Part shown: positions 1 to 64,000 of the stretch, one piece after another
How the letters are laid out: every line of letters begins with the position of its first letter
Position numbering within the stretch: position 1 is the stretch's first letter
Assembly: GCF_902170305.1 (NCBI RefSeq)
Contig: NZ_CABHWW010000024.1
Coordinates: forward strand, 1-64,000
Direction: 5' to 3'
Length of the DNA stretch: 64,000 nt
Source of the DNA: Yersinia alsatica
GTDB lineage: Bacteria; Pseudomonadota; Gammaproteobacteria; Enterobacterales; Enterobacteriaceae
The notes under the pieces: model-generated
Databases searched by the model: none
Told to the model about the DNA's origin: nothing
Seen by the model: the letters and a program-made list of their open reading frames with translations, nothing else
Made by a program: the position numbers and the translations under genes

Positions 1-506
1 CTTTCATTTAGAGGATAATATTCTTTTGATACACCATTATAAATAATTCTTATTTTATTATCGGGGACAGCGCAAAAAATTTGTAAATCTTTGGCTGTAT
101 TTTCAGAAACACAGATCACCAAATCACTATTATCTATAGCCCTCTTCTTTTGCCAGGAATGAACCCATTTAGCAGGCCCTTGAATGAATCGTTCATAAGT
201 AAAATCATGTACAGTAGTAACTGTAGGCAATTTAATTTTTGGTATTCTATAATAAGATGAGTGGAATATTGAATTATCATAAATCTGGCTATCTATTAAA
301 TCAGTGACAAAGAAATCGCGATATCTTTCAAGAAAACGAGGAGAAAGAGTGACGCTATTAGATGGGCCAATATCAGAGAATTTATCATCATATTGATACC
401 AACGAAAATCATCAGGAGAGATGCGTGATAGTAACTCTTTGAAATAAACAGTTATTCCACCATTCTTTTGGAGAGAACTAATTATTCCGTCATAAATTAT
501 ATCCAC
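1..506 (-). CDS. Glycosyltransferase family 4-type protein, 5' part only
   Basis: This is the N-terminal ~168 residues of a leftward gene cut by the window edge. The frame is open from a GTG at 506 (a TAG lies two codons upstream) to base 1. A purine-rich GGGGTAGGTA just upstream could serve as ribosome binding site. The N-terminus carries a Gly-Gly-Ile-Thr-Val-Tyr-Phe stretch, as in the nucleotide-sugar transferase GT-B fold. The segment VTTVHDFTYE, followed by CVSE and ending in YNGVSKEYYP, is typical of the end of the GT4 acceptor domain and its inter-domain linker. It is the last visible gene of the surface-polysaccharide operon. It probably adds one sugar to the repeat unit or core at the cytoplasmic face. 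The sugar and linkage cannot be read from sequence. Confidence 0.75.
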   Translation of the reverse strand, partial: MDIIYDGIISSLQKNGGITVYFKELLSRISPDDFRWYQYDDKFSDIGPSNSVTLSPRFLERYRDFFVTDLIDSQIYDNSIFHSSYYRIPKIKLPTVTTVHDFTYERFIQGPAKWVHSWQKKRAIDNSDLVICVSENTAKDLQIFCAVPDNKIRIIYNGVSKEYYPLNE

Positions 507-580
507 TACCTACCCCATTTTGTTTTTTGATAAAAAGGCTTTATTAAATACGATAATAAAAATAATATTATCGCATTAGA

Positions 581-1387
581 CTATTTCCCTATCACCTTAA
601 TATAAAGACTTCTTAGGCATGTTCTTACTAACATTAGCAACAGATGACAAGTGATTAAAAATCTACTTTTATTTAATAACAGTGAGTTTTTATATACAGA
701 TAAATAGCTCTCAAATCTCTTCTTATCAGAAACTCCTCCACCAGAATAATTTGCAATAGGTATATTTTCTAGCATCAGAAACTGCTCATTTGCAAGATAT
801 TTTCTTATTAATAAATTATGGTCAGCTGCTGAACCTGCATTAATATCATATTCTATAGGTGTTACAGATCGTCGTTTAAATACCATCGCCTGATGAGATG
901 TTGGCATCTCTTTCCATAAGTTATCTATTTTTTTTGCAATCCTATAGCCATTATGCCTAAAAGCATCGTGAACATAATAGTCACCGTATATAACATCGTA
1001 ATCACTGATAGCTGGGTATGACATAACATTATCTATTGAATGTTCATTAAAAAAAGTATCACCTGCATTCATGAAAATAATAAAATCTCCTGTTGCTAAT
1101 TTCACTCCTTTATTCATTGCATCATAGATACCATTGTCTTGTTCGCTGCACCACCAATAAATTTTGTCCTCATTATTTTTTATAATTTCAACAGTTCCAT
1201 CATCTGAGCCACCATCAACAACAATAAACTCTACATTTTTATATGTCTGTGATGTAATCGAATCGATGGTTTTCTTAATCTCAGATACATTATTATACAC
1301 GACGGTAATAACACTCACTTTTGGGTGAGCAATACACTCATTATTATTTTCCAAATTTAAAACCGCTCCATACTTTTCTCGTCGCAT
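581..1387 (-). CDS. Glycosyltransferase family 2, WcaE-like
   Basis: The product is 268 aa with a GT-A fold. PKVSVITVVYNN near residue 23 begins the nucleotide-binding domain, VVDGGSDDGT is at 56-65, SEQDNGIYDAMNKG at 81-94, and MNAGD (the metal-binding DxD equivalent) at 106-110. The DNGIYDAMNKG block resembles the colanic-acid transferase WcaE. It should transfer a sugar from a nucleotide donor onto the lipid-linked oligosaccharide. The start at 1387 overlaps the preceding gene by 31 bp and has no clear Shine-Dalgarno. A TTG twelve codons in, preceded by GGAG, is a possible alternative. The conserved domain is unaffected either way. Donor and acceptor are unknown. Confidence 0.85.
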   Translation of the reverse strand: MRREKYGAVLNLENNNECIAHPKVSVITVVYNNVSEIKKTIDSITSQTYKNVEFIVVDGGSDDGTVEIIKNNEDKIYWWCSEQDNGIYDAMNKGVKLATGDFIIFMNAGDTFFNEHSIDNVMSYPAISDYDVIYGDYYVHDAFRHNGYRIAKKIDNLWKEMPTSHQAMVFKRRSVTPIEYDINAGSAADHNLLIRKYLANEQFLMLENIPIANYSGGGVSDKKRFESYLSVYKNSLLLNKSRFLITCHLLLMLVRTCLRSLYIKVIGK

Positions 1388-2610
1388 AGCATTTTATATA
1401 CGTTATTATATTCAGAAGCGATTACATACTCTGAGCGAATAGAAGCGCTCAAAGTTGACAGTATATTGCTATTACGCTTGACTGATAGTTGTTCTTGAAT
1501 AGCATTATACAAGCTATCTACATCAATGGGATTCACTAGATGCCCATATTCGGATGTTGATATCAGATCCGGCATACCTCCGAGATCAAAAGCGATACAA
1601 GGAGTTCCACATGCAAGAGACTCGACTATAGTATTAGGTAAGTTATCTTGCAACGAAGGTGCAATAAAAATATCTACCGCTGAGTACAGCAAACAAAGTG
1701 TTATATCATCATAAATTCTCCCCATATAATGGGTCGGAATTCCTACATCTTCATCTGATTTTTCACCGCTGGAGCCAAAGATGATTAACTCTACGTCATT
1801 AATTTCATTACTTTGCTTTAGCTTGAGTAAAGCATTTTTAAGTAAAGCATATCCTTTCCGCGGATCGCTAGTACTAGACATAGCCCCAAAAAGCAGCAAT
1901 TTCTTGTTCATTGGTAAACGCATTATTTCGCGAGCGATCTTTTTATCTATAGGACGATAGAGTTCATGGTCTATACAATTACTGATTACTGTAACTGGAT
2001 GTTCCTTGAACAAGGAACTAGAACTTACGCACCCACCAAGCCATCTGCTTGGTGAAACAAAAAGTATAGATTTATTTCGTAAGTGATTATATTTATGTTT
2101 ATAAATTATGCGATCTATATCAATGCCAATAATACCCTTCACCCGATTTAATTTAGAGTATGCATTTTTATAGCGTTCTGCAAATGTATCATCATAGTGT
2201 TTACAACCCGAGAAGGCCCACATGTCATGTAAAGTCCAGACTATTGGCTGCTGAATACGGCTAATTTCTTTTATTGATAACATTTCCCCTCCAATCCAAT
2301 GTAAGTTAATAACATCAGGGGAAATAGTATTAATATATGAGTGTAGACCAGAAGGAAATATATTAAGTGAACGTCGAGCAGTACTTGAATCTTTCTGCAA
2401 TTTAAGAAGTTGTACTGAAACAAAATTCATTATTTTTATTCTTAACTTTATTAATTTAGAAACAGTAAAAACATGAGGGTCATCAGACATTTTATGCACG
2501 ACCAACATATTACTATCTAGCCCAATCTTACGTTGAGCTCTATGTAATCTATATGCTGCTCTTGCCGCTCCACCATCGAGATCACTATAGCAAATATGTA
2601 ATATTCTCAT
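1357..2610 (-). CDS. Glycosyltransferase family 4, WcaC-like
   Basis: The product is 417 aa with a GT-B fold. The N-terminus has the donor/acceptor glycine loop GGAARAAY at 13-20. WTLHDMWAFSG at 125-135 is the signature seen in WcaC-type colanic acid transferases. The C-terminal domain has APSLQDNLPNTIVESLACGTP (about 317-337), the GT4 motif whose glutamate contacts the nucleotide sugar. The start lies one base past the stop of the radical SAM/pyruvyl transferase gene, so translation is probably coupled. The 3' end overlaps the GT2 gene. It is predicted to build the surface glycan at the inner face of the membrane; specificity is unknown. Confidence 0.85.
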   Translation of the reverse strand: MRILHICYSDLDGGAARAAYRLHRAQRKIGLDSNMLVVHKMSDDPHVFTVSKLIKLRIKIMNFVSVQLLKLQKDSSTARRSLNIFPSGLHSYINTISPDVINLHWIGGEMLSIKEISRIQQPIVWTLHDMWAFSGCKHYDDTFAERYKNAYSKLNRVKGIIGIDIDRIIYKHKYNHLRNKSILFVSPSRWLGGCVSSSSLFKEHPVTVISNCIDHELYRPIDKKIAREIMRLPMNKKLLLFGAMSSTSDPRKGYALLKNALLKLKQSNEINDVELIIFGSSGEKSDEDVGIPTHYMGRIYDDITLCLLYSAVDIFIAPSLQDNLPNTIVESLACGTPCIAFDLGGMPDLISTSEYGHLVNPIDVDSLYNAIQEQLSVKRNSNILSTLSASIRSEYVIASEYNNVYKMLCDEKSMERF

Positions 2611-2611
2611 T

Positions 2612-4945
2612 TCAGTTTTTGTTCAATTTATTTTTAAGTAGTGTGCTAAAAGTTAGTATATCTTTAGATAAAGGCAGAGGTTTGGGGGATTTCAATGCTT
2701 TTTCTAGAGTAGTAACTAATTGATCAGCGTCCATTGTTATCATAGAAATTAGTTCTACTCCGTATTTTTCTGCCAAAGAGCATACTTTCCCTTTTCCCAG
2801 CGTATAATCTAGTGCTACTGAATTAGTTCCCAATCCAAGAGAAAAGACTAAGGAATGAAACCTCATACCTAATAAAGCATCAGCAGTGCTAAACGCATTG
2901 CAATACTCAATAGGGGACATTTCGGGTCCGAGTAATGATTCATCGGTACTGGCCATTATGTCTTCATGCCCACGGAAAAGTTTTCTGTAGAACCAACGAT
3001 CGTCAGATCCAAAGTGGTTTGTGCACATCGGTAATGGACGGATAACCAGAGATGGATCTTTTGCAATTAATTGCTTTAATGCATCAACTATTGTTTTTTC
3101 ATAATTATTTTTAATTGCGATGCATTCATTTTCTGATAAGTCACGAGCATATTCTTTATAAGGAAAATCGCGTAACCCTAATAGCAGAATTTTTTTACTT
3201 CGATCATCTTTTTCTGTATGTAGCGACGGCTGGATAGTAGACAACCATGTGAATGCTGGATCTTCCGCTACAACATCCTCTTGCGTGTCAATACCTAATT
3301 CAGAGGCATAGTCTTTTGAACGTTTATCTCGATAAATTCGGATATCTGATAGTCCTAAAATACTAGCCATACTACGGTTATGCCACTTACTTCCGTAGGG
3401 ACCAACACCACATCCTGCGAGGATTGTTTTTGTACCAGCTGATTTAGCTCGTTTGAATATAGCCTCAATAGGTGCTAGAGAGTTAATTCCCATTATTGGA
3501 CCACCACCAAAGACTACATAATCCATATTAGCTGCCATCGACGCACCTCCTTCAGGCGTCACGATATGTGTATTATGAAATTCAGGCATCTGAATACGCG
3601 TCATTTGGCTTACATACGGGAATAGCGAGACAACTATAAATTGTGTATCTTCTCCGAGATATTCTCGTAAACAATGCATCACTCCAGCAATGATACCTTT
3701 ATCACCTAATGTTTCGGTACCATACCAACCACAAATCAATACACGCTTGCCAATTTTTAATTTTATTGTCGGCTGTTCTTCAATAGAAAGATAATATTTA
3801 AGATTCTTTGCAAACTGCATTTTATGTCGTAGTTCATTTAAAAAATTAAATCCTGGGATTTTTTTGGCTTTATCTTTTAGTTTTATTTTAAACTTCTCTT
3901 CTAGTCGTTCAATAAATATTGAACGATATAGTTTTTTATCCGGTATCCCTACATAATCATGATGACAGCTATCACATTTAGTTTGTATGATTTCTTTTAG
4001 ATGATCTTTATTGTCGAAAAATACCTTTAGAGGATCTCCTTCTGAAATATCCTTCATTAATACTTTACTTTGTACAGCACAATAAGCCAATTCTCCTTTT
4101 GCAGTAATTGTTGCACCGCGATGTTTCCAATCACATCCGGCGCCCCTTGGCTTATCCAATATTATTTGATTGATTAATGAACGATAAAACAAACGTTGCA
4201 TTGAATCTGTTTCGTAAAATTTAATAACACCTTCAAGAAACTCAACAAATTCATATTTTTCTTCAAATGTTAATGCGTAAGGATCAAGCAAATTTGCTGT
4301 ATAAAGGCGTTGATGAGGAACACCCTGTCGAAATTTTATATAAACTCCCTTTCTTATACAAAATTCGAGTAAATCAGGCAAATGGAATACATTTTCACGT
4401 ATTACGGTACATCCAATTCTCACATTATCGACCAATGGGTACTCGATAATAAAATCAATGACTTTTTGAGCATTTGCAAAGTTACCACTTCTTCCTCTAA
4501 CCAAATCATGAATTTTTTCAAAACCATCTAGTGATACCATTACGTCAAACTTAATATTTTTTTCGCGTAGTATCGGTGCAATAGTTTTTATTTTTTCAAT
4601 AACTTGAATGTATTTATACGCATTAGTTATTAGAGATACATGCTTCAATTTAGGTAGCGATGCAACTACAACCTCAACTAGTTCATGTAAATCCTCTCTA
4701 AGGGTCGGTTCTCCTCCATTAAAACCAATTCCTTCGACTTCACTAAAAAGCTCACTAGCCAACCCTTTTCGTAGTTGCATTACTGTTATGTCAGTACTTT
4801 TTTTATTTTCCCAAATACGACACATTTGGCATTTTGAATTACAAATATCGATAACTGGAAATTGGATTACTGTTGGCTTTTGTAATGGTAATGGCCGCGG
4901 AGCGAACAAACATCTAAGTTGGTTTATAATTGATACTAGTTTCAT
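2612..4945 (-). CDS. Fusion of radical SAM/SPASM enzyme and polysaccharide pyruvyl transferase
   Basis: A single 777-residue frame carries two unrelated enzymes. Residues 30-330 are a radical SAM domain: CNSKCQMC at 35-42 binds the 4Fe-4S cluster and NGGEP at 76-80 contacts SAM. A SPASM-like C-terminal cluster region follows, with Cys271, Cys289, Cys324 and Cys327. A basic linker (about 335-398) leads to a CsaB/WcaK-type pyruvyl transferase domain at 399-777. That domain has ICGWYGTETLGDKGI near its start, FGGGPIMG at 479-486 and GMRFHSLVFSLGLG at 693-706. The start has AGGA five bases upstream of the ATG. The gene sits 14 bp after the flippase gene and abuts the next glycosyltransferase. The transferase half should attach a pyruvate ketal (from phosphoenolpyruvate) to a sugar. 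The role of the radical SAM half is unknown. Confidence 0.85.
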   Translation of the reverse strand: MKLVSIINQLRCLFAPRPLPLQKPTVIQFPVIDICNSKCQMCRIWENKKSTDITVMQLRKGLASELFSEVEGIGFNGGEPTLREDLHELVEVVVASLPKLKHVSLITNAYKYIQVIEKIKTIAPILREKNIKFDVMVSLDGFEKIHDLVRGRSGNFANAQKVIDFIIEYPLVDNVRIGCTVIRENVFHLPDLLEFCIRKGVYIKFRQGVPHQRLYTANLLDPYALTFEEKYEFVEFLEGVIKFYETDSMQRLFYRSLINQIILDKPRGAGCDWKHRGATITAKGELAYCAVQSKVLMKDISEGDPLKVFFDNKDHLKEIIQTKCDSCHHDYVGIPDKKLYRSIFIERLEEKFKIKLKDKAKKIPGFNFLNELRHKMQFAKNLKYYLSIEEQPTIKLKIGKRVLICGWYGTETLGDKGIIAGVMHCLREYLGEDTQFIVVSLFPYVSQMTRIQMPEFHNTHIVTPEGGASMAANMDYVVFGGGPIMGINSLAPIEAIFKRAKSAGTKTILAGCGVGPYGSKWHNRSMASILGLSDIRIYRDKRSKDYASELGIDTQEDVVAEDPAFTWLSTIQPSLHTEKDDRSKKILLLGLRDFPYKEYARDLSENECIAIKNNYEKTIVDALKQLIAKDPSLVIRPLPMCTNHFGSDDRWFYRKLFRGHEDIMASTDESLLGPEMSPIEYCNAFSTADALLGMRFHSLVFSLGLGTNSVALDYTLGKGKVCSLAEKYGVELISMITMDADQLVTTLEKALKSPKPLPLSKDILTFSTLLKNKLNKN

Positions 4946-4959
4946 AAAAATCCTACAAG

Positions 4960-6276
4960 TTACTTTTTTTGCATCCAGTTATAATTTAATAGGGTCACTA
5001 TTAATTTATATGCTTGTGTTGGTAGAAAAGATTTTGTTTTCAACCAAAACATGCCTCTTAATGATGGTATAAAAAAATCAAAAATATAAAATGCTGATGC
5101 TAATCCTGCAACCGTGGCTATTGCTGCACCTTTCACGCCGTATATTGGTATTAATGCAATATTTAAAATGAAATTAATAAGCAATCCAAATAAATTTCTG
5201 TACAAATTTAATTTTAATTTTTTCTCTGCAACAAGCCATGAACCTGAAGATATTCCCATACAAAGAAATACAGCTCCCCAAGTATGTAGTATAACTACGC
5301 CAGCACTATCTAAGTATTGACCACCATAGATAACTCTAATAATAAAACCACCAAACAGAGTAAAGAAAATAGCCATTAATAGTGACATATAAACCAGGAG
5401 TGTACTTAACATAGACACCCCGTTAAGAAAGCTTATATTAGATACTTTTCTTAGTTCTATTAGCTTTGGAAAAGTCGCTGCGACAATAGCTGTGGGAACA
5501 AAGTACCAAGCTTCACTAATTCTTGTTGCAGCTGAATATATACCAACACTAGCTGGACCTTTCATTAACTGCAACATTATTTGATCCATTTTCATAAATA
5601 GTATCGCACCAAACCCCGCGATTATTTCTGGCCATGACTCAATTAATAACGCTTTAGTTTTCTGCATATTAAAGTTTCGATAAGAGACAAAATATGGCCC
5701 ATTACTTCTATTGCAAATAAAATAAATAATAATTGCTGTTATGGCATATTCTATTGATACTGCACTTACAAACCATATAAGTGGAAGTTCTAGTAATATA
5801 AAAACCATCCGAATTAAAGCGGATATAATAAACCCAACCGTTCGGCAAAGACTAATTATCTTAAATGATGATAAGCCTTGTTGATGATAATCTAGAACAT
5901 CTATCGAAATAAAAACAACTGAAGAAAGAATAATCGCTATATTTAAACTATCTTGGGAGGTAGATATGGCATAAAAAATAAATGAGATTATTATCCAAAT
6001 TAGTAACGATGCTAAAAGTCGAAGATATAATGATGTAGAAACAATAACTGAGCGTTTGGTTCGACTCATAATTTTGTCAACGACTTCTCGGACTATAATT
6101 CTATTTAATCCGAGAGAGGATAAAACCGTAGCTATCGTTAAAATTGCTATATAATAGTTTAGCTGTCCAAATTCGACAGGCCCTAAATAACGGGCTATTA
6201 TAGCGCTTATAAATACGCTAACAATAAGCCTAATTACCTTTTCACTTACCATCCAAAATGTATTTTTAATTACCAC
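4960..6276 (-). CDS. wzx: Wzx-type O-unit/oligosaccharide flippase
   Basis: The product is 438 aa and very hydrophobic, with about 12 membrane segments across its length. The N-terminal VSVFISAIIARYLGPVEFGQ is the signature of the polysaccharide transporter (PST/MATE-like) family. It should move the undecaprenyl-linked glycan from the cytoplasmic to the periplasmic leaflet. The best start is a GTG at 6276 with AGGTG eight bases upstream; the first ATG (codon 9) has no comparable site. It is the first gene of the operon, about 125 bp after the JUMPstart element. wzx-first order just after hemH resembles the Yersinia outer-core cluster layout. The symbol reflects family; substrate is unknown. 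Confidence 0.85.
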   Translation of the reverse strand: MVIKNTFWMVSEKVIRLIVSVFISAIIARYLGPVEFGQLNYYIAILTIATVLSSLGLNRIIVREVVDKIMSRTKRSVIVSTSLYLRLLASLLIWIIISFIFYAISTSQDSLNIAIILSSVVFISIDVLDYHQQGLSSFKIISLCRTVGFIISALIRMVFILLELPLIWFVSAVSIEYAITAIIIYFICNRSNGPYFVSYRNFNMQKTKALLIESWPEIIAGFGAILFMKMDQIMLQLMKGPASVGIYSAATRISEAWYFVPTAIVAATFPKLIELRKVSNISFLNGVSMLSTLLVYMSLLMAIFFTLFGGFIIRVIYGGQYLDSAGVVILHTWGAVFLCMGISSGSWLVAEKKLKLNLYRNLFGLLINFILNIALIPIYGVKGAAIATVAGLASAFYIFDFFIPSLRGMFWLKTKSFLPTQAYKLIVTLLNYNWMQKK

Positions 6277-6803
6277 CAGTTCTACACCTAATTAAGTTTT
6301 TGGAGTGTATGCCAGATCTTATCTATTAATAATATAATTTACCGCAGTGTGCCAGGAGTTCAGAAAATTGCATATCCATAAAGGTTACTTGGTTTTAAAA
6401 ACGCTACCGCCCTTGGCTCACAGCAACCAATACACTGATAGATAACACACCAAACTAGTAATACTCTCCATTGAGGCCATCTGTATGTGCTTTACAATAA
6501 GCCCTTACCACACTTCAAGTAAGAAAATACAGAGCCTTGCAACTAATTATTCTTTTAATTTTCCAACATATAGCCCATCATTACAAGAGAAATGTGAAAC
6601 ATATCATTTTTAGATATTTCACAACACACAACTAATTACCATCATGAAAATATTGAAATATCAATTCGTCTTATTCTGATTTAAAAAATAAAAACTACTC
6701 TTTCTTACTTTATTAAATTGGAAAACCACTCTTGCACATGTAATTATTACAGATAATACGAATATAGCCACTATAAGACACTTTATAATTATCACTACAA
6801 ATG
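6277..6803. other. AT-rich spacer between polysaccharide operon and hemH
   Basis: This 527-bp stretch has no credible gene. It holds the wzx leader (6277-6400), the JUMPstart element, and then about 365 bp of AT-rich DNA next to the end of hemH. The operon promoter should lie just upstream of JUMPstart (6440-6560), but I cannot pick one clear -35/-10 pair. No obvious terminator for hemH is visible. Confidence 0.6.
6401..6437 (-). promoter_or_regulatory. JUMPstart element containing the ops (RfaH-recruitment) site
   Basis: On the minus strand the ops core GGCGGTAGCGT is complete at 6401-6411. The 26 bases 5' to it (6412-6437) follow the JUMPstart consensus, beginning CAGTGTATTGG. JUMPstart leaders precede long O-antigen, core and capsule operons, where RfaH loads on paused polymerase and suppresses termination. 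Its position in the untranslated leader ahead of wzx marks the true start of the polysaccharide operon and predicts RfaH-dependent expression of everything to its left. Confidence 0.93.
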
Positions 6804-7757
6804 TTACCTAACTAACTGTTCTAAAAGATCAATATGGCTCTCGTCGTCGTTCAGTGCCGGAATATATTCAAATTTCTCGCCGCCTGCATGTAAGAAAATT
6901 TCTCGGTTTTGCTCTTTGATCTCTTCCAGTGTTTCCAGGCAATCAGCAGAAAAACCGGGGCAAATCAGCTGAATATGCTTAACACCTTGGGAAGGTAGAC
7001 TTTTTAATGTCTCGTCTGTATAGGGGGTAAGCCAAGGCTCGCGGCCAAATCGAGATTGATAAGTCATCATGATCTGTTCTGCGGGCAAAGTTAATCCTGC
7101 TCGTAATGCATAGCTGGTATCTTCACAACGCTGCGGATAGTCATCCCCTAAGCGGGCATAGCGTTTGGGAATGCCATGGAAAGAGAGCACTAGCCGATCA
7201 GGTTTCCCATGTTGCTCAAAAGCACGTTCAACACTTTGCTTCAACGCCGAAATATAAGCTGGATGTTCAGCATAATCACGGATAAATGACACCGACGGTA
7301 AGCGGCGATAGCCTTTCAAAATACGAGCAACAGCATCCCAAACCGCAGCACTTGTCGAGCAAGAATATTGCGGATAAAGCGGCAAAACCACCAGCTTGGT
7401 CACGCCTTGTGATAATAGTTTATCAATTGCATCAGGTAGATTTGGCGAACCATAACTCATCCCCAGCTCGACGGGAATATCAGGCATACGTGCGGCTAGC
7501 GCTTTTTGCTGTCGCCGACTATAAACCAGTAAAGGCGAGCCTTCATCCATCCATACTGACTGATATAATTTTGCTACGCGCGGTGAGCGAATCGGCAAAA
7601 TAACGCCACGTAACAATGGCCACCACAGCAAGGGGGAAGTATCAACCACTCGGCGATCACTCAGGAACTCAGCCAGATAGCGTTTGACCGCTTGTGGTGT
7701 CGGGGCATCCGGTGTCCCCAGATTAACCATCAGTACGCCAAGCTTGCTTTGCATCAT
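6804..7757 (-). CDS. hemH: Ferrochelatase
   Basis: HemH inserts ferrous iron into protoporphyrin IX, the last step of heme synthesis. The product is 317 aa, close to the enterobacterial 320. Visible family signatures are [17 protein letters not shown] near residue 12, the active-site histidine in LSFHGIP (His194), SRFGREPWL, and [14 protein letters not shown] with the conserved acidic residue near 275. The start at 7757 has AGGAC six bases upstream. The gene is read in the same direction as adk upstream of it, from which it is separated by a hairpin. In Yersinia it forms the boundary of the O-antigen/outer-core locus, as here. Confidence 0.97.
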
Positions 7758-7827
7758 GCATAAGTCCTTGTTGTGGGTATTGCGTCGATTATTTTAGCGG
7801 GTGAAGACAGTGTCGACGATATCCGTA

Positions 7828-7856
7828 AAATAAGAAAGGCGACCTTAGGCCGCCTT
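7828..7856 (-). terminator. Probable adk terminator
   Basis: On the minus strand a 6-bp stem AAGGCG/CGCCTT (7836-7856) is followed by a T-rich TTCTTATTTT. It lies just past the adk stop and before hemH. Confidence 0.7.
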
Positions 7857-7876
7857 AGCTATCTTACCATCCAGAA

Positions 7877-8678
<802 letters not shown>

Positions 8679-8827
8679 TGTGTTTTTACTTAAAAAAAAT
8701 CGAAATTGCGGAAAACAAGCAACCATACCATTTTCAGGGGGGTTGGCTCAAGGCATGCGAGTTTGCTTCAAGAGACAGGATTAATACGAAGAAGGTAAAA
8801 TAAAAAAATAACACGATGAAATTAAAC

Positions 8828-8864
8828 AAAAAAACGCCCCAGATAAAATATCTATCCAGGGCGC
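8828..8864 (-). terminator. htpG rho-independent terminator
   Basis: On the minus strand the stem CGCCC...GGGCG, with an inner GATA/TATC pairing, is followed by seven T residues, 13 bp after the htpG stop. Confidence 0.88.
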
Positions 8865-8876
8865 TTCATTACTTAA

Positions 8877-10751
8877 TTAAGCTGTTAATAACTGATTCAT
8901 TCTACGAATGAACTGGTTAGGATCTTCTAATGTCCCGCGCTCAGCCAGCAGCGCTTGATCCAGTAATAGCTCGACCCATTCGGCAAACTGAGCATCATCA
9001 GCGACATCAGCAGCTCGTTTGACCAAACCATGTTCTGGATTCAACTCAAAGATGTACTTCACTTCCGGCGCCTGTTGACCCGCAGCAGCAAACAATTTTG
9101 CCATCTGCGTGCTCATTTCGTCAGCATCGGTGGTCACAATCGCCGGAGTATCAGTCAGACGATGTGTCAGACGGACATCTTTTACGCGCTCACCCAGCAG
9201 AGTTTTCACCCGCTCAACAAAAGGCTCCAGCGCTTTATCCGCTTCTTGCTGCTCTGGACGCTCTTCATCTGCCAGCTTGTTCAGTGAATCATCTGCTTTA
9301 CTGACTGACTGGAAAGCTTTGCCATCGAATTCAGTCAGGTAGCTCATCATCCATTCGTCTATACGATCGGATAACAGCAAGACTTCAATGCCTTTTTTAC
9401 GGAACAGTTCCAGATGCGGGCTGTTCTTCGCTGCGGCGTAGCTATCGGCAGTGATGTAGTAAATCTTCTCCTGCCCTTCCGCCATGCGACTGACATAGTC
9501 TTCTAATGAGACAGTCTGCGCGGAGCTGTCAGTATGGGTTGAAGCAAAGCGTAATAGCTTAGCGATGGTGTCTTTGTTGCTGCCATCTTCCGCAGGGCCT
9601 TCTTTTAGCGCCATACCAAACTGCTGCCAGAACTGCTGATACTTCTCGGCATCGTCTTTTGCTAGTTTCTCTAGCATTTGCAGCACACGCTTGGTCAGCG
9701 CACTGCGCAGGTTCTGGGTAACACGGCTGTCTTGCAGAATCTCACGCGATACGTTCAGCGGCAGATCATTCGAGTCAATTAAACCACGGACAAACCGCAG
9801 GTAATTCGGCATGAACTGCTCAGCGTCATCCATGATAAAGACACGCTGGACGTACAATTTTAAACCATGCTTATGGTCACGATTCCACATATCCCAAGGC
9901 GCTTGTGCCGGGATATACAGCAAGCTGGTGTATTCTTGCTTACCTTCAACGCGGTTATGGCTCCAAATCAGTGGGTCAGTGAAGTCATGCGCGATATGTT
10001 TGTAGAATGCCTTGTATTCGTCGTCGGTTATTTCTGCTTTACCGCGAGTCCACAGCGCCTGGGCCTTGTTAATTTTTTCCCAAGTTACAGTGCCATCTTC
10101 TTCATTTTTGCTTTGGATTTCGACCGGCAGTGCAATATGGTCTGAATACTTGCTGATAACAGAGCGCAAACGCCAGTCATCCAGATATTCATCTTCACCT
10201 TCGCGCAGGTGCAAGGTGATTTCTGTGCCGCGATCTTCTTTGGTGATATCCGCGATGGTGTAATCACCCTCGCCTGCTGATTCCCAGAACACACCGGCAT
10301 CGGCTGGGGCACCCGCAGCACGAGTACGAACAGTGACTTTATCCGCCACAATAAAAGCAGAATAGAAGCCCACACCAAACTGGCCGATTAACTGGCTATC
10401 TTTGGCTTGGTCTGAACCAATAGATTCAAGGAATGCTTTGGTCCCTGATTTGGCGATAGTACCGAGATTATCAATGACTTCATCACGGCTCATACCGATG
10501 CCGTTATCACTTAGGGTCAAAGTGCGTTTTTCTTTATCAAAAGATAAGCGCACGCGCAGCTCGCCATCCCCTTCGAACAGCTCAGGGTGAGACAGTGCAC
10601 GGAAACGTAGTTTATCTGCCGCATCAGAAGCGTTGGAGATCAACTCGCGCAAGAAAATTTCTTTATTGGAATAAAGCGAGTGAATCATCAAATGAAGAAG
10701 TTGTTTTACTTCAGATTGGAATCCACGGGTTTCTTGACCTTTCATACTCAT
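8877..10751 (-). CDS. htpG: Chaperone HtpG (bacterial Hsp90)
   Basis: HtpG is the cytosolic Hsp90 ATPase that remodels client proteins with the DnaK system. The product is 624 aa, the normal length. The N-terminal GHKL ATP-binding domain shows [15 protein letters not shown] near 37-51, DNGIGM, and the lid-region [11 protein letters not shown]. Middle and C-terminal dimerisation domains follow without gaps. GAGG six bases before the ATG at 10751 supports this start rather than the internal ATG two codons on. A sigma-32 promoter sits about 50 bp upstream and a strong terminator follows, so this is a heat-induced single-gene unit. Confidence 0.97.
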
Positions 10752-10801
10752 TAATTACCTCAATCCAAATTACCGACAGGTAGATAAAATCGAACAATGA
10801 G

Positions 10802-10834
10802 TATCAAGTGGGGCCAATAGAGGGTGGTTTCAAG
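10802..10834 (-). promoter_or_regulatory. Sigma-32 heat-shock promoter of htpG
   Basis: On the minus strand, CTTGAAA (10828-10834) is followed after 14 bases by CCCCACTTGATA (10802-10813). This matches the CTTGAAA / CCCCATnT sigma-32 consensus and its spacing. The predicted transcript start is about 45 bases before the htpG ATG. Confidence 0.85.
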
Positions 10835-10975
10835 TCGTAATGCAGAAAAAAATCAAGAATCAGGGGCGATTCACTGAATATCAGGAATAGAAATATTCAT
10901 ATGATAATCAATGATAAAAACTATCGCCCACCAGATTAAATAGGATGGTACTGAGTCAGCTTGTACTTCACAAAA

Positions 10976-11580
10976 CTAGTACTTAATGGGATTACGCCCA
11001 GCTAATGAGTGGGATAATGTGGTGCCATCGACCATTTCCAACTCGCCGCCAACAGGCACGCCATGCGCGATCCGACTGGCGAGCACCCCATACTGACCGC
11101 ACATCTGGCCAATATAGTTAGCGGTTGCATCCCCTTCAACCGTCGGGTTAGTCGCCAGAATGACTTCACTGATAGTTTCAGTTTCAAGCCGTTTTTCAAG
11201 CAAATCCAAACCGATATCACCAGGACCAATACCATCCAGAGGTGATAAATGCCCCATCAACACAAAATAACGCCCACCAAACTGACCGGTTTGCTCAATG
11301 GCATGGATATCTGCCGGGCTTTCGACCACACAGATTTGGCCATTTTGCTGGCGACGTGGATTGGAGCAAATAGTGCAGCGCTCTTGCTCGGTAAATGTTC
11401 GGCAATCAGCACAGTGGCCAATTTCAGACATTGCGCGAGTCAACGATTGCGCCAGGCGCATTCCACCACTGCGATCACGCTGCAGCAGTTGGAATGCCAT
11501 ACGTTGCGCCGATTTCGGGCCAACACCCGGCAAACAGCGCAACGCCTCCATTAATGATTCAAGGAGTGGGCTGGTTTGCA

Positions 11581-11581
<1 letters not shown>
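10976..11581 (-). CDS. recR: Recombination mediator RecR
   Basis: RecR works with RecF and RecO to load RecA on gapped single-stranded DNA. The product is 201 aa, full length. It has an N-terminal helix-hairpin-helix ([14 protein letters not shown], 17-30), a C4 zinc finger (Cys57, Cys60, Cys69, Cys72), and a Toprim domain with [12 protein letters not shown] and [13 protein letters not shown]. The ATG overlaps the ybaB stop as TGATG, indicating translational coupling in the dnaX-ybaB-recR operon. Confidence 0.97.
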
Positions 11582-11922
<341 letters not shown>

Positions 11923-11968
11923 TCATAGCAAGGGGCTGCGTCGGTGCACCATGCACTTATCACAGCGA

Positions 11969-13936
11969 TTAAACCGGCCGGATACTTTCTTCATCCAGCT
12001 CCGCGTCGAAGAAACGACGCAGTGTCTGAATATTATTATCCGCAATAATTGACTGGCGCGCTTGTGCCAGTTTTTCTTCATAAATGGCCTGCCGCCACTC
12101 CAGCGGGGTACGCTCCGCCAGATTATCATCTTCAATAACGCTAAGTGTAACCGCGTTACCGTGTAATTCACTCAGTGCATCAGCCAGCGCCTTTTGCGCC
12201 GATGGCGAATTTAAATGGCGCTGAGCAGAACGCAGGTGAAGGCGAATATTACCCGGTTCTATTTCTTCTTTAAATGCATTCAGCGCAAGTTGTTGCACCA
12301 ATTTCGGAATCTGTAACTTATCTATCTCTGCGGCCCACGGGTCTCTTTCCATCGCGGCTTCAGCCAATTTTGCTGACAGCTCCGGGGTTTTTTCATGCTC
12401 CAACGCAGAACGCAATGCTTTCGGTGTGGCTACCGGCTCTGCCGACACCTCTGGTTGATTCTGAGCCGTCCAGCGATAAGCTTCTTTCTTCGCCGGTTTC
12501 TTTTCTTCCGTTGATTTAGCTGCCAGACGCTGCTGGCTACGCTCAGTCACCGAAGCTAAGCGCTCCAGTGCTGAGTTTGCCGGCCGCGCTTTTCCTGGCG
12601 CTGCCGGTTCATTCTTTTTTGGTGTGGTCGCTCCCGACTGTCGGAGTAACTGCGTTCGCGCCTGAAGCAGTTGCGCAGTCGAATCCGGTAACTGGGCGTT
12701 CTCCTGCGCAGCCGCACCTAATGGCGGGGCTTCTTGTGCAGGTGCATGCTGAGCATAAACAGGAGATTGCTGGTGTTGTTGAGCTGTGGCGTTATTGGCC
12801 ACTGCCATCGGCGCACTCACTGGCACCATCTGAGACTCAGCAATTATCGCTTTAGGATGAAACGCCAGAGCACGCAAGAAGGTCATTTCAACCCCCATGC
12901 GGCGGTCAGGTGCGAAAGCGAGCTCTTTACGCCCCACCAATAAGGTTTGGTAATAGAGCTGAATATCTGTCGGAGGTAGTGTCCGGGCTAGCTCACGCAG
13001 TCGCGGCTCAATGGTGGCGTAGTGATTATCCAACATTGACGGCAACAATTGCACCATCGCAATACTGTGCAGCAAGCTTAGGGTTTCGACTAATAGATTT
13101 TCCCAGTCAATACCACGTGATGCCGCTTGTTCAAGCTGAGCCATCACCCGCGCACCGTCGGCACTCACTAAAGCTTCAATAATCGCTAACGGCTGCTCAT
13201 CATCCAGTGTTCCCAACATCTGGCTGACGGTGGCTGTCGTTACACTGCCATCACCCATCGCGATGGCCTGATCCGTCAGACTTAGCGCATCGCGCATGCT
13301 ACCATCTGCGGCTCTGGCCAATAACTGTAAGGCACGGGCGTCACTGCTAATCTGTTCCGCCTGCAATATTTTTTCAAGCAGCGCGCGAATGACTTCAACA
13401 TCGATAACTTTAAGATGGAACTGCAAGCATCGGGAAAGAATTGTCACCGGCAACTTCTGCGGATCTGTGGTCGCCAGCAGGAATTTCACGTGAGCTGGCG
13501 GCTCTTCAAGCGTTTTCAGCAAGGCGTTGAAGCTGTGCCGCGACAGCATATGGACTTCATCGATCAAATAGACCTTGAAGCGGCCGCGGGCTGGGGCATA
13601 TTGAACATTATCCAGCAGCTCTCGGGTATCTTCGACCTTCGTCCGGGAGGCGGCGTCTATTTCGATAAGATCAACAAAGCGGCCTTGCTCTATTTCCTGA
13701 CAATTAGCGCAGACACCACAAGGCGTCGCGGTAATGCCGGTTTCGCAATTAAGACCTTTGGCTAACAACCGAGCAATGGTGGTCTTGCCAACACCACGGG
13801 TACCAGAGAATAAATAGGCGTGATGAATTCGCCCTAACGAAAGGCCATTAGCCAACGCCGTCAGAACATGTTCCTGACCAACGACGTCTAAAAACGTTTT
13901 TGGGCGCCACTTACGGGCAAGTACCTGATAGCTCAT
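11969..13936 (-). CDS. dnaX: DNA polymerase III tau subunit (gamma by frameshift)
   Basis: DnaX is the clamp-loader ATPase. Full-length tau (655 aa) also binds the polymerase core and DnaB. The Walker A GTRGVGKT is at 45-52, the zinc module uses Cys64, Cys73, Cys76 and Cys79, and LIDEVHML is Walker B. The region after ~370 is Ala/Gln/Pro-rich linker, followed by the tau-specific C-terminus. A programmed -1 frameshift at codon 441 yields a 442-residue gamma (separate entry). First gene of the dnaX-ybaB-recR operon. Confidence 0.97.
   Translation of the reverse strand: MSYQVLARKWRPKTFLDVVGQEHVLTALANGLSLGRIHHAYLFSGTRGVGKTTIARLLAKGLNCETGITATPCGVCANCQEIEQGRFVDLIEIDAASRTKVEDTRELLDNVQYAPARGRFKVYLIDEVHMLSRHSFNALLKTLEEPPAHVKFLLATTDPQKLPVTILSRCLQFHLKVIDVEVIRALLEKILQAEQISSDARALQLLARAADGSMRDALSLTDQAIAMGDGSVTTATVSQMLGTLDDEQPLAIIEALVSADGARVMAQLEQAASRGIDWENLLVETLSLLHSIAMVQLLPSMLDNHYATIEPRLRELARTLPPTDIQLYYQTLLVGRKELAFAPDRRMGVEMTFLRALAFHPKAIIAESQMVPVSAPMAVANNATAQQHQQSPVYAQHAPAQEAPPLGAAAQENAQLPDSTAQLLQARTQLLRQSGATTPKKNEPAAPGKARPANSALERLASVTERSQQRLAAKSTEEKKPAKKEAYRWTAQNQPEVSAEPVATPKALRSALEHEKTPELSAKLAEAAMERDPWAAEIDKLQIPKLVQQLALNAFKEEIEPGNIRLHLRSAQRHLNSPSAQKALADALSELHGNAVTLSVIEDDNLAERTPLEWRQAIYEEKLAQARQSIIADNNIQTLRRFFDAELDEESIRPV
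12580..12635 (-). other. Programmed -1 ribosomal frameshift signal in dnaX
   Basis: All three parts of the E. coli dnaX recoding signal are present on the minus strand. An internal Shine-Dalgarno-like GGGAG (12631-12635) lies ten bases before the slippery heptamer A-AAA-AAG (12614-12620). A hairpin with CCGGC.GCGC stems and an 8-base loop (12580-12607) begins six bases after it. After slipping, the next codons are GAA and TGA (12609-12611), giving gamma of 442 aa ending in Glu, as in E. coli. Confidence 0.93.
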
Positions 13937-14296
13937 TAATGCTTCATCGTTGATTTATGATGGATAATTTAACCTAGTATATCTAATTTGGCCGTTTTTC
14001 GGACATATGCAAGTCGCATAATGACGATGCTCACCGTAGTGTATCAGTACGCCCATCCTCATTCCCATAAATTTACTTTGCCGATGTAACCCGGCCCTGG
14101 CAGACAATGGCGCAAGCTTGGGAGTAACACGAGGAGGAGTCAGAATTTGTTGGTAGGAATATTTTTACTACTGGGTGCACTTCCCTGACCTAAATTTTAT
14201 CAGGCTTGAGGAAAGGGCTGGGGCACTTAGATATAGCCTCACGACTGACGGCGAGGCTACTATCGGCAAACAACCAATTTTCAATAAAATCAGCTA
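13937..14296. other. apt-dnaX intergenic region
   Basis: This 360-bp gap is without a convincing gene. A 7-bp inverted repeat TAGCCTC/GAGGCTA (14234-14259) lies about 40 bp past the apt stop and could end apt transcripts, though it lacks a T-tract. The dnaX promoter must be in the right-hand ~150 bp (13940-14090). I see no RNA gene. Confidence 0.5.
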
Positions 14297-14860
14297 TTAG
14301 TGACCGCTGAAAGAGACCAGGCTGTAGCAAGTAATCCCTTGCTGAGTCAGGCGTGTTTCGCCACCCAGTTCAGGCAAATCAATAATAAATGCAGCGTCAG
14401 TCACTTCACCACCCAGACGACGAATCAGCTTAACAGTTGCTTCAATCGTCCCACCGGTAGCCAGTAAGTCATCAATAACCAAGACTTTATCGCCTGGTTG
14501 AATACTGTCCGTGTGGATCTCGAGTTTGTCGGTACCGTATTCCAACTCATAGCTTTCGCTGATGGTTTCACGTGGCAGTTTGCCCGGTTTACGGACGGGA
14601 ACAAAACCTACGCCCAGAGACAAAGCCACTGGCGCACCGAACAGAAAGCCGCGTGCTTCAGTACCCACGACTTTGGTCACGCCTGCATCCAGATAGCGCT
14701 CAACCAGTAGTTCAATGCTGGCAGCATAGGCTAACGGATCTTCCAGCAAGCTGGTCACATCACGGAACAGTATTCCCGCTTTTGGATAATCGGGGATGGT
14801 TTTGATACTGTTTTTAATATATTCAAGCTGTTGTGCTGTATTAGGTGCAGTAGCGGTCAT
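14297..14860 (-). CDS. apt: Adenine phosphoribosyltransferase
   Basis: Apt salvages adenine with PRPP to give AMP. The product is 187 aa. It has the purine PRTase fold with the PRPP-binding motif [13 protein letters not shown] at 126-138, the base-contacting [15 protein letters not shown] near 65-79, and the flexible loop [20 protein letters not shown]. Its position between ybaN and dnaX is the conserved enterobacterial order. Confidence 0.97.
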
Positions 14861-15090
14861 AATTTGTGCCTGATAAAACTGCTGTACATACTAAAGCGCG
14901 GCCAGTCGGTGCTAAATTGGCATCAACTGAGTAACTTGTCCTATCTGGCAATATTTCGGTCTACCATGTCGCCATAAATGGAGCAAATTACTGCATCCTT
15001 AACCCTAAGGACGCAACGAGGGAATACCCCGCGCACGAAAACGCTCAAATCTATGCAAACTGATACCAAAAAGCAACTGATGTGAACTGC

Positions 15091-15471
15091 TCAGGGCTTT
15101 TTTTGTTGCGATAGGTCAATAACTGGCATCCGTAACATGAAAGTCAGCAATATCGCTAATATAACGAGCAATATGCTCCTGACCCACCAAATTTTCACCA
15201 GCCACAGCGAAAGGGCGAAAGTCAGCACGGTAACAAATATTGCTTTCCATTTTGCCCCTGGAGGCAAAGCTCGATGTTGCTGCCACGTGCGTATATAGCT
15301 ACCAAACCAAGAACGGTAAAGTAGCCAATGATGAAAACGCGGAGAGGATCGAGCAAAGCACCACGCGGCCAATAATAAAAATGGCGTGGTCGGTAACAGA
15401 GGCAGCACGACACCTAAGGTCGCCAAAACTACTGCCAACCAACCCAAGGCAATTAACAACCAACGAGACAT
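15091..15471 (-). CDS. ybaN: Inner-membrane DUF454 family protein YbaN
   Basis: The product is 126 aa from MSRWLLIALGW. It has an N-terminal pair of hydrophobic segments around VVLATLGVVLPLLPTTPFLLLAAWCFARSS, the signature of DUF454, then a basic cytoplasmic loop and two more hydrophobic segments before the C-terminus. Function is unknown. The frame extends 16 codons upstream to 15519, but that extension lies mostly inside an ERIC repeat; the ATG at 15471 gives the family-typical N-terminus. GGGAG sits close (three bases) to this ATG, an unusually tight spacing. Confidence 0.85.
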   Translation of the reverse strand: MSRWLLIALGWLAVVLATLGVVLPLLPTTPFLLLAAWCFARSSPRFHHWLLYRSWFGSYIRTWQQHRALPPGAKWKAIFVTVLTFALSLWLVKIWWVRSILLVILAILLTFMLRMPVIDLSQQKKP

Positions 15472-15482
15472 ACACTCCCTTT

Positions 15483-15603
15483 CGTACCCAATAAAATCCA
15501 AGTTGTAACTCAGTGACAACTGATTTGTATCACGTCTGCGCTAATTCGCGGGGTGAACGATAGCCGCCAATACACTTACAGCTTGAAAGATTACCGGGAT
15601 CTA
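15483..15603. repeat. Degenerate ERIC element in the ybaN leader
   Basis: An approximately 121-bp copy of the same repeat family as 8552 and 44672. It opens with TACCCAATAAAATCCAAGTTG and closes with CTTACAGCTTGAAAGAT and a decayed GGGATCTA terminus. The central region is diverged. One end lies 11 bases from the ybaN start codon, so the element forms most of that gene's 5' region. Confidence 0.72.
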
Positions 15604-15759
15604 ATATTCATCAACGCAGCCCTATCAATAACGCATGCGCTAACCATCATCAATAGATATTCTTGGCATTATTAGCACAATAAATATATTTACTCGCCTC
15701 TTGCTTGTAACTCCGCTCTTTCAAAGGCAAGCTGGCGAAAAACGCTAAGGAGAAGCGCC

Positions 15760-16296
15760 ATGAGTACAGAAAAGTTATTACAGGTGCTTGAAAGCCAAAT
15801 TGAAGCATTGTCTGCGCAGGTAGGGCCGCAAGCTAATACACCTTCTCAGCAAGCCCGCTTTGATCTGAAATTGTTTAGCAATCATGGTAACCGCTTTCGC
15901 GATTATCTAATGGAAGTGCACAAGAATATGGCGCAACTGAAACAGGTTGTGGCTGAGAATCGGACACAGCAGGTTGCTTTTCTGGCTGAGAGATTGGTGG
16001 CACAGATATCCGCATTACAACGAGAGCTGGCAACACAGAAGTTAAGGAAATCTAACCCTGAACCGCGAGATAATAAACTGGACCCTTACCATAAACTGGC
16101 TGAACACCAAGATTATGAACGCCGCATTTTGGCCATGATTCAGGACCGAGAAAGCCAGCTTGGTAAGCAGAGTTTATTAATCGAGCAGCAAAAAATACAG
16201 AAAGAGCTCGCCGCATTAGAAGGCCGTCTAATGCGCTGCCGGCAAGCGCTGATAAAAATAGAGCGCAGTATTGAAAAGAAAGAGAACGGTTTTTGA
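15760..16296 (+). CDS. priC: Primosomal replication protein N'' (PriC)
   Basis: PriC restarts stalled forks with a single-strand gap by loading DnaB-DnaC without PriA. The product is 178 aa, mostly helical and Gln/Arg-rich. It opens with MSTEKLLQVLESQIEALSAQ and has the conserved HNMAQLKQVV-like stretch near residue 65, ALQRELATQKLRK near 90, and LDPYHKLAEHQDYERRILAMI near 110-130. AAGGAGAAGCGCC precedes the ATG. Divergent from ybaN; rsmS follows on the same strand. Confidence 0.93.
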   Translation: MSTEKLLQVLESQIEALSAQVGPQANTPSQQARFDLKLFSNHGNRFRDYLMEVHKNMAQLKQVVAENRTQQVAFLAERLVAQISALQRELATQKLRKSNPEPRDNKLDPYHKLAEHQDYERRILAMIQDRESQLGKQSLLIEQQKIQKELAALEGRLMRCRQALIKIERSIEKKENGF

Positions 16297-16517
16297 ATAT
16301 TTGTCACATTTTTTGAATCATTGTGGTTCCGACAGCGTATAGTTTTCTATAATGTTAATGCCCATTAGCAGCTGTGTTCGCTACTTTAGTTTGCAGTTCT
16401 CCTGCACATTGAGATCCGTTGGGCATAAATATTGAAATCAAGTCAGGTGAGAACCCAGAACAAGGGTCTTGCTACCGGGCTTTTCCTATTAACTGAAAAT
16501 CAAATGTTGGCCACGTT

Positions 16518-16673
16518 ATGTCAGTTGAAAAAGCTTCACCAGAACTGCAACTGGCAGTAGATCTTATCTACTTGCTGGAATGCAATGAGATAGCGCCAGA
16601 AACAGCACTGGCAGCGTTAGCGATCGTGCAACTTGATTATCAGCGTAAGCTCCGTCATCAGACTACTGATTAA
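16518..16673 (+). CDS. rsmS: Pleiotropic regulatory protein RsmS (YbaM), DUF2496
   Basis: A 51-aa protein starting MSVEKASPELQLAVDLIYLL. It matches the E. coli YbaM pattern of an acidic amphipathic helix with LAVDLI, then ETALAALAIVQLDYQRKL. In related enterobacteria the family (RsmS) modulates Rsm-dependent post-transcriptional control. It lies downstream of priC on the same strand with a 221-bp gap, as in E. coli where ybaM follows priC. Confidence 0.88.
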   Translation: MSVEKASPELQLAVDLIYLLECNEIAPETALAALAIVQLDYQRKLRHQTTD

Positions 16674-16703
16674 CCAAGTTTCACTGATGCTTTGATGCTT
16701 AGC

Positions 16704-16731
16704 CAAGGCGATACACACCGGTATCGCCTTG
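16704..16731. terminator. Hairpin between convergent rsmS and mscK
   Basis: A perfect 11-bp inverted repeat (CAAGGCGATAC / GTATCGCCTTG) with a 6-base loop lies between the two convergent stop codons. It has no long T-tract on either side, so it may be an imperfect bidirectional terminator. Confidence 0.6.
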
Positions 16732-16773
16732 TTGCCAGTAATGGTATTCACCAATACCCCCCGCTAAATGATC

Positions 16774-19700
16774 TCAGGCGAGTGGTTTGTTGATATCCGG
16801 TAACTTAGGTTTCTTATCCCCAGCGTCAGATTGGCCTGACGGCAAACCATGGGTATCAAACGGGCGGTTGACTTCCTGCACTTCGGTGCCATTAGCTTGG
16901 TGTAAATACACTTCTAACTGGTTGAAGGCAATATTGATGTCATTCTCATGACATAGTTTATCAATCGCTCGGTTCAATTCATCTACCGTATAACTTCGGT
17001 CACCTAATTCACGCACATACACACGCAATTCATGATCAAGAGTGCTGGCACCAAAGTTTAGGAAGAATACATGAGGTTCCGGGTCAGTCATTACTCGTGG
17101 ATTTTCATGTGCTGCTTTTAGCAAAATCTCTTTTACTTTTGCTAAATCAGAACCATAGGCCACACCGACTTTAATGATAATTCGAGTGACGGTATCGGAT
17201 AGTGACCAGTTGATCAGGCGCTCGGTAACAAAGGCCTTATTCGGAATAATTACTTCTTTGCGGTCAAAGTCGGTAATAGTGGTCGCGCGGATCCGTATCT
17301 TGCTGACATTCCCTGAGAAAGTGCCAATGGTAATGGTATCGCCAATACGAACAGGGCGTTCGAAGAGAATAATCAAGCCCGATACAAAGTTGGCAAAGAT
17401 TTCCTGCAAACCAAACCCTAGCCCCACAGACAGTGCTGCCACCAGCCACTGTAGCTTATCCCACGAAACACCCAGTGAACCCAGCGCCGTTATCCCCCCA
17501 ATCGCGGTAATCAGATAAGTCAGGATCGTGGTGATCGCGTAAGAAGTCCCCTGCCGCAGTTGCAGGCGCGACAATACAACGACTTCAAGTAAACCTGGCA
17601 AGTTACGTGTCAGAATATAAGCAACCACCAGCGCCATTAGAGCGACTAGCATATTGCCCAATGTGACAGCCTGTGTGACGCTCGCCCCCGCCACCGTCGC
17701 GCTGTAATGCCACAACGAGATGCTGTCCAGATAGGAAATAACGGTGATGAGATCTGCCCAAATCCCGTAGAAGGCACTGGCAAATATCAGGAACAGCGCC
17801 ATCGTGGTCAGGCGTAATGATTGCTGGTTAATTTGATCCAACGCCAGCGGCGGTTCTTCTATTGGTTCACTGCCTTCGGCTCCCTCTTTAACCAGACTTT
17901 GTCGCCGCGCAATTGCGCGCCGGTATGCCAAACGCCGCGCTGCAACACCTAAACCACGAATAGCTGTTAGGTAAACGATATTCCATAAGAATAATAAATA
18001 CAGGCTATCAATCCAGCGGCCAGCCAGCTGTAGCGTGGTATAGAAATACCCAGCAATCATCAACCCAATTAATATAATGGGGGTTACAGCCACAGCGGTA
18101 ACAATGACTAACCTGACTGCATGAGAGTCTTTCTCGCGCCAGCTATCACGGCAGAAGGGATAAACGAACAAGGCCAGCAGTGCCAGAGCTATAACAATCA
18201 CCACCTGTCCGATAACATCATCGACTAACCGAAGTGGGCTTTTCTCTCCGAGCACAGACCAGAAGATAACCGGCAATAATGCCGCCCCCAAGCGCACCAT
18301 CTGACGGCGATAATGCGCGCATCGGTCGGCCGCTATCATAAAGTGGCGCTCAGTGATGCCACCTGGCGATAACATTCGATATGTCAGATCAAACACGAGC
18401 CAGAACAAGGCTAAACGTTGGAAGAAGCTCCAAAGCACATCACTAAGATTGAAATCTGAGCGCAAACACCAGTAACCGACGCCTAAGATGATCAGGGTGC
18501 CTGGTAGCACTTTCAGCAAAGTGAACATGATGGCAACCGGGGTGTGCATCTGGCTGTCGCGTTTTAATTGCCCAACATCATCAGCCAGGCTACCCAGATG
18601 CTTATTGATGATGGTATAGCGCGATCGGATCACCCCCACCGCAATTAGCATCGGAACCAAGAACACCAGGGATTTAAGCAAGCCGGCGAAGATATCCCCC
18701 CATGACAGAGTAAAATGGAAATTACTTATTTCTGCCTTGAGCGCCCCCGGTAGTGCTTTCAGCCAAGACCAATCCATCGGCTTGTTGCTACTAACCCAGA
18801 AAATCTGCTGCGTTAGCGTATGTTGTAGTGATTGATTGACGCTCAATAGCTGCTGCTGGTTAATTTGCAGATTAATAGCCAGTGTCAGTTGGTTACCCAG
18901 CTGTTTATTTAATTGATCCAGTAATTCGCGCCGGATATCAACAATTTGCCCCAGCGCGTCTTCCACATCAGGGCTAATTTTCTCTTTACTGTCACTCATC
19001 AGGGTTTGAATATAGTCATCCCCTTGGAAGAGTTGGTCGCGCTGCTGATTAATTTCAAATTGCTCAAGCCGTAAATCGGCAATGCGCGGCCCCATATTGG
19101 TAATCAAACCAGAGGTCGGTAAATTCAGCTGCTGCTGATACAAAATGCGAGAAAGCAATAAGCTGCCGCGTAATACGGTAATTTGTTCTTTTAAATTTCG
19201 CTCAGATTGTAGGGCGCGATCCAGCCAGTTTTTAACCCGAATATTCTGTTGAACCAGTGTATTGCCTTCTTTAGTGGCATTAATTAATCGCTGGCTCAAC
19301 TCTTTGTTAATCGCTAATTCACGACTGACTAAAGGGTCATTTTGGATATCTGTCGCGTCAGCGGGTGCTTGCGCTTCTTTGGCTGTTTTCTCTGACAGAA
19401 TTAACCGTTTACCACTCACCACTTCTTGCAGTAGCTGGACATAGCGCTCCAACTGATCGATGTGTGCGGTAGTGTAATCTCGTTGTTTTTGCAGCAAATC
19501 TTGCAAAGTAGTATTAGCATCCAGATTTTTACGCTGTAAATCTAACTGCGCGTTTAACATGACCTGTTCTGTCAATAACTCTTGCTGCTGGGTTGGCCGT
19601 AAAGCTTCTTGGCTCGGCGCTAAGCCATTAAGTTGATTGCGAATTTGCATTAAACGTGTCGATGCATTGTACATCGCACTCTGGACGCGTTCAGGCTGTG

Positions 19701-20226
19701 TTTGCAGGGAAATGAGTTGGCTATTATAGGCGGAGAGGTCTTCCTGAGCCGACTGCAAATCATCCAGCGTTTCGTTTAGACGTGTCTCCAACTGGCGTAA
19801 TGAGTAGTTCGCCAGTGACTCACGGGTCATTGTGTCGGCGGAGTTATTCTTGAGTGCATCCAGCCCTTCGGTCGCCTGACGTAACTTCGCCGGGGCTTGA
19901 GCCAATTGTTGCCTAAGCTGGTTGGTTTCCTGCTTGGTTCGCTCAATAGTATCAAGGTACTCAAGCGTCTTGGTCAGATCTTGCTGCGATAGTTTTTCCG
20001 CTGGGGACAATATCTTTTGCTTTGATAATGCATCCAGTTGGCTCAGTACTTCATTGCGGGTCGGTACATCTATATTGATTCCCGCAGCAAAGAGTGACGG
20101 GGAAAATAACAATGCAATTATAAGCAGAGTAAGCATTATCTGTAGGCGTAATAAAAACGCGCTCGTTAGCGTAATTATTGGTGCAGAGAGTGGTAAAGAA
20201 TATTGATTGTGAAATTTGCTGCTCAT
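16774..20226 (-). CDS. mscK: Potassium-dependent mechanosensitive channel MscK (KefA)
   Basis: A 1150-aa giant MscS-family channel. A signal-like hydrophobic segment ends in LFSPSLFAAG near residue 48. A periplasmic coiled-coil domain rich in Gln and Leu runs from about 50 to 485. Some eleven membrane helices follow, and the MscS pore and beta domain contain VGLGFGLQEIFANFVSGLIILFERP and TTITDFDRKEVIIPNKAF, near 930-1010. It releases solutes on hypo-osmotic shock, gated by external K+ in E. coli. No clear Shine-Dalgarno precedes 20226. An internal ATG at 20136 would still keep the signal peptide, so the true start is open. Confidence 0.93.
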   Translation of the reverse strand: MSSKFHNQYSLPLSAPIITLTSAFLLRLQIMLTLLIIALLFSPSLFAAGINIDVPTRNEVLSQLDALSKQKILSPAEKLSQQDLTKTLEYLDTIERTKQETNQLRQQLAQAPAKLRQATEGLDALKNNSADTMTRESLANYSLRQLETRLNETLDDLQSAQEDLSAYNSQLISLQTQPERVQSAMYNASTRLMQIRNQLNGLAPSQEALRPTQQQELLTEQVMLNAQLDLQRKNLDANTTLQDLLQKQRDYTTAHIDQLERYVQLLQEVVSGKRLILSEKTAKEAQAPADATDIQNDPLVSRELAINKELSQRLINATKEGNTLVQQNIRVKNWLDRALQSERNLKEQITVLRGSLLLSRILYQQQLNLPTSGLITNMGPRIADLRLEQFEINQQRDQLFQGDDYIQTLMSDSKEKISPDVEDALGQIVDIRRELLDQLNKQLGNQLTLAINLQINQQQLLSVNQSLQHTLTQQIFWVSSNKPMDWSWLKALPGALKAEISNFHFTLSWGDIFAGLLKSLVFLVPMLIAVGVIRSRYTIINKHLGSLADDVGQLKRDSQMHTPVAIMFTLLKVLPGTLIILGVGYWCLRSDFNLSDVLWSFFQRLALFWLVFDLTYRMLSPGGITERHFMIAADRCAHYRRQMVRLGAALLPVIFWSVLGEKSPLRLVDDVIGQVVIVIALALLALFVYPFCRDSWREKDSHAVRLVIVTAVAVTPIILIGLMIAGYFYTTLQLAGRWIDSLYLLFLWNIVYLTAIRGLGVAARRLAYRRAIARRQSLVKEGAEGSEPIEEPPLALDQINQQSLRLTTMALFLIFASAFYGIWADLITVISYLDSISLWHYSATVAGASVTQAVTLGNMLVALMALVVAYILTRNLPGLLEVVVLSRLQLRQGTSYAITTILTYLITAIGGITALGSLGVSWDKLQWLVAALSVGLGFGLQEIFANFVSGLIILFERPVRIGDTITIGTFSGNVSKIRIRATTITDFDRKEVIIPNKAFVTERLINWSLSDTVTRIIIKVGVAYGSDLAKVKEILLKAAHENPRVMTDPEPHVFFLNFGASTLDHELRVYVRELGDRSYTVDELNRAIDKLCHENDINIAFNQLEVYLHQANGTEVQEVNRPFDTHGLPSGQSDAGDKKPKLPDINKPLA

Positions 20227-20413
20227 ATTTGAACTTCATTTCAACACAGAGGATGAGATCCTATCACGTTCAATCTTGGCTCATAATAAGAAAAGTCTTT
20301 CAGAGCGTGAATAGCAGTAATAATGCGGGCAGTTACGCACTTGCTGCGCAATGTTATGTAACTGCCAGAAATATAAGTTGATTAGATAATAAAAATCAGG
20401 AGCGCCAAGTCAC

Positions 20414-20779
20414 TCAGAATGTCAGGACTTTCTCAGCAGCCAGCGTCCATTGCGCAAGTTCTACCAGAGTACCAATTTCTACACCATCAACCAGCGTTAA
20501 CTCACTAATACCTCGCGCATCCGCGCAGGTTTTACAAAGTTTTACCGGAACATTCTGTGCAGTTAATATTTCCAGCATCTGCTGCAAATTATAACCTTCT
20601 CGTGGCTGCTGCCCATTAAGGCCAGCAATAACCGCATCTGACATTAAGAATAGACGTAAATCGAGATTTGTTTGCTGTTCTTTCAAGGTGATGGATAAAC
20701 GTAGGGCATTAAATAGTGACTCATGGCCATAAGCCGCGCCATTGGCAATCACCACCAGCGAATTGACTTCAGAACTCAT
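20414..20779 (-). CDS. DsrE-family protein, YchN-like
   Basis: The product is 121 aa. From residue 8 it is strikingly like E. coli YchN: VVIANGAAYGHESLFNALRL, LDLRLFLMSDAV, EGYNLQQMLEILTAQNVPVKLCKTC (Cys80 and Cys83) and VEIGTLVELAQWTL. The DsrE/F/TusD fold carries sulfur on cysteine in some members; YchN's own role is not established. It follows acrR on the same strand after 14 bp, a location different from ychN in E. coli. Co-transcription with acrR is likely. Confidence 0.88.
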   Translation of the reverse strand: MSSEVNSLVVIANGAAYGHESLFNALRLSITLKEQQTNLDLRLFLMSDAVIAGLNGQQPREGYNLQQMLEILTAQNVPVKLCKTCADARGISELTLVDGVEIGTLVELAQWTLAAEKVLTF

Positions 20780-20793
20780 ATAAACCTCTCCAG

Positions 20794-21450
20794 TTAATCC
20801 GATACCTTGCTATTAGTCTCATTTTGCAATGAAAGGCTGTGGGCTAACATATCCAGGAAGGCATCAATTAATACCGGTGCCTCTTGTTTTATATCAAAAC
20901 TTTCCGGCATAAAAAGCCAGTTTTCCATCAAACCTGTAATATAAGCTCTCATGATTATCGCAGCACGGCGAGTATCAAGATTGACGGGCAATTGATTTGC
21001 TTCAATACAGCCTTGCAAAACCGATTCAATTCGCTCATAACTAGCTAAATCAAGAACTTTACGCGCGTCATGGACGGAGGTCATCTCACCGACAAATTCA
21101 CATTTATGGAATACAATCTCCATTAATGCGCGGCGTCGGCAATCCTCACGCGTAGAAACAAGTACATAGATGAGTATTTCGCGCAGAATACGTAGTGGAT
21201 TATCAGGATATTTTACCTGATACTCTAGCTCGAGCTGATCAATTTTAGACTCTGATAACGCCCAAACCTCGTTAAATAGGTCTACCTTATTCTTGAAGTG
21301 CCAGTAAATCGCGCCACGGGTAACACCTGCGGCGGCGGCAATATCAGTAAGCGAAGTGCCAGAAACACCGTGCGCAGAAAATTCCCGCACTGCGGCATCT
21401 AGAATTTGTTGCCGGGTCTCTTCGGCTTGCTGTTTGGTTTTTCGTGCCAT
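20794..21450 (-). CDS. acrR: TetR-family repressor AcrR
   Basis: AcrR is a local repressor of acrAB, released by drugs and dyes bound in its C-terminal pocket. The product is 218 aa. The N-terminal helix-turn-helix is [40 protein letters not shown] (about 16-55), with a ligand/dimer domain after that. It is divergent from acrA, with a 24-bp palindromic operator in between. Confidence 0.96.
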
Positions 21451-21478
21451 AGCGTTGTTTTTTCGAGGGGGTGCGATT

Positions 21479-21502
21479 TACATACATTCACGAATGTATG
21501 TA
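21479..21502. promoter_or_regulatory. AcrR operator
   Basis: A 24-bp palindrome of the form TACATACATT-N4-AATGTATGTA, identical in its arms to the E. coli AcrR site. It lies 28 bp before acrR and about 90 bp before acrA, so one bound repressor can control both genes. Confidence 0.92.
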
Positions 21503-21594
21503 CCATAGCACGCACATATAATTTACGCAGCAATGGGTTTTAAAGCTTGTGATCCATTGGATTAAATTAAAAATCGGACACTTGAGGTTTATCT

Positions 21595-22782
21595 ATGAGC
21601 AAAAACAGAGGGGTAATGCCTCTGGCTGCAATTCTGGTACTTTCAGGCAGCTTAGTACTTATAGGATGTAATGACAAAGATGCGGCGCAAGCCCATGCTC
21701 AACAGGCACCTGAAGTCGGTATTGTGACATTGAAAGCAGCACCGCTGAATATCACAACCGAGTTGCCAGGCCGCACGTCCGCATTCCGTGTTGCAGAAGT
21801 TCGCCCGCAAGTTAGCGGGATTATTCTTAAACGTAACTATGTTGAAGGCAGTGATGTCACCGCCGGAACATCTCTTTATCAAATTGACCCAGCCACGTAT
21901 CAGGCTGCTTATGACAGTGCGAAAGGTGATTTAGCTAAGGCGCAAGCTGCTGCTGACATCGCACGCCTGACTGTGAACCGTTATAAACCACTACTGGGTA
22001 CCAACTACATCAGTAAGCAAGAATATGACCAGGCAGTGTCTGACTCTATGCAAGCCAATGCTGCAGTTCTTGCAGCAAAAGCGGCGGTAGAAACAGCGCG
22101 TATTAACCTGGCTTATACTCAGGTCACCTCGCCAATCAGTGGTCGCACGGGTAAATCTTCAGTGACTGAAGGGGCTTTAGTGACCAGTGGCCAGGCAACT
22201 GCGCTGACAACAGTTCAGCAGCTTGACCCTATGTATGTTGATGTCACTCAATCAAGCGATGAATTCCTGCGCCTGAAAAAAGAGCTGGCTGATGGCACGC
22301 TCAAACAAGAAAACGGCAAAGCCAAAGTTCGCTTGTTGTTGGAAAACGGTACTGAATACCCTGAAACAGGTACGTTAGAGTTTTCTGGTGTCACTGTGGA
22401 TGAAACCACAGGTTCAATCACCATCCGTGCAATCTTCCCTAACCCGAATGAGGCATTACTGCCAGGGATGTTTGTCCGTGCCCGTCTGGATGAAGGTGTC
22501 AGACCTGATGCACTGTTAGTGCCTCAACAAGGTGTGACCCGTAACCCACGTGGGGAAGCAACAGCGATGGTTGTTGGTGCCGACGACAAAGTTGAAATGC
22601 GCACGTTGGTTGCTAATCAAGCTATTGGTAACAAGTGGTTGGTTACCGAAGGGTTGAAAGCAGGCGATCGTCTTATTGTTTCCGGCTTGCAGAAAATCAG
22701 ACCGGGTGTGCAGGTAAAAGTGCAGGAAGTTACTGACGAGACACCAAAAGCAGCCCCAGCTGATACAGCGAAGAAGTCTTAA
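21595..22782 (+). CDS. acrA: RND efflux periplasmic adaptor AcrA
   Basis: The membrane-fusion lipoprotein linking AcrB to TolC. The product is 395 aa. A lipoprotein signal ends with the lipobox LIGC (Cys25). Lipoyl half-motifs surround a helical hairpin (about 95-175, Ala/Lys-rich), and beta-barrel and membrane-proximal domains follow (GTLEFSGVTVDETTGSITIRAIFPNP). Sixteen bases separate it from acrB, forming the acrAB operon under AcrR control. Confidence 0.97.
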   Translation: MSKNRGVMPLAAILVLSGSLVLIGCNDKDAAQAHAQQAPEVGIVTLKAAPLNITTELPGRTSAFRVAEVRPQVSGIILKRNYVEGSDVTAGTSLYQIDPATYQAAYDSAKGDLAKAQAAADIARLTVNRYKPLLGTNYISKQEYDQAVSDSMQANAAVLAAKAAVETARINLAYTQVTSPISGRTGKSSVTEGALVTSGQATALTTVQQLDPMYVDVTQSSDEFLRLKKELADGTLKQENGKAKVRLLLENGTEYPETGTLEFSGVTVDETTGSITIRAIFPNPNEALLPGMFVRARLDEGVRPDALLVPQQGVTRNPRGEATAMVVGADDKVEMRTLVANQAIGNKWLVTEGLKAGDRLIVSGLQKIRPGVQVKVQEVTDETPKAAPADTAKKS

Positions 22783-22798
22783 AAGGAGCCGGTAATTC

Positions 22799-25700
22799 AT
22801 GGCTAAGTTCTTTATAGATCGCCCTATTTTCGCTTGGGTTATCGCTATCATAATCATGTTGGCGGGCGCTCTTGCGATAATGAAATTACCTGTTGCGCAA
22901 TATCCGACCATTGCGCCACCGGCAATTACAATCTCCGCCAACTACCCTGGCGCCGATGCGACCACTGTGCAGAATACAGTTACACAGGTTATCGAACAGA
23001 ACATGAACGGTATCGATAACCTGCTGTATATGTCTTCCAGCAGTGACTCCTCCGGTAATGTGCAGTTGACGTTGACCTTTAACTCAGGCACTGACCCGGA
23101 TATCGCTCAGGTTCAGGTCCAGAACAAACTGCAATTAGCGATGCCATTGCTGCCGCAAGAAGTACAGCAGCAAGGTGTGAGCGTTGAAAAGTCCAGTAGT
23201 AGCTTCCTGATGGTTGCCGGCTTTATTTCTGAAGACGGTAACATGCAGCAAGAAGACATTGCTGACTATGTTGGTTCTAACATTAAAGATCCGATTAGCC
23301 GTACTACTGGGGTGGGTGATGTTCAGCTGTTTGGTTCCCAATATGCGATGCGTATTTGGATGGACCCGCACAAACTGAATAACTTCGGTTTGACGCCAGT
23401 TGATGTTATCAGCGCCATTAAAGTACAGAACAATCAGGTTGCAGCGGGTCAGTTAGGTGGGACACCACCGGTGCCAGGTCAGGAACTGAACTCATCAATT
23501 ATTGCGCAAACCCGTTTAACAAATGCGGAAGAATTCAGCCAAATTTTGCTGAAAGTGAATACTGATGGTTCGCAGGTTCGCCTGAAAGACGTTGCTATCG
23601 TCAAACTGGGTGCTGAAAGCTACAACATCATTGCCCGTTATAACGGTAAGCCAGCGGCAGGTATTGGTATCAAGCTGGCAACAGGGGCTAACGCCCTGAA
23701 CACCTCCGCGGCAGTAAAAGCTGAACTGGCGAAATTACAGCCGTTCTTCCCTGCCGGGTTGAAAGTGGTTTATCCGTACGACACCACACCGTTCGTTAAG
23801 ATCTCTATTAACGAAGTGGTTAAAACACTGGTAGAAGCCATTATTCTGGTGTTCTTGGTTATGTACCTGTTCTTGCAAAACTTCCGTGCAACGTTGATTC
23901 CAACGATTGCGGTGCCGGTCGTATTGATGGGGACTTTTGCCATTCTCTCTGCCTTTGGCTATTCGATAAACACCCTAACGATGTTCGGGATGGTGTTGGC
24001 GATAGGGCTATTGGTGGATGACGCCATCGTGGTCGTAGAGAACGTCGAACGTGTGATGCAAGAGGAAGGGCTACCACCGAAAGAAGCCACCAAGAAATCC
24101 ATGGAGCAGATCCAAGGTGCATTGGTGGGGATCGCGTTGGTGCTTTCTGCGGTATTTATCCCGATGGCCTTCTTCGGCGGCGCAACCGGGGCGATTTATC
24201 GTCAGTTCTCTATCACTATCGTTTCAGCCATGGTGCTCTCGGTTCTGGTGGCATTAATTCTGACACCAGCACTGTGCGCAACAATGCTGAAACCGATCGC
24301 CAAAGGCGAACATGGCCCGAAAACCGGCTTCTTTGGTTGGTTTAACCGCATGTTCGACAAGAGTACCCACCATTATACCGACAGTGTTGCCAACATCTTG
24401 CGCAGCACCGGTCGTTATCTGGTGATCTATCTGGCACTGGTTATTGTGATGGGCTTGCTGTTCATACGGCTCCCTTCTTCATTCTTGCCAGAAGAAGATC
24501 AGGGCGTGTTCCTGACCATGGTACAAATGCCGGCGGGGGCAACCCAAGAACGTACTCAGAAGGTGCTAAATCAGGTTACTGACTATTATCTCGACAAAGA
24601 AAAAGATGTGGTTAACTCGGTGTTTACCGTTAACGGCTTCGGTTTCAGTGGTCAAGGTCAGAACACCGGTCTGGCATTCGTTAGTCTGAAAAACTGGGAC
24701 GAGCGCCCAGGTGAGCAAAACAAAGTCCCAGCCATCGTAGGCCGTGCCTCTGCTGCATTCTCACAAATTAAAGACGGTTTGGTGTTCGCCTTTAACTTGC
24801 CAGCGATTGTGGAATTGGGTACAGCCACCGGTTTCGACTTCCAGTTAATTGACCAAGGTAACTTGGGGCATCAGAAGTTAACTGAAGCACGTAACCAACT
24901 GCTTGGTATGGCAGCGCAACATCCAGATATGCTAGTCGGTATGCGTCCTAACGGGCTGGAAGACACCCCTCAGTTCAAAGTGGAAGTTGATCAGGAAAAA
25001 GCACAAGCCCTTGGTGTGTCAATTTCTGATATCAATACCACCCTCGGTTCCGCGATGGGCGGCAGCTACGTAAACGACTTTATCGACCGTGGTCGTGTGA
25101 AGAAAGTTTATGTGCAGGCTGATGCACCATTCCGCATGTTGCCGGGTGACATTGATAAATGGTATGTCCGTAACAACGCCGGTCAAATGGTGTCGTTTGC
25201 AACCTTCTCCAGTGCCAAATGGGAATATGGCTCTCCACGATTGGAACGCTACAACGGCTTACCATCCATGGAGATTCTGGGTCAGGCTGCTCCGGGTAAA
25301 AGTACCGGTGAAGCAATGGATCTGATGCAGGAATTGGCAGCTAAGTTACCAAGTGGTATTGGTTATGACTGGACGGGTATGTCCTATCAAGAACGTTTAT
25401 CCGGTAACCAGGCTCCAGCACTGTACGCCATCTCGCTGATTGTGGTCTTCTTGTGTCTGGCTGCATTGTATGAAAGCTGGTCGATTCCATTCTCAGTTAT
25501 GTTGGTGGTACCACTGGGTGTGGTCGGTGCACTGATGGCGGCTTCGCTACGCGGCTTGGAAAATGACGTTTACTTCCAGGTAGGCTTATTGACCACTATC
25601 GGGCTATCGGCCAAGAACGCCATCTTGATTGTTGAGTTCGCCAAGGACTTAATGGACAAAGAAGGCAAAGGGTTGGTGGAATCAACCTTGGAAGCGGTGC

Positions 25701-25951
25701 GTATGCGTCTGCGTCCAATCTTGATGACCTCACTGGCCTTTATCCTTGGGGTTCTGCCGCTGGTTATCAGTAGCGGTGCCGGTTCTGGTGCACAGAATGC
25801 GGTTGGTACCGGTGTAATGGGCGGTATGATAACTGCAACCGTGCTGGCTATCTTCTTTGTTCCGGTATTCTTCGTGGTGGTTCGCCGCCGTTTCAGTCGG
25901 AAAAGCGAAGATGTAGAACACGCACACACCGTTGACCATAAGGTGCCGTAA
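22799..25951 (+). CDS. acrB: RND multidrug efflux transporter AcrB
   Basis: A proton-driven inner-membrane trimer that exports drugs, bile salts and dyes through AcrA and TolC. The product is 1050 aa with the usual twelve membrane helices and two large periplasmic loops. [17 protein letters not shown] is the hallmark N-terminus. The proton-relay aspartates are in [17 protein letters not shown] (about 405-420), and the second-half counterpart is [19 protein letters not shown] with the relay Lys. A strong terminator follows. Confidence 0.97.
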
Positions 25952-25982
25952 ACCTTACTGACAACTGATGATGTCATACTTA

Positions 25983-26010
25983 GAAGGCCGCTATATTGCG
26001 GCCTTTTCTT
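25983..26010 (+). terminator. acrAB rho-independent terminator
   Basis: GGCCGC/GCGGCC stem with a TATATT loop, flanked by AA and followed by TTTTCTTTT, 32 bp after the acrB stop. Confidence 0.9.
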
Positions 26011-26177
26011 TTATCTTTTTCTACCACTTGCACGCGTTTTTTGCCACGTTGACACAGCAGAAAACAGGGCACTATCCCCGCGCCAGAGCAGCCAATCCCG
26101 CAGTGATGATTATATTGTGATCAATATACCAAATAGCGAGTTGAGTATTTGCAGCAAGGTAATAAGTTATTATTATG

Positions 26178-26196
26178 TAAATATTCATAAAAATGA
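26178..26196. repeat. Copy 1 of a TAAATATTCAnAAAAATGA motif
   Basis: A TATTCAT-AAAA-ATGAA imperfect palindrome about 33 bp before the yhfY-like start. It recurs with one mismatch at 26608, before the next gene. It is a candidate operator for the yhf-like operon. Confidence 0.5.
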
Positions 26197-26228
26197 AGAT
26201 AAAGACAAACCGCATCAAGGAAAGATAA

Positions 26229-26579
26229 ATGGAAGTAAGATTAAAAATCCTTTATGACGCACAGGTTATTGATTCAGATGTTTATTTCGGCATGCTTAAT
26301 GTTCTCAAGCGGCTGGAGCAACACTGGCAATTATCTATTCGCCATCCTCAGGGTGAAATGTTAATCACTCATATGGCCAATGCGTTGATGCGGGCAAGTC
26401 AAGGACAGGTTATTCCGGCTATCGATAACGAGATATTAACAGAGATCGAAGCCGCAGAAATTTTTGCCAATATCAGGGAAATTAATAACGATTTACTCTC
26501 ACTGTTTGCCTTCGAGGTACCCGATTACGAAGTAGGATATCTATTAGCAAACTTATATGGCTTACACTTGGCCCAGTAG
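26229..26579 (+). CDS. yhfY: PRD-domain protein, YhfY-like
   Basis: A 116-aa stand-alone PTS-regulation domain (PRD). MLITHMANALMRASQG (43-58) is the PRD core, with conserved His48; DNEILTEIEAAEIFANI and FEVPDYEVGYLLANLYGLH follow. PRDs are normally phosphorylated by HPr or EIIB in antiterminators and activators; this one has no DNA- or RNA-binding part. AAGGAAAGATAA precedes the ATG. First gene of a five-gene run in the same order as part of the E. coli yhf operon (yhfY, X, W, U, T, read in that transcription order). Its role is unknown. Confidence 0.8.
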   Translation: MEVRLKILYDAQVIDSDVYFGMLNVLKRLEQHWQLSIRHPQGEMLITHMANALMRASQGQVIPAIDNEILTEIEAAEIFANIREINNDLLSLFAFEVPDYEVGYLLANLYGLHLAQ

Positions 26580-26607
26580 GCAGAGAGCTAATTATATTTA
26601 CATAAGC

Positions 26608-26626
26608 TAAATATTCAAAAAAATGA
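26608..26626. repeat. Copy 2 of the TAAATATTCAnAAAAATGA motif
   Basis: The second copy lies about 32 bp before the yhfX-like start and differs from copy 1 at one position. The spacing to the start codon is nearly the same as for copy 1. Confidence 0.5.
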
Positions 26627-26657
26627 ATAATAAAATATCAATATTTGGGAATTTAAT

Positions 26658-27833
26658 ATGCTATTGAAAGCACTACAAAAACAAAATCCAGCACTCATGG
26701 ATGCGGCACTTTTACTTTGGCAACAAGGGGCCATTAAACCTGACAGCTATGTCATTGATGTTGATCAGGTCAAACAAAATGCACGTTTATTGTTAGCTAC
26801 AGCAGCACGTTACGGCATCACACTTTATCTCATGAGTAAACAATTTGGCCGAAACCCGCAGCTCTGCAAACTACTGCTGGAATGTGGCTATCAAGGGATT
26901 GTCGCAGTAGATTTCAAAGAGGCACGCCAACTCTATCAGCATAATTTACCCGTGGCTCATGTCGGTCATTTGGTGCAAATCCCCAGTGCTATGGTGGATG
27001 AAGTTGTTGCCCACCACCCAGAGGTGATTACGGTATACAGTACTGCTAAAGCGCGTGAAATTGCAGCCGCAGCTCTGCGTCAGAACAGAGAGCAAGCGCT
27101 GTTACTTAAAGTTTGGCACCACGGTGACCTTATTTATCCGGGGCAAGAGGCTGGATTTTCGCTAGATGAACTGCCCGGTATTATTAACGAAATAAAAGCC
27201 TTACCGGGGGTTCGTTTGGTGGGAGTCACCCATTTTCCTTGCATGCTTTTTGATAGTGAAAAAGGAAAAACATTGCCCAGCCCCAACCTCAATACACTTA
27301 TTGAGGCAAAAAGTATCTTTGAGCAACAAGGGATATCTGTGGAGCAGGTCAATGGCCCTTCAGCTACTGGGGTAGAAAGCCTGCCGCAGTTAGCACGCTT
27401 TGGGGTAACACATGCTGAACCGGGACATTCATTGACCGGAACTATGCCATCCAATCAACAGGGCAACCAACCCGAGCATGTCGCGATGCTGTATCTGACC
27501 GAGATTTCCCATTGTCATCAAGGCAAAAGTTATTGTTATGGTGGCGGATATTATCGCCGCGGCCATTTAAGCAATGCACTGGTCTATGAGCAACAATGGC
27601 GCGCAAGCAAGGTACTGAAACCGGCCAATGACAGCATCGACTACACGCTCAGCCTTGTCGAACCCTTTGCCGTCGGCAGCCCAGTTATCATGTGCTTTCG
27701 CACCCAAATTTTTGCCACCCGCAGTGATGTAGCCCTGGTTGCAGGGATTCATACCGGCCAACCAACACTGCTAGGAATTTATGATAGTCAGGGTAATACC
27801 ATTCCAACGTCCACAGGACAGGAGAGGTTATGA
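26658..27833 (+). CDS. yhfX: Alanine racemase-like PLP enzyme, YhfX-like
   Basis: A 391-aa fold-type III PLP protein. Residues 30-70 match the alanine-racemase N-terminal barrel, with the probable cofactor lysine in [11 protein letters not shown] (Lys61). [42 protein letters not shown] and [11 protein letters not shown] further along are conserved in YhfX proteins. The barrel resembles amino-acid racemases and decarboxylases, but substrate is not established. The stop overlaps the next start (ATGA), so it is translationally coupled to the phosphomutase-like gene. Confidence 0.82.
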
Positions 27834-29095
27834 GTAAGTTTATCGTACTGGTCATCGACAGTTTTGGCGTGGGTGCCATGCCTGATGTTTGCGAAGTTCG
27901 CCCACAAGATAAAGAGGCCAACACCTGCGCCCATATTTTGCAAACCTATCCAGAGCTGCGGTTACCTAACCTGGAAAAGCTGGGGCTACTCAATGCACTG
28001 CATATTGGTTCACCTGATTTCAATGACAGTGTGATGCAAGATAATCCGCATGCCAGTTTTGGTGTGGCGCTATTGCAGCATGAAGGTGGAGACACCTTTA
28101 TGGGTCATCAGGAAATTATGGGTACCCTGCCCCGCGCGCCCTTAAGCATGCCCTTCGCTACGGTAAAATCACGGGTGGCTGATGCATTACGCCAACAGGG
28201 ATATCAAGTTGAAGAGCTCAGTGCTGCTGATGATAACAGCGATTTACAGTTCTTATGGGTCAATGGCTGTGTGGCAATTGGTGATAATCTTGAGGCAGAT
28301 TTAGGTCAAGTATTTAATATTTGTGCTAATTTAAGCGCCATTGATTTTTCTCAGGTAGAAAAAATAGGTAGGATAGTGCGCGGTTGTGTCGAAGTGAACC
28401 GCGTCATCGCCTATGGAGGGCTACTGATGGACAGCCTGGCAATCATCAGTGCAGCTGAAGTTAAGCAAGAACACTATATTGGCATTAATAGCCCAAAATC
28501 CGGTGTTTATGATCGCGGTTTTCAGGTTATTCATCTCGGTTATGGTGTTGATACTGATGTTCAGGTGCCCCAGCAGCTAGAAAAAGTGAACATTCCAACG
28601 GTTCTGATCGGTAAAGTGGCAGATATTGTTGCCAACCCTGCCGGGCGAAGCTACCAACAATTGGTTGATTCCCAAGTTATTTTGGATATCACATTGGCCG
28701 AGGTTCAACGCGCAGGGAGTGCCTTTATCTGTACCAATATTCAGGAAACGGATCTGGCGGGCCATGGGCAAGATGTTGAACGTTATGCTGAGCGCCTGCG
28801 ATTGGTTGACACAATGTTAGGTAACATTACCGCCGCTATGGCTGTAGGTGATTGTCTGGTGGTGATGGCCGACCACGGTAACGACCCAACCATCGGTCAC
28901 AGTAAACACACTCGGGAGCAAGTCCCGCTGCTGGTTTATCATGCCAGCACGGATAGTTCACTACCGCGGGCCATTCGATTAGGTATCCGCAAAACAATGT
29001 CTGATGTCGGCGCGACAGTTTGTGAGTTTTTTGCCGCTCCTGCACCACAAAATGGCCACTCTTTCTGGCAGCAACTAATGAATGCCAGCAAATAA
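27830..29095 (+). CDS. yhfW: Phosphopentomutase-like protein, YhfW-like
   Basis: A 421-aa member of the alkaline-phosphatase superfamily. [12 protein letters not shown] near residue 8 supplies metal ligand Asp10. [14 protein letters not shown] (86-99) corresponds to the phosphothreonine region of DeoB (Thr89), and [25 protein letters not shown] near the C-terminus is the second metal-binding block. This predicts isomerisation of a phosphorylated sugar or similar compound. GGAGAGG before the overlapping ATG is a strong ribosome site. Not deoB itself, which belongs to the deo operon. Confidence 0.82.
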
Positions 29096-29145
29096 GGGAA
29101 TATATCTAGGCTATTTAAAACATATTCAAAAGTGGGGAAACAGAA

Positions 29146-29511
29146 ATGCTTAAAATCGCTATTGGTGGGCAGCTTAATAAAAACGAAATACAAGATTGTT
29201 TAATTAAATATGGTGCAGGTAAAGTCTCTTCTGAAATATTTACCGACATGGATGCCGCCATGAAAGTAAAAAATGGCAGTTTCGATTATTACGTCGGGGC
29301 TTGCCAAAGTGGCGCTGGCGGTGCACTGGCCATGGCCTATGCCCTGATAGGCCGCGATAAGTGCGCCACTATTGCTAATGCCCTAACCCAGCCCTCTGAG
29401 GCAGCAGTCAGCCAATTGATAGAACAGGGGAAAAAGGCATTTGGCTTTACCAATGATCGTGTTGAAAACTCAGTTAAAGCCCTGTGTGCCGTTTTATTAG
29501 CTGACAAATAA
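29146..29511 (+). CDS. yhfU: DUF2620 glycine-rich protein, YhfU-like
   Basis: A 121-aa soluble alpha/beta protein. MLKIAIGGQLNKNEIQD opens it, with ACQSGAGGALAMAYALIG near residue 50 and TIANALTQPSEAAVSQLI following. This matches the small DUF2620 family of yhf operons. The Gly/Ser-rich CQSGAGG loop looks like a ligand or phosphate site, but no activity is known. It sits between the mutase-like and transporter-like genes. Confidence 0.78.
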   Translation: MLKIAIGGQLNKNEIQDCLIKYGAGKVSSEIFTDMDAAMKVKNGSFDYYVGACQSGAGGALAMAYALIGRDKCATIANALTQPSEAAVSQLIEQGKKAFGFTNDRVENSVKALCAVLLADK

Positions 29512-29524
29512 CAATGCAAATAAA

Positions 29525-29569
29525 TAACGCCAAGTGACTTTATTGTATATAACTAAAAAACTTGGCGTT
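29525..29569. repeat. Inverted repeat between yhfU- and yhfT-like genes
   Basis: AACGCCAAGT (29525-29534) is perfectly repeated inverted as ACTTGGCGTT (29560-29569), with a 25-base AT-rich loop and no T-tract. It is inside the 120-bp spacer of the operon. It could stabilise the upstream mRNA or attenuate yhfT. Confidence 0.55.
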
Positions 29570-29631
29570 GCCACCAACAACAATAATAAACAAATTAGCC
29601 TGGAGCTGGTTAGCTCCGATGGGGTCGTGAT

Positions 29632-30915
29632 ATGGAATCGTTTAATTTAGTTAAGATTATTCTTTTCTCGCTAATGGGGGGGTACGCCACCTTTCTGGCC
29701 AATAAATCTATCGCGGTTTATCACGATGGATTGCGGCCTATCATGCCAGAGTTTATGAATGGCAATATGAGCCGAAAAGAACTGGCCGGTATCTCGTTTG
29801 CTATCAGTATTGGCTTTATCACCGGTTTTGCCATGCCGATTACGCTGGCAACCGGGATTATTGTTATTCATATCGTGTTGCTGACCGCCGATATTATTGG
29901 GGTATCACTGAACAATACTAAGCTCGCAGTATTCATTGGTACTCTTTATGGTGCGTTAGTGACCATCGCGCTGGATGGGCTGATTAAAGGTTTCTCTTAT
30001 CTGCCGGTCAATTTCCTGGATGCTCTGGCGTCAGTGGGTGACCCTATTATTTATGCCTTTGTCGCCTTCCCTGCTATTGCCGTCGGTTATCAGTTTGGTA
30101 AGAAAGCCGGGCTAATCACGATTATTATTGCCTTCTTGGCCCGCGTAGTCATTGAGCGCATAAACCCGGTCACTATTGCCGGTAATGAAGTGGCACTCAG
30201 TCCTGAAGGGATTGCGATGCTGTTTGGCATGATTTGCCTGCTGTTTTTTGCCTCGCGCGATAAACGCCATGGCGAGGAAGTGGAACACAGCCTGTTTGAT
30301 GACAACATAAAGCGTATTCGGAAGAATGCTATTTATCTATTACCGATGGCGGCCTTGATCACCATCACTGCCCACTACCATTGGATCGCTGGCGAACCCA
30401 TTGCTGCGGCGCTGCTTGGTAAAGGACAAATTACTTCAGCAGCTATCGTCGCCATCGTACAAGCTCTCGCCTTTATGCCGCTGATTATTACCACCGCAAT
30501 GATAAGCGGTGTGTATGGTACTAACGGCTGGTGTGACTGGTTCCTCGGATTAGGCTATCTCGCTCCGAATCCAGTCGTGGCTGGCATCCTCGGCGCTGGC
30601 GCTATGGGGGTGGAGATTACCAGTTTAAGTCGAATTGGTAAGGCAATGAACCGCTTCCCATCACTGAAAATGTCGGGTGACAATATTCGTACGGCCATGA
30701 CACAGATTCTTGAAATTGCACTCTTGGTTGGCGGGGTCAATGCCGCAAATCAGATCTGGCCCGGTACCGGTATTTTCGTGGTCGTCAGCTTATATATCCT
30801 TAACGAAATATGTGGCCGCCCAGTCATGAAGTTGGCGGCTGGCCCCATCGCCGCAATTATTGTTGGGATACTGGCCAACATCTTCGCTGTTCTCGGGCTG
30901 CATGTCGTCGCCTAA
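29632..30915 (+). CDS. yhfT: Predicted inner-membrane transporter, YhfT-like
   Basis: A 427-aa membrane protein with about ten to twelve hydrophobic segments. It opens with FNLVKIILFSLMGGYATFLANKSIAVYHDGLRP, and MPEFMNGNMSRKELAGISFAISIGFITGFAMP and YGTNGWCDWFLGLGYLAPNPVVAGILGAGAMG are recognisable YhfT blocks. Probably imports the substrate of the yhf-type pathway. The substrate is unknown. Last gene of the operon, followed at 30945 by a strong terminator. Confidence 0.82.
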   Translation: MESFNLVKIILFSLMGGYATFLANKSIAVYHDGLRPIMPEFMNGNMSRKELAGISFAISIGFITGFAMPITLATGIIVIHIVLLTADIIGVSLNNTKLAVFIGTLYGALVTIALDGLIKGFSYLPVNFLDALASVGDPIIYAFVAFPAIAVGYQFGKKAGLITIIIAFLARVVIERINPVTIAGNEVALSPEGIAMLFGMICLLFFASRDKRHGEEVEHSLFDDNIKRIRKNAIYLLPMAALITITAHYHWIAGEPIAAALLGKGQITSAAIVAIVQALAFMPLIITTAMISGVYGTNGWCDWFLGLGYLAPNPVVAGILGAGAMGVEITSLSRIGKAMNRFPSLKMSGDNIRTAMTQILEIALLVGGVNAANQIWPGTGIFVVVSLYILNEICGRPVMKLAAGPIAAIIVGILANIFAVLGLHVVA

Positions 30916-30944
30916 AAAACAGCAATAGCACCACCCAGATTGCA

Positions 30945-30978
30945 AAATCCGCAGATTTAGGTTTGCGGATTTTTTTTA
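30945..30978 (+). terminator. Terminator of the yhf-like operon
   Basis: AATCCGCA/TGCGGATT stem with a 10-base loop followed by a run of eight T, about 30 bp after the yhfT-like stop. Confidence 0.93.
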
Positions 30979-31017
30979 TTCGGACTTGAAACTGAAAAAT
31001 GAAAGGTGCATAATTAT

Positions 31018-31032
31018 TGTTATAGTATAACA
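31018..31032. promoter_or_regulatory. Zur box upstream of rpmE2
   Basis: TGTTATAGTATAACA, a perfect 15-bp palindrome around a single central base, is the core of the enterobacterial Zur consensus. It lies 18 bp before the rpmE2 start, overlapping the likely promoter. Zinc-loaded Zur should repress the L31/L36 pair. Confidence 0.92.
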
Positions 31033-31049
31033 TAACATATGGAGTTCTT

Positions 31050-31310
31050 ATGAAACCTGGCATCCATCCTAACTATCGAACCGTGGTTTTCCACGATACC
31101 AGTGCAGACACCTATTTCACTGTGGGTTCAACCATCGCCACGCAACGCACGATTGAACGTGATGGTCAGACTTATCCTTATGTCACATTGGATATCTCCT
31201 CGGCCTCACATCCGTATTACACCGGTAAACAAAAAGAGTTCTCAAAAGAGGGCAGCACTGCACGTTTCCATCAACGTTTTGGCAGTTTCCTGACCAAAAA
31301 AGCCAGCTAA
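31050..31310 (+). CDS. rpmE2: Type B 50S ribosomal protein L31 (zinc-independent)
   Basis: An 86-aa alternative L31 (YkgM type). It opens [16 protein letters not shown] and lacks the CxxC zinc motif of RpmE; there is no cysteine in the protein. [12 protein letters not shown] is conserved in type B L31. Under zinc limitation it replaces the zinc-binding L31 and frees zinc from ribosomes. GGAGTTCTT precedes the ATG. It shares a Zur-controlled transcript with rpmJ2. Confidence 0.95.
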
Positions 31311-31325
31311 TTCTGAGAGTTAATC

Positions 31326-31469
31326 ATGCAAGTATTGAGCTCATTACGTTCTGCAAAAAACCGTCATCCCGACTGCAAAATCGTCCGTCGTCGTGGTCGG
31401 GTGTATGTTATTTGCAAAAGCAATCCACGTTTTAAAGCGGTTCAAGGAGGGACACATAAGAAACGTTGA
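31326..31469 (+). CDS. rpmJ2: Alternative 50S ribosomal protein L36 (YkgO type)
   Basis: A 47-aa basic protein opening [18 protein letters not shown] and containing [17 protein letters not shown]. This is the YkgO-type L36, which carries a C-terminal extension and only two cysteines, so it lacks the full zinc ribbon. Fifteen bases after rpmE2, with a terminator just downstream. It is the zinc-starvation counterpart of rpmJ. Confidence 0.94.
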
Positions 31470-31496
31470 TATTGAGTATATTGTCAGTCTACCAGT

Positions 31497-31527
31497 AAGC
31501 CCCGTTGCTGCCCAACGGGGCTTTTTT
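31497..31527 (+). terminator. Terminator of rpmE2-rpmJ2
   Basis: AAGCCCCGTT/AACGGGGCTT stem with a 7-base loop, running into six T residues. Confidence 0.94.
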
Positions 31528-31547
31528 CTGTCACAAAAGGCACTAAA

Positions 31548-31582
31548 ATTCAGCCTCTGACGCTAATTATCAGAGGCTGAAT
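31548..31582 (-). terminator. Terminator of the zinc-type ABC operon
   Basis: On the minus strand, a 13-bp perfect stem (ATTCAGCCTCTGA / TCAGAGGCTGAAT) is followed by TTTTAG, 15 bp after the binding-protein stop. Confidence 0.85.
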
Positions 31583-31597
31583 ACTCTTTTCCTGCAA

Positions 31598-32476
31598 CTA
31601 CTTCATACTGGCCACCAGAGTATCTACATTGTGTTTAAATGCCTCGGCATAGGTCGTGGCTGGGCCACCTGCGGCAGACAACGCTTCTGGATAGAGTTCC
31701 CCGCCCGCTTTAGCACCACTGGCGGTGGCAATCTGTTTCACCAAGCGCGGATCGGTTTGATTTTCAATAAAATAGGTTTTTATTTTCTCTTGTTTGATTT
31801 GATTAATCAGTGCTGCCACACCGCTGGCACTGGCTTCAGATTCAGTAGAGAAACCCACTGGTGACAAGAAGTTAACCCCATATTCCTGGCTAAAATAACC
31901 AAAAGCATCATGGCTGGTTAGCACTTTTCGCTGCGCGGCTGGAATTGCTGCAAATTGTGCTTTGGCGTAAGCATCCAGTTTTTCCAACTGCTGAATATAC
32001 TCCCCGCCCCGTTTGCGAAAATAATCCGCATCTTCAGGATCGGCGGCAATCAATGCATTCATTACGTTGTTAGCATATTTAATACCATTCGCCATGCTGT
32101 TCCATGCATGGGGATCAGTCACTTCCTTACCCTCTTCATCCATTTTGCGGGTATCGACTCCGGTTGATGCGATAACCACCTGGCCTTTATAACCAGAGGC
32201 GGTGATCAGCCGCTCCAGCCAACCCTCCAATCCTAACCCACTGACAAATACCACATCCGCTTTGGACAGCTGCTTGCTGTTTTTCGGCGTAGGTGCAAAA
32301 CCGTGAGGATCACCATTTGGCCCAACCAAAGTCACCACATTGACATGCTCGCCCCCAACTTGCTGGACGATGTCTCCTAAAATAGAAAAACTGGCAACGG
32401 CTTCAACCGTTTTTGCCATTGCCAATGGGCTTGACAGTAGGGCAGCCACCGCCAAACTAATAGGTAAACGCTTCAT
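31598..32476 (-). CDS. Zinc-type ABC transporter periplasmic binding protein
   Basis: A 292-aa cluster A-I metal-binding lipocalin-like receptor (ZnuA/PsaA family). A signal peptide ends SSPLAMA near residue 21. Predicted metal ligands are His58 (DPHGF), His123 (DPHAW), His189 (SHDAFGYF) and an acidic residue near 264. Histidine rather than glutamate in the third position points to zinc over manganese/iron. The His-rich loop typical of ZnuA is missing: the segment before His123 is short and acidic. Last gene of an ATPase-permease-receptor operon, an order like aztABC, unlike znuACB. Confidence 0.88.
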   Translation of the reverse strand: MKRLPISLAVAALLSSPLAMAKTVEAVASFSILGDIVQQVGGEHVNVVTLVGPNGDPHGFAPTPKNSKQLSKADVVFVSGLGLEGWLERLITASGYKGQVVIASTGVDTRKMDEEGKEVTDPHAWNSMANGIKYANNVMNALIAADPEDADYFRKRGGEYIQQLEKLDAYAKAQFAAIPAAQRKVLTSHDAFGYFSQEYGVNFLSPVGFSTESEASASGVAALINQIKQEKIKTYFIENQTDPRLVKQIATASGAKAGGELYPEALSAAGGPATTYAEAFKHNVDTLVASMK

Positions 32477-32504
32477 TTAACTCTCCTTTTATGACAGATA
32501 CTTC

Positions 32505-33362
32505 TCAACGGCGCGCAGTTGCCAACACACCACCACGCGTTCCAAATAAAATAGACACAAAGAAAATCAGGCTGGCGCTAAGCACGATGGCGGGCCCAGC
32601 AGGCAGCGAAGCATAATAAGACCACAACAGGCCAACAATGCTGGCAAGCATGCCAATCGCCATCGCAACTCCTAATGTTTGCGGCAGATTTTTAGCCCAA
32701 AAACGTGCGCTGGCCGCCGGTAACATCATTAATCCGACCGACATCAAGGTGCCAAGAATTTGGAACCCAGCAACCAGATTAAGAACAACCAAAGAGAGAA
32801 ATAGCGCGTGGACTACCATCAGCCAACGCCCCATACTGACCCGCAAAAAAACCGGATCGAACGATTCGACGACTAACGCGCGATAAATAGCAGCCAAAGC
32901 CAGCATGGAAAATGTGGTGATCGTGCCCACCATGGTCATGGCGCTAGCATCGACGGCCAGAATAGAACCGAATAACACATGCAGCAGATCCATGCTGGAA
33001 CCCCGCAGCGAAACCAAAGTGACCCCTAAAGCCAGAGAGCCAAGATAGAAGCCGGCAAAACTGGCATCCTCCTTTAATAGTGTTCGCCTACTGACCCAGC
33101 CGGACATCATGGCAACCGCCAGCCCGGCAATAAAACCACCAATGCCCATGGCAACCAGTGACATACCCGAGATCAGATAGCCGATAGCCGCACCGGGTAG
33201 TACTGCGTGAGACAGGGCATCACCGACTAAACTCATTCGTCGCAGTAATAAGAAAACACCTAGAGGTGCTGAACTGAGTGACAGTGCCAAGCAAGCCACC
33301 AAAGCCCGGCGCATAAAGCCAAAATCCATGAAAGGATCAACAAGTAAATGAAACACTGTCAT
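32505..33362 (-). CDS. Metal (zinc-type) ABC transporter permease
   Basis: A 285-aa ABC-3 family membrane protein with about eight helices. GVFLLLRRMSLVGDALSHAVLPGAAIGYL near the N-terminus is the family signature and includes the coupling region. The ATG at 33362 overlaps the ATPase stop (ATGA); upstream codons to 33437 lie inside the ATPase gene and are not needed. Forms the membrane channel for the adjacent receptor. Confidence 0.9.
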   Translation of the reverse strand: MTVFHLLVDPFMDFGFMRRALVACLALSLSSAPLGVFLLLRRMSLVGDALSHAVLPGAAIGYLISGMSLVAMGIGGFIAGLAVAMMSGWVSRRTLLKEDASFAGFYLGSLALGVTLVSLRGSSMDLLHVLFGSILAVDASAMTMVGTITTFSMLALAAIYRALVVESFDPVFLRVSMGRWLMVVHALFLSLVVLNLVAGFQILGTLMSVGLMMLPAASARFWAKNLPQTLGVAMAIGMLASIVGLLWSYYASLPAGPAIVLSASLIFFVSILFGTRGGVLATARR

Positions 33363-34093
33363 GAATTGATGGCCCTCAGTGGTTGCTGTGGGAGCAAAGA
33401 GGAAAGCGCGCAAGATGAACTGTGGATATGATGCCATTGTGCTAGAACCTGATCACACGGCTGCCAGCAGCACCCTTGCGGGGTCATCCACAATGCATGG
33501 GGAAAGTGATCGGCAACCATCGACATATCGTGCAGGACAGCAATAATAGTCCGCCCCTCGTCGTGAAGTTGATGAATAACCTCAAGCAATAGCCGAACAG
33601 TTTGACTATCAATACCGGTAAAAGGCTCATCCAGCAAAATCAGTTGCGCCTGCTGCACTAACAGGCGGGCAAACAGCACCCGTTGTAATTGTCCGCCGGA
33701 CAACTCACCCACTGGTTGGCACGCCATATCCTGCATGCCAACGGTGTCTAATGCCTGTTGAATGCGCTGCCGTGATTGAGGGTTAATCCCTCCGAGCAAG
33801 CCACTTTGTGGCCAGCACCCCATTGCCACAACATCTTGAACAACAATGGGAAACTGCTTATCTAATTCAGCTTGTTGCGGAAGATAGGCCATTTGCGGCG
33901 CTTTACCGCCAGTGAAAGTGATTTGCCCGGCAACTGCCGGTTGCAAGCCTGCCAATGTTTTAAGCAGAGTCGATTTACCTGTGCCATTTGCGCCGATAAT
34001 AGCGGTCAGAGAGCCCGCGATAAAACAGCCGTCAATGGGTGGCGTCAGCGCATGACGTTCATAGCCAATTTCAGTATTTCTCAAATTTATCAT
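33359..34093 (-). CDS. Metal (zinc-type) ABC transporter ATPase
   Basis: A 244-aa nucleotide-binding subunit from MINLRNTEIGYE. Walker A is GANGTGKST, the signature is LSGGQLQR, Walker B is LILLDEPFTGID, and the H-loop is VLHDMS. The frame is open back to 34192, but the added residues form a hydrophobic stretch foreign to ABC ATPases. No strong ribosome site is visible at 34093, so this start rests on family alignment. First gene of the importer operon. Confidence 0.88.
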   Translation of the reverse strand: MINLRNTEIGYERHALTPPIDGCFIAGSLTAIIGANGTGKSTLLKTLAGLQPAVAGQITFTGGKAPQMAYLPQQAELDKQFPIVVQDVVAMGCWPQSGLLGGINPQSRQRIQQALDTVGMQDMACQPVGELSGGQLQRVLFARLLVQQAQLILLDEPFTGIDSQTVRLLLEVIHQLHDEGRTIIAVLHDMSMVADHFPHALWMTPQGCCWQPCDQVLAQWHHIHSSSCALSSLLPQQPLRAINS

Positions 34094-34851
34094 GGCAATA
34101 CATTCGCCCAATAAATAGCACACCACAGCAGCAGGCAAAGCAGAGCAACCCCCGCCATACGCTGTAACGAAGAAAGTGAGAATAATGTCCAATAAGGAAG
34201 AGAATTAAACCGAGCTGAAAGCTTATTCATATAAGGAAGAAACAGATATTTAAGTGATACATTATAACATCACATATTATCACTAAGTTCAAGAGTCGTG
34301 CACTGGCTTATCTATGTCAAAAGTAACAAACCATGACGAGATGCCCCATCGGCAGAATTGCGTGCAGGAAGTAAAACTTCCGCTGTGGATAAAACAAGCG
34401 GCACTAACATGGTTAGTTACAGTAAATTAAACTATCTTTACTGCTACTTTGCTGATGAGGACTGGTAAGCTTTTGCCACTCCAGTATCATAATTACTCGT
34501 GAATGCTCGCAAAACAGTAAATTACATAATAAAAAATAACTAATACAGCAGCACCTCTACTTGATAAAACCCGCTGAGCATTCTAAATTAATAGATATGG
34601 GGTAAATTAACTGTAGGTAATAACCTTAAATATTGAGATTTCTATTTAAGCCTTGTTATTTTATTGCAAGATAGTGTTATTGGTCGATAGTGATCCAAAT
34701 AACATCACTGGGTGTTAACTAAGCCTTTTGGTTGATAAATCTCATTAAAATTGAATTTTTTGATTCAAATCATGTCAATAGTAGTTGGAAAATAAATATC
34801 ATCGCATTTTTTGTAACGATAACGGCACAGTAATGAATTAATCTTACCACC
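34094..34851. other. Long AT-rich spacer upstream of the ABC importer
   Basis: About 750 bp without a convincing gene on either strand. It should contain the importer promoter on the minus strand (34100-34300), including a GTGAT-N10-ATCAC repeat at 34254. It should also contain the promoter of the small gene at 34852. It is rich in short AT tracts and stop codons. It may be a scar of past insertion between acrB and ymoB. Confidence 0.5.
34254..34273. promoter_or_regulatory. Possible Zur half-site upstream of the ABC importer
   Basis: GTGATACATTATAACATCAC contains the right half of a Zur box (TATAACAT) inside GTGAT/ATCAC arms. The left half does not fit the consensus, so this is only a candidate. 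It lies about 160 bp before the ATPase start. Confidence 0.3.
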
Positions 34852-35220
34852 ATGAGCGGACAATTAATGAACAATGAAATAGCTGGGGACTTCTCATCAG
34901 GGTGTTACCCGATTTCATTACTGAAGAATGTTATCAACAATAATATCCGTGAGATTGAAGGAAATTTAGTTTCCGGGTTAATGTATTATTCAGAGGATGC
35001 TAGATACAAGGTTGGCTCATTAGAGATCCTTGATATTCACAATGTGAAAGCTAATTGTTATTCAATGACTTACTGTTATCGGTGGTATATCTTCAATCCA
35101 TGTTTGGATATCAATACTGAAGAATCACTAACAAATGCTGTAACATTTATTGTACATCCCGAAAAAATCGTCTTTGATATAATTAACAATGATAGACCTT
35201 CAACCGCTGACGAATTGTAA
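34852..35220 (+). CDS. Small protein of unknown function upstream of ymoB
   Basis: A 122-aa frame that I do not recognise. It has no signal peptide or membrane segment. It is hydrophilic, with many Asn, Asp and Tyr, and has three cysteines in its second half or middle. NLVSGLMYYSEDARYKVGSLEIL and AVTFIVHPEKIVFDIIN look like beta-strand regions. An ATG at 34867 (residue 6) is an alternative start; neither has a strong ribosome site. It lies 158 bp before ymoB on the same strand, with a long AT-rich region behind it. It is probably real given its length in AT-rich DNA with normal amino acid use, but unproven. Confidence 0.55.
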   Translation: MSGQLMNNEIAGDFSSGCYPISLLKNVINNNIREIEGNLVSGLMYYSEDARYKVGSLEILDIHNVKANCYSMTYCYRWYIFNPCLDINTEESLTNAVTFIVHPEKIVFDIINNDRPSTADEL

Positions 35221-35378
35221 GCTTAAGTAATAAAGTTGCGCGGTGAGCGGAGAAATGATTTATATTCATAACAAGACTAGTTTATTTACTTTACCGATAA
35301 GCTTCTTCGTTTATATGATTACCGATCTACTCACATTGTGTTATCAACACCGAATTAAGAGTTTACGGAGGGGATGAT

Positions 35379-35747
35379 ATGGATGAGTACTCACCTAAAC
35401 GGCATGACATTGCCCAATTGAAGTTTCTATGTGAGAGTTTGTATGATGAAGGCATTGCTACCCTTGGTGATAGCCACCATGGCTGGGTAAATGACCCGAC
35501 ATCTGCCGTAAACCTGCAACTCAATGATTTGATCGAGCATATAGCTTCATTTGTGATGAGTTTTAAAATAAAATACCCAGATGGCGGCGACCTTTCAGAG
35601 TTAGTGGAAGAATATTTAGACGATACATATACTCTGTTCAGTAGTTATGGGATCAATGATCCTGAATTGCGTCGCTGGCAAAAAACCAAAGAGCGTTTAT
35701 TCAGACTTTTCTCAGGGGAATACATCTGTACCCTGATGAAAACTTAA
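35379..35747 (+). CDS. ymoB: YmoB (TomB family), YmoA-modulating protein
   Basis: A 122-aa TomB homologue: MDEYSPKRHDIAQLKFLCESLYDEGI, LGDSHHGWVNDPTSAVNLQLNDLIEHIASF, and CTLMKT at the end with the conserved cysteine. In E. coli TomB oxidises and inactivates Hha as an antitoxin-like partner; YmoB is its Yersinia counterpart. ACGGAGGGGATGAT gives a strong ribosome site. It precedes ymoA by 46 bp, forming the classical pair. Confidence 0.95.
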   Translation: MDEYSPKRHDIAQLKFLCESLYDEGIATLGDSHHGWVNDPTSAVNLQLNDLIEHIASFVMSFKIKYPDGGDLSELVEEYLDDTYTLFSSYGINDPELRRWQKTKERLFRLFSGEYICTLMKT

Positions 35748-35793
35748 GGGATAGTTCCCCTATATTATTTGTATATTGAGAAGAAAAATTACC

Positions 35794-35997
35794 ATGACAA
35801 AAACTGACTACCTGATGCGTTTAAGAAAATGTACGACTATTGATACGCTGGAACGTGTAATTGAAAAAAATAAGTACGAGCTAAGCGATGATGAGTTGGA
35901 ATTGTTTTACTCAGCTGCCGATCATCGCTTAGCTGAACTCACAATGAATAAACTTTATGATAAAATTCCACCTACTGTCTGGCAACATGTGAAATAG
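35794..35997 (+). CDS. ymoA: Modulator YmoA (Hha family)
   Basis: A 67-aa Hha-family protein, [13 protein letters not shown] to WQHVK. It binds H-NS and represses horizontally acquired and virulence genes. In Yersinia it links type III secretion to temperature through ClpXP and Lon turnover, both proteases encoded in this window. The frame extends to a TTG at 35776, but 35794 gives the known N-terminus. Second gene after ymoB. Confidence 0.97.
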
Positions 35998-36482
35998 TCT
36001 GCTTAACGCTGGTTAAGACACACAACGTTGAGCCGATAATCGCTATCGGCTTCAATGAGGCAAGTGCTTTGTAAGTGTTTTAATTTAGGATAAATGTGGT
36101 GACAAAACTACGGTATTGAAGGTTAGCTTCAATCCCGCGCTATTGCACATCTACACGTCAACCAAACTATTAGCGTTATCAAAGCGGTTAAGTAAAGGCA
36201 CATTGTTGCTCTATTTAATTTATTAAGGCTCCAGCTGATAGCTAATAATTTAGAGACATTATTAATTCATTGCTAAACCTAAAGCGTAAATAGAAAATCT
36301 AATCTATATAAATACAAGAAAAATCCCATTTCACTGTTCAATACTCAGCCTATGCCACACCCTGCTATTTTTGATGGAAAAAGTATAAATACATAACAAT
36401 AAGTAAGGGCGATGAAGAATGGTGTTTGAGGCGGTTATCAGAAAAAATCAGCTTGAGGATTAGGAGTTGATATTTTAGAAAT
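35998..36482. other. ymoA-ffs intergenic region
   Basis: This 485-bp stretch has no visible gene. A 7-bp stem GCCGATA/TATCGGC (36031-36052) followed by TT shortly after ymoA may terminate ymoBA weakly. The remainder is AT-rich. The end of the ffs gene lies at its right border. Confidence 0.5.
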
Positions 36483-36596
36483 GGTGGAGGCCCTGCCAGC
36501 TACATCCCGGCACACACCGCGCCTGCTACGGCTGCTTCCTTCCGGATCTGACCGAGTTCACAAGTTAGTGTTGCGGGAGAACCAACAGGGCCTCCA
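36483..36596 (-). ncRNA. ffs: 4.5S RNA (signal recognition particle RNA)
   Basis: The minus strand carries a 114-nt SRP RNA. Complementary ends GGAGGCCCTG and CAGGGCCTCC close the long hairpin. The Ffh-binding apical region GGTCAGATCCGGAAGGAAGCAGCC is intact in two blocks, and TGTGCCGGGATGTAGCTGGC on the 3' side matches E. coli. It pairs with Ffh to target membrane proteins. Location beside ybaZ is conserved. Confidence 0.97.
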
Positions 36597-36804
36597 TTGA
36601 CGTTAACGGCTCCTTATACTCTGGAGCGGTGGGCATTATCGACCATGCCCCACCAAATAGCAAGACAACCTGCGCTAACCGGTGGTTTCTTGCCCAGTCG
36701 TGTTCAGCTATCGACTAAATTCATTTTCTTCTGGCACCAAAATCGCTGATGATGTTATTCATTTCTATACCATCATGCGGATAACAGACAACCAAGAGGA
36801 TGCA

Positions 36805-37194
36805 GTGACATCATCAACAATGGGGCGACAAGACCAAGATGAAGCTGAAGCGCTGGATGAAATAACAGAGCAAAGCAGCCCACCAGCCATAGATAGCTTT
36901 CGCCAACGAGTATTCCACGTGGTGGCGGCAATCCCCTATGGCCAGGTAACCACTTATGGTGATATTGCCCGGCTGATAGGCTCCCCAAGAGCAGCGCGAC
37001 AAGTTGGTGGTGTGTTAAAGCGTTTACCGGAAGGCTCGACATTACCCTGGTATCGGGTTATCAATCGCCATGGCGAAATTTCGTTGGTTGGGGAAGATTA
37101 TCTTCGGCAGAAAAATGCATTGTTAGCTGAAGGTGTTGAGATAACGCCAGCTGGGCGCATTGATTTACAACAGTATCGTTGGCAATACCAATAA
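36805..37194 (+). CDS. atl: Alkyltransferase-like protein (Atl/YbaZ)
   Basis: A 129-aa MGMT-fold protein without methyltransfer activity. The active-site PCHRV of true methyltransferases is PWYRV here, Trp replacing Cys, in LPWYRVINRHGEI. The helix-turn-helix AAIPYGQVTTYGDIARLIG and the arginine finger (SPRAARQVG) are present. It binds O6-alkylguanine and flags it for nucleotide excision repair. I prefer the GTG at 36805: AGAGGA is just upstream and the length then equals E. coli YbaZ. The frame is open back to 36682 without a better start. Confidence 0.9.
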   Translation: MTSSTMGRQDQDEAEALDEITEQSSPPAIDSFRQRVFHVVAAIPYGQVTTYGDIARLIGSPRAARQVGGVLKRLPEGSTLPWYRVINRHGEISLVGEDYLRQKNALLAEGVEITPAGRIDLQQYRWQYQ

Positions 37195-37198
37195 TAGC

Positions 37199-37231
37199 AG
37201 CGCTACAGAATCATTAATACTCTGTAGCGCT
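37199..37231. terminator. Bidirectional hairpin between atl and ybaY
   Basis: An 11-bp perfect inverted repeat AGCGCTACAGA/TCTGTAGCGCT with an 11-base loop lies between convergent genes. It lacks a T-tract. Confidence 0.65.
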
Positions 37232-37239
37232 CTCAGTGG

Positions 37240-37770
37240 TTACTGTATCGTCCCAGTACCTGATGTTGTTGCTGTTGGCGCAGTTTCGATCGCCACAGAG
37301 GTCACAGGCACCAGCAACAGGTTGGCCTGAGTACCCGTGCCATTATTAATCACTTCCTGAATGGTATCAGTGATAAACATTAGCTGACCATTATGCGTGA
37401 TAGCTGCGCTGACAATAATACGGGCATTGGGCTGAATTTCTGCTGGGTTAAACGGCAAGGCAAAAGTAAAAGGTGCCTGTTTACCCTCGGTACGAATCGC
37501 TTTTTGAGCAATCACCCGAGTAGGAGCATCAGCCAGTGAAGCATCCGACAGCGTAACCGTTACGACGGAATCAGGTGGCAAGGCAATGCGCTCGCGGATA
37601 TTCACTGTCCCTTGCACAGCAGGTTGCGCAATAGGTGCCGCAGCTGTCGTTGTCCCTGCGGGTGCAGGAACCGGAACATCAGCTCCCTTGTGAGCACACC
37701 CAGCCAGACTCACTACCAATGCTGCCCCACCCGCTATCTGCCAAAATTTTATTGATTGCCAAGGTTTCAT
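37240..37770 (-). CDS. ybaY: YbaY family outer-membrane lipoprotein
   Basis: A 176-aa lipoprotein with the lipobox LAGC near residue 25. A Pro/Ala/Thr-rich linker follows, then a beta-rich YbaY domain (VQGTVNIRERIALPPDSVVTVTLSD...) known from lipoprotein-like META/YbaY proteins. Function is not established. The ATG at 37770 has GGAG eight bases upstream; a GTG three codons earlier is directly at that ribosome site and is less likely. Confidence 0.88.
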   Translation of the reverse strand: MKPWQSIKFWQIAGGAALVVSLAGCAHKGADVPVPAPAGTTTAAAPIAQPAVQGTVNIRERIALPPDSVVTVTLSDASLADAPTRVIAQKAIRTEGKQAPFTFALPFNPAEIQPNARIIVSAAITHNGQLMFITDTIQEVINNGTGTQANLLLVPVTSVAIETAPTATTSGTGTIQ

Positions 37771-38027
37771 AGGTCGCACTCCTTCTTATTATTAAGATGC
37801 TGGCTATTCACAGAAAAGCCCGCGTTTAATAAGTGGCTTCAACCACCTAGCAAGCTAATTATAGCACAATATGCTGAGCCATGGCGCTTGCCGCCCGATT
37901 AAGCTATTTATCAGACTATTCCTTATCAAATGCTGATCAACTGAGCAGCCGTTTCGCAGCAATATATTGACGACCGACCAATGGATTCAGCACACTGTGT
38001 ATGAACTCAATCATCAGGGGCCACAAC

Positions 38028-38888
38028 ATGAGTCAGGCATTAGAAAAACTGCTCGATCTACTCGATCTGGAAAAAATTGAAGAAGGGATCTTCCGTGGCC
38101 AAAGTGAAGATCTGGGCTTGCGCCAGGTATTTGGTGGTCAGGTTGTGGGTCAGGCGATTTATGCAGCCAAACAAACCGTTCCGATTGACCGGCTTGTTCA
38201 TTCATTTCACAGCTATTTTTTACGCCCAGGGGACAGCAGCAAACCCATTATTTATGACGTCGAAACGTTGCGTGATGGCAACAGCTTCAGCGCTCGTCGG
38301 GTGAGTGCGATTCAGAATGGTAAACCTATCTTCTACATGACGGCATCGTTCCAAAGCCAGGAAGAGGGTCTTGAGCACCAAAACACGATGCCAGATGTCC
38401 CCCCACCAGAGGGGTTAATGTCTGAGACTGAAATTGCCCGCCAATTTGCCCATCTCATCCCCGAAAAAGTGCGGGAGAAGTTTATCGGCCATCAGCCCAT
38501 TGAAATGCGCCCGGTAAAATTCCACAACCCGCTGCAAGGTTCAGTAGAAGAGCCCAATCGTTATGTCTGGTTCCGTGCCAATGGCAAAATGCCGGATGAC
38601 TTACGAGTTCACCAGTATTTACTGGGCTATGCCTCTGATTTCAATTTCCTACTGACCGCCTTACAGCCGCACGGGATTGGCTTCCTTGAGCCGGGTGTGC
38701 AAATTGCCACCATCGACCATTCCATGTGGTTCCATCGGCCATTCCGTTTGGATGATTGGCTGTTGTATGCGGTAGAAAGCACGTCGGCCTCCGGTGCTCG
38801 GGGCTTTGTTCGCGGGCAGATTTATACTCGGGAAGGGGTGCTGATAGCCTCAACGGTGCAGGAAGGGGTTATTCGCTTGCATCGTTGA
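38028..38888 (+). CDS. tesB: Acyl-CoA thioesterase II
   Basis: TesB hydrolyses medium- and long-chain acyl-CoA to free fatty acid and CoA. The product is 286 aa, the exact E. coli length, from [20 protein letters not shown]. It is a double hot-dog fold: [17 protein letters not shown] and [22 protein letters not shown] in the first repeat, and [19 protein letters not shown] with the catalytic Asp in the second. AGGGG precedes the ATG by seven bases. Confidence 0.97.
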
Positions 38889-38915
38889 TAGCAAACAGTC
38901 GGTATCTAAATAGTT

Positions 38916-38942
38916 CAGGGGCGATGTTTCCATCGCCCCTGT
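38916..38942. terminator. Hairpin between tesB and amtB
   Basis: CAGGGGCGATG/CATCGCCCCTG, an 11-bp stem with a small loop between convergent genes. No strong T-tract is present, so it may act in both directions with reduced efficiency. Confidence 0.65.
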
Positions 38943-38999
38943 TGCTATCATCATCTTTGTTATTTTTTCTAACCTATCAGCAGATAATAACCACTTAGC

Positions 39000-40295
39000 T
39001 TACTGGTTGTATGCATTTTCGCCGTGGCTGTTAACATCCAGACCTTCGCGTTCTTGTTCTTCTGGCACCCGCAGACCAACCACCAGGTCCGCAATTTTGT
39101 AAGCCACGAAAGCAACAACACCAGACCAGACCAAACAGACACCCACACTGAACAACTGCACACCGACTTGATGGCCCATAGTCACGCCAGTCGCGTAACC
39201 TGTACCGCCCAGAGAAGCAGAAGTAAAGACGCCAGTCAGAATACAACCGATAATCCCACACACGCCGTGGACGCCGAACACGTCACAGGTATCATCCACC
39301 CGCAGCCATTTTTTCAGCAGAACCACACCCCACAGACCAGCAACCCCACCAACCAGACCGATAATCAGTGCACCACCGACGCCCACAGTACCTGCCGCTG
39401 GAGTAATCGCAACCAGACCGGCGATACAGCCAGAACATGCACCTAACAGTGAAGGTTTGCCACGTAAAATCCACTCAGCAAATACCCAAGAAAGGATGGC
39501 ACCGGCGGTAGCAACAACAGTATTCAAGAAGGCAAGTGCGGCAATTTCGTTAGCGGCACTGGCAGAACCGGCATTGAATCCAAACCAGCCGATATACAGG
39601 ATAGCTGTACCAGTGAACACCATCGGTAAGTTGTGTGGTTTGAAAGCTTCTTTGCCAAAACCAGCACGTTTACCCAGCAAGTATGCCCCCACCAAGCCAG
39701 CAATCGCGGCGTTAATATGCACCACAGTGCCGCCTGCGAAGTCCAGCGCGCCATCCAGTGCCAGGAAACCGCCGCCCCATACCATGTGCGCCATTGGCAG
39801 GTATGAGAAGGTGAACCACAGCACCGCAAAAATTAATACTGCGGAGAAACGAATACGTTCGGCGAATGAACCCACCACCAACGCGACGGTAATACAGGCA
39901 AATGAGGCTTGGAACGCCACATGAATATATTGATAGAAAGTGCCGCTCAGGCTGGTCAAACCAATACCTTTGAGCATCGCCATATCAAAACCACCGAAGA
40001 ACGCATTACCACCGGTACTGAACGCCAGGCTGTAGCCATACAGTATCCACAGCACGCAAATCAGTGCAAAGGTCACCATGACCTGAGTCATCATCGATAA
40101 TACGTTTTTAGAACGCAGCAGGCCGCCATAGAACAGGGCAATACCGGGCACAGTCATAAACAGCACTAAAGCGGTGCAAATCATCATAAAAGCGTTATCG
40201 GCTTTGTCAGCTACAGCCGGTGCTGCGGCCATTGCCAAAGAGGGCAGCATCGCTACCGAACTCAGGCCCAACACGGATAAAAGTTTTTTCATCAT
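39000..40295 (-). CDS. amtB: Ammonium channel AmtB
   Basis: A 431-aa Amt/Rh channel with a cleaved signal sequence (ending LAMAAAP) and eleven membrane helices. ADKADNAFMMICTALVLFMTVPGIALFYGGLLR is the diagnostic N-terminus, and AGGTVVHINAAIAGLVGAYLLG holds the first pore histidine. DVFGVHGVCGIIG holds the second. AGGGATGGG before the ATG at 40295 supports this start over a GTG at 40313. Follows glnK by 36 bp, forming the nitrogen-regulated glnK-amtB operon in which GlnK plugs the channel. Confidence 0.97.
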   Translation of the reverse strand: MMKKLLSVLGLSSVAMLPSLAMAAAPAVADKADNAFMMICTALVLFMTVPGIALFYGGLLRSKNVLSMMTQVMVTFALICVLWILYGYSLAFSTGGNAFFGGFDMAMLKGIGLTSLSGTFYQYIHVAFQASFACITVALVVGSFAERIRFSAVLIFAVLWFTFSYLPMAHMVWGGGFLALDGALDFAGGTVVHINAAIAGLVGAYLLGKRAGFGKEAFKPHNLPMVFTGTAILYIGWFGFNAGSASAANEIAALAFLNTVVATAGAILSWVFAEWILRGKPSLLGACSGCIAGLVAITPAAGTVGVGGALIIGLVGGVAGLWGVVLLKKWLRVDDTCDVFGVHGVCGIIGCILTGVFTSASLGGTGYATGVTMGHQVGVQLFSVGVCLVWSGVVAFVAYKIADLVVGLRVPEEQEREGLDVNSHGENAYNQ

Positions 40296-40331
40296 CAACC
40301 CATCCCTATTCACTAAATTTGAGCCTGCAAA

Positions 40332-40670
40332 TTACAGTGCTGCTTCGTCTGTTTCGCCGGTACGGATGCGAATAACACGTTGCAATTCAGCAACGAAAAT
40401 TTTGCCATCACCAATTTTGCCGGTATAGGCGGCCTTACTGATCACATCAATGACTTCGTCCAATTGATCATCAGCAATAGCGATATCAATTTTCACTTTA
40501 GGTAAGAAATTGACGCTGTATTCAGCTCCCCGATAGAGTTCTGCATGTCCTTTCTGGCGACCAAATCCTTTTACTTCGGTTACGGTCAGCCCCTGAATAC
40601 CTACAGAGGACAAGGCTTCACGCACATCCTCCAACTTAAATGGTTTGATCACCACGGTAACCAGCTTCAT
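40332..40670 (-). CDS. glnK: Nitrogen regulatory protein P-II, GlnK
   Basis: A 112-aa PII signalling protein. It has the uridylylation site Tyr51 in the T-loop RGAEYSVNFLPK and the C-loop GKIGDGKIFV. It reports glutamine, 2-oxoglutarate and ATP/ADP, and blocks AmtB when unmodified. GAAGGGG seven bases before the ATG at 40670 defines the start. A sigma-54 promoter and an NtrC site lie upstream. Confidence 0.97.
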   Translation of the reverse strand: MKLVTVVIKPFKLEDVREALSSVGIQGLTVTEVKGFGRQKGHAELYRGAEYSVNFLPKVKIDIAIADDQLDEVIDVISKAAYTGKIGDGKIFVAELQRVIRIRTGETDEAAL

Positions 40671-40722
40671 ATTTGCCCCTTCTCGAATTAGGTCGAATTC
40701 ATGTCTGCCACGCAACAGATAA

Positions 40723-40738
40723 AGCAAAGGCTATGCCA
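40723..40738 (-). promoter_or_regulatory. Sigma-54 promoter of glnK-amtB
   Basis: The minus strand reads TGGCATAGCCTTTGCT. The invariant GG and GC are separated by ten bases, as required for RpoN. The predicted start is about 40 bases before the glnK ATG. Confidence 0.9.
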
Positions 40739-40844
40739 TAAATATGAGTCATGAGAATTTAATCTAGAAAGGGCGAACAGAGGGCGGTTGAGATAACTCA
40801 TCCAACGGAGCAGCAGCTGAATCGATATTATCGAACAGTTTTTG

Positions 40845-40861
40845 TGCACCAAATTAGTGCG
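40845..40861. promoter_or_regulatory. NtrC binding site
   Basis: TGCACCAAATTAGTGCG matches the TGCACCA-N3-TGGTGCA enhancer consensus at all but two positions. It lies about 110-120 bp upstream of the sigma-54 promoter, a normal NtrC enhancer distance. Confidence 0.85.
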
Positions 40862-41027
40862 ACGCGCGTCACAGAAGTGCAGGGTCGCCTCTGCGCGCTA
40901 TAGTCTTGCCAGATTATGGTGCGCGAGTCGCACCGAGTGGACATTAACGGGGATATTCACGGGAAGGATTAAAGCGAAAAGCTCTCAGATATAAGTTGCA
41001 GGGCCCATCAGCCCCGCAGCTTATTGT

Positions 41028-42824
41028 TTAACTCACCGCGGTTTCTACTTGGTCTATAGCGGCTAAATCTTCACTGACCAACTGCAACTGATACATTTGA
41101 TAATAACGCCCATGAGCCGCCAATAACTCTTGGTGCTTACCTTGCTCAACTGCGACACCACGGTGCAATACCAAGATGGTATCCGCATCGACAATGGTTG
41201 AAAGGCGGTGAGCTATCACCACCAACGTGGTGTTTTTCCGGATAAGTTGCAGGGCTTTCTGGATTGCTTGCTCAGTACCAGAGTCAATATTCGCCGTGGC
41301 TTCATCCAAAATCAGGATTTGTGGTGCCTGCACCAATACTCGCGCCATCGCCAGCAACTGTTTTTGCCCAACTGACAGGGTGTTGCCCTGCTCGCCGAGC
41401 AAACTGTGCAAGCCATCAGGTAAAGCATGGACTAACGGGGCCAGTTGCACGGTTTCCAGTGCATCCCACACTTGTTGCTCACTGATATCACGGCCTAAAG
41501 TTACATTGGCAAAAAACGAATCAGCCAGTACCACCGGGTCTTGCTGCACCATCGCCACGCCTTGGCGCAATGTTTGGTGTGATAATTGTGGTAGCGACCG
41601 GCCATCAAGCAGAATTTCACCTTTTTGCACCGGATAGTAGCCCATCAACAGATTAGCCAATGTGCTCTTACCACTGCCGGTGTGCCCCACCAAGGCGACA
41701 AAACCGCGCGAAGGCACATCAAGGGAAATATTTTGCAGTACCATTTTATCGCTACGGTAAGCAAAACTGACGTTTTTAACCTGAATGTGACCACTGGACA
41801 GTGGGCGGTCATCAGTACCATAGCCTTGTTGGGCACGATCCATCAGCTCGAAAATACGCTCCCCGGCCACCACAGCTTGCTGCATGATCGACTGTTGTGA
41901 GGTCAGTTCAATCAGCGGTTCATTGAGTCGGCCCAAATAGTTAATAAATGCATACAGCACACCAACCCCGACAGAGCCTTCTGGACTGAAGCCAAAAAGC
42001 AGCAACAAACCACACAACACCAAAGCAGAAAATAAGCTCAGCAGCGGACGCAATAGAAAACCTTCCAGACGCAAGGTTTGCATACGCGCGACATAATGCG
42101 CGCGGCTGGCTGATTCCATACGTTCCCCAAAGCGCGCTTGCTGACGGAACTGCTGAATCACGCCCATACCATTTATGACTTCATTGAAACCGTCATTAAT
42201 ATCCGCCAAATAGGCCCGAACACGGCGGACAACTGGCGTGCTATAACGCTGAAAAATAGCCATAACCACCAGCACAGCAGGGAAAATACAGATCGAAATC
42301 AGCGCCATGCGCCAATCCAGACTGAACATCGCCACCAGCATCGCACCGATTAATGCCGCACTTTTCAGTACGGTGGACACCACCATTACATACAAATCTT
42401 TTATAACTTCGGTGTCATTCGTCACGCGGGAAATCAATTGCCCGACTGGTTGGGTATCAAAAGCACTGAGCGGCTGGCGTAAAGCCGCATCCATCACTTC
42501 AATACGTAACCGTTGAACGACGCCCACGGCGGCCCGATTGAACAGCAATGCCTGAAAATAGTGCAACGCTGCCGCCAGTAATTGCAACAGCAAATAAGCT
42601 AATGCCAAGCCACTAACCAGCCCCAGAGGCAGAGTCCCCTTGGCGACCACATGGTCAATGAAATAGCTAATTAGCAGCGGGCCGCTGACCTCAGCGGCCG
42701 CGGCCACCCACAGCATCAATACCGCCAACCCGAGGGGCTTACGATAAGGCGATCCATAAGAGAGTAGGCGCTTTAGAGTGGGCCAGAGTTTACGTATCGG
42801 CAGAGGTTGCTGAGTTTTACTCAT
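41028..42824 (-). CDS. mdlB: ABC multidrug exporter subunit MdlB
   Basis: A 598-aa fused membrane-ATPase half-transporter. Six membrane helices occupy residues ~30-310, with Walker [10 protein letters not shown], the signature LSVGQKQL and Walker [13 protein letters not shown] in the C-terminal domain. The ATG at 42824 overlaps the mdlA stop by 8 bp, so the two halves are co-translated and likely form a heterodimer. The signature motif has Val in place of the second Gly, common in asymmetric exporters. Confidence 0.95.
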
Positions 42825-44583
42825 CAGTTTTAACCTCCGGTTCGCCCTCATCCAAGGCGGCCTCCAGTTGCTGATAACGGTACATTTCCCGATACCATCC
42901 AGACTGATTAATCAACACGTTATGGGTGCCTCGTTGCATTACGCCACCATGTTGCATAACCAAAATTTCGCTAGCTTCGGTCAAAGCAGAAAGACGATGT
43001 GCGCTGATAATCACAGTGCGGTGCTCACCCCACTCCCGCAGGTTTTTTAAGATTTCATGCTCTGTCTGACCATCAACCGCAGAGAGCGCATCATCAAGAA
43101 TTAAAATTTCGGTGTCTAACAGCAGAGCGCGTGCAATGGAAATGCGCTGCTTTTGCCCACCGGATAACATCACACCGCGCTCACCTACTTCAGTGTCATA
43201 GCCGTGAGGAAGGCGCAAAATATCTTCATGCACACTGGCTAAACGAGCGGCTCGTTCAATCTGTGCTTGAGTAGCATCGGGTTTACCTAATGCAATATTG
43301 CCCGCGACGGTATCAGAGAACAAAAATGGGGTCTGGCTAACCACAGATAAACGCCCGCGCCAGTCATTTAAGCGGATATCAGATAGCAGATGCCCTTGAT
43401 AGCAGATCCCGCCGTCATCAATATCAAATTGCCGCTGAATTAATGCCAGCAAGGTACTTTTGCCGGAGCCTGTCGGCCCGCATAAGCCCAGCATTTGCCC
43501 CGGAGCCAGTGTCAGCGAAACATCATGCAGTGATGGCTGTTCAGCCCCCGGATATTGGAAACGGTGAATATTGACGACTAAGGTGCCGCGCTCGTCAGAC
43601 AGTGCAATGTCGCCGTCTTTTACCACCGGCGCTTCTTCCAGCAAGCTGCGAATGCGGCTATAAGCAGCACTGCCTCGCTCAACAATATTAAACATCCACG
43701 CCAAGGCCAGCATCGGCCAAATCATCAATCCCAAATACATCACAAAACTGGTCAGTTGCCCCAAGGTGATACTGTAATTTACTACCATCCAGCTACCACC
43801 GCCGATAGCCAGTAAATTCGCGACACCAATGGCGATATAAATCGTCGGGTCAAAACGGGCATCAATACGTGCAACATACATATTCTTAGCGCCCGCCTCT
43901 TCTGCGACTTGCGCAAACTGTTGCGACTGATGATTTTCCAGGCCAAAGGCCTTGATCATACGGATGCTGGTCAGGCTCTCTTGCGCCTGATTATTGAGGG
44001 CAGAAAATGCTCCCTGAGCTGATTTAAAGCGCTGATGCAGTTGGTCGCCGTAATACTTGATGACTACCGCCATGACCGGCATAGGCAACAGTGACAGTAA
44101 GGTCAATTGCCAGCTAATTTGGGTGCTCATCACAATCAGCACCGCACATCCCATCACTAGTGAATCGACTAACGTCAAAACCCCTTCCCCCGCGGCAAAA
44201 ACCACACGGTCGACGTCATTAGTGGCGCGCGCCATTAAATCGCCGGTACGGTGACGTAAATAGAAGCCAGGGGTTTGCCGGCTGAGTTGGCGATAAAAGT
44301 TTGCCCGCAACTCTACGGCTAATTGATAGGAAGCACCAAAAAGTAAGACTCGCCACACATAACGCAACAGATAGACCACAATGGCGGTCACCAGCATCAC
44401 ACCGATCCACACCAGTAACATATTGGTCGACATCTGTTTTGTGCTGATGCCATCCACAATGACGCCGACCAACTTAGGTGGCAATAATTGCAAGATAGCA
44501 ATAATGATCAACAATAATACCGCGCCAATATAACGGCGCCATTCACGGCGGAAATACCAGCCTAATTGTGCAAACAATCTCAC
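42817..44583 (-). CDS. mdlA: ABC multidrug exporter subunit MdlA
   Basis: A 588-aa half-transporter with six N-terminal membrane helices and an ATPase domain. Walker A is GPTGSGKST, the signature [16 protein letters not shown], and Walker [13 protein letters not shown]. Asp replaces the catalytic Glu after Walker B (DD rather than DE), which marks the degenerate site of a heterodimeric pump with MdlB. The substrate in vivo is unknown. Confidence 0.95.
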
Positions 44584-44671
44584 GCAGTTTTATTCCATGG
44601 TCTGACACCGAAGAGCCTCGGTATTGCTCGTTATACGCGATAAGTAGAATACCATCACTTAAAAGGCTTTT

Positions 44672-44798
44672 TATACTGTATCGACTTCAAGAAGCAGGAA
44701 GTTGGCAGAGGCGTTCACCCCATTAAGCTGACGTAAGTCAGTGATTGCAGTGAGTGGGAACAGCCAACACGGCTACAGCTTGAAAGATAAAAAGTATA
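44672..44798. repeat. ERIC-type 127-bp palindromic element
   Basis: Exactly 127 bp from TATACTG to AAAGTATA. It contains CTTCAAG, GGTTCACCCC-like and GACGTAAGTCAGTGATTG core blocks and AGCCAACAC-GGCTACAGCTTGAAAG. It belongs to the same family as 8552 and 15483. It ends two bases from the decR stop codon, so the decR message must run into it and could end in, or be stabilised by, its hairpin. Confidence 0.86.
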
Positions 44799-44799
44799 G

Positions 44800-45261
44800 T
44801 TACTCAGGAACCGGTAACACAGTCGTATATTTAATCTTTTCCATCGCAAAGCTTGATGTCACATCAATCAGCCCCGGAACACCGTTAACCATACGTTTGT
44901 AAAAGCTGTCGTAGCTTTTCATATCGGCAACTTCGACCTGCATCAGATAGTCATACTCCCCCGCCATACGATAGAACGCCAACACCTCTGGCATTTTGCG
45001 GATAAATTCGACGAACTCCTGATACCAGCCGCTATTATGCTGTTGCGTTTTGATCAGCACAAATGCGGTGAGTCCTAATCCTAGCTTTTCGCTATCCAAC
45101 AGAGCGACTCGCCCACGAATAAAGCCTTCATCCTCAAGGCGTTTCAAACGTTTCCAGCATGGCGTAGAGGTCAAATTGACCGCTTCTGCCAACACTTGCA
45201 GTGATTGCGTGCAATCTTCTTGCAGCATGCACAGGAGCTTACGGTCAGTTTTATCTAACAT
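44800..45261 (-). CDS. decR: Lrp/AsnC-family cysteine-responsive regulator DecR (YbaO/CcdR)
   Basis: A 153-aa Lrp-type protein. The N-terminal helix-turn-helix has [40 protein letters not shown], and the C-terminal RAM domain has [20 protein letters not shown]. DecR (CcdR in Pantoea) senses cysteine and activates a cysteine desulfhydrase gene. Here such a gene is the immediate divergent neighbour, 125 bp away, which E. coli lacks at this locus. Confidence 0.92.
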
Positions 45262-45386
45262 ATCCAGTAGCCATAGAATAAATTTCTACCATTTGGCGAT
45301 ATAGAAGTAAAAATAGCAACGTTTTTTTCTTCAGGAACCGTTAACCTAATCATCATTAGTTTACTACCTACATCGCAGGCCATAAA

Positions 45387-46427
45387 ATGACCAATACTTG
45401 GGTAAAAAATGCTATCAGTGAAATAGAAGCCGATTTTCAACGCTCCGCTGATACTCACCTGATCCGCTTAAATCTGCCAGCATTCCCCGGCATTTATCTC
45501 TATTTAAAAGATGAAAGTACCCATCCAACCGGCAGTTTGAAGCACCGTTTAGCCCGCTCATTATTTCTCTATGGCTTATGTAATGGTTGGATCAAAGAAG
45601 ACACCACCATTATTGAGGCCTCCTCAGGAAGCACCGCGGTGTCTGAAGCCTATTTTGCGCGTTTGATTGGTTTGCCTTTTATTGCCGTTATGCCAAGTTG
45701 CACTGCACGGCGTAAAGTCGAACAAATTACCTTTTATGGCGGCCGCTGCCACTTTGTAGAAAGTGCTGGGCAAATTTATGCTGCATCCGAACAATTGGCT
45801 CGTGAACTTAACGGCCACTATATGGACCAGTTTACTTATGCGGAGCGGGCTACAGACTGGCGCGGTAACAATAATATTGCTGACAGTATCTTCCGCCAAA
45901 TGGCCCGCGAACCTTTCCCAGTACCGGACTATATTGTGATGAGCGCAGGTACCGGCGGCACATCGGCAACCCTAGGCCGTTATATCCGCTATCAAGGTCA
46001 TGATACTCAACTCGTCGTGGTCGACCCGGAAAACTCGGTATTTTATGACTGTTTCTGCAACCGTGACCGCACCGTAACCGGCAGCTGTGGCAGCCGCATT
46101 GAAGGTATTGGTCGGCCGCGCGCGGAGCCTTCATTTATTCCAGAAGTGATCGACAGTATGTTGCGCGTACCGGATGCCGCCAGTGTTGCCACCATCCATT
46201 GGTTGGAAGGCATTCTTGGCCGCAAAGTGGGAGCTTCAACCGGCACTAACGTCTGGGGGGCATTACAGTTAGCTAAACAGATGCGTGAACAGGGTAAAAC
46301 TGGCGCTATCGTGACATTACTCTGTGATAGCGGTGAGCGTTATCTCGATACCTACTATAACCCTCAGTGGGTGAGTCAAAATATTGGCGATTTGACCTCA
46401 TTCAGCAATGAGCTAAATAACCTGTAA
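45387..46427 (+). CDS. ccdA: PLP-dependent cysteine desulfhydrase, CcdA-like
   Basis: A 346-aa fold-type II PLP enzyme of the cysteine-synthase/CBS group. It has the cofactor lysine in [10 protein letters not shown] (Lys52), the phosphate/substrate loop [11 protein letters not shown], and the [13 protein letters not shown] phosphate-binding glycines. This group includes CcdA/Cds1, which degrade L-cysteine to sulfide, pyruvate and ammonia. The divergent decR supports that call over O-acetylserine sulfhydrylase. It has its own terminator. Exact reaction not testable by sequence. Confidence 0.82.
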
Positions 46428-46436
46428 CTGATCGAC

Positions 46437-46463
46437 AAAAGGGGCCGGTTTAAGGCCCCTTTT
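46437..46463 (+). terminator. ccdA terminator
   Basis: AAAAGGGGCC/GGCCCCTTTT stem-loop ten bases past the ccdA stop, with Ts closing the stem. Confidence 0.88.
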
Positions 46464-46466
46464 AGA

Positions 46467-46493
46467 AGAAAAAAACCGGATGGTCATCCGGCT
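46467..46493 (-). terminator. cof terminator
   Basis: On the minus strand CCGGAT/ATCCGG with a 4-base loop is followed by seven T. It lies 44 bp past the cof stop, back to back with the ccdA terminator. Confidence 0.88.
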
Positions 46494-46536
46494 GGCTAAT
46501 AGCTATCCCCAACGTCAAAGACGAAGGAGATAAACC

Positions 46537-47358
46537 TCAGAATTCGGGGGAATAGGTGAGGTGTGGTGAACTTAGCCAATGTTGCAAATAGTGCGCTACG
46601 CCTTGTTGTTCGCAGCGGCCAATAACCTGTAACTGGGGTAACTCTAGCTTCAATTGCGGTAATGCATTCCCCATTACCAGCCCACGACCCACTCGCGACA
46701 ACATCTCTTTATCATTCATCGCATCGCCGAATGCCATACAATCCGCCAGGGTTAAATCAAGGTGGTGGCTTAATCGCTCCAGCGCCGTTCCTTTATTGCA
46801 ACCCAGAGGCAATACTTCCAGACATTCCAGAGCAGAGAAACAGAAATCAGCTTTCCCTCCCATTTGCTGCTCAAGCTGAGTCTTCAGCTCAACCAGTTCT
46901 TCATGCGGCGCAATAAAACAAATTTTGTGGTTGCCGGTCAGAGGTAATGCATCCCATGCGGTATGCTGGAACTGAAAACCGCTGGTTTTATGTGCCGTCA
47001 GCAGGGCGGGATCATTGCAGTTGGTAAACCAGCCTTCATCACGGAAAATATGGATACTGGCATCGGTTTTCCACGGCGTGTGCAGTGCAAATTCCACCAA
47101 CTCGGCGGGCAAGTCCATACCATAGAGCTGTTCGCCATCCATGTCGCAAACTCGGGTACCATTACCGGTAATCAAATAACCATTAATACCGGAGTGGGAT
47201 AAAATCCCTTTCATATCAATATAATGCCTGCCAGTAGCAAATGTCAGAATGATTCCGTTCTCCACTAACTGATGCAACGCATTCAATGTCGCGCCACCAA
47301 TATTATGGTCACGCATCAGTAAGGTTCCATCCATATCAAAAGCGGCTAAACGGTACAT
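46537..47358 (-). CDS. cof: HAD hydrolase Cof (HMP-PP phosphatase)
   Basis: A 273-aa Cof-type HAD phosphatase. The nucleophile motif DMDGT is at 8-12, motif II includes TFATGRH, and motif IV is [22 protein letters not shown] and [17 protein letters not shown] match E. coli Cof closely. Cof hydrolyses the thiamine precursor HMP-pyrophosphate and also sugar phosphates and PLP. Confidence 0.94.
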
Positions 47359-47541
47359 TCAAAACCTCATAAAGAGTGAAACTGGTGGTATGCATAAAAT
47401 TATGGCGTAGTATTTACGGAACTAATAGTGAACAATTAATTTAAACTGTTCCGTATTTAGAACCGATGCCAATCAGTACGGCTATGCGGGCACTGGATAG
47501 GCTTAAACTAGCTGATAACATAATGGAATAGGTTATTGATT

Positions 47542-49245
47542 ATGCGAATTATTCACCGACTAGCTCAATATCAGCGTTTATATCAGAAATTCGCCGACCA
47601 GCAAGTCTCAACCACGGTAGGTGAAGTCGCTGGCCTATTATTTTGCAGTGAACGCCATGCCCGCACGCTAATCCAGCAGCTACAGGCGAATGACTGGCTT
47701 AGTTGGCATTCACAAGTTGGCCGAGGAAAGCGAGCGCAACTGCAATGTCTGAAAAGCCCGGATACACTCCGCGCAACTTACCTGCAAATATTCCTTGAGC
47801 AAGGTGATCATCAGGTGGCACTCGAATTAGCTCAACTGGAACCTGAGCGCCTTCAAGCTTTACTTAACCCTCATATGGGTGGGCAATGGCAAGCGGACAG
47901 CCCAATATTGCGAATTCCTTATTACCGCGAGCTTGAATCGTTAAACCCACTCACCGCCACTGGCCGAGCTGAACAACACCTAATTTATACTTTGCATGCG
48001 GGCCTGACCAGATTTAACACCGGTGATCCACAACCAAAACCTGATTTGGCCCATCACTGGCAAGTGAGTGAGGATGGCTTAACCTGGCAATTCTTTTTAC
48101 GTAGTCAGTTGCGTTGGCACAATGGTGAACACATTCGGGGCGAGCAGCTATTACAAACATTGGCACAGCTGCAAGCAAATACGCGCAGTCGACCCAGCTT
48201 TACTAATATTCGCTCTATCACCCTCCCCCATGCTCTCTGCTTGCAATTTACTCTTTCACAGCCAGATTACTGGCTGGCTCATCGACTGGCTGATTTACCC
48301 TGCCGGCTGTTTCATCCAGACTATCCACTATTGGGCGCAGGTCCATTTAAACTGGCGACTTTCGAACAGCATCTGGTGCGGCTAGAGCAACATGAGTTTT
48401 ATCACTTGCAGCACCCCTATCTGGAAATCATCGAATACTGGATAACCCCGAGCCTGGTGGTGCAAACAGCAGACGGCAGTTGCCAACATCCGGTGCGCAT
48501 TACTATCGGTCAGGAGGAGGACTTCCCGCTAGCTCGCCCTGTTCAGCGCAGTATGAGCCTTGGGTTTTGTTATCTGGCCATTAATCAGTACCGGCGTAAC
48601 ATTATACCGCAGCAAATAGCTAAGTTACTGATGCTAGTGCAAACCTCCGGCATATTAGAGCAACTATCCATTATGCGCGGCATCATAACTCCTAGCCATG
48701 AAATGCTGCCCGGCTGGCCAATTCCACAATTTACATCTGATGAAAACCCACCATTGCCACCCCGCCTAACGCTGGTATATCAACCACCAATGGAGCTTAA
48801 AGTTGTTGCCGAACAACTCAAAACAGTATTGGCAGCGCATGGTTGCACATTAGAGATTTACGCCAGCCATGATAAGCAGTGGAAAAATACCGAACAAATC
48901 GAAGAGGCTGACTTACTACTTGCAGACCATTTAGTGGGTGAATCACCAGAAGCCGCAATGGAAAGTTGGTTGCGCCTTGATCCACTCTGGCGTGGCATTC
49001 TCTCGCCAGAACAGTGGGAACAGCAGCAAGTGACATTGACCCAGATTCAGCAAATCGAACCGGCTCCAGAACGTTTTCGCCAATTACGTGAACATTACAA
49101 TGAGCTGATGTTGTCAGGGCTGATTCTCCCGCTGTTCAACTATCAATATCAAGTCAACGCCCCACCGCGCATTAACGGTGTTACGTTAACCGCGTACGGC
49201 TGGTTCGACTTCAGCCAGGCATGGTTGCCACCAGCCACCACCTAA
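47542..49245 (+). CDS. ybaE: SgrR-family transcriptional regulator YbaE
   Basis: A 567-aa protein joining an N-terminal winged helix (about 1-110; SERHARTLIQQLQANDWLSWHSQVGRGKRA) to a solute-binding-protein-like domain (about 160-540; similar to SBP_bac_5). This architecture is shared with SgrR, the sugar-phosphate stress regulator. YbaE's ligand and targets are unknown. The ATG at 47542 with AGG nine bases upstream gives nearly the E. coli length (566). Confidence 0.9.
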   Translation: MRIIHRLAQYQRLYQKFADQQVSTTVGEVAGLLFCSERHARTLIQQLQANDWLSWHSQVGRGKRAQLQCLKSPDTLRATYLQIFLEQGDHQVALELAQLEPERLQALLNPHMGGQWQADSPILRIPYYRELESLNPLTATGRAEQHLIYTLHAGLTRFNTGDPQPKPDLAHHWQVSEDGLTWQFFLRSQLRWHNGEHIRGEQLLQTLAQLQANTRSRPSFTNIRSITLPHALCLQFTLSQPDYWLAHRLADLPCRLFHPDYPLLGAGPFKLATFEQHLVRLEQHEFYHLQHPYLEIIEYWITPSLVVQTADGSCQHPVRITIGQEEDFPLARPVQRSMSLGFCYLAINQYRRNIIPQQIAKLLMLVQTSGILEQLSIMRGIITPSHEMLPGWPIPQFTSDENPPLPPRLTLVYQPPMELKVVAEQLKTVLAAHGCTLEIYASHDKQWKNTEQIEEADLLLADHLVGESPEAAMESWLRLDPLWRGILSPEQWEQQQVTLTQIQQIEPAPERFRQLREHYNELMLSGLILPLFNYQYQVNAPPRINGVTLTAYGWFDFSQAWLPPATT

Positions 49246-49359
49246 CGACTAAACTCAGCTAACTACCCTTTCTCACACTAACTGAGTACCATACGGTCAG
49301 TTTTTAATTTTGCTGTGGGATGACACATTAAGATACCCATAGCCGCACGAGGTAACTAC

Positions 49360-50058
49360 ATGAGACGCGCCGTCGTTGTTTTTAGTGGTGGGCAAGATTC
49401 CACAACCTGTTTAATCCAAGCATTACAGCAATATGATGAAGTCCACTGCATTACATTCGATTACGGGCAACGCCACCGCGCAGAAATAGAGGTTGCCCGC
49501 AAACTGGCAGCCCAACTTGGCGTCAAAGCACACAAAGTGCTGGATGTCGGCATGCTTAATGAATTAGCGGTTAGCAGCCTGACCCGAGACAGTATTCCAG
49601 TCCCTACCTACAATGAAGACGAAAAGGATAGGGTTCCCAGCACCTTTGTACCTGGGCGTAATATTCTATTTCTCACCTTAGCGGCCATTTATGCTTATCA
49701 GGTACAAGCAGAAGCGGTTATCACAGGCGTCTGCGAGACAGATTTCTCCGGTTACCCGGATTGTCGGGATGAGTTCGTTAAAGCACTCAACCATGCGATA
49801 GATTTAGGTATTGGCCGAGATATCGCCTTTATCACCCCTTTGATGTGGTTAGATAAGGCTGAAACATGGGCCTTAGCCGATTATTATCAGCAACTAGAAC
49901 TGGTTCGCCATAGCACCCTCACCTGCTACAACGGGGTTCAGGGCGATGGTTGCGGTCAATGCGCAGCCTGCCACTTGCGCGCCAGAGGGCTTGAGTCTTA
50001 TCAAGCCAATAAGGCCAAAACTCTGCTAAGCCTGAAACAAAAAACCGGGCTGGTTTGA
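49360..50058 (+). CDS. queC: 7-cyano-7-deazaguanine synthase
   Basis: QueC converts 7-carboxy-7-deazaguanine to preQ0 with ATP and ammonia, in queuosine biosynthesis. The product is 232 aa. The PP-loop [10 protein letters not shown] is at 9-18, and the zinc site uses Cys189, Cys198, Cys201 and Cys204 in [27 protein letters not shown] precedes the ATG. Downstream is a 10-bp inverted repeat without T-tract. Confidence 0.97.
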
Positions 50059-50095
50059 TCCATTTGCTACTGTAGCGCGGATGACCGCCCTACTT

Positions 50096-50128
50096 TCACT
50101 ACCTCACTCCATCGGGGCGAGGTAGTGA
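50096..50128. terminator. Hairpin between convergent queC and fadM
   Basis: TCACTACCTC and GAGGTAGTGA are perfectly complementary, with a 13-base loop. There is no T-tract, so termination is plausible but not certain. Confidence 0.55.
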
Positions 50129-50153
50129 TTGATAAATAACAGAACAACCTCCT

Positions 50154-50561
50154 TTAGCACCCTCGGTTAACAAACTCCTCCAACTTGGCGCGTAATTCTC
50201 CCTCAATAGGCAATGCCTTTTGACTACGCAAGTCAATGCAAACAAAGGTTAATTCTGCGTCAGCCACAGGAGTAGACTCGGGCTCCAGCGTGATAGTTTG
50301 TTTCATCACACCACTTTTACCATTCAGTTTTAGCAGTTGGCTGTCGATACGCAGTAGGTCGCCCAACACAGAGGGCCGACGATAGTTAATATTGATATTA
50401 ACGACGATAAAAGCGATTTGGTTTTCAGCCATCCACTGCGCTGCTGGCTCACCATCGAGCCATTCCCAACGGGCTTCTTCGAGAAACTCTAAGTAGCGGG
50501 CATTATTAACATGTTGAAAAACATCAATATGGAAACCCCTGACTTTAATATGAGTATGCAT
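50154..50561 (-). CDS. fadM: Acyl-CoA thioesterase III
   Basis: A 135-aa single hot-dog-fold thioesterase (YbaW). It has the catalytic Asp in RGFHIDVFQHVNNARYLEFLEEARWEWL and the strand NININYRRPSVLGDLL. In E. coli FadM is FadR-controlled and acts on unsaturated long-chain acyl-CoA. The frame reaches 50594, but the ATG at 50561 gives the family N-terminus MHTHIKVRG. Confidence 0.92.
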   Translation of the reverse strand: MHTHIKVRGFHIDVFQHVNNARYLEFLEEARWEWLDGEPAAQWMAENQIAFIVVNININYRRPSVLGDLLRIDSQLLKLNGKSGVMKQTITLEPESTPVADAELTFVCIDLRSQKALPIEGELRAKLEEFVNRGC

Positions 50562-50809
50562 GACGACGAGCTTCTCCAAACAGTTAATAGTCATTATAGA
50601 GTGGCATACACAACTGGTATGACCTCAAAAAGAAAGATTAGCAGAGGAAAAACTCTTCATAGCACGCTTACTATATAATCTAGAACAACGTCACAGTTTT
50701 ACCCCGCAATTACACCTTACAGTATGAAATGCTGGGAGTTATTTGTTATGAAGATAGCGAGCTGAAATAGCCAGACAAATACTCGTCAGTACCTGCCTGA
50801 CTGCAATAT

Positions 50810-51202
50810 TCACATTCTAAGCTTGCTACCGTTCTTCTCTAAGAAAGAGGGACCAATGCCAGGAACTTCAAGCAACTGCTCAGCATCCGTAAAAGGGCCG
50901 AACTGTTCACGATAGTTAACAATTGCCTCAGCTTTCTTCCTACCAATGCCACTGAGGAACTGCGCCAACTGTTCAGCATCGGCACTATTGATATTTATTA
51001 GGCTTGGGTCACTTGTTGCTGTCGCCGTGACAACCATTTTATCCTGCACAGTTTTTACCTGAGGACTGGCTGTTGTGGCCTTGGTCGTTTGACTAAGGGC
51101 TTTTTCCTGCGAGGGGCTGGCGGGTACCGCATAAGCTAAGGGCTGGATATTAAAGCCGGCTAATAATGTCGTGATTACAAATAATTTTCCTATAAATTTC
51201 AT
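50810..51202 (-). CDS. ybaV: ComEA-family helix-hairpin-helix protein YbaV
   Basis: A 130-aa exported protein. A signal peptide (1 to about 25, ending QPLAYA) is followed by a Thr/Ala/Lys-rich linker. The C-terminal 60 residues form two helix-hairpin-helix motifs: ININSADAEQLAQFLSGIGRKKAEAI and EQLLEVPGIGPSFLEKN. It resembles the DNA-binding domain of the competence receptor ComEA. In enterobacteria it is a periplasmic DNA-binding protein of uncertain role. Downstream of ppiD, as in E. coli. Confidence 0.9.
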   Translation of the reverse strand: MKFIGKLFVITTLLAGFNIQPLAYAVPASPSQEKALSQTTKATTASPQVKTVQDKMVVTATATSDPSLININSADAEQLAQFLSGIGRKKAEAIVNYREQFGPFTDAEQLLEVPGIGPSFLEKNGSKLRM

Positions 51203-51340
51203 GCTGTATCCTCCTTGTATTTGACAGCATGACTACCTTGCCGCAGCCTTCGATTCACCGCAAAGGGCAGGTTTCAGATATGCGAAAGGCCGCCAAAGCG
51301 ACCTTTCGTTGTTACATTGATTTGCAAATGAATGCGAGGC

Positions 51341-53227
51341 TTATTGCGGTTGCTGCTGCTCCGCAGGGCCCATTTTGATAGTGGCCTGTTTGTGCAGGTT
51401 CGCCATCAGCGCATCGAAGGTCACGCCACTGGAGCCCTCTTGCATTTTAGCTATAAAGGTCTTCATCTCGCCTTCCGGCAATTTACCCGGCGTTACCGAT
51501 AACAGCTCGATCAATACAATGTTGTCTTGACGATCCTGAGACAAGCCATAAACCGGCTGATCTTTTTGTGGATGAGGCAATGCAAAGACAGTCTGTACTA
51601 ACTGATCGTCGTCCGGCGCGCGCGACAAGGTTTTCTTCTCACCGAAGCTGATACCAGCGGCTTTCATGGCTTCATCGCCTTTGCCTTGTTTCAGCGCGGT
51701 TAGGATCTTCTCGCCATCAACGCGAGCCACTTGTTCCGCTTTCTGACGTTTCACCAATTCGGCAACTTGATCACGGACTTGAGAGAATGGCTCAATACCT
51801 TCTGGTTTATGGCCATCGATACGAATAACAAACGCGCGATCACCATCAACGGTAATGACATCTGAGTTGCTGCCCGGCGCGCCATTCTCGCCCACTAAAC
51901 CACCCTCAAAGATGGCTTGGATAACAGGTTTGAAATTGATTTCAGCAGGCACTGCATCACGAGTAAACCAACCCGTCTGCTTAGCTTTAGCTCCAGCGGC
52001 TTCTTCGGCAGAAGCTAAAGATTCGTTATCACTGGTTGCCGCTTCGCTCACTTTTTGCTGCAAGGCATAATAAGCATCAACAGCTTTTTCCTGCTTAACC
52101 TGCTTTGCCAACGCATCATGCACTTCTGACAGCGGTTTAACCTGCTCTGGCTTGATGTCATTTAAACGAACAATCAAATAACCAACAGAGGATTTAACCA
52201 CATCAGATAACTGACCTTTTTCAGTCAGATTGGCTTGCTTCAGCTCATCAGCGGTAGTTTCCGGCTCTAACCAACCCAATTCACCGCCATTTTTACGGGA
52301 AATGATGTCAGTCGATTTCTCTTTTGCCATCGCGGCAAAATCAGCCCCTTTCTTCAGCTCTTCCAACGCAGCTTTGGCTTCAGCTTCAGTCTTAAACTGA
52401 ATAACACTGTAATTGCGTTGTTCTGGCTGGGTATAGCTACTTCTGTGTTGGTCGTAATAGGCAGCGATATCTTCTTCAGTAACGGTAATTTTGTCCTGCA
52501 TCGCTGCGGCATCCATGGCAATGAAACTGATTTTCATCTGTTCCGGTGCAATGAAGTTATTTTTGTTCTGATCGTAGTAGGCTTGTAGCTCTTCATCAGT
52601 GACTTTCTGCTGCGCTTGAAGTGCTTTAAGGTCGATTGTCGCCAGACGGACATCACGCTGCTGCAAAATCAGCTCTGACATCGCCTGTGCTTCGACAGGA
52701 AGAACAAAGCCAGTGTCACCAAAGGCTTGTAGCAATTGTTGATTAATGAGCTGCTGACGCTGCAATTGAGCGAATTGGTCTGGGGTGTAACCCATCCGAT
52801 TAACCAGCTCAAGATATTTGTTATTGTCGAACTTACCATCAGTCTGGAAGTAAGGTGCCTGACGAATGGCATCTTTAACTTGTTCATCGCTGGCAGTCAG
52901 GCCCAATTTTTTAGCATATTGGTCAAGTAACATATTGTTGACCAACTGCCCAAGCACCTGCTGACGCAATTGCAGCATGTAGCCTTCATTCGCGGCCAGT
53001 GCGGAGAATTGTTCACCTAATTGCTGTTGCAAGCGGCCACGTTCACTCTGTACAGCCTGTTCTAACTGAGCACGACTAATCTCTTGGCCATTAACTTTGG
53101 CTGCAAAGTCGTTGGAACCGCCAATCAGATAGCTGCCAACCCCAGTCAGGATAAAGGACAACATGATCAAGGCCAGAATGATTTTGAGCACGACGTTATT
53201 AGCAGCCGCGCGTAAATTGTCCATCAT
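51341..53227 (-). CDS. ppiD: Membrane-anchored periplasmic chaperone PpiD
   Basis: A 628-aa SurA-like chaperone. It has a single N-terminal transmembrane anchor (about 14-34, IILALIMLSFILTGVGSYLIGG). A SurA_N-like region (about 45-220) follows, then a parvulin PPIase domain (about 265-355, AMAKEKSTDIISRKNGGELGWL) and a long C-terminal region. PpiD associates with the SecYEG translocon and helps newly exported proteins. The start with two Met matches the E. coli MMDSLR form. Confidence 0.96.
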   Translation of the reverse strand: MMDNLRAAANNVVLKIILALIMLSFILTGVGSYLIGGSNDFAAKVNGQEISRAQLEQAVQSERGRLQQQLGEQFSALAANEGYMLQLRQQVLGQLVNNMLLDQYAKKLGLTASDEQVKDAIRQAPYFQTDGKFDNNKYLELVNRMGYTPDQFAQLQRQQLINQQLLQAFGDTGFVLPVEAQAMSELILQQRDVRLATIDLKALQAQQKVTDEELQAYYDQNKNNFIAPEQMKISFIAMDAAAMQDKITVTEEDIAAYYDQHRSSYTQPEQRNYSVIQFKTEAEAKAALEELKKGADFAAMAKEKSTDIISRKNGGELGWLEPETTADELKQANLTEKGQLSDVVKSSVGYLIVRLNDIKPEQVKPLSEVHDALAKQVKQEKAVDAYYALQQKVSEAATSDNESLASAEEAAGAKAKQTGWFTRDAVPAEINFKPVIQAIFEGGLVGENGAPGSNSDVITVDGDRAFVIRIDGHKPEGIEPFSQVRDQVAELVKRQKAEQVARVDGEKILTALKQGKGDEAMKAAGISFGEKKTLSRAPDDDQLVQTVFALPHPQKDQPVYGLSQDRQDNIVLIELLSVTPGKLPEGEMKTFIAKMQEGSSGVTFDALMANLHKQATIKMGPAEQQQPQ

Positions 53228-53572
53228 AATGTGACAATACTCCGCTGTAATATGGATTAAAACTGTTGCGCAGGTCTAAATAAACCCAGCATTCCTTGCG
53301 ACAGCCCTTCGTGCTGCTGCGCGTTAAAACTGCTTACTGTACTTTCTAACTACTGTGTTTTGTCTAAAAAGGCTGCTGATATTTTTCGCCAGACCAGTAT
53401 GTTACGTGACTTCAGCTCTCCGTCACTTCAACTGTTAGTCAATTCAACTCGCTAAACGAAAAAAAAGCGCATCATTAACGATGCGCCTTGTATCTTACCT
53501 TACCAGCTCAACTGCGTCAGGTTATTGTTTAACACAAACAATATTCGCGGCAGGTGAGAATTGACGCGGTAA
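53228..53572. other. hupB-ppiD intergenic region
   Basis: A 345-bp gap containing the hupB terminator (53459-53488) and the ppiD leader and promoter region. Nothing else was seen. Confidence 0.6.
53459..53488 (-). terminator. hupB rho-independent terminator
   Basis: On the minus strand GGCGCATC/GATGCGC with a short loop is followed by eight T. Positioned about 85 bp after the hupB stop. Confidence 0.92.
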
Positions 53573-53845
53573 TCAGTTTACAGCGTCTTTCAGGCCTTTA
53601 CCGGCACGGAAGCCTGGTACTTTAGCTGCTGGAATACTGATTTCTTTGCCTGTCTGAGGGTTGCGGCCAGTACGTGCAGAACGCTCACGTACTGCAAAAG
53701 TACCAAAACCAACCAGAGCTACGTCATCCCCTTCTTTCAAAGATTCAGTAACAGAAGCAATAATTGCGTCCAACGCGCGCCCAGCGGCCGCTTTAGAAAT
53801 ATCAGCACCTGCGGCAATTTTGTCGATCAGTTGTGACTTATTCAC
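53573..53845 (-). CDS. hupB: DNA-binding protein HU-beta
   Basis: HU-beta bends and compacts DNA as a dimer with HU-alpha. The product is 90 aa, full length. [11 protein letters not shown] at the N-terminus and the beta-arm [31 protein letters not shown] are canonical. Terminates at its own hairpin before ppiD; lon is upstream on the same strand, as in E. coli. Confidence 0.98.
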
Positions 53846-54061
53846 TCTTTCATCCCCTTTAGAATTCTATCGTCGCGCCGAAATCCCTACGGACAACACG
53901 ACAGCGCAGCTGTTATATCAATCCTGTCTAGCCATAGCAAGTAGCCCAAAGGCTTAAACTTTTGCCAGACAGCCGAACTAACTTAGCGGCACAAAAAATA
54001 GCTGGCAAGTAGGATTTCACTCACCAGCATCAGTTTTATCAATACTTCTTGCGATCCGTCA

Positions 54062-56416
54062 CTATTTTGACGCTACCGGCTGTGCCCCGAAGGCAGGATT
54101 TTGCAATGCAATGGCTAAAACATCATCAATTCGTTTCACCGGATGAATCTCCAGATCAGCAATAACATTGTCTGGAATCTCTTCCAAATCACGTTTGTTA
54201 TCATCTGGAATCAGCACAACTTTAATCCCACCACGATGCGCGGCCAGCAATTTCTCTTTCAAACCACCGATTGGCAATACTAAGCCACGTAAAGTGATTT
54301 CGCCGGTCATCGCAACATCGGCACGTACCGGGTTACCTGTCAGGCAAGAAACCAGTGCGGTACACATTGCAATACCTGCACTTGGACCATCTTTCGGCGT
54401 CGCACCTTCTGGCACATGCACGTGAATGTCACGTTTTTCGTAAAAATCAGGATTAATACCCAATTTATCCGCACGTGCGCGAACCACGGTTAATGCGGCC
54501 TGAATAGACTCTTGCATGACTTCCCCCAGAGAACCGGTGTAAGTCAACTTACCTTTGCCCGGAACACAAGCAGTCTCGATGGTCAGCAAATCACCACCCA
54601 CTTCAGTCCATGCCAGGCCAGTGACTTGACCGACACGGTTTTCAGTATCAGCGCGGCCATAATCGACTTTCTGTACGCCAAGGAAATCTTTCAGGTTGTC
54701 ACCCGTGATTTCAATGTGCTTAACCGTTTTATCCATAAGCAGATTTTTTACTGCTTTACGGCACAGTTTGGAAATTTCACGTTCCAAACTACGCACCCCA
54801 GCTTCACGGGTGTAATAACGGATAATGCTCATGATGGCACTGTCGTCGATGGTCAACTCGCCTTTCTTAATGGCGTTGCGCTCAAATTGTTTCGGCAACA
54901 GATGCTGCTTGGCAATATTGAGTTTTTCATCTTCGGTATAACCGGACAGGCGAATCACTTCCATACGGTCCAGCAATGGCGCTGGAATATTCATGGAGTT
55001 AGACGTCGCCACAAACATGACATCGGACAGATCATAATCAACTTCCAGATAATGATCGTTAAATGCCACGTTTTGCTCTGGATCTAGCACTTCCAGCAAG
55101 GCAGATGCCGGATCACCGCGCATGTCGGATGCCATTTTATCAATCTCATCCAACAGGAAGAGTGGGTTTTTTACCCCAACTTTTGCCATCTTCTGGATCA
55201 ATTTACCCGGCATAGAACCGATATAGGTACGACGGTGACCACGAATCTCCGCTTCGTCACGCACGCCACCCAGTGCCATACGCACATATTGACGGCCTGT
55301 GGCACGGGCAATAGATTGCCCCAGAGACGTTTTACCGACCCCAGGAGGCCCCACCAGACACAGGATTGGCCCTTTGATTTTGCTGACCCGGCTCTGTACT
55401 GCGAGGTATTCCAAAATACGATCTTTAACGCGTTCTAAGCCGTAATGGTCGGTATCCAGAACTTCCTGTGCTTTAACCAGATCTTTTTTAACTTTGCTGC
55501 GGCTGTTCCACGGAACCTGCAACATCCAATCAATGTAACCGCGAACCACGGTAGCTTCCGCCGACATCGGCGACATCATTTTCAGCTTTTGCAGTTCAGC
55601 TTCGGTTTTTTCGCGTGCATCTTTCGGCATTTTTGCCGCTTCGATTTTGCGTTTCAGCGCTTCGTGCTCATCAGGCGTATCGTCCATCTCGCCCAATTCT
55701 TTCTGAATGGCTTTCATTTGCTCATTCAAATAGTATTCGCGCTGACTTTTTTCCATCTGTTTTTTGACACGATTGCGGATCCGTTTTTCGACCTGTAACA
55801 GATCAATTTCAGATTCCATCATCGCCATCAGATATTCCAGACGTTCGGTGACATCGAACATTTCCAGAACAGCTTGTTTATCATTTAATTTCAACGGCAT
55901 ATGGGCCGCGATAGTATCAGCAAGGCGTGCCGCATCATCAATACTGTGCAATGAAGCCAGTACTTCTGGTGGGATCTTCTTGTTCAGCTTGATGTAACCT
56001 TCAAACTGATTAATCGCCGTGCGAACTAATACTTCTTGCTCACGGTCGTCCATCACCGGTGATTCTAAATATTCCGCTTGGGCAGCAAAGTGCTCGCCGC
56101 TGTCGGAAAGCGTGGTGATACGCGCACGCTGTAGCCCTTCAACCAGCACTTTGACTGTGCCATCAGGCAATTTCAGCATTTGCAGAATCGAGGCTACAGT
56201 GCCGACTGAAAACAGATCGTTGATACCAGGCTCATCAGTTGAGGCTTCTTTCTGCGCAACCAGCATGATTTTTTTATCATGGTCCATTGCAGCTTCCAGG
56301 CACCGAATCGACTTTTCCCGGCCAACAAACAGTGGGATCACCATATGCGGATAAACCACCACATCGCGCAGAGGCAATACGGGGATTTCTATGCGTTCGG
56401 AACGCTCAGGGTTCAT
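54062..56416 (-). CDS. lon: ATP-dependent protease Lon
   Basis: Lon degrades misfolded and regulatory proteins; in Yersinia it contributes to YmoA turnover. From the ATG at 56416 it is 784 aa, the E. coli length. It has the N-terminal substrate domain ([24 protein letters not shown]), coiled-coil region ~200-300, Walker A GPPGVGKT, and the Ser-Lys protease dyad in PKDGPSAG and GGLKEK, near 679 and 722. GAGAGAG just upstream supports this start over one 18 codons earlier. A sigma-32 promoter precedes it. Confidence 0.98.
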
Positions 56417-56505
56417 AGAGCTCTCTCTTAGTTTAGCTTCCGCCAGATTTCTGGGAATCTCGTGAAACACGAGTCATCACGAGTTTCACTAAATAGGTAA
56501 TTGAG

Positions 56506-56534
56506 TATATGGGGACGAATGTCTTACATTCAAC
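56506..56534 (-). promoter_or_regulatory. Sigma-32 heat-shock promoter of lon
   Basis: On the minus strand GTTGAATG and CCCCATATA (56506-56514) are separated by about 14 bases. The -10 element is identical to that of E. coli lon. The predicted transcript start is some 80 bases before the lon ATG. Confidence 0.85.
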
Positions 56535-56554
56535 GATTACAATGCGAGGAAAAA

Positions 56555-56580
56555 GAAATGGGGGATAAAATCCCCCATTG
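56555..56580 (-). terminator. clpX terminator
   Basis: On the minus strand AATGGGGGAT/ATCCCCCATT with a 4-base loop, followed by TCTTTTTCC. Thirty bases past the clpX stop. Confidence 0.85.
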
Positions 56581-56610
56581 TCATACTAACCATCTGGATT
56601 ATTTGGCTAA

Positions 56611-57882
56611 TTATTCGCCAGAAGCTTGGGCTTCAGGCTGACCATAAATCAGCATTGGCGCAGATTGACCAGCGATAACTGACTCATCCACAACCACTTT
56701 TTCCACACTGTCCATTGACGGTAAATCGTACATGGTATCCAGCAAAGCGCCTTCTACGATAGAGCGCAGGCCACGAGCACCTGTTTTGCGCGCCATTGCT
56801 TTTTTGGCAATGGCTGTCAACGCTTCATCGCGGAACTCAAGTTCAACACCTTCAAGATTGAACAACGCCTGATATTGTTTAGTCAGGGCGTTCTTCGGCT
56901 CTTTCAGGATCTGAATCAGCGCGTCTTCGCTCAATTCACTCAAAGTAGCAACCACAGGCAGACGGCCGATAAATTCAGGGATTAAACCGAATTTAATCAA
57001 ATCTTCCGGCTCAGCCTGGCGCAATAACTCGCCTTCTGTAGCCTTCTCTGACTTGCCTTTTACCTGGGCACCGAAGCCAATACCACTGCCGGTATTAATG
57101 CGCTGCTCAATAACTTTATCCAGCCCCGCAAAAGCACCACCACAGATAAACAGAATTTTAGAGGTATCAACCTGCAAAAATTCCTGCTGTGGATGCTTAC
57201 GACCACCTTGAGGTGGAACAGCAGCAATAGTCCCTTCGATCAATTTCAACAGAGCCTGTTGCACACCTTCACCCGAAACATCGCGAGTAATAGATGGGTT
57301 ATCAGACTTACGTGAAATCTTGTCAATTTCATCGATATAGACGATGCCACGTTGTGCTTTCTGAACATCGTAATCGCATTTCTGTAGCAGCTTCTGAATG
57401 ATGTTTTCAACATCTTCGCCCACATAACCCGCTTCGGTCAGTGTGGTCGCATCAGCCATGGTAAATGGCACATCCAGGAAGCGAGCCAGAGTTTCTGCCA
57501 GCAGTGTTTTACCGCTGCCCGTTGGGCCGATCAGCAGAATATTACTTTTACCCAATTCGATACCATTGCTGGTGTCGCCATTGCGTAAACGTTTGTAATG
57601 GTTATATACCGCAACCGCTAATACTTTTTTCGCCGGTTCCTGTCCGATGACGTAATCATCAAGGTGACGACGAATTTCGTGTGGCGTAGGCAGCGAGCTA
57701 CGCTCGCGATGCGGTGCGACTTCTTTGATCTCTTCGCGAATAATGTCATTACACAAATCGACACATTCATCGCAGATATACACTGACGGCCCGGCAATTA
57801 GCTTACGCACTTCATGCTGGCTTTTGCCGCAGAAAGAGCAATACAGCAGCTTTCCAGAACCGTCTTTGCGCTTATCTGTCAT
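56611..57882 (-). CDS. clpX: ATP-dependent unfoldase ClpX
   Basis: ClpX unfolds tagged proteins and feeds them to ClpP. The product is 423 aa. The N-terminal zinc-binding domain uses Cys15, Cys18, Cys37 and Cys40, Walker A is GPTGSGKT, the pore loop region is [10 protein letters not shown], and Walker B is [10 protein letters not shown]. It is 203 bp downstream of clpP on the same strand, usually co-transcribed. Confidence 0.98.
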
Positions 57883-58085
57883 CAGTAAACCTCTTCTTTA
57901 ATATCTGCCACATCTGAAACCTGCGGCAGGGAGACTATTCTCGCTACTTCTGTACGCCACGTTAGCCTTCAACGGACAGCCGATATCATGAGGATTGCAC
58001 AAACAATACGCAATTAGGCTTATTCAGCATCACGAATTGTTCTATTTACATTCACTATAGTATATCGGCTCACAGAAATAAGTCG

Positions 58086-58709
58086 TTAGTCACGACGGGT
58101 GAACACAGAATCAACTAAACCGTATTCTACAGCCTGTTCAGCAGACAGGAAACGGTCGCGCTCAGTGTCTCTCTCTATTTCTTCAAGAGATTTTCCCGTG
58201 TGATGCGCCATCAGTTCATTCATGCGCGATTTCACTTTTAAAATCTCTTTGGCATGAATTTCAATATCTGTGGCCTGGCCCTGGAAGCCGCCCAACGGTT
58301 GATGGATCATCACCCGTGAATTCGGCAGGCAGAAGCGTTTACCCTTAGCACCCGCAGTCAACAGGAATGCACCCATTGAACACGCCTGGCCCATACAAAT
58401 AGTGCTGACATCAGGCTTAATAAATTGCATGGTGTCATAAATTGACATCCCAGCAGTAATCACCCCACCTGGTGAGTTGATATACAAGAAGATGTCTTTC
58501 TCTGGATTCTCTGCTTCCAGAAACAGCATTTGCGCGGTAATCAAGTTGGCCATATGGTCTTCAACTTGACCGGTCAGAAAAATAATGCGCTCTTTCAGCA
58601 GACGGGAGAAGATATCGTAAGAACGCTCTCCACGTGAAGTCTGCTCAACCACCATTGGCACCAGAGCCATGTTAGGTGCAAATTGATCTCGTTCGCCACT
58701 GTATGACAT
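58086..58709 (-). CDS. clpP: ATP-dependent Clp protease proteolytic subunit
   Basis: A 207-aa serine protease that forms the tetradecameric chamber. The catalytic Ser111 is in [11 protein letters not shown], His136 in MIHQPLGG, and the Asp comes later near 185. The first ~14 residues are a propeptide, cleaved after the conserved ALVPMV region begins. A sigma-32 promoter lies ~180 bp upstream. With ClpX it degrades YmoA and RpoS in related organisms. Confidence 0.98.
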
Positions 58710-58887
58710 TACCGTCTCCTAATAGAATTTACTTTGGCGCCATTCATAACCGATTCTACTTGAGATAAGCAATGATGACTATGTTCATGCATCAAGGTCG
58801 CATGCAAACAGTCTGGGTATCCAGACACATTCGACGGTGGTAATCAGCCAGTGTTCCATCAACATCAGATATGAACGTCTATTAAGT

Positions 58888-58916
58888 TAATTGGGGGATT
58901 AATATTCTTTTTCAAG
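58888..58916 (-). promoter_or_regulatory. Sigma-32 heat-shock promoter of clpP-clpX
   Basis: CTTGAAA (58910-58916) and CCCCCAATTA (58888-58897) on the minus strand are 12 bases apart, matching the CTTGAAA / CCCCATnT heat-shock consensus. The predicted 5' leader is about 170 bases. Confidence 0.82.
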
Positions 58917-59085
58917 CCCCATACCCATTTTTTAGCCTAATAACCGCCCGCGATCCCTGCCGTAATCCCGACGCCCTATTGATTTTTTATCTGTTAAGTA
59001 CTTCATTTCACTTTTCAAATATAGCGCAGATTACGACGAAACATGCCAGATTAATCATACTATTGAGGGATTATTGTTACTAAAA

Positions 59086-59120
59086 GAAAAAGCCCGCAGC
59101 CAAAGGCAACGGGCTTTTTC
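59086..59120. terminator. tig terminator
   Basis: AAAAAGCCCG/CGGGCTTTTT stem with a 13-base loop and T-runs on both strands, located just after the tig stop. Confidence 0.9.
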
Positions 59121-59142
59121 AATTTAATGCGCTAAAAAAACA

Positions 59143-60447
59143 TTACGCAGTAGTGGTCTGATTCATCAGCTCACTAAAGGTAGTTGGTTTTTCAGTAACT
59201 TTGGCTTTAGCCAGCAGAGTTTCTACTGCTTGTTCTTCCAGAGCAACGTTACGCATATTGTTCATCAGCTCTTTGTTTTTGCTGTAGAACTCGATCACTT
59301 CTTGTGGATCTTCGTAAGCAGAAGCCATTTCTTCGATCAGTGCTTTAACACGATCTTCATCAGCTTTCAGCTCGTGCTGGCTGATAACTTCGCCCAGCAA
59401 CAGACCAACAACAACGCGACGCTTAGCTTGTTCTTCGAACAGTTCACGTGGCAGTTCAGCAGCTTGTTTCTCGTTGCCGCCGAAACGCTGTGCAGCCTGA
59501 CGGCGCAGAACGTCGATTTCACCTTCAACCAGTGCAGCTGGAACGTCGATTTCGTTAGCGCTGACCAGACCGTCGATTGCCTGAGTCTTCACACGGTTAC
59601 GCACTGCGCCTTTCAGCTCACGTTCCATGTTTTTACGCACTTCAGCACGCAGACCCGCTAATGAACCATCAGCAACGCCGAAACGTTTGATGAACTCTTC
59701 AGTCAGTTCTGGCAGCTCACGCACTTCAACTTTCTTCAACACGATGTCGAATTTCGCTGATTTACCTTTCAGGTTTTCGGCGTGGTAATCTTCTGGGAAG
59801 TTTACGTCGATGGTGAATTCTTCACCGGCTTTGTGGCCGATTACACCTTCTTCGAAGCCCGGGATCATACGACCCTGGCCCATTGCCAGCACGAAATCAG
59901 ACGCTTTGCCACCTTCAAACACTTCACCATCGATAGAGCCGGTGAAATCCAGAGTTGCACGATCTTCAGCAGTTGCTGCAGCGTCAGTTTCTTTCCAGGT
60001 TGCTTGTTGCTTACGCAGAGTTTCCAGCATGGTATCAACGTCAGCGTCATTAACTTCAACAACTGGCTTTTCTACTTCAATGCTTTCCAGATCTTTCAGC
60101 TCAACTTCCGGATACACTTCGAACTCAACGGAATAAGTAAAATCTTCACCCTGCTTGTACTCGCCCGGTACATAGTTAGGCGCGCCAGCTGGGTTGATTT
60201 TTTCTTTAATGATCGCATCAACGAAATTACGTTGCATCAGATCACCCAGTACGTCCTGACGAACAGAAGCACCGTAACGCTGTTCAACGATGTTCATCGG
60301 CACATGGCCTTTACGGAAACCGTCGATACGAACATTTTTAGCGGCTTTAACTAATTCGCTTTTTACTGCTTTCTCAATGCTGTCAGCAGCAACAGTAATT
60401 GTTACACGGCGGCCAAGGCCTTGAGTGGTTTCAACAGAAACTTGCAT
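59143..60447 (-). CDS. tig: Trigger factor
   Basis: Ribosome-bound chaperone and prolyl isomerase at the exit tunnel. The product is 434 aa. The ribosome-binding GFRKGHVP loop is near residue 43, the FKBP-type PPIase domain spans about 150-245 ([30 protein letters not shown]), and the helical C-terminal arms follow. Codon usage and length are typical of a highly expressed gene. Two long rightward frames opposite it are shadows. Confidence 0.97.
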
Positions 60448-60878
60448 CTTGTTACCTCAAAAAAATCACAGTGCTCGGTCAACTCCAGAAGCTGCAAACG
60501 AAGCAGCACCATTACCCTTTCAGGAATGATGCGAACTCTGAAAACACCCTCTAAGAACCGGGACGGCCGCATTAAACAGAACCGAGTATCCCAGATGTCA
60601 GAAGCGTCCCGAAACCATTCCGGAAAAATAAGACGCGACATTATAGCGGCGCACAGGTTATGAGTCGAGGAAAGCAAGCGAATGTTGTCGCGGTAAAATT
60701 CACGCGTGAATCGTTCCCTCGGCTAAAACTCCTGTGGCGCACGGTTCAAACTAACACGTCGCCTATACAGAAACAGAAGCGGCCCTATAGGCCGCTCGCA
60801 AAATTCTCACCTACTAATACCCTAAATCAGACCAGAATTACTACTGTTATCCGGTTTGTATTTGATTACGCTCGCAGA
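60448..60878. other. bolA-tig intergenic region
   Basis: A 431-bp gap. It must carry the tig promoter and leader (60448-60620). A GCGGCC/GGCCGC stem (60777-60795) lies between; it could end bolA transcripts on the minus strand. No gene or known RNA was recognised. Confidence 0.5.
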
Positions 60879-61199
60879 TTAAGCCAATGTCCCCGCGCCA
60901 CGACATGGCGGCGAGGCAGGAACCGTATCTTGTAATCCAGCCCACTCTTTCTGAGTGTAAGTATGTAAGGCCAGCGCATGAACCGTGCTTGCCAGCTCAT
61001 CAGCCAACACACTATAAATGGCCCGATGACGGCTCAGAAAGCGCTGGTCTTGAAATTTATCGCTGACGATCACAATTTTAAAATGACTCTCAGAACCAGC
61101 AGGAACATTGTGGCGGTAACTTTCATTGATTACCTCCAGATGATCCGGTTCGAAGGCCATTTTTAGTTTTTCTTCAATTTGTTCTCGAATCAAAATCAT
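60879..61199 (-). CDS. bolA: BolA family regulator
   Basis: A 106-aa stress-induced BolA protein, iron-sulfur partner of monothiol glutaredoxin and morphogene regulator. [24 protein letters not shown] and ALAYHTY-like [13 protein letters not shown] are the diagnostic blocks, with conserved His in the latter. The extension ends PPCRGAG. Two adjacent ATGs exist (61202, 61199). AGGAG is only three bases from the first and six from the second, so I use the second. Confidence 0.95.
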
Positions 61200-61549
61200 C
61201 ATGCTCTCCTTACTGCTGAGGCAAAAAACTGCCTACTCTCTATTGCAATATTAGTTGATTTTGGCTGTTTTATAACATTTCAGATACAAAATATCCTGAA
61301 TATCTCAACTCGAGCAGTTTAGGTTAACGGACTTATCTGATAGTCAGCAAAAAGGCAACTTGTAAGGTCTTAACATTAAATGAAGGGGTACTTGGCGGAA
61401 AATCATATTTTTTGGTGAATTTCTCTCCATCAGGATCTTCCACCAGCCACTCGCAGTGCTATGATGTCGCAACTGCAAACTCGCAAAATAACATGGCTGC
61501 TATCCCGCTCTGATTATTAAAAAATTCCATAACTATTGAGAAAGTGAAC
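61200..61549. other. Divergent bolA-yajG promoter region
   Basis: A 350-bp gap between divergent genes. It should contain the bolA (stationary-phase, RpoS-type) and yajG promoters, but I cannot assign specific boxes with confidence. No gene was seen. Confidence 0.5.
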
Positions 61550-62128
61550 ATGCTAAAGAAAATTCTTTTCCCGCTGTTGGCTGTTTTTATATTGGCGGGT
61601 TGTGCTGCCAGTAACAACACCTTGAATGTCACCCCGAAAGTGGTATTACCGCCACAAGATCCAACATTAATGGGGATTACAATCAGCATTAATGGGGCCG
61701 ACCAACGTCAAGATTCGGCACTGGCTAAAGTCAATCGTGATGGTCAACTGGTGGTGTTAACCCCATCCCGTGATCTGCGTTTCCTGCTACAAGAAGTGCT
61801 TGAAAAACAAATGACTGCTCGTGGTTATATGATTGGCACTAATGCACCAGTTGACCTGCAAATCGTGGTAAATCAGCTGTATGCCGATGTTCAGGAAGGC
61901 AATCTGCGTTATAACATCACCACCAAAGCCGATATCTCTATTACTGCTACCGCGAAAAACGGCAATAAGCAGGTGAAGAATTACCGTGCCAGCTATAACG
62001 TTCAGGGTGCATTTACTGCAACCAACGAAAAAATCACTAATGCCGTCAATACCGTGTTAAGCGATGTTATTGCGGATATGGCGCAAGACACCAGCGTCAG
62101 TAGCTTTATCAAGCAAAATGCGCGCTAA
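61550..62128 (+). CDS. yajG: YajG family lipoprotein
   Basis: A 192-aa lipoprotein, the E. coli YajG length. A signal peptide with the lipobox LAGC near residue 18 is followed by a conserved YajG domain (VVLPPQDPTLMGITISINGADQR; RDLRFLLQEVLEKQMTARGYMI). Function is not firmly known. Start is at the ATG 61550; a GTG two codons earlier is less likely. It precedes ampG by 80 bp on the same strand, as in E. coli. Confidence 0.93.
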   Translation: MLKKILFPLLAVFILAGCAASNNTLNVTPKVVLPPQDPTLMGITISINGADQRQDSALAKVNRDGQLVVLTPSRDLRFLLQEVLEKQMTARGYMIGTNAPVDLQIVVNQLYADVQEGNLRYNITTKADISITATAKNGNKQVKNYRASYNVQGAFTATNEKITNAVNTVLSDVIADMAQDTSVSSFIKQNAR

Positions 62129-62208
62129 TCTGCTATTTGCTTAACATCATTATTACTGCTTAACAGAATGCTCTGCCCCGCACATGGGGTGGAGCATGTA
62201 GGTCTCAC

Positions 62209-63687
62209 ATGTCCAATCGCTATTCGAACCTTTTTACCCAGCGCAACTCTCTAGTTCTTCTTTTGTTGGGATTTGCTTCCGGTCTCCCTTTAGCTCTTAC
62301 CGGCGGGACGCTGCAAGCCTGGATGACGGTTGAAAACGTCGATCTAAAAACTATTGGTATTTTCTCTTTGGTCGGTCAGGCCTACGTCTTCAAGTTCCTC
62401 TGGTCCCCGTTGATGGACCGCTATACGCCCTCATTTCTTGGCCGTCGACGCGGTTGGTTGTTAATCAGCCAATTGCTGTTAATTGTCGCCATCATCGCCA
62501 TGGGCTTTATGGAACCGGCTAAACATTTATGGTGGTTAGCCGCTATCGCCGTGCTAGTTGCATTCTGTTCTGCATCGCAAGATATTGTTTTTGATGCTTA
62601 TAAAACCGATTTACTCAGCGCTGAAGAGCGCGGCACCGGTGCGGCAGTTTCTGTATTAGGCTATCGCTTGGCAATGTTGGTGTCCGGTGGTCTGGCCCTG
62701 TGGATAGCCGACCGTTATCTCGGCTGGCAATCGACCTACTGGCTGATGGCCGGGCTCATGTTAATTGGGGTGTTTGCTACCCTATTTGCTCCTGAGCCTG
62801 TGATTCGAATTGCCCCCCCCAAAACCTTAGAACAGGCGATCGTCGAGCCCTTACGTGATTTCTTTGGCCGTAACAATGCGTGGCTGATTTTGCTGCTTAT
62901 CGTGCTGTACAAAATGGGGGATGCCTTTGCTGCTAGTCTGAGTACCACATTCCTGATCCGTGGGATAGGTTTCGATGCTGGTGAAGTCGGTCTGGTCAAT
63001 AAAACATTAGGATTGATTGCCACGATTATTGGTGCGCTCTATGGCGGCCTGTTGATGCAGCGCTTGAGCTTATTCCGGGCATTAATGATTTTCGGGATTC
63101 TACAAGCCGTTTCCAATATCGGCTATTGGCTGTTATCTATCACCGACAAGAATATATTCTCCATGGGCAGCGCCATCTTCCTGGAGAACTTGTGCGGCGG
63201 GATGGGGACTGCGGCCTTCGTCGCCCTACTGATGACGCTCTGTAATAAATCGTTCTCTGCCACACAATTTGCTTTGTTATCAGCATTATCGGCAGTAGGT
63301 CGAGTTTATGTCGGCCCAATTGCCGGCTGGTTTGTTGAAACTCATGGCTGGCCTCTGTTCTATTTATTCTCTATTGCTGCGGCGATTCCGGGGTTAATTC
63401 TGCTTTATATCTGCCGCCAGACACTGGAACACACCCAAAAAACAGATGAGTTCATGCCTCGTACTGCATTTAAAACAGCTTATCGTTGGGCGCTACGCTT
63501 TTTGACAATTGGCTGCATTTTATTAGCCGCCTGGCTGATTTTACTGATATGCAACGCGCTGGATTGGACCGCTGCCCCACAATTGGCCGATATATTACTG
63601 CTGCGAGGCATTCAGCTCAGTGTGGTCGGTATGGTTCTGGGTGGCGTATTGGATTATCTCGCGCTCAGACGAGAGAAATTAGCTTAA
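62209..63687 (+). CDS. ampG: Muropeptide MFS transporter AmpG
   Basis: AmpG imports GlcNAc-anhydroMurNAc peptides from the periplasm for cell-wall recycling and AmpC induction. The product is 492 aa with about fourteen membrane helices. SLVLLLLGFASGLPLALTGGTLQAWM at the N-terminus and FKFLWSPLMDRYTPSFLGRRRGWLL with the conserved MFS loop identify it. It follows yajG and ends in a strong terminator. Confidence 0.97.
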   Translation: MSNRYSNLFTQRNSLVLLLLGFASGLPLALTGGTLQAWMTVENVDLKTIGIFSLVGQAYVFKFLWSPLMDRYTPSFLGRRRGWLLISQLLLIVAIIAMGFMEPAKHLWWLAAIAVLVAFCSASQDIVFDAYKTDLLSAEERGTGAAVSVLGYRLAMLVSGGLALWIADRYLGWQSTYWLMAGLMLIGVFATLFAPEPVIRIAPPKTLEQAIVEPLRDFFGRNNAWLILLLIVLYKMGDAFAASLSTTFLIRGIGFDAGEVGLVNKTLGLIATIIGALYGGLLMQRLSLFRALMIFGILQAVSNIGYWLLSITDKNIFSMGSAIFLENLCGGMGTAAFVALLMTLCNKSFSATQFALLSALSAVGRVYVGPIAGWFVETHGWPLFYLFSIAAAIPGLILLYICRQTLEHTQKTDEFMPRTAFKTAYRWALRFLTIGCILLAAWLILLICNALDWTAAPQLADILLLRGIQLSVVGMVLGGVLDYLALRREKLA

Positions 63688-63706
63688 TAAACTCCCGTCA
63701 TTAACT

Positions 63707-63732
63707 AAAGCCGGTACTTGTGCCGGCTTTTT
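63707..63732 (+). terminator. yajG-ampG terminator
   Basis: AAAGCCGG/CCGGCTTT stem with a small loop and six T, 19 bp past the ampG stop. Confidence 0.92.
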
Positions 63733-63971
63733 TGCATTTGTCAGTTAGAAAAATAACTTCAGCCCATCCAATCTTTGACGCTCCCTTAGTACATTAATTG
63801 AACCATGTCACAAATTTAAGCAACACTTGCAAAATATTATTCACAAAACGAGATCTACATCACTTTGAGCTATTTATCCTTTCGTGCTCTGGGACTATGA
63901 TGTGCGCACTTTTTGTTAAGGACTGTGTCCTTTTGTTTCTCCTGACATCTTTCAACTACACAGAGGCATTT

Positions 63972-64000
63972 ATGCGTAAAATTCTTATCGGCGCAGCCGC
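63972..64000 (+). CDS. Start of a truncated gene, unidentified
   Basis: The window ends nine codons into a frame reading MRKILIGAA. AGAGG precedes the ATG by five bases. The basic start and hydrophobic stretch suggest a signal peptide. In E. coli the next gene is cyoA, but the cyoA N-terminus there differs, so I do not assign it. Upstream is 284 bp of AT-rich DNA after the ampG terminator. Confidence 0.55.

Follow-up and report, generated by a model that had tools for sequence, protein, structure and literature searches.

The known glycan pyruvyltransferases have in common a conserved NxGD motif, an RxxxS/T motif and a histidine (PMC10629545, excerpt). In CsaB, the PEP site has been located by mutating R148, H308 and K328 and by a docking analysis that points to R306 (PMC10435577, excerpt). 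Among radical SAM enzymes with an auxiliary Fe-S module, the SPASM motif comprises seven cysteines (CX9-15GX4C-gap-CX2CX5CX3C-gap-C) and the Twitch motif is its truncated form with the first four of them; fold or function within this subfamily is described as hard to predict via sequence networks (PMC6231123, excerpt). The octosyl acid pathway illustrates that pyruvyl transfer and radical chemistry can be used on one another: a sugar first receives an enolpyruvyl group, which a radical SAM enzyme subsequently captures (PMC5365060, excerpt). Our literature search, which covered PMC papers with few subscription journals among them, yielded no publication that joins radical SAM enzymes with glycan pyruvyl transfer. 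To our knowledge, there is hardly any documentation of radical SAM enzymes acting on surface polysaccharides. In a review on glycan pyruvylation, the terms 'radical', 'fusion', 'fused' and 'bifunctional' do not appear (PMC6801904).

The window, i.e. the whole stretch of 64,000 nucleotides from Yersinia alsatica that was analysed, contains a gene in which the two enzyme types are joined. It lies on the minus strand (2612..4945) and runs without internal stop from an ATG at 4945, with an AGGA shortly 5' of it on the coding strand, to the stop at 2612, thereby encoding a protein of 777 amino acids. In the Pfam search, this protein matches Radical_SAM (PF04055) at residues 31-196 with 44.1 bits (cut-off 29.5) and PS_pyruv_trans (PF04230) at residues 379-714 with 90.2 bits (cut-off 25.3). 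The single uninterrupted gene of 777 codons reported in a preliminary description of this DNA is confirmed. An assembly or frameshift artefact is ruled out by 30 further intact homologous fusions, and since the same two-domain protein occurs intact at 30 other loci, the fusion is also beyond chance. What had appeared as an isolated case is instead a recurrent family. All 31 fusion proteins, i.e. the 30 intact relatives and the window protein that make up our alignment A2, contain both Pfam domains, and a single polypeptide holds both modules, each with putative catalytic residues that are conserved. Purifying selection acts on both halves in four of four close pairs tested, with dN/dS values of 0.027-0.151 for the radical SAM half and 0.037-0.227 for the pyruvyl-transferase-like half.

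The relatives were collected by a scan of genome_contigs that used an alignment of the first two fusions as query and was seeded by two radical SAM peptide patterns. It returned 69 loci, of which 32 (L038-L068 and L079) match nearly the whole query and 37 chiefly the radical SAM half; because of the seeding, the 32 loci represent a lower bound that is biased to the radical SAM motif. Thirty of the 32 are intact single frames, one is broken (L040) and one is split (L067). The nearest relatives belong to Candidatus Symbiopectobacterium (67%), followed by Aeromonas and Shewanella (63-64%). The radical-pyruvyl fusion, which recurs in about 30 other bacteria of several phyla, looks like a genuine, uncharacterised family of enzymes that modify sugars in two steps, and not like an isolated oddity.

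Within the genus, the fusion is present in one of 25 species genomes, namely the window's own. In searches of family, phylum and class samples that scored the best few candidates per genome, 142 of the 295 genomes of the family sample gave some protein match at E<=1e-3; among the matches listed, full-length cover is confined to the window's own genome and the next best match (E 1.8e-22) concerns the radical SAM half. Eight of 398 genomes of the phylum sample match at E<=1e-15, comprising the own genome, G466, in which the match extends over most of the length (residues 16-731, 30% identity), and six genomes with the radical SAM half only. A profile of the pyruvyl-transferase-like half finds two of these 398, again the own genome and G466. 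In the class sample, five of 369 genomes match at E<=1e-25, i.e. the own genome, G1005 with the pyruvyl-transferase-like half and three with the radical SAM half only. No match to the fusion was obtained by blastn in genomes of E. coli. Phage or plasmid cargo was considered and rejected, because matches in plasmids and phages extend over no more than 40% of the query and include no fusion; viral contigs gave four loci with short radical SAM matches. A wider Rosetta-stone pattern was rejected as well, since just one of the 37 loci with only the radical SAM half (L106) has an ORF matching the pyruvyl-transferase profile in the examined flanking DNA, some 5.5 kb away, and the 37 genes are therefore likely to belong elsewhere.

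The radical SAM core domain (residues 31-196, 4358..4855, minus strand) contains the CxxxCxxC motif already recognised at residues 35-42, with its cysteines at positions 35, 39 and 42. These three cysteines, the GGEP motif and four later cysteines are invariant in the alignment of all 31 fusions. The later ones had also been pointed out in the preliminary description and are located at positions 271, 289, 324 and 327, where they form a putative Twitch-type auxiliary Fe-S site (residues 271-327, 3965..4135, minus strand) that reads CX12GX4C-X34-CX2C in the window protein. The spacing CX17C-X33/34-CX2C in 31 of 31 fusions corresponds to the Twitch pattern, and the glycine of this motif (G284) is kept in 28 of them. 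At E<=1e-3, none of the 31 proteins matches the SPASM model of Pfam. Since four cysteines stand against the seven of the SPASM definition (PMC6231123, excerpt), the auxiliary module is best regarded as Twitch-like and a full seven-cysteine SPASM module is rejected. Of the radical SAM/SPASM module proposed initially, the radical SAM core thus stands, and the SPASM part has to be replaced by Twitch. NF033640, a model of a Twitch radical SAM subfamily, is matched by all 31 fusions at E<=1e-10, the window protein scoring 52.5 bits and hence below the cut-off of 170. Seventeen solved sequences match the radical SAM half at E<=1e-3, with the peptide maturase SkfB as the best one. BtrN is absent among these 17, and the only entries that align through the auxiliary region (39-334) are anaerobic sulfatase-maturases.

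The second module had been placed at residues 399-777 and is recovered as a pyruvyl-transferase-like domain at residues about 400-731 (2753..3748, minus strand), which contains the motifs GWYGTETxGD, RxxxS, DDR, MRFHS and GK. Next to PF04230, it is covered by TIGR03609, the equivalog model of CsaB, at residues 401-731, with 75 bits far below the cut-off of 213.1, and it aligns to E. coli WcaK by hhalign over 328 columns (probability 97.3). By profile, no solved pyruvyltransferase was retrieved at E<=10, and there was no credible PDB match. The alignment of the 31 fusions shows no variation at R539 and S543 of RxxxS, at D648-D649-R650, R695, H697 and K720, or at the GD of GWYGTETxGD; the RxxxS/T motif and the histidine of the known glycan pyruvyltransferases are thus represented throughout by R539, S543 and H697, and K720 is, judging from its position, the probable counterpart of K328 of CsaB. 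The NxGD motif reads TxGD in every fusion, as T412 aligns to the asparagine of NRGD in WcaK. The putative PEP site therefore seems to be kept and the neighbouring loop to be altered, since the arginine, histidine, lysine and RxxxS are invariant and threonine replaces asparagine at NxGD. The acceptor loop of the fusion presumably differs from that of CsaB as well. Together with TxGD, this loop suggests that the acceptor or the product may be unusual.

Some relatives deviate from the common architecture. In a deltaproteobacterial MAG (L067, 9860-12267), the two halves are encoded by adjacent overlapping open frames with putative starts and in the same order; they match the family half profiles with E 7.8e-73 and 2.2e-50, and a member of the GT4 cluster described below is located upstream and not downstream. 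In Shewanella sp. HN-41 (L040, 9878-12352), the frame is broken near its 5' end and is followed by a full-length GT4 frame. The locus L122 on contig C59 of G1005 (622-2589) encodes the pyruvyl-transferase-like half (E 1.9e-99) after about 300 N-terminal amino acids, for which no Pfam match and no radical SAM cysteine motif were found and hhalign to the radical SAM half gave 1.5%. As the serine of its RxxxS motif reads alanine, L122 differs in this position from the fusions. It may be a relic or a pyruvyltransferase working alone, and it offers a natural test of whether the pyruvyl-transferase-like half needs the radical chemistry.

In quick trees calculated separately for the two halves, with one long branch flagged, 16 of 29 splits are common and 13 differ. 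The common splits include the division into two clades, which comprise 13 (clade A) and 18 rows (clade B) in the full tree, and the split pair L067 branches between these fused clades in both half trees. The gene next to the fusion is another recurrent element. In the window, a GT4 glycosyltransferase gene (1357..2610, minus strand) starts one base after the stop of the fusion. Of 32 loci (including the window and L040, excluding L067), 27 contain a member of the same GT4 cluster; the clusters, L040 included, come from single-linkage grouping by blastp of ORFs called mechanically and do not represent curated families. The GT4 lies directly downstream in 25, in 11 of which it overlaps the fusion gene by four bases. 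The five stretches without it include L052, a Bacteroidetes MAG, where the partner GT4 is present in two pieces downstream of 4330. The coupled modification suggested in the preliminary description hence receives indirect support from the kept order, the common splits, the adjacent unfused pair and the recurrent GT4; the radical step and the order of the reactions are, as stated there, a matter of inference.

The exporters associated with the fusion are of two kinds. Wzx is found in 14 and Wzm/Wzt in 14 of the 32 loci, with none having both and four having neither within the stretches examined. Wzx occurs in 10 of 13 loci of clade A, whereas the 18 loci of clade B include 14 with Wzm/Wzt and three with Wzx, some of these genes being encoded on the other strand. 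A Wzt_C domain is present in 12 of 15 Wzt proteins of the ABC-type loci; elsewhere, the end of the chain is recognised through a carbohydrate-binding module that belongs to the ABC transporter (PMC10629545, excerpt). By analogy, a capping role might be possible for the fusions of clade B. In Symbiopectobacterium (L038), gmd and manC follow downstream, and the same manC cluster also occurs in L039, L040 and L048. As in the window, ops-like sequences are located upstream of the fusion clusters of gammaproteobacterial relatives (L038 at 3567, L039 at 7243 and L040 at 1472).

In Y. alsatica, the fusion is part of a surface-glycan operon, as was proposed before. The gene order on the minus strand is a Wzx-type flippase identified by Pfam (4960..6276), the fusion, the GT4, a GT2 glycosyltransferase (581..1387; WcaE is its best match in NCBIfam but scores below the cut-off) and a GT4-like glycosyltransferase that is cut by the contig end (3..506). 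Upstream of wzx, the first gene behind it, lies a JUMPstart RNA element (6400..6437, minus strand; Rfam RF01707, 54.9 bits, E 1.1e-10) with the ops sequence at 6401-6411, and hemH (TIGR00109), adk and htpG are found beyond it. The GC content is 0.338 at 1-6300 and 0.472 right of 6800. We read the operon as one of the horizontally acquired O-antigen or outer-core type in the hemH-gsk locus, which has been described for Yersinia (PMC11380512, excerpt). The first base of the window is also that of the 204-kb contig C24, so the operon is cut there, and the remainder of the GT4-like gene was not found in the same genome assembly. This assembly contains a single PS_pyruv_trans match, which is the fusion itself, and no second such gene. 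The gsk gene, assigned through a homologue from the same genus that was used as query and meets NF011655, is situated on contig C10, so the locus is broken between C24 and C10. On the gsk side of C10 (L116, 1740-3836 and 14540-16249), gsk is preceded by genes for Wzm/Wzt, a GHMP-kinase and a nucleotidyltransferase, the latter two of which we take to be heptose-type. Owing to the Wzm/Wzt genes on this side, two export systems may be encoded in the hemH-gsk locus, which is what has been reported for Y. enterocolitica O:7/O:19 (PMC11380512, excerpt). Nothing usable was obtained from the literature on pyruvylated glycans in the host or in Aeromonas.

The reading that we favour, with a probability of roughly one half, is that the fusion is a bifunctional glycan-decorating enzyme, which combines a PEP-derived pyruvate with a radical oxidation on the sugar that the GT4 encoded beside it transfers. 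The enzyme would presumably be cytoplasmic. Its pyruvyl-transferase-like half would use PEP to bring a pyruvyl group onto a sugar in the lipid-linked glycan under assembly, and the radical SAM/Twitch half would make the 5'-deoxyadenosyl radical and abstract a hydrogen from the same or a neighbouring residue, with an electron passing to the four-cysteine auxiliary cluster in a BtrN-like two-electron oxidation. The modified sugar would most likely be the one added by the neighbouring GT4, and the finished unit might exit by the exporter of the respective host, Wzx in the present case and for one group of relatives, Wzm/Wzt for another group. Both activities, their common substrate, their order and an oxidation as the radical step are what we infer from the comparisons above. 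Several results tell against this reading, namely TxGD in place of NxGD, the lack of BtrN and of solved pyruvyltransferases among the matches, the N-terminus of L122, the loci without the GT4 or with it upstream, and the 13 splits in which the half trees differ. It is also possible, although we think it rather unlikely, that each half acts independently on its own residue within one repeat unit, the fusion fixing only stoichiometry and place and the outcome being an ordinary pyruvate ketal and an unrelated radical step. The linker between C327 and the GD motif, which varies from 63 to 96 residues over the 31 sequences, suggests that there is no tight interface, and the unfused pair of L067 and the N-terminus of L122 speak for modularity. 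However, order and pairing are conserved across several phyla and the half trees agree in 16 of 29 splits.

A more far-reaching and clearly improbable alternative is a radical C-C bond to the pyruvyl group, where the pyruvyl-transferase-like half would leave an enolpyruvyl ether (or a ketal) and the radical SAM half would close the ring to a high-carbon bicyclic acidic sugar. The altered and invariant GWYGTETxGD loop would fit such a changed outcome of pyruvyl transfer; PolA/NikO, however, have another fold, of the EPSP/MurA type. The precedent is the radical SAM enzyme PolH, which acts on the PEP-derived 3'-enolpyruvyl-UMP (PMC5365060, excerpt). With the same low likelihood, the fusion would then synthesise, as one polypeptide, a new class of surface sugars by a PEP-derived three-carbon transfer and a subsequent radical C-C or C-O ring closure, and O-antigens and capsules of several phyla would have their own equivalent of octosyl acid formation. 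We are even more doubtful about an epimerase or dehydratase role of the radical SAM half, which would prepare the diol for ketalisation. A ketal needs a defined diol, and radical SAM enzymes on sugar-like substrates do exist, among them cytosylglucuronate decarboxylase, which matches this half with E 3.1e-11. The seven cluster cysteines, however, are the only invariant ones in the radical SAM half, the next best being C179 in 21 of 31 fusions, and this disfavours a fixed thiol as hydrogen donor of the kind used by the epimerase NeoN. In addition, the Twitch/SPASM enzymes BtrN, PqqE and SuiB, though not MoaA, carry out oxidations (PMC9012708, excerpt). Least likely of all, in our opinion, is that the pyruvyl-transferase-like half is a GT-B-like transferase of a different kind, or a domain that terminates chains or docks to the exporter. 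The replaced asparagine of NxGD and the low score with the CsaB model would be in line with this, as would the Wzt_C domains and the reading of chain ends by transporter modules elsewhere (PMC10629545, excerpt), but both arginines, the histidine, the lysine and RxxxS of the PEP site are all kept and the Pfam cut-off is exceeded by 65 bits.

The recurrent GT4 partner, the spread over several phyla and the occurrence with both kinds of exporters indicate that the module probably builds one particular modified residue. The combination of CNxxCxMCxIW and GWYGTETxGD in one protein, whose letters are invariant in all 31 fusions, can serve as a sequence marker for such glycans, and radical modification of O-antigens or capsules becomes directly testable.

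With CsaB, WcaK and WbbZ, the ketal-pyruvyltransferases of PF04230, the fusion shares a profile match over the whole domain as well as RxxxS, R-x-H, the lysine and GD, but it differs from them in TxGD for NxGD, in the GWYGTET loop and in its N-terminal radical SAM domain. BtrN, which oxidises 2-deoxy-scyllo-inosamine, likewise has a Twitch module with full ligation by four cysteines (PMC6231123 and PMC9012708, excerpts); the agreement with this type of dehydrogenase consists of the cysteine pattern only, BtrN itself giving no sequence match. The CxxxCxxC core, GGEP and CX12GX4C-gap-CX2C are common to the fusion and the Twitch radical SAM enzymes in general (BtrN, SkfB, MoaA; NF033640), whereas the PEP-type transferase and the location in a glycan operon set the fusion apart. 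Like the hemH-gsk loci for O-antigen or outer core in Yersinia, the cluster adjoins hemH and (on C10) gsk and possesses a JUMPstart element, but the fusion is missing from all 24 genomes of other species of the genus that were examined. PolA/NikO and PolH of the octosyl acid pathway are separate proteins for a nucleoside substrate, with another transferase fold and no Twitch module, and differ from the fusion in these points. Nevertheless, they combine, as the fusion would do, a PEP-derived three-carbon transfer with a radical SAM reaction on a sugar (PMC5365060, excerpt).
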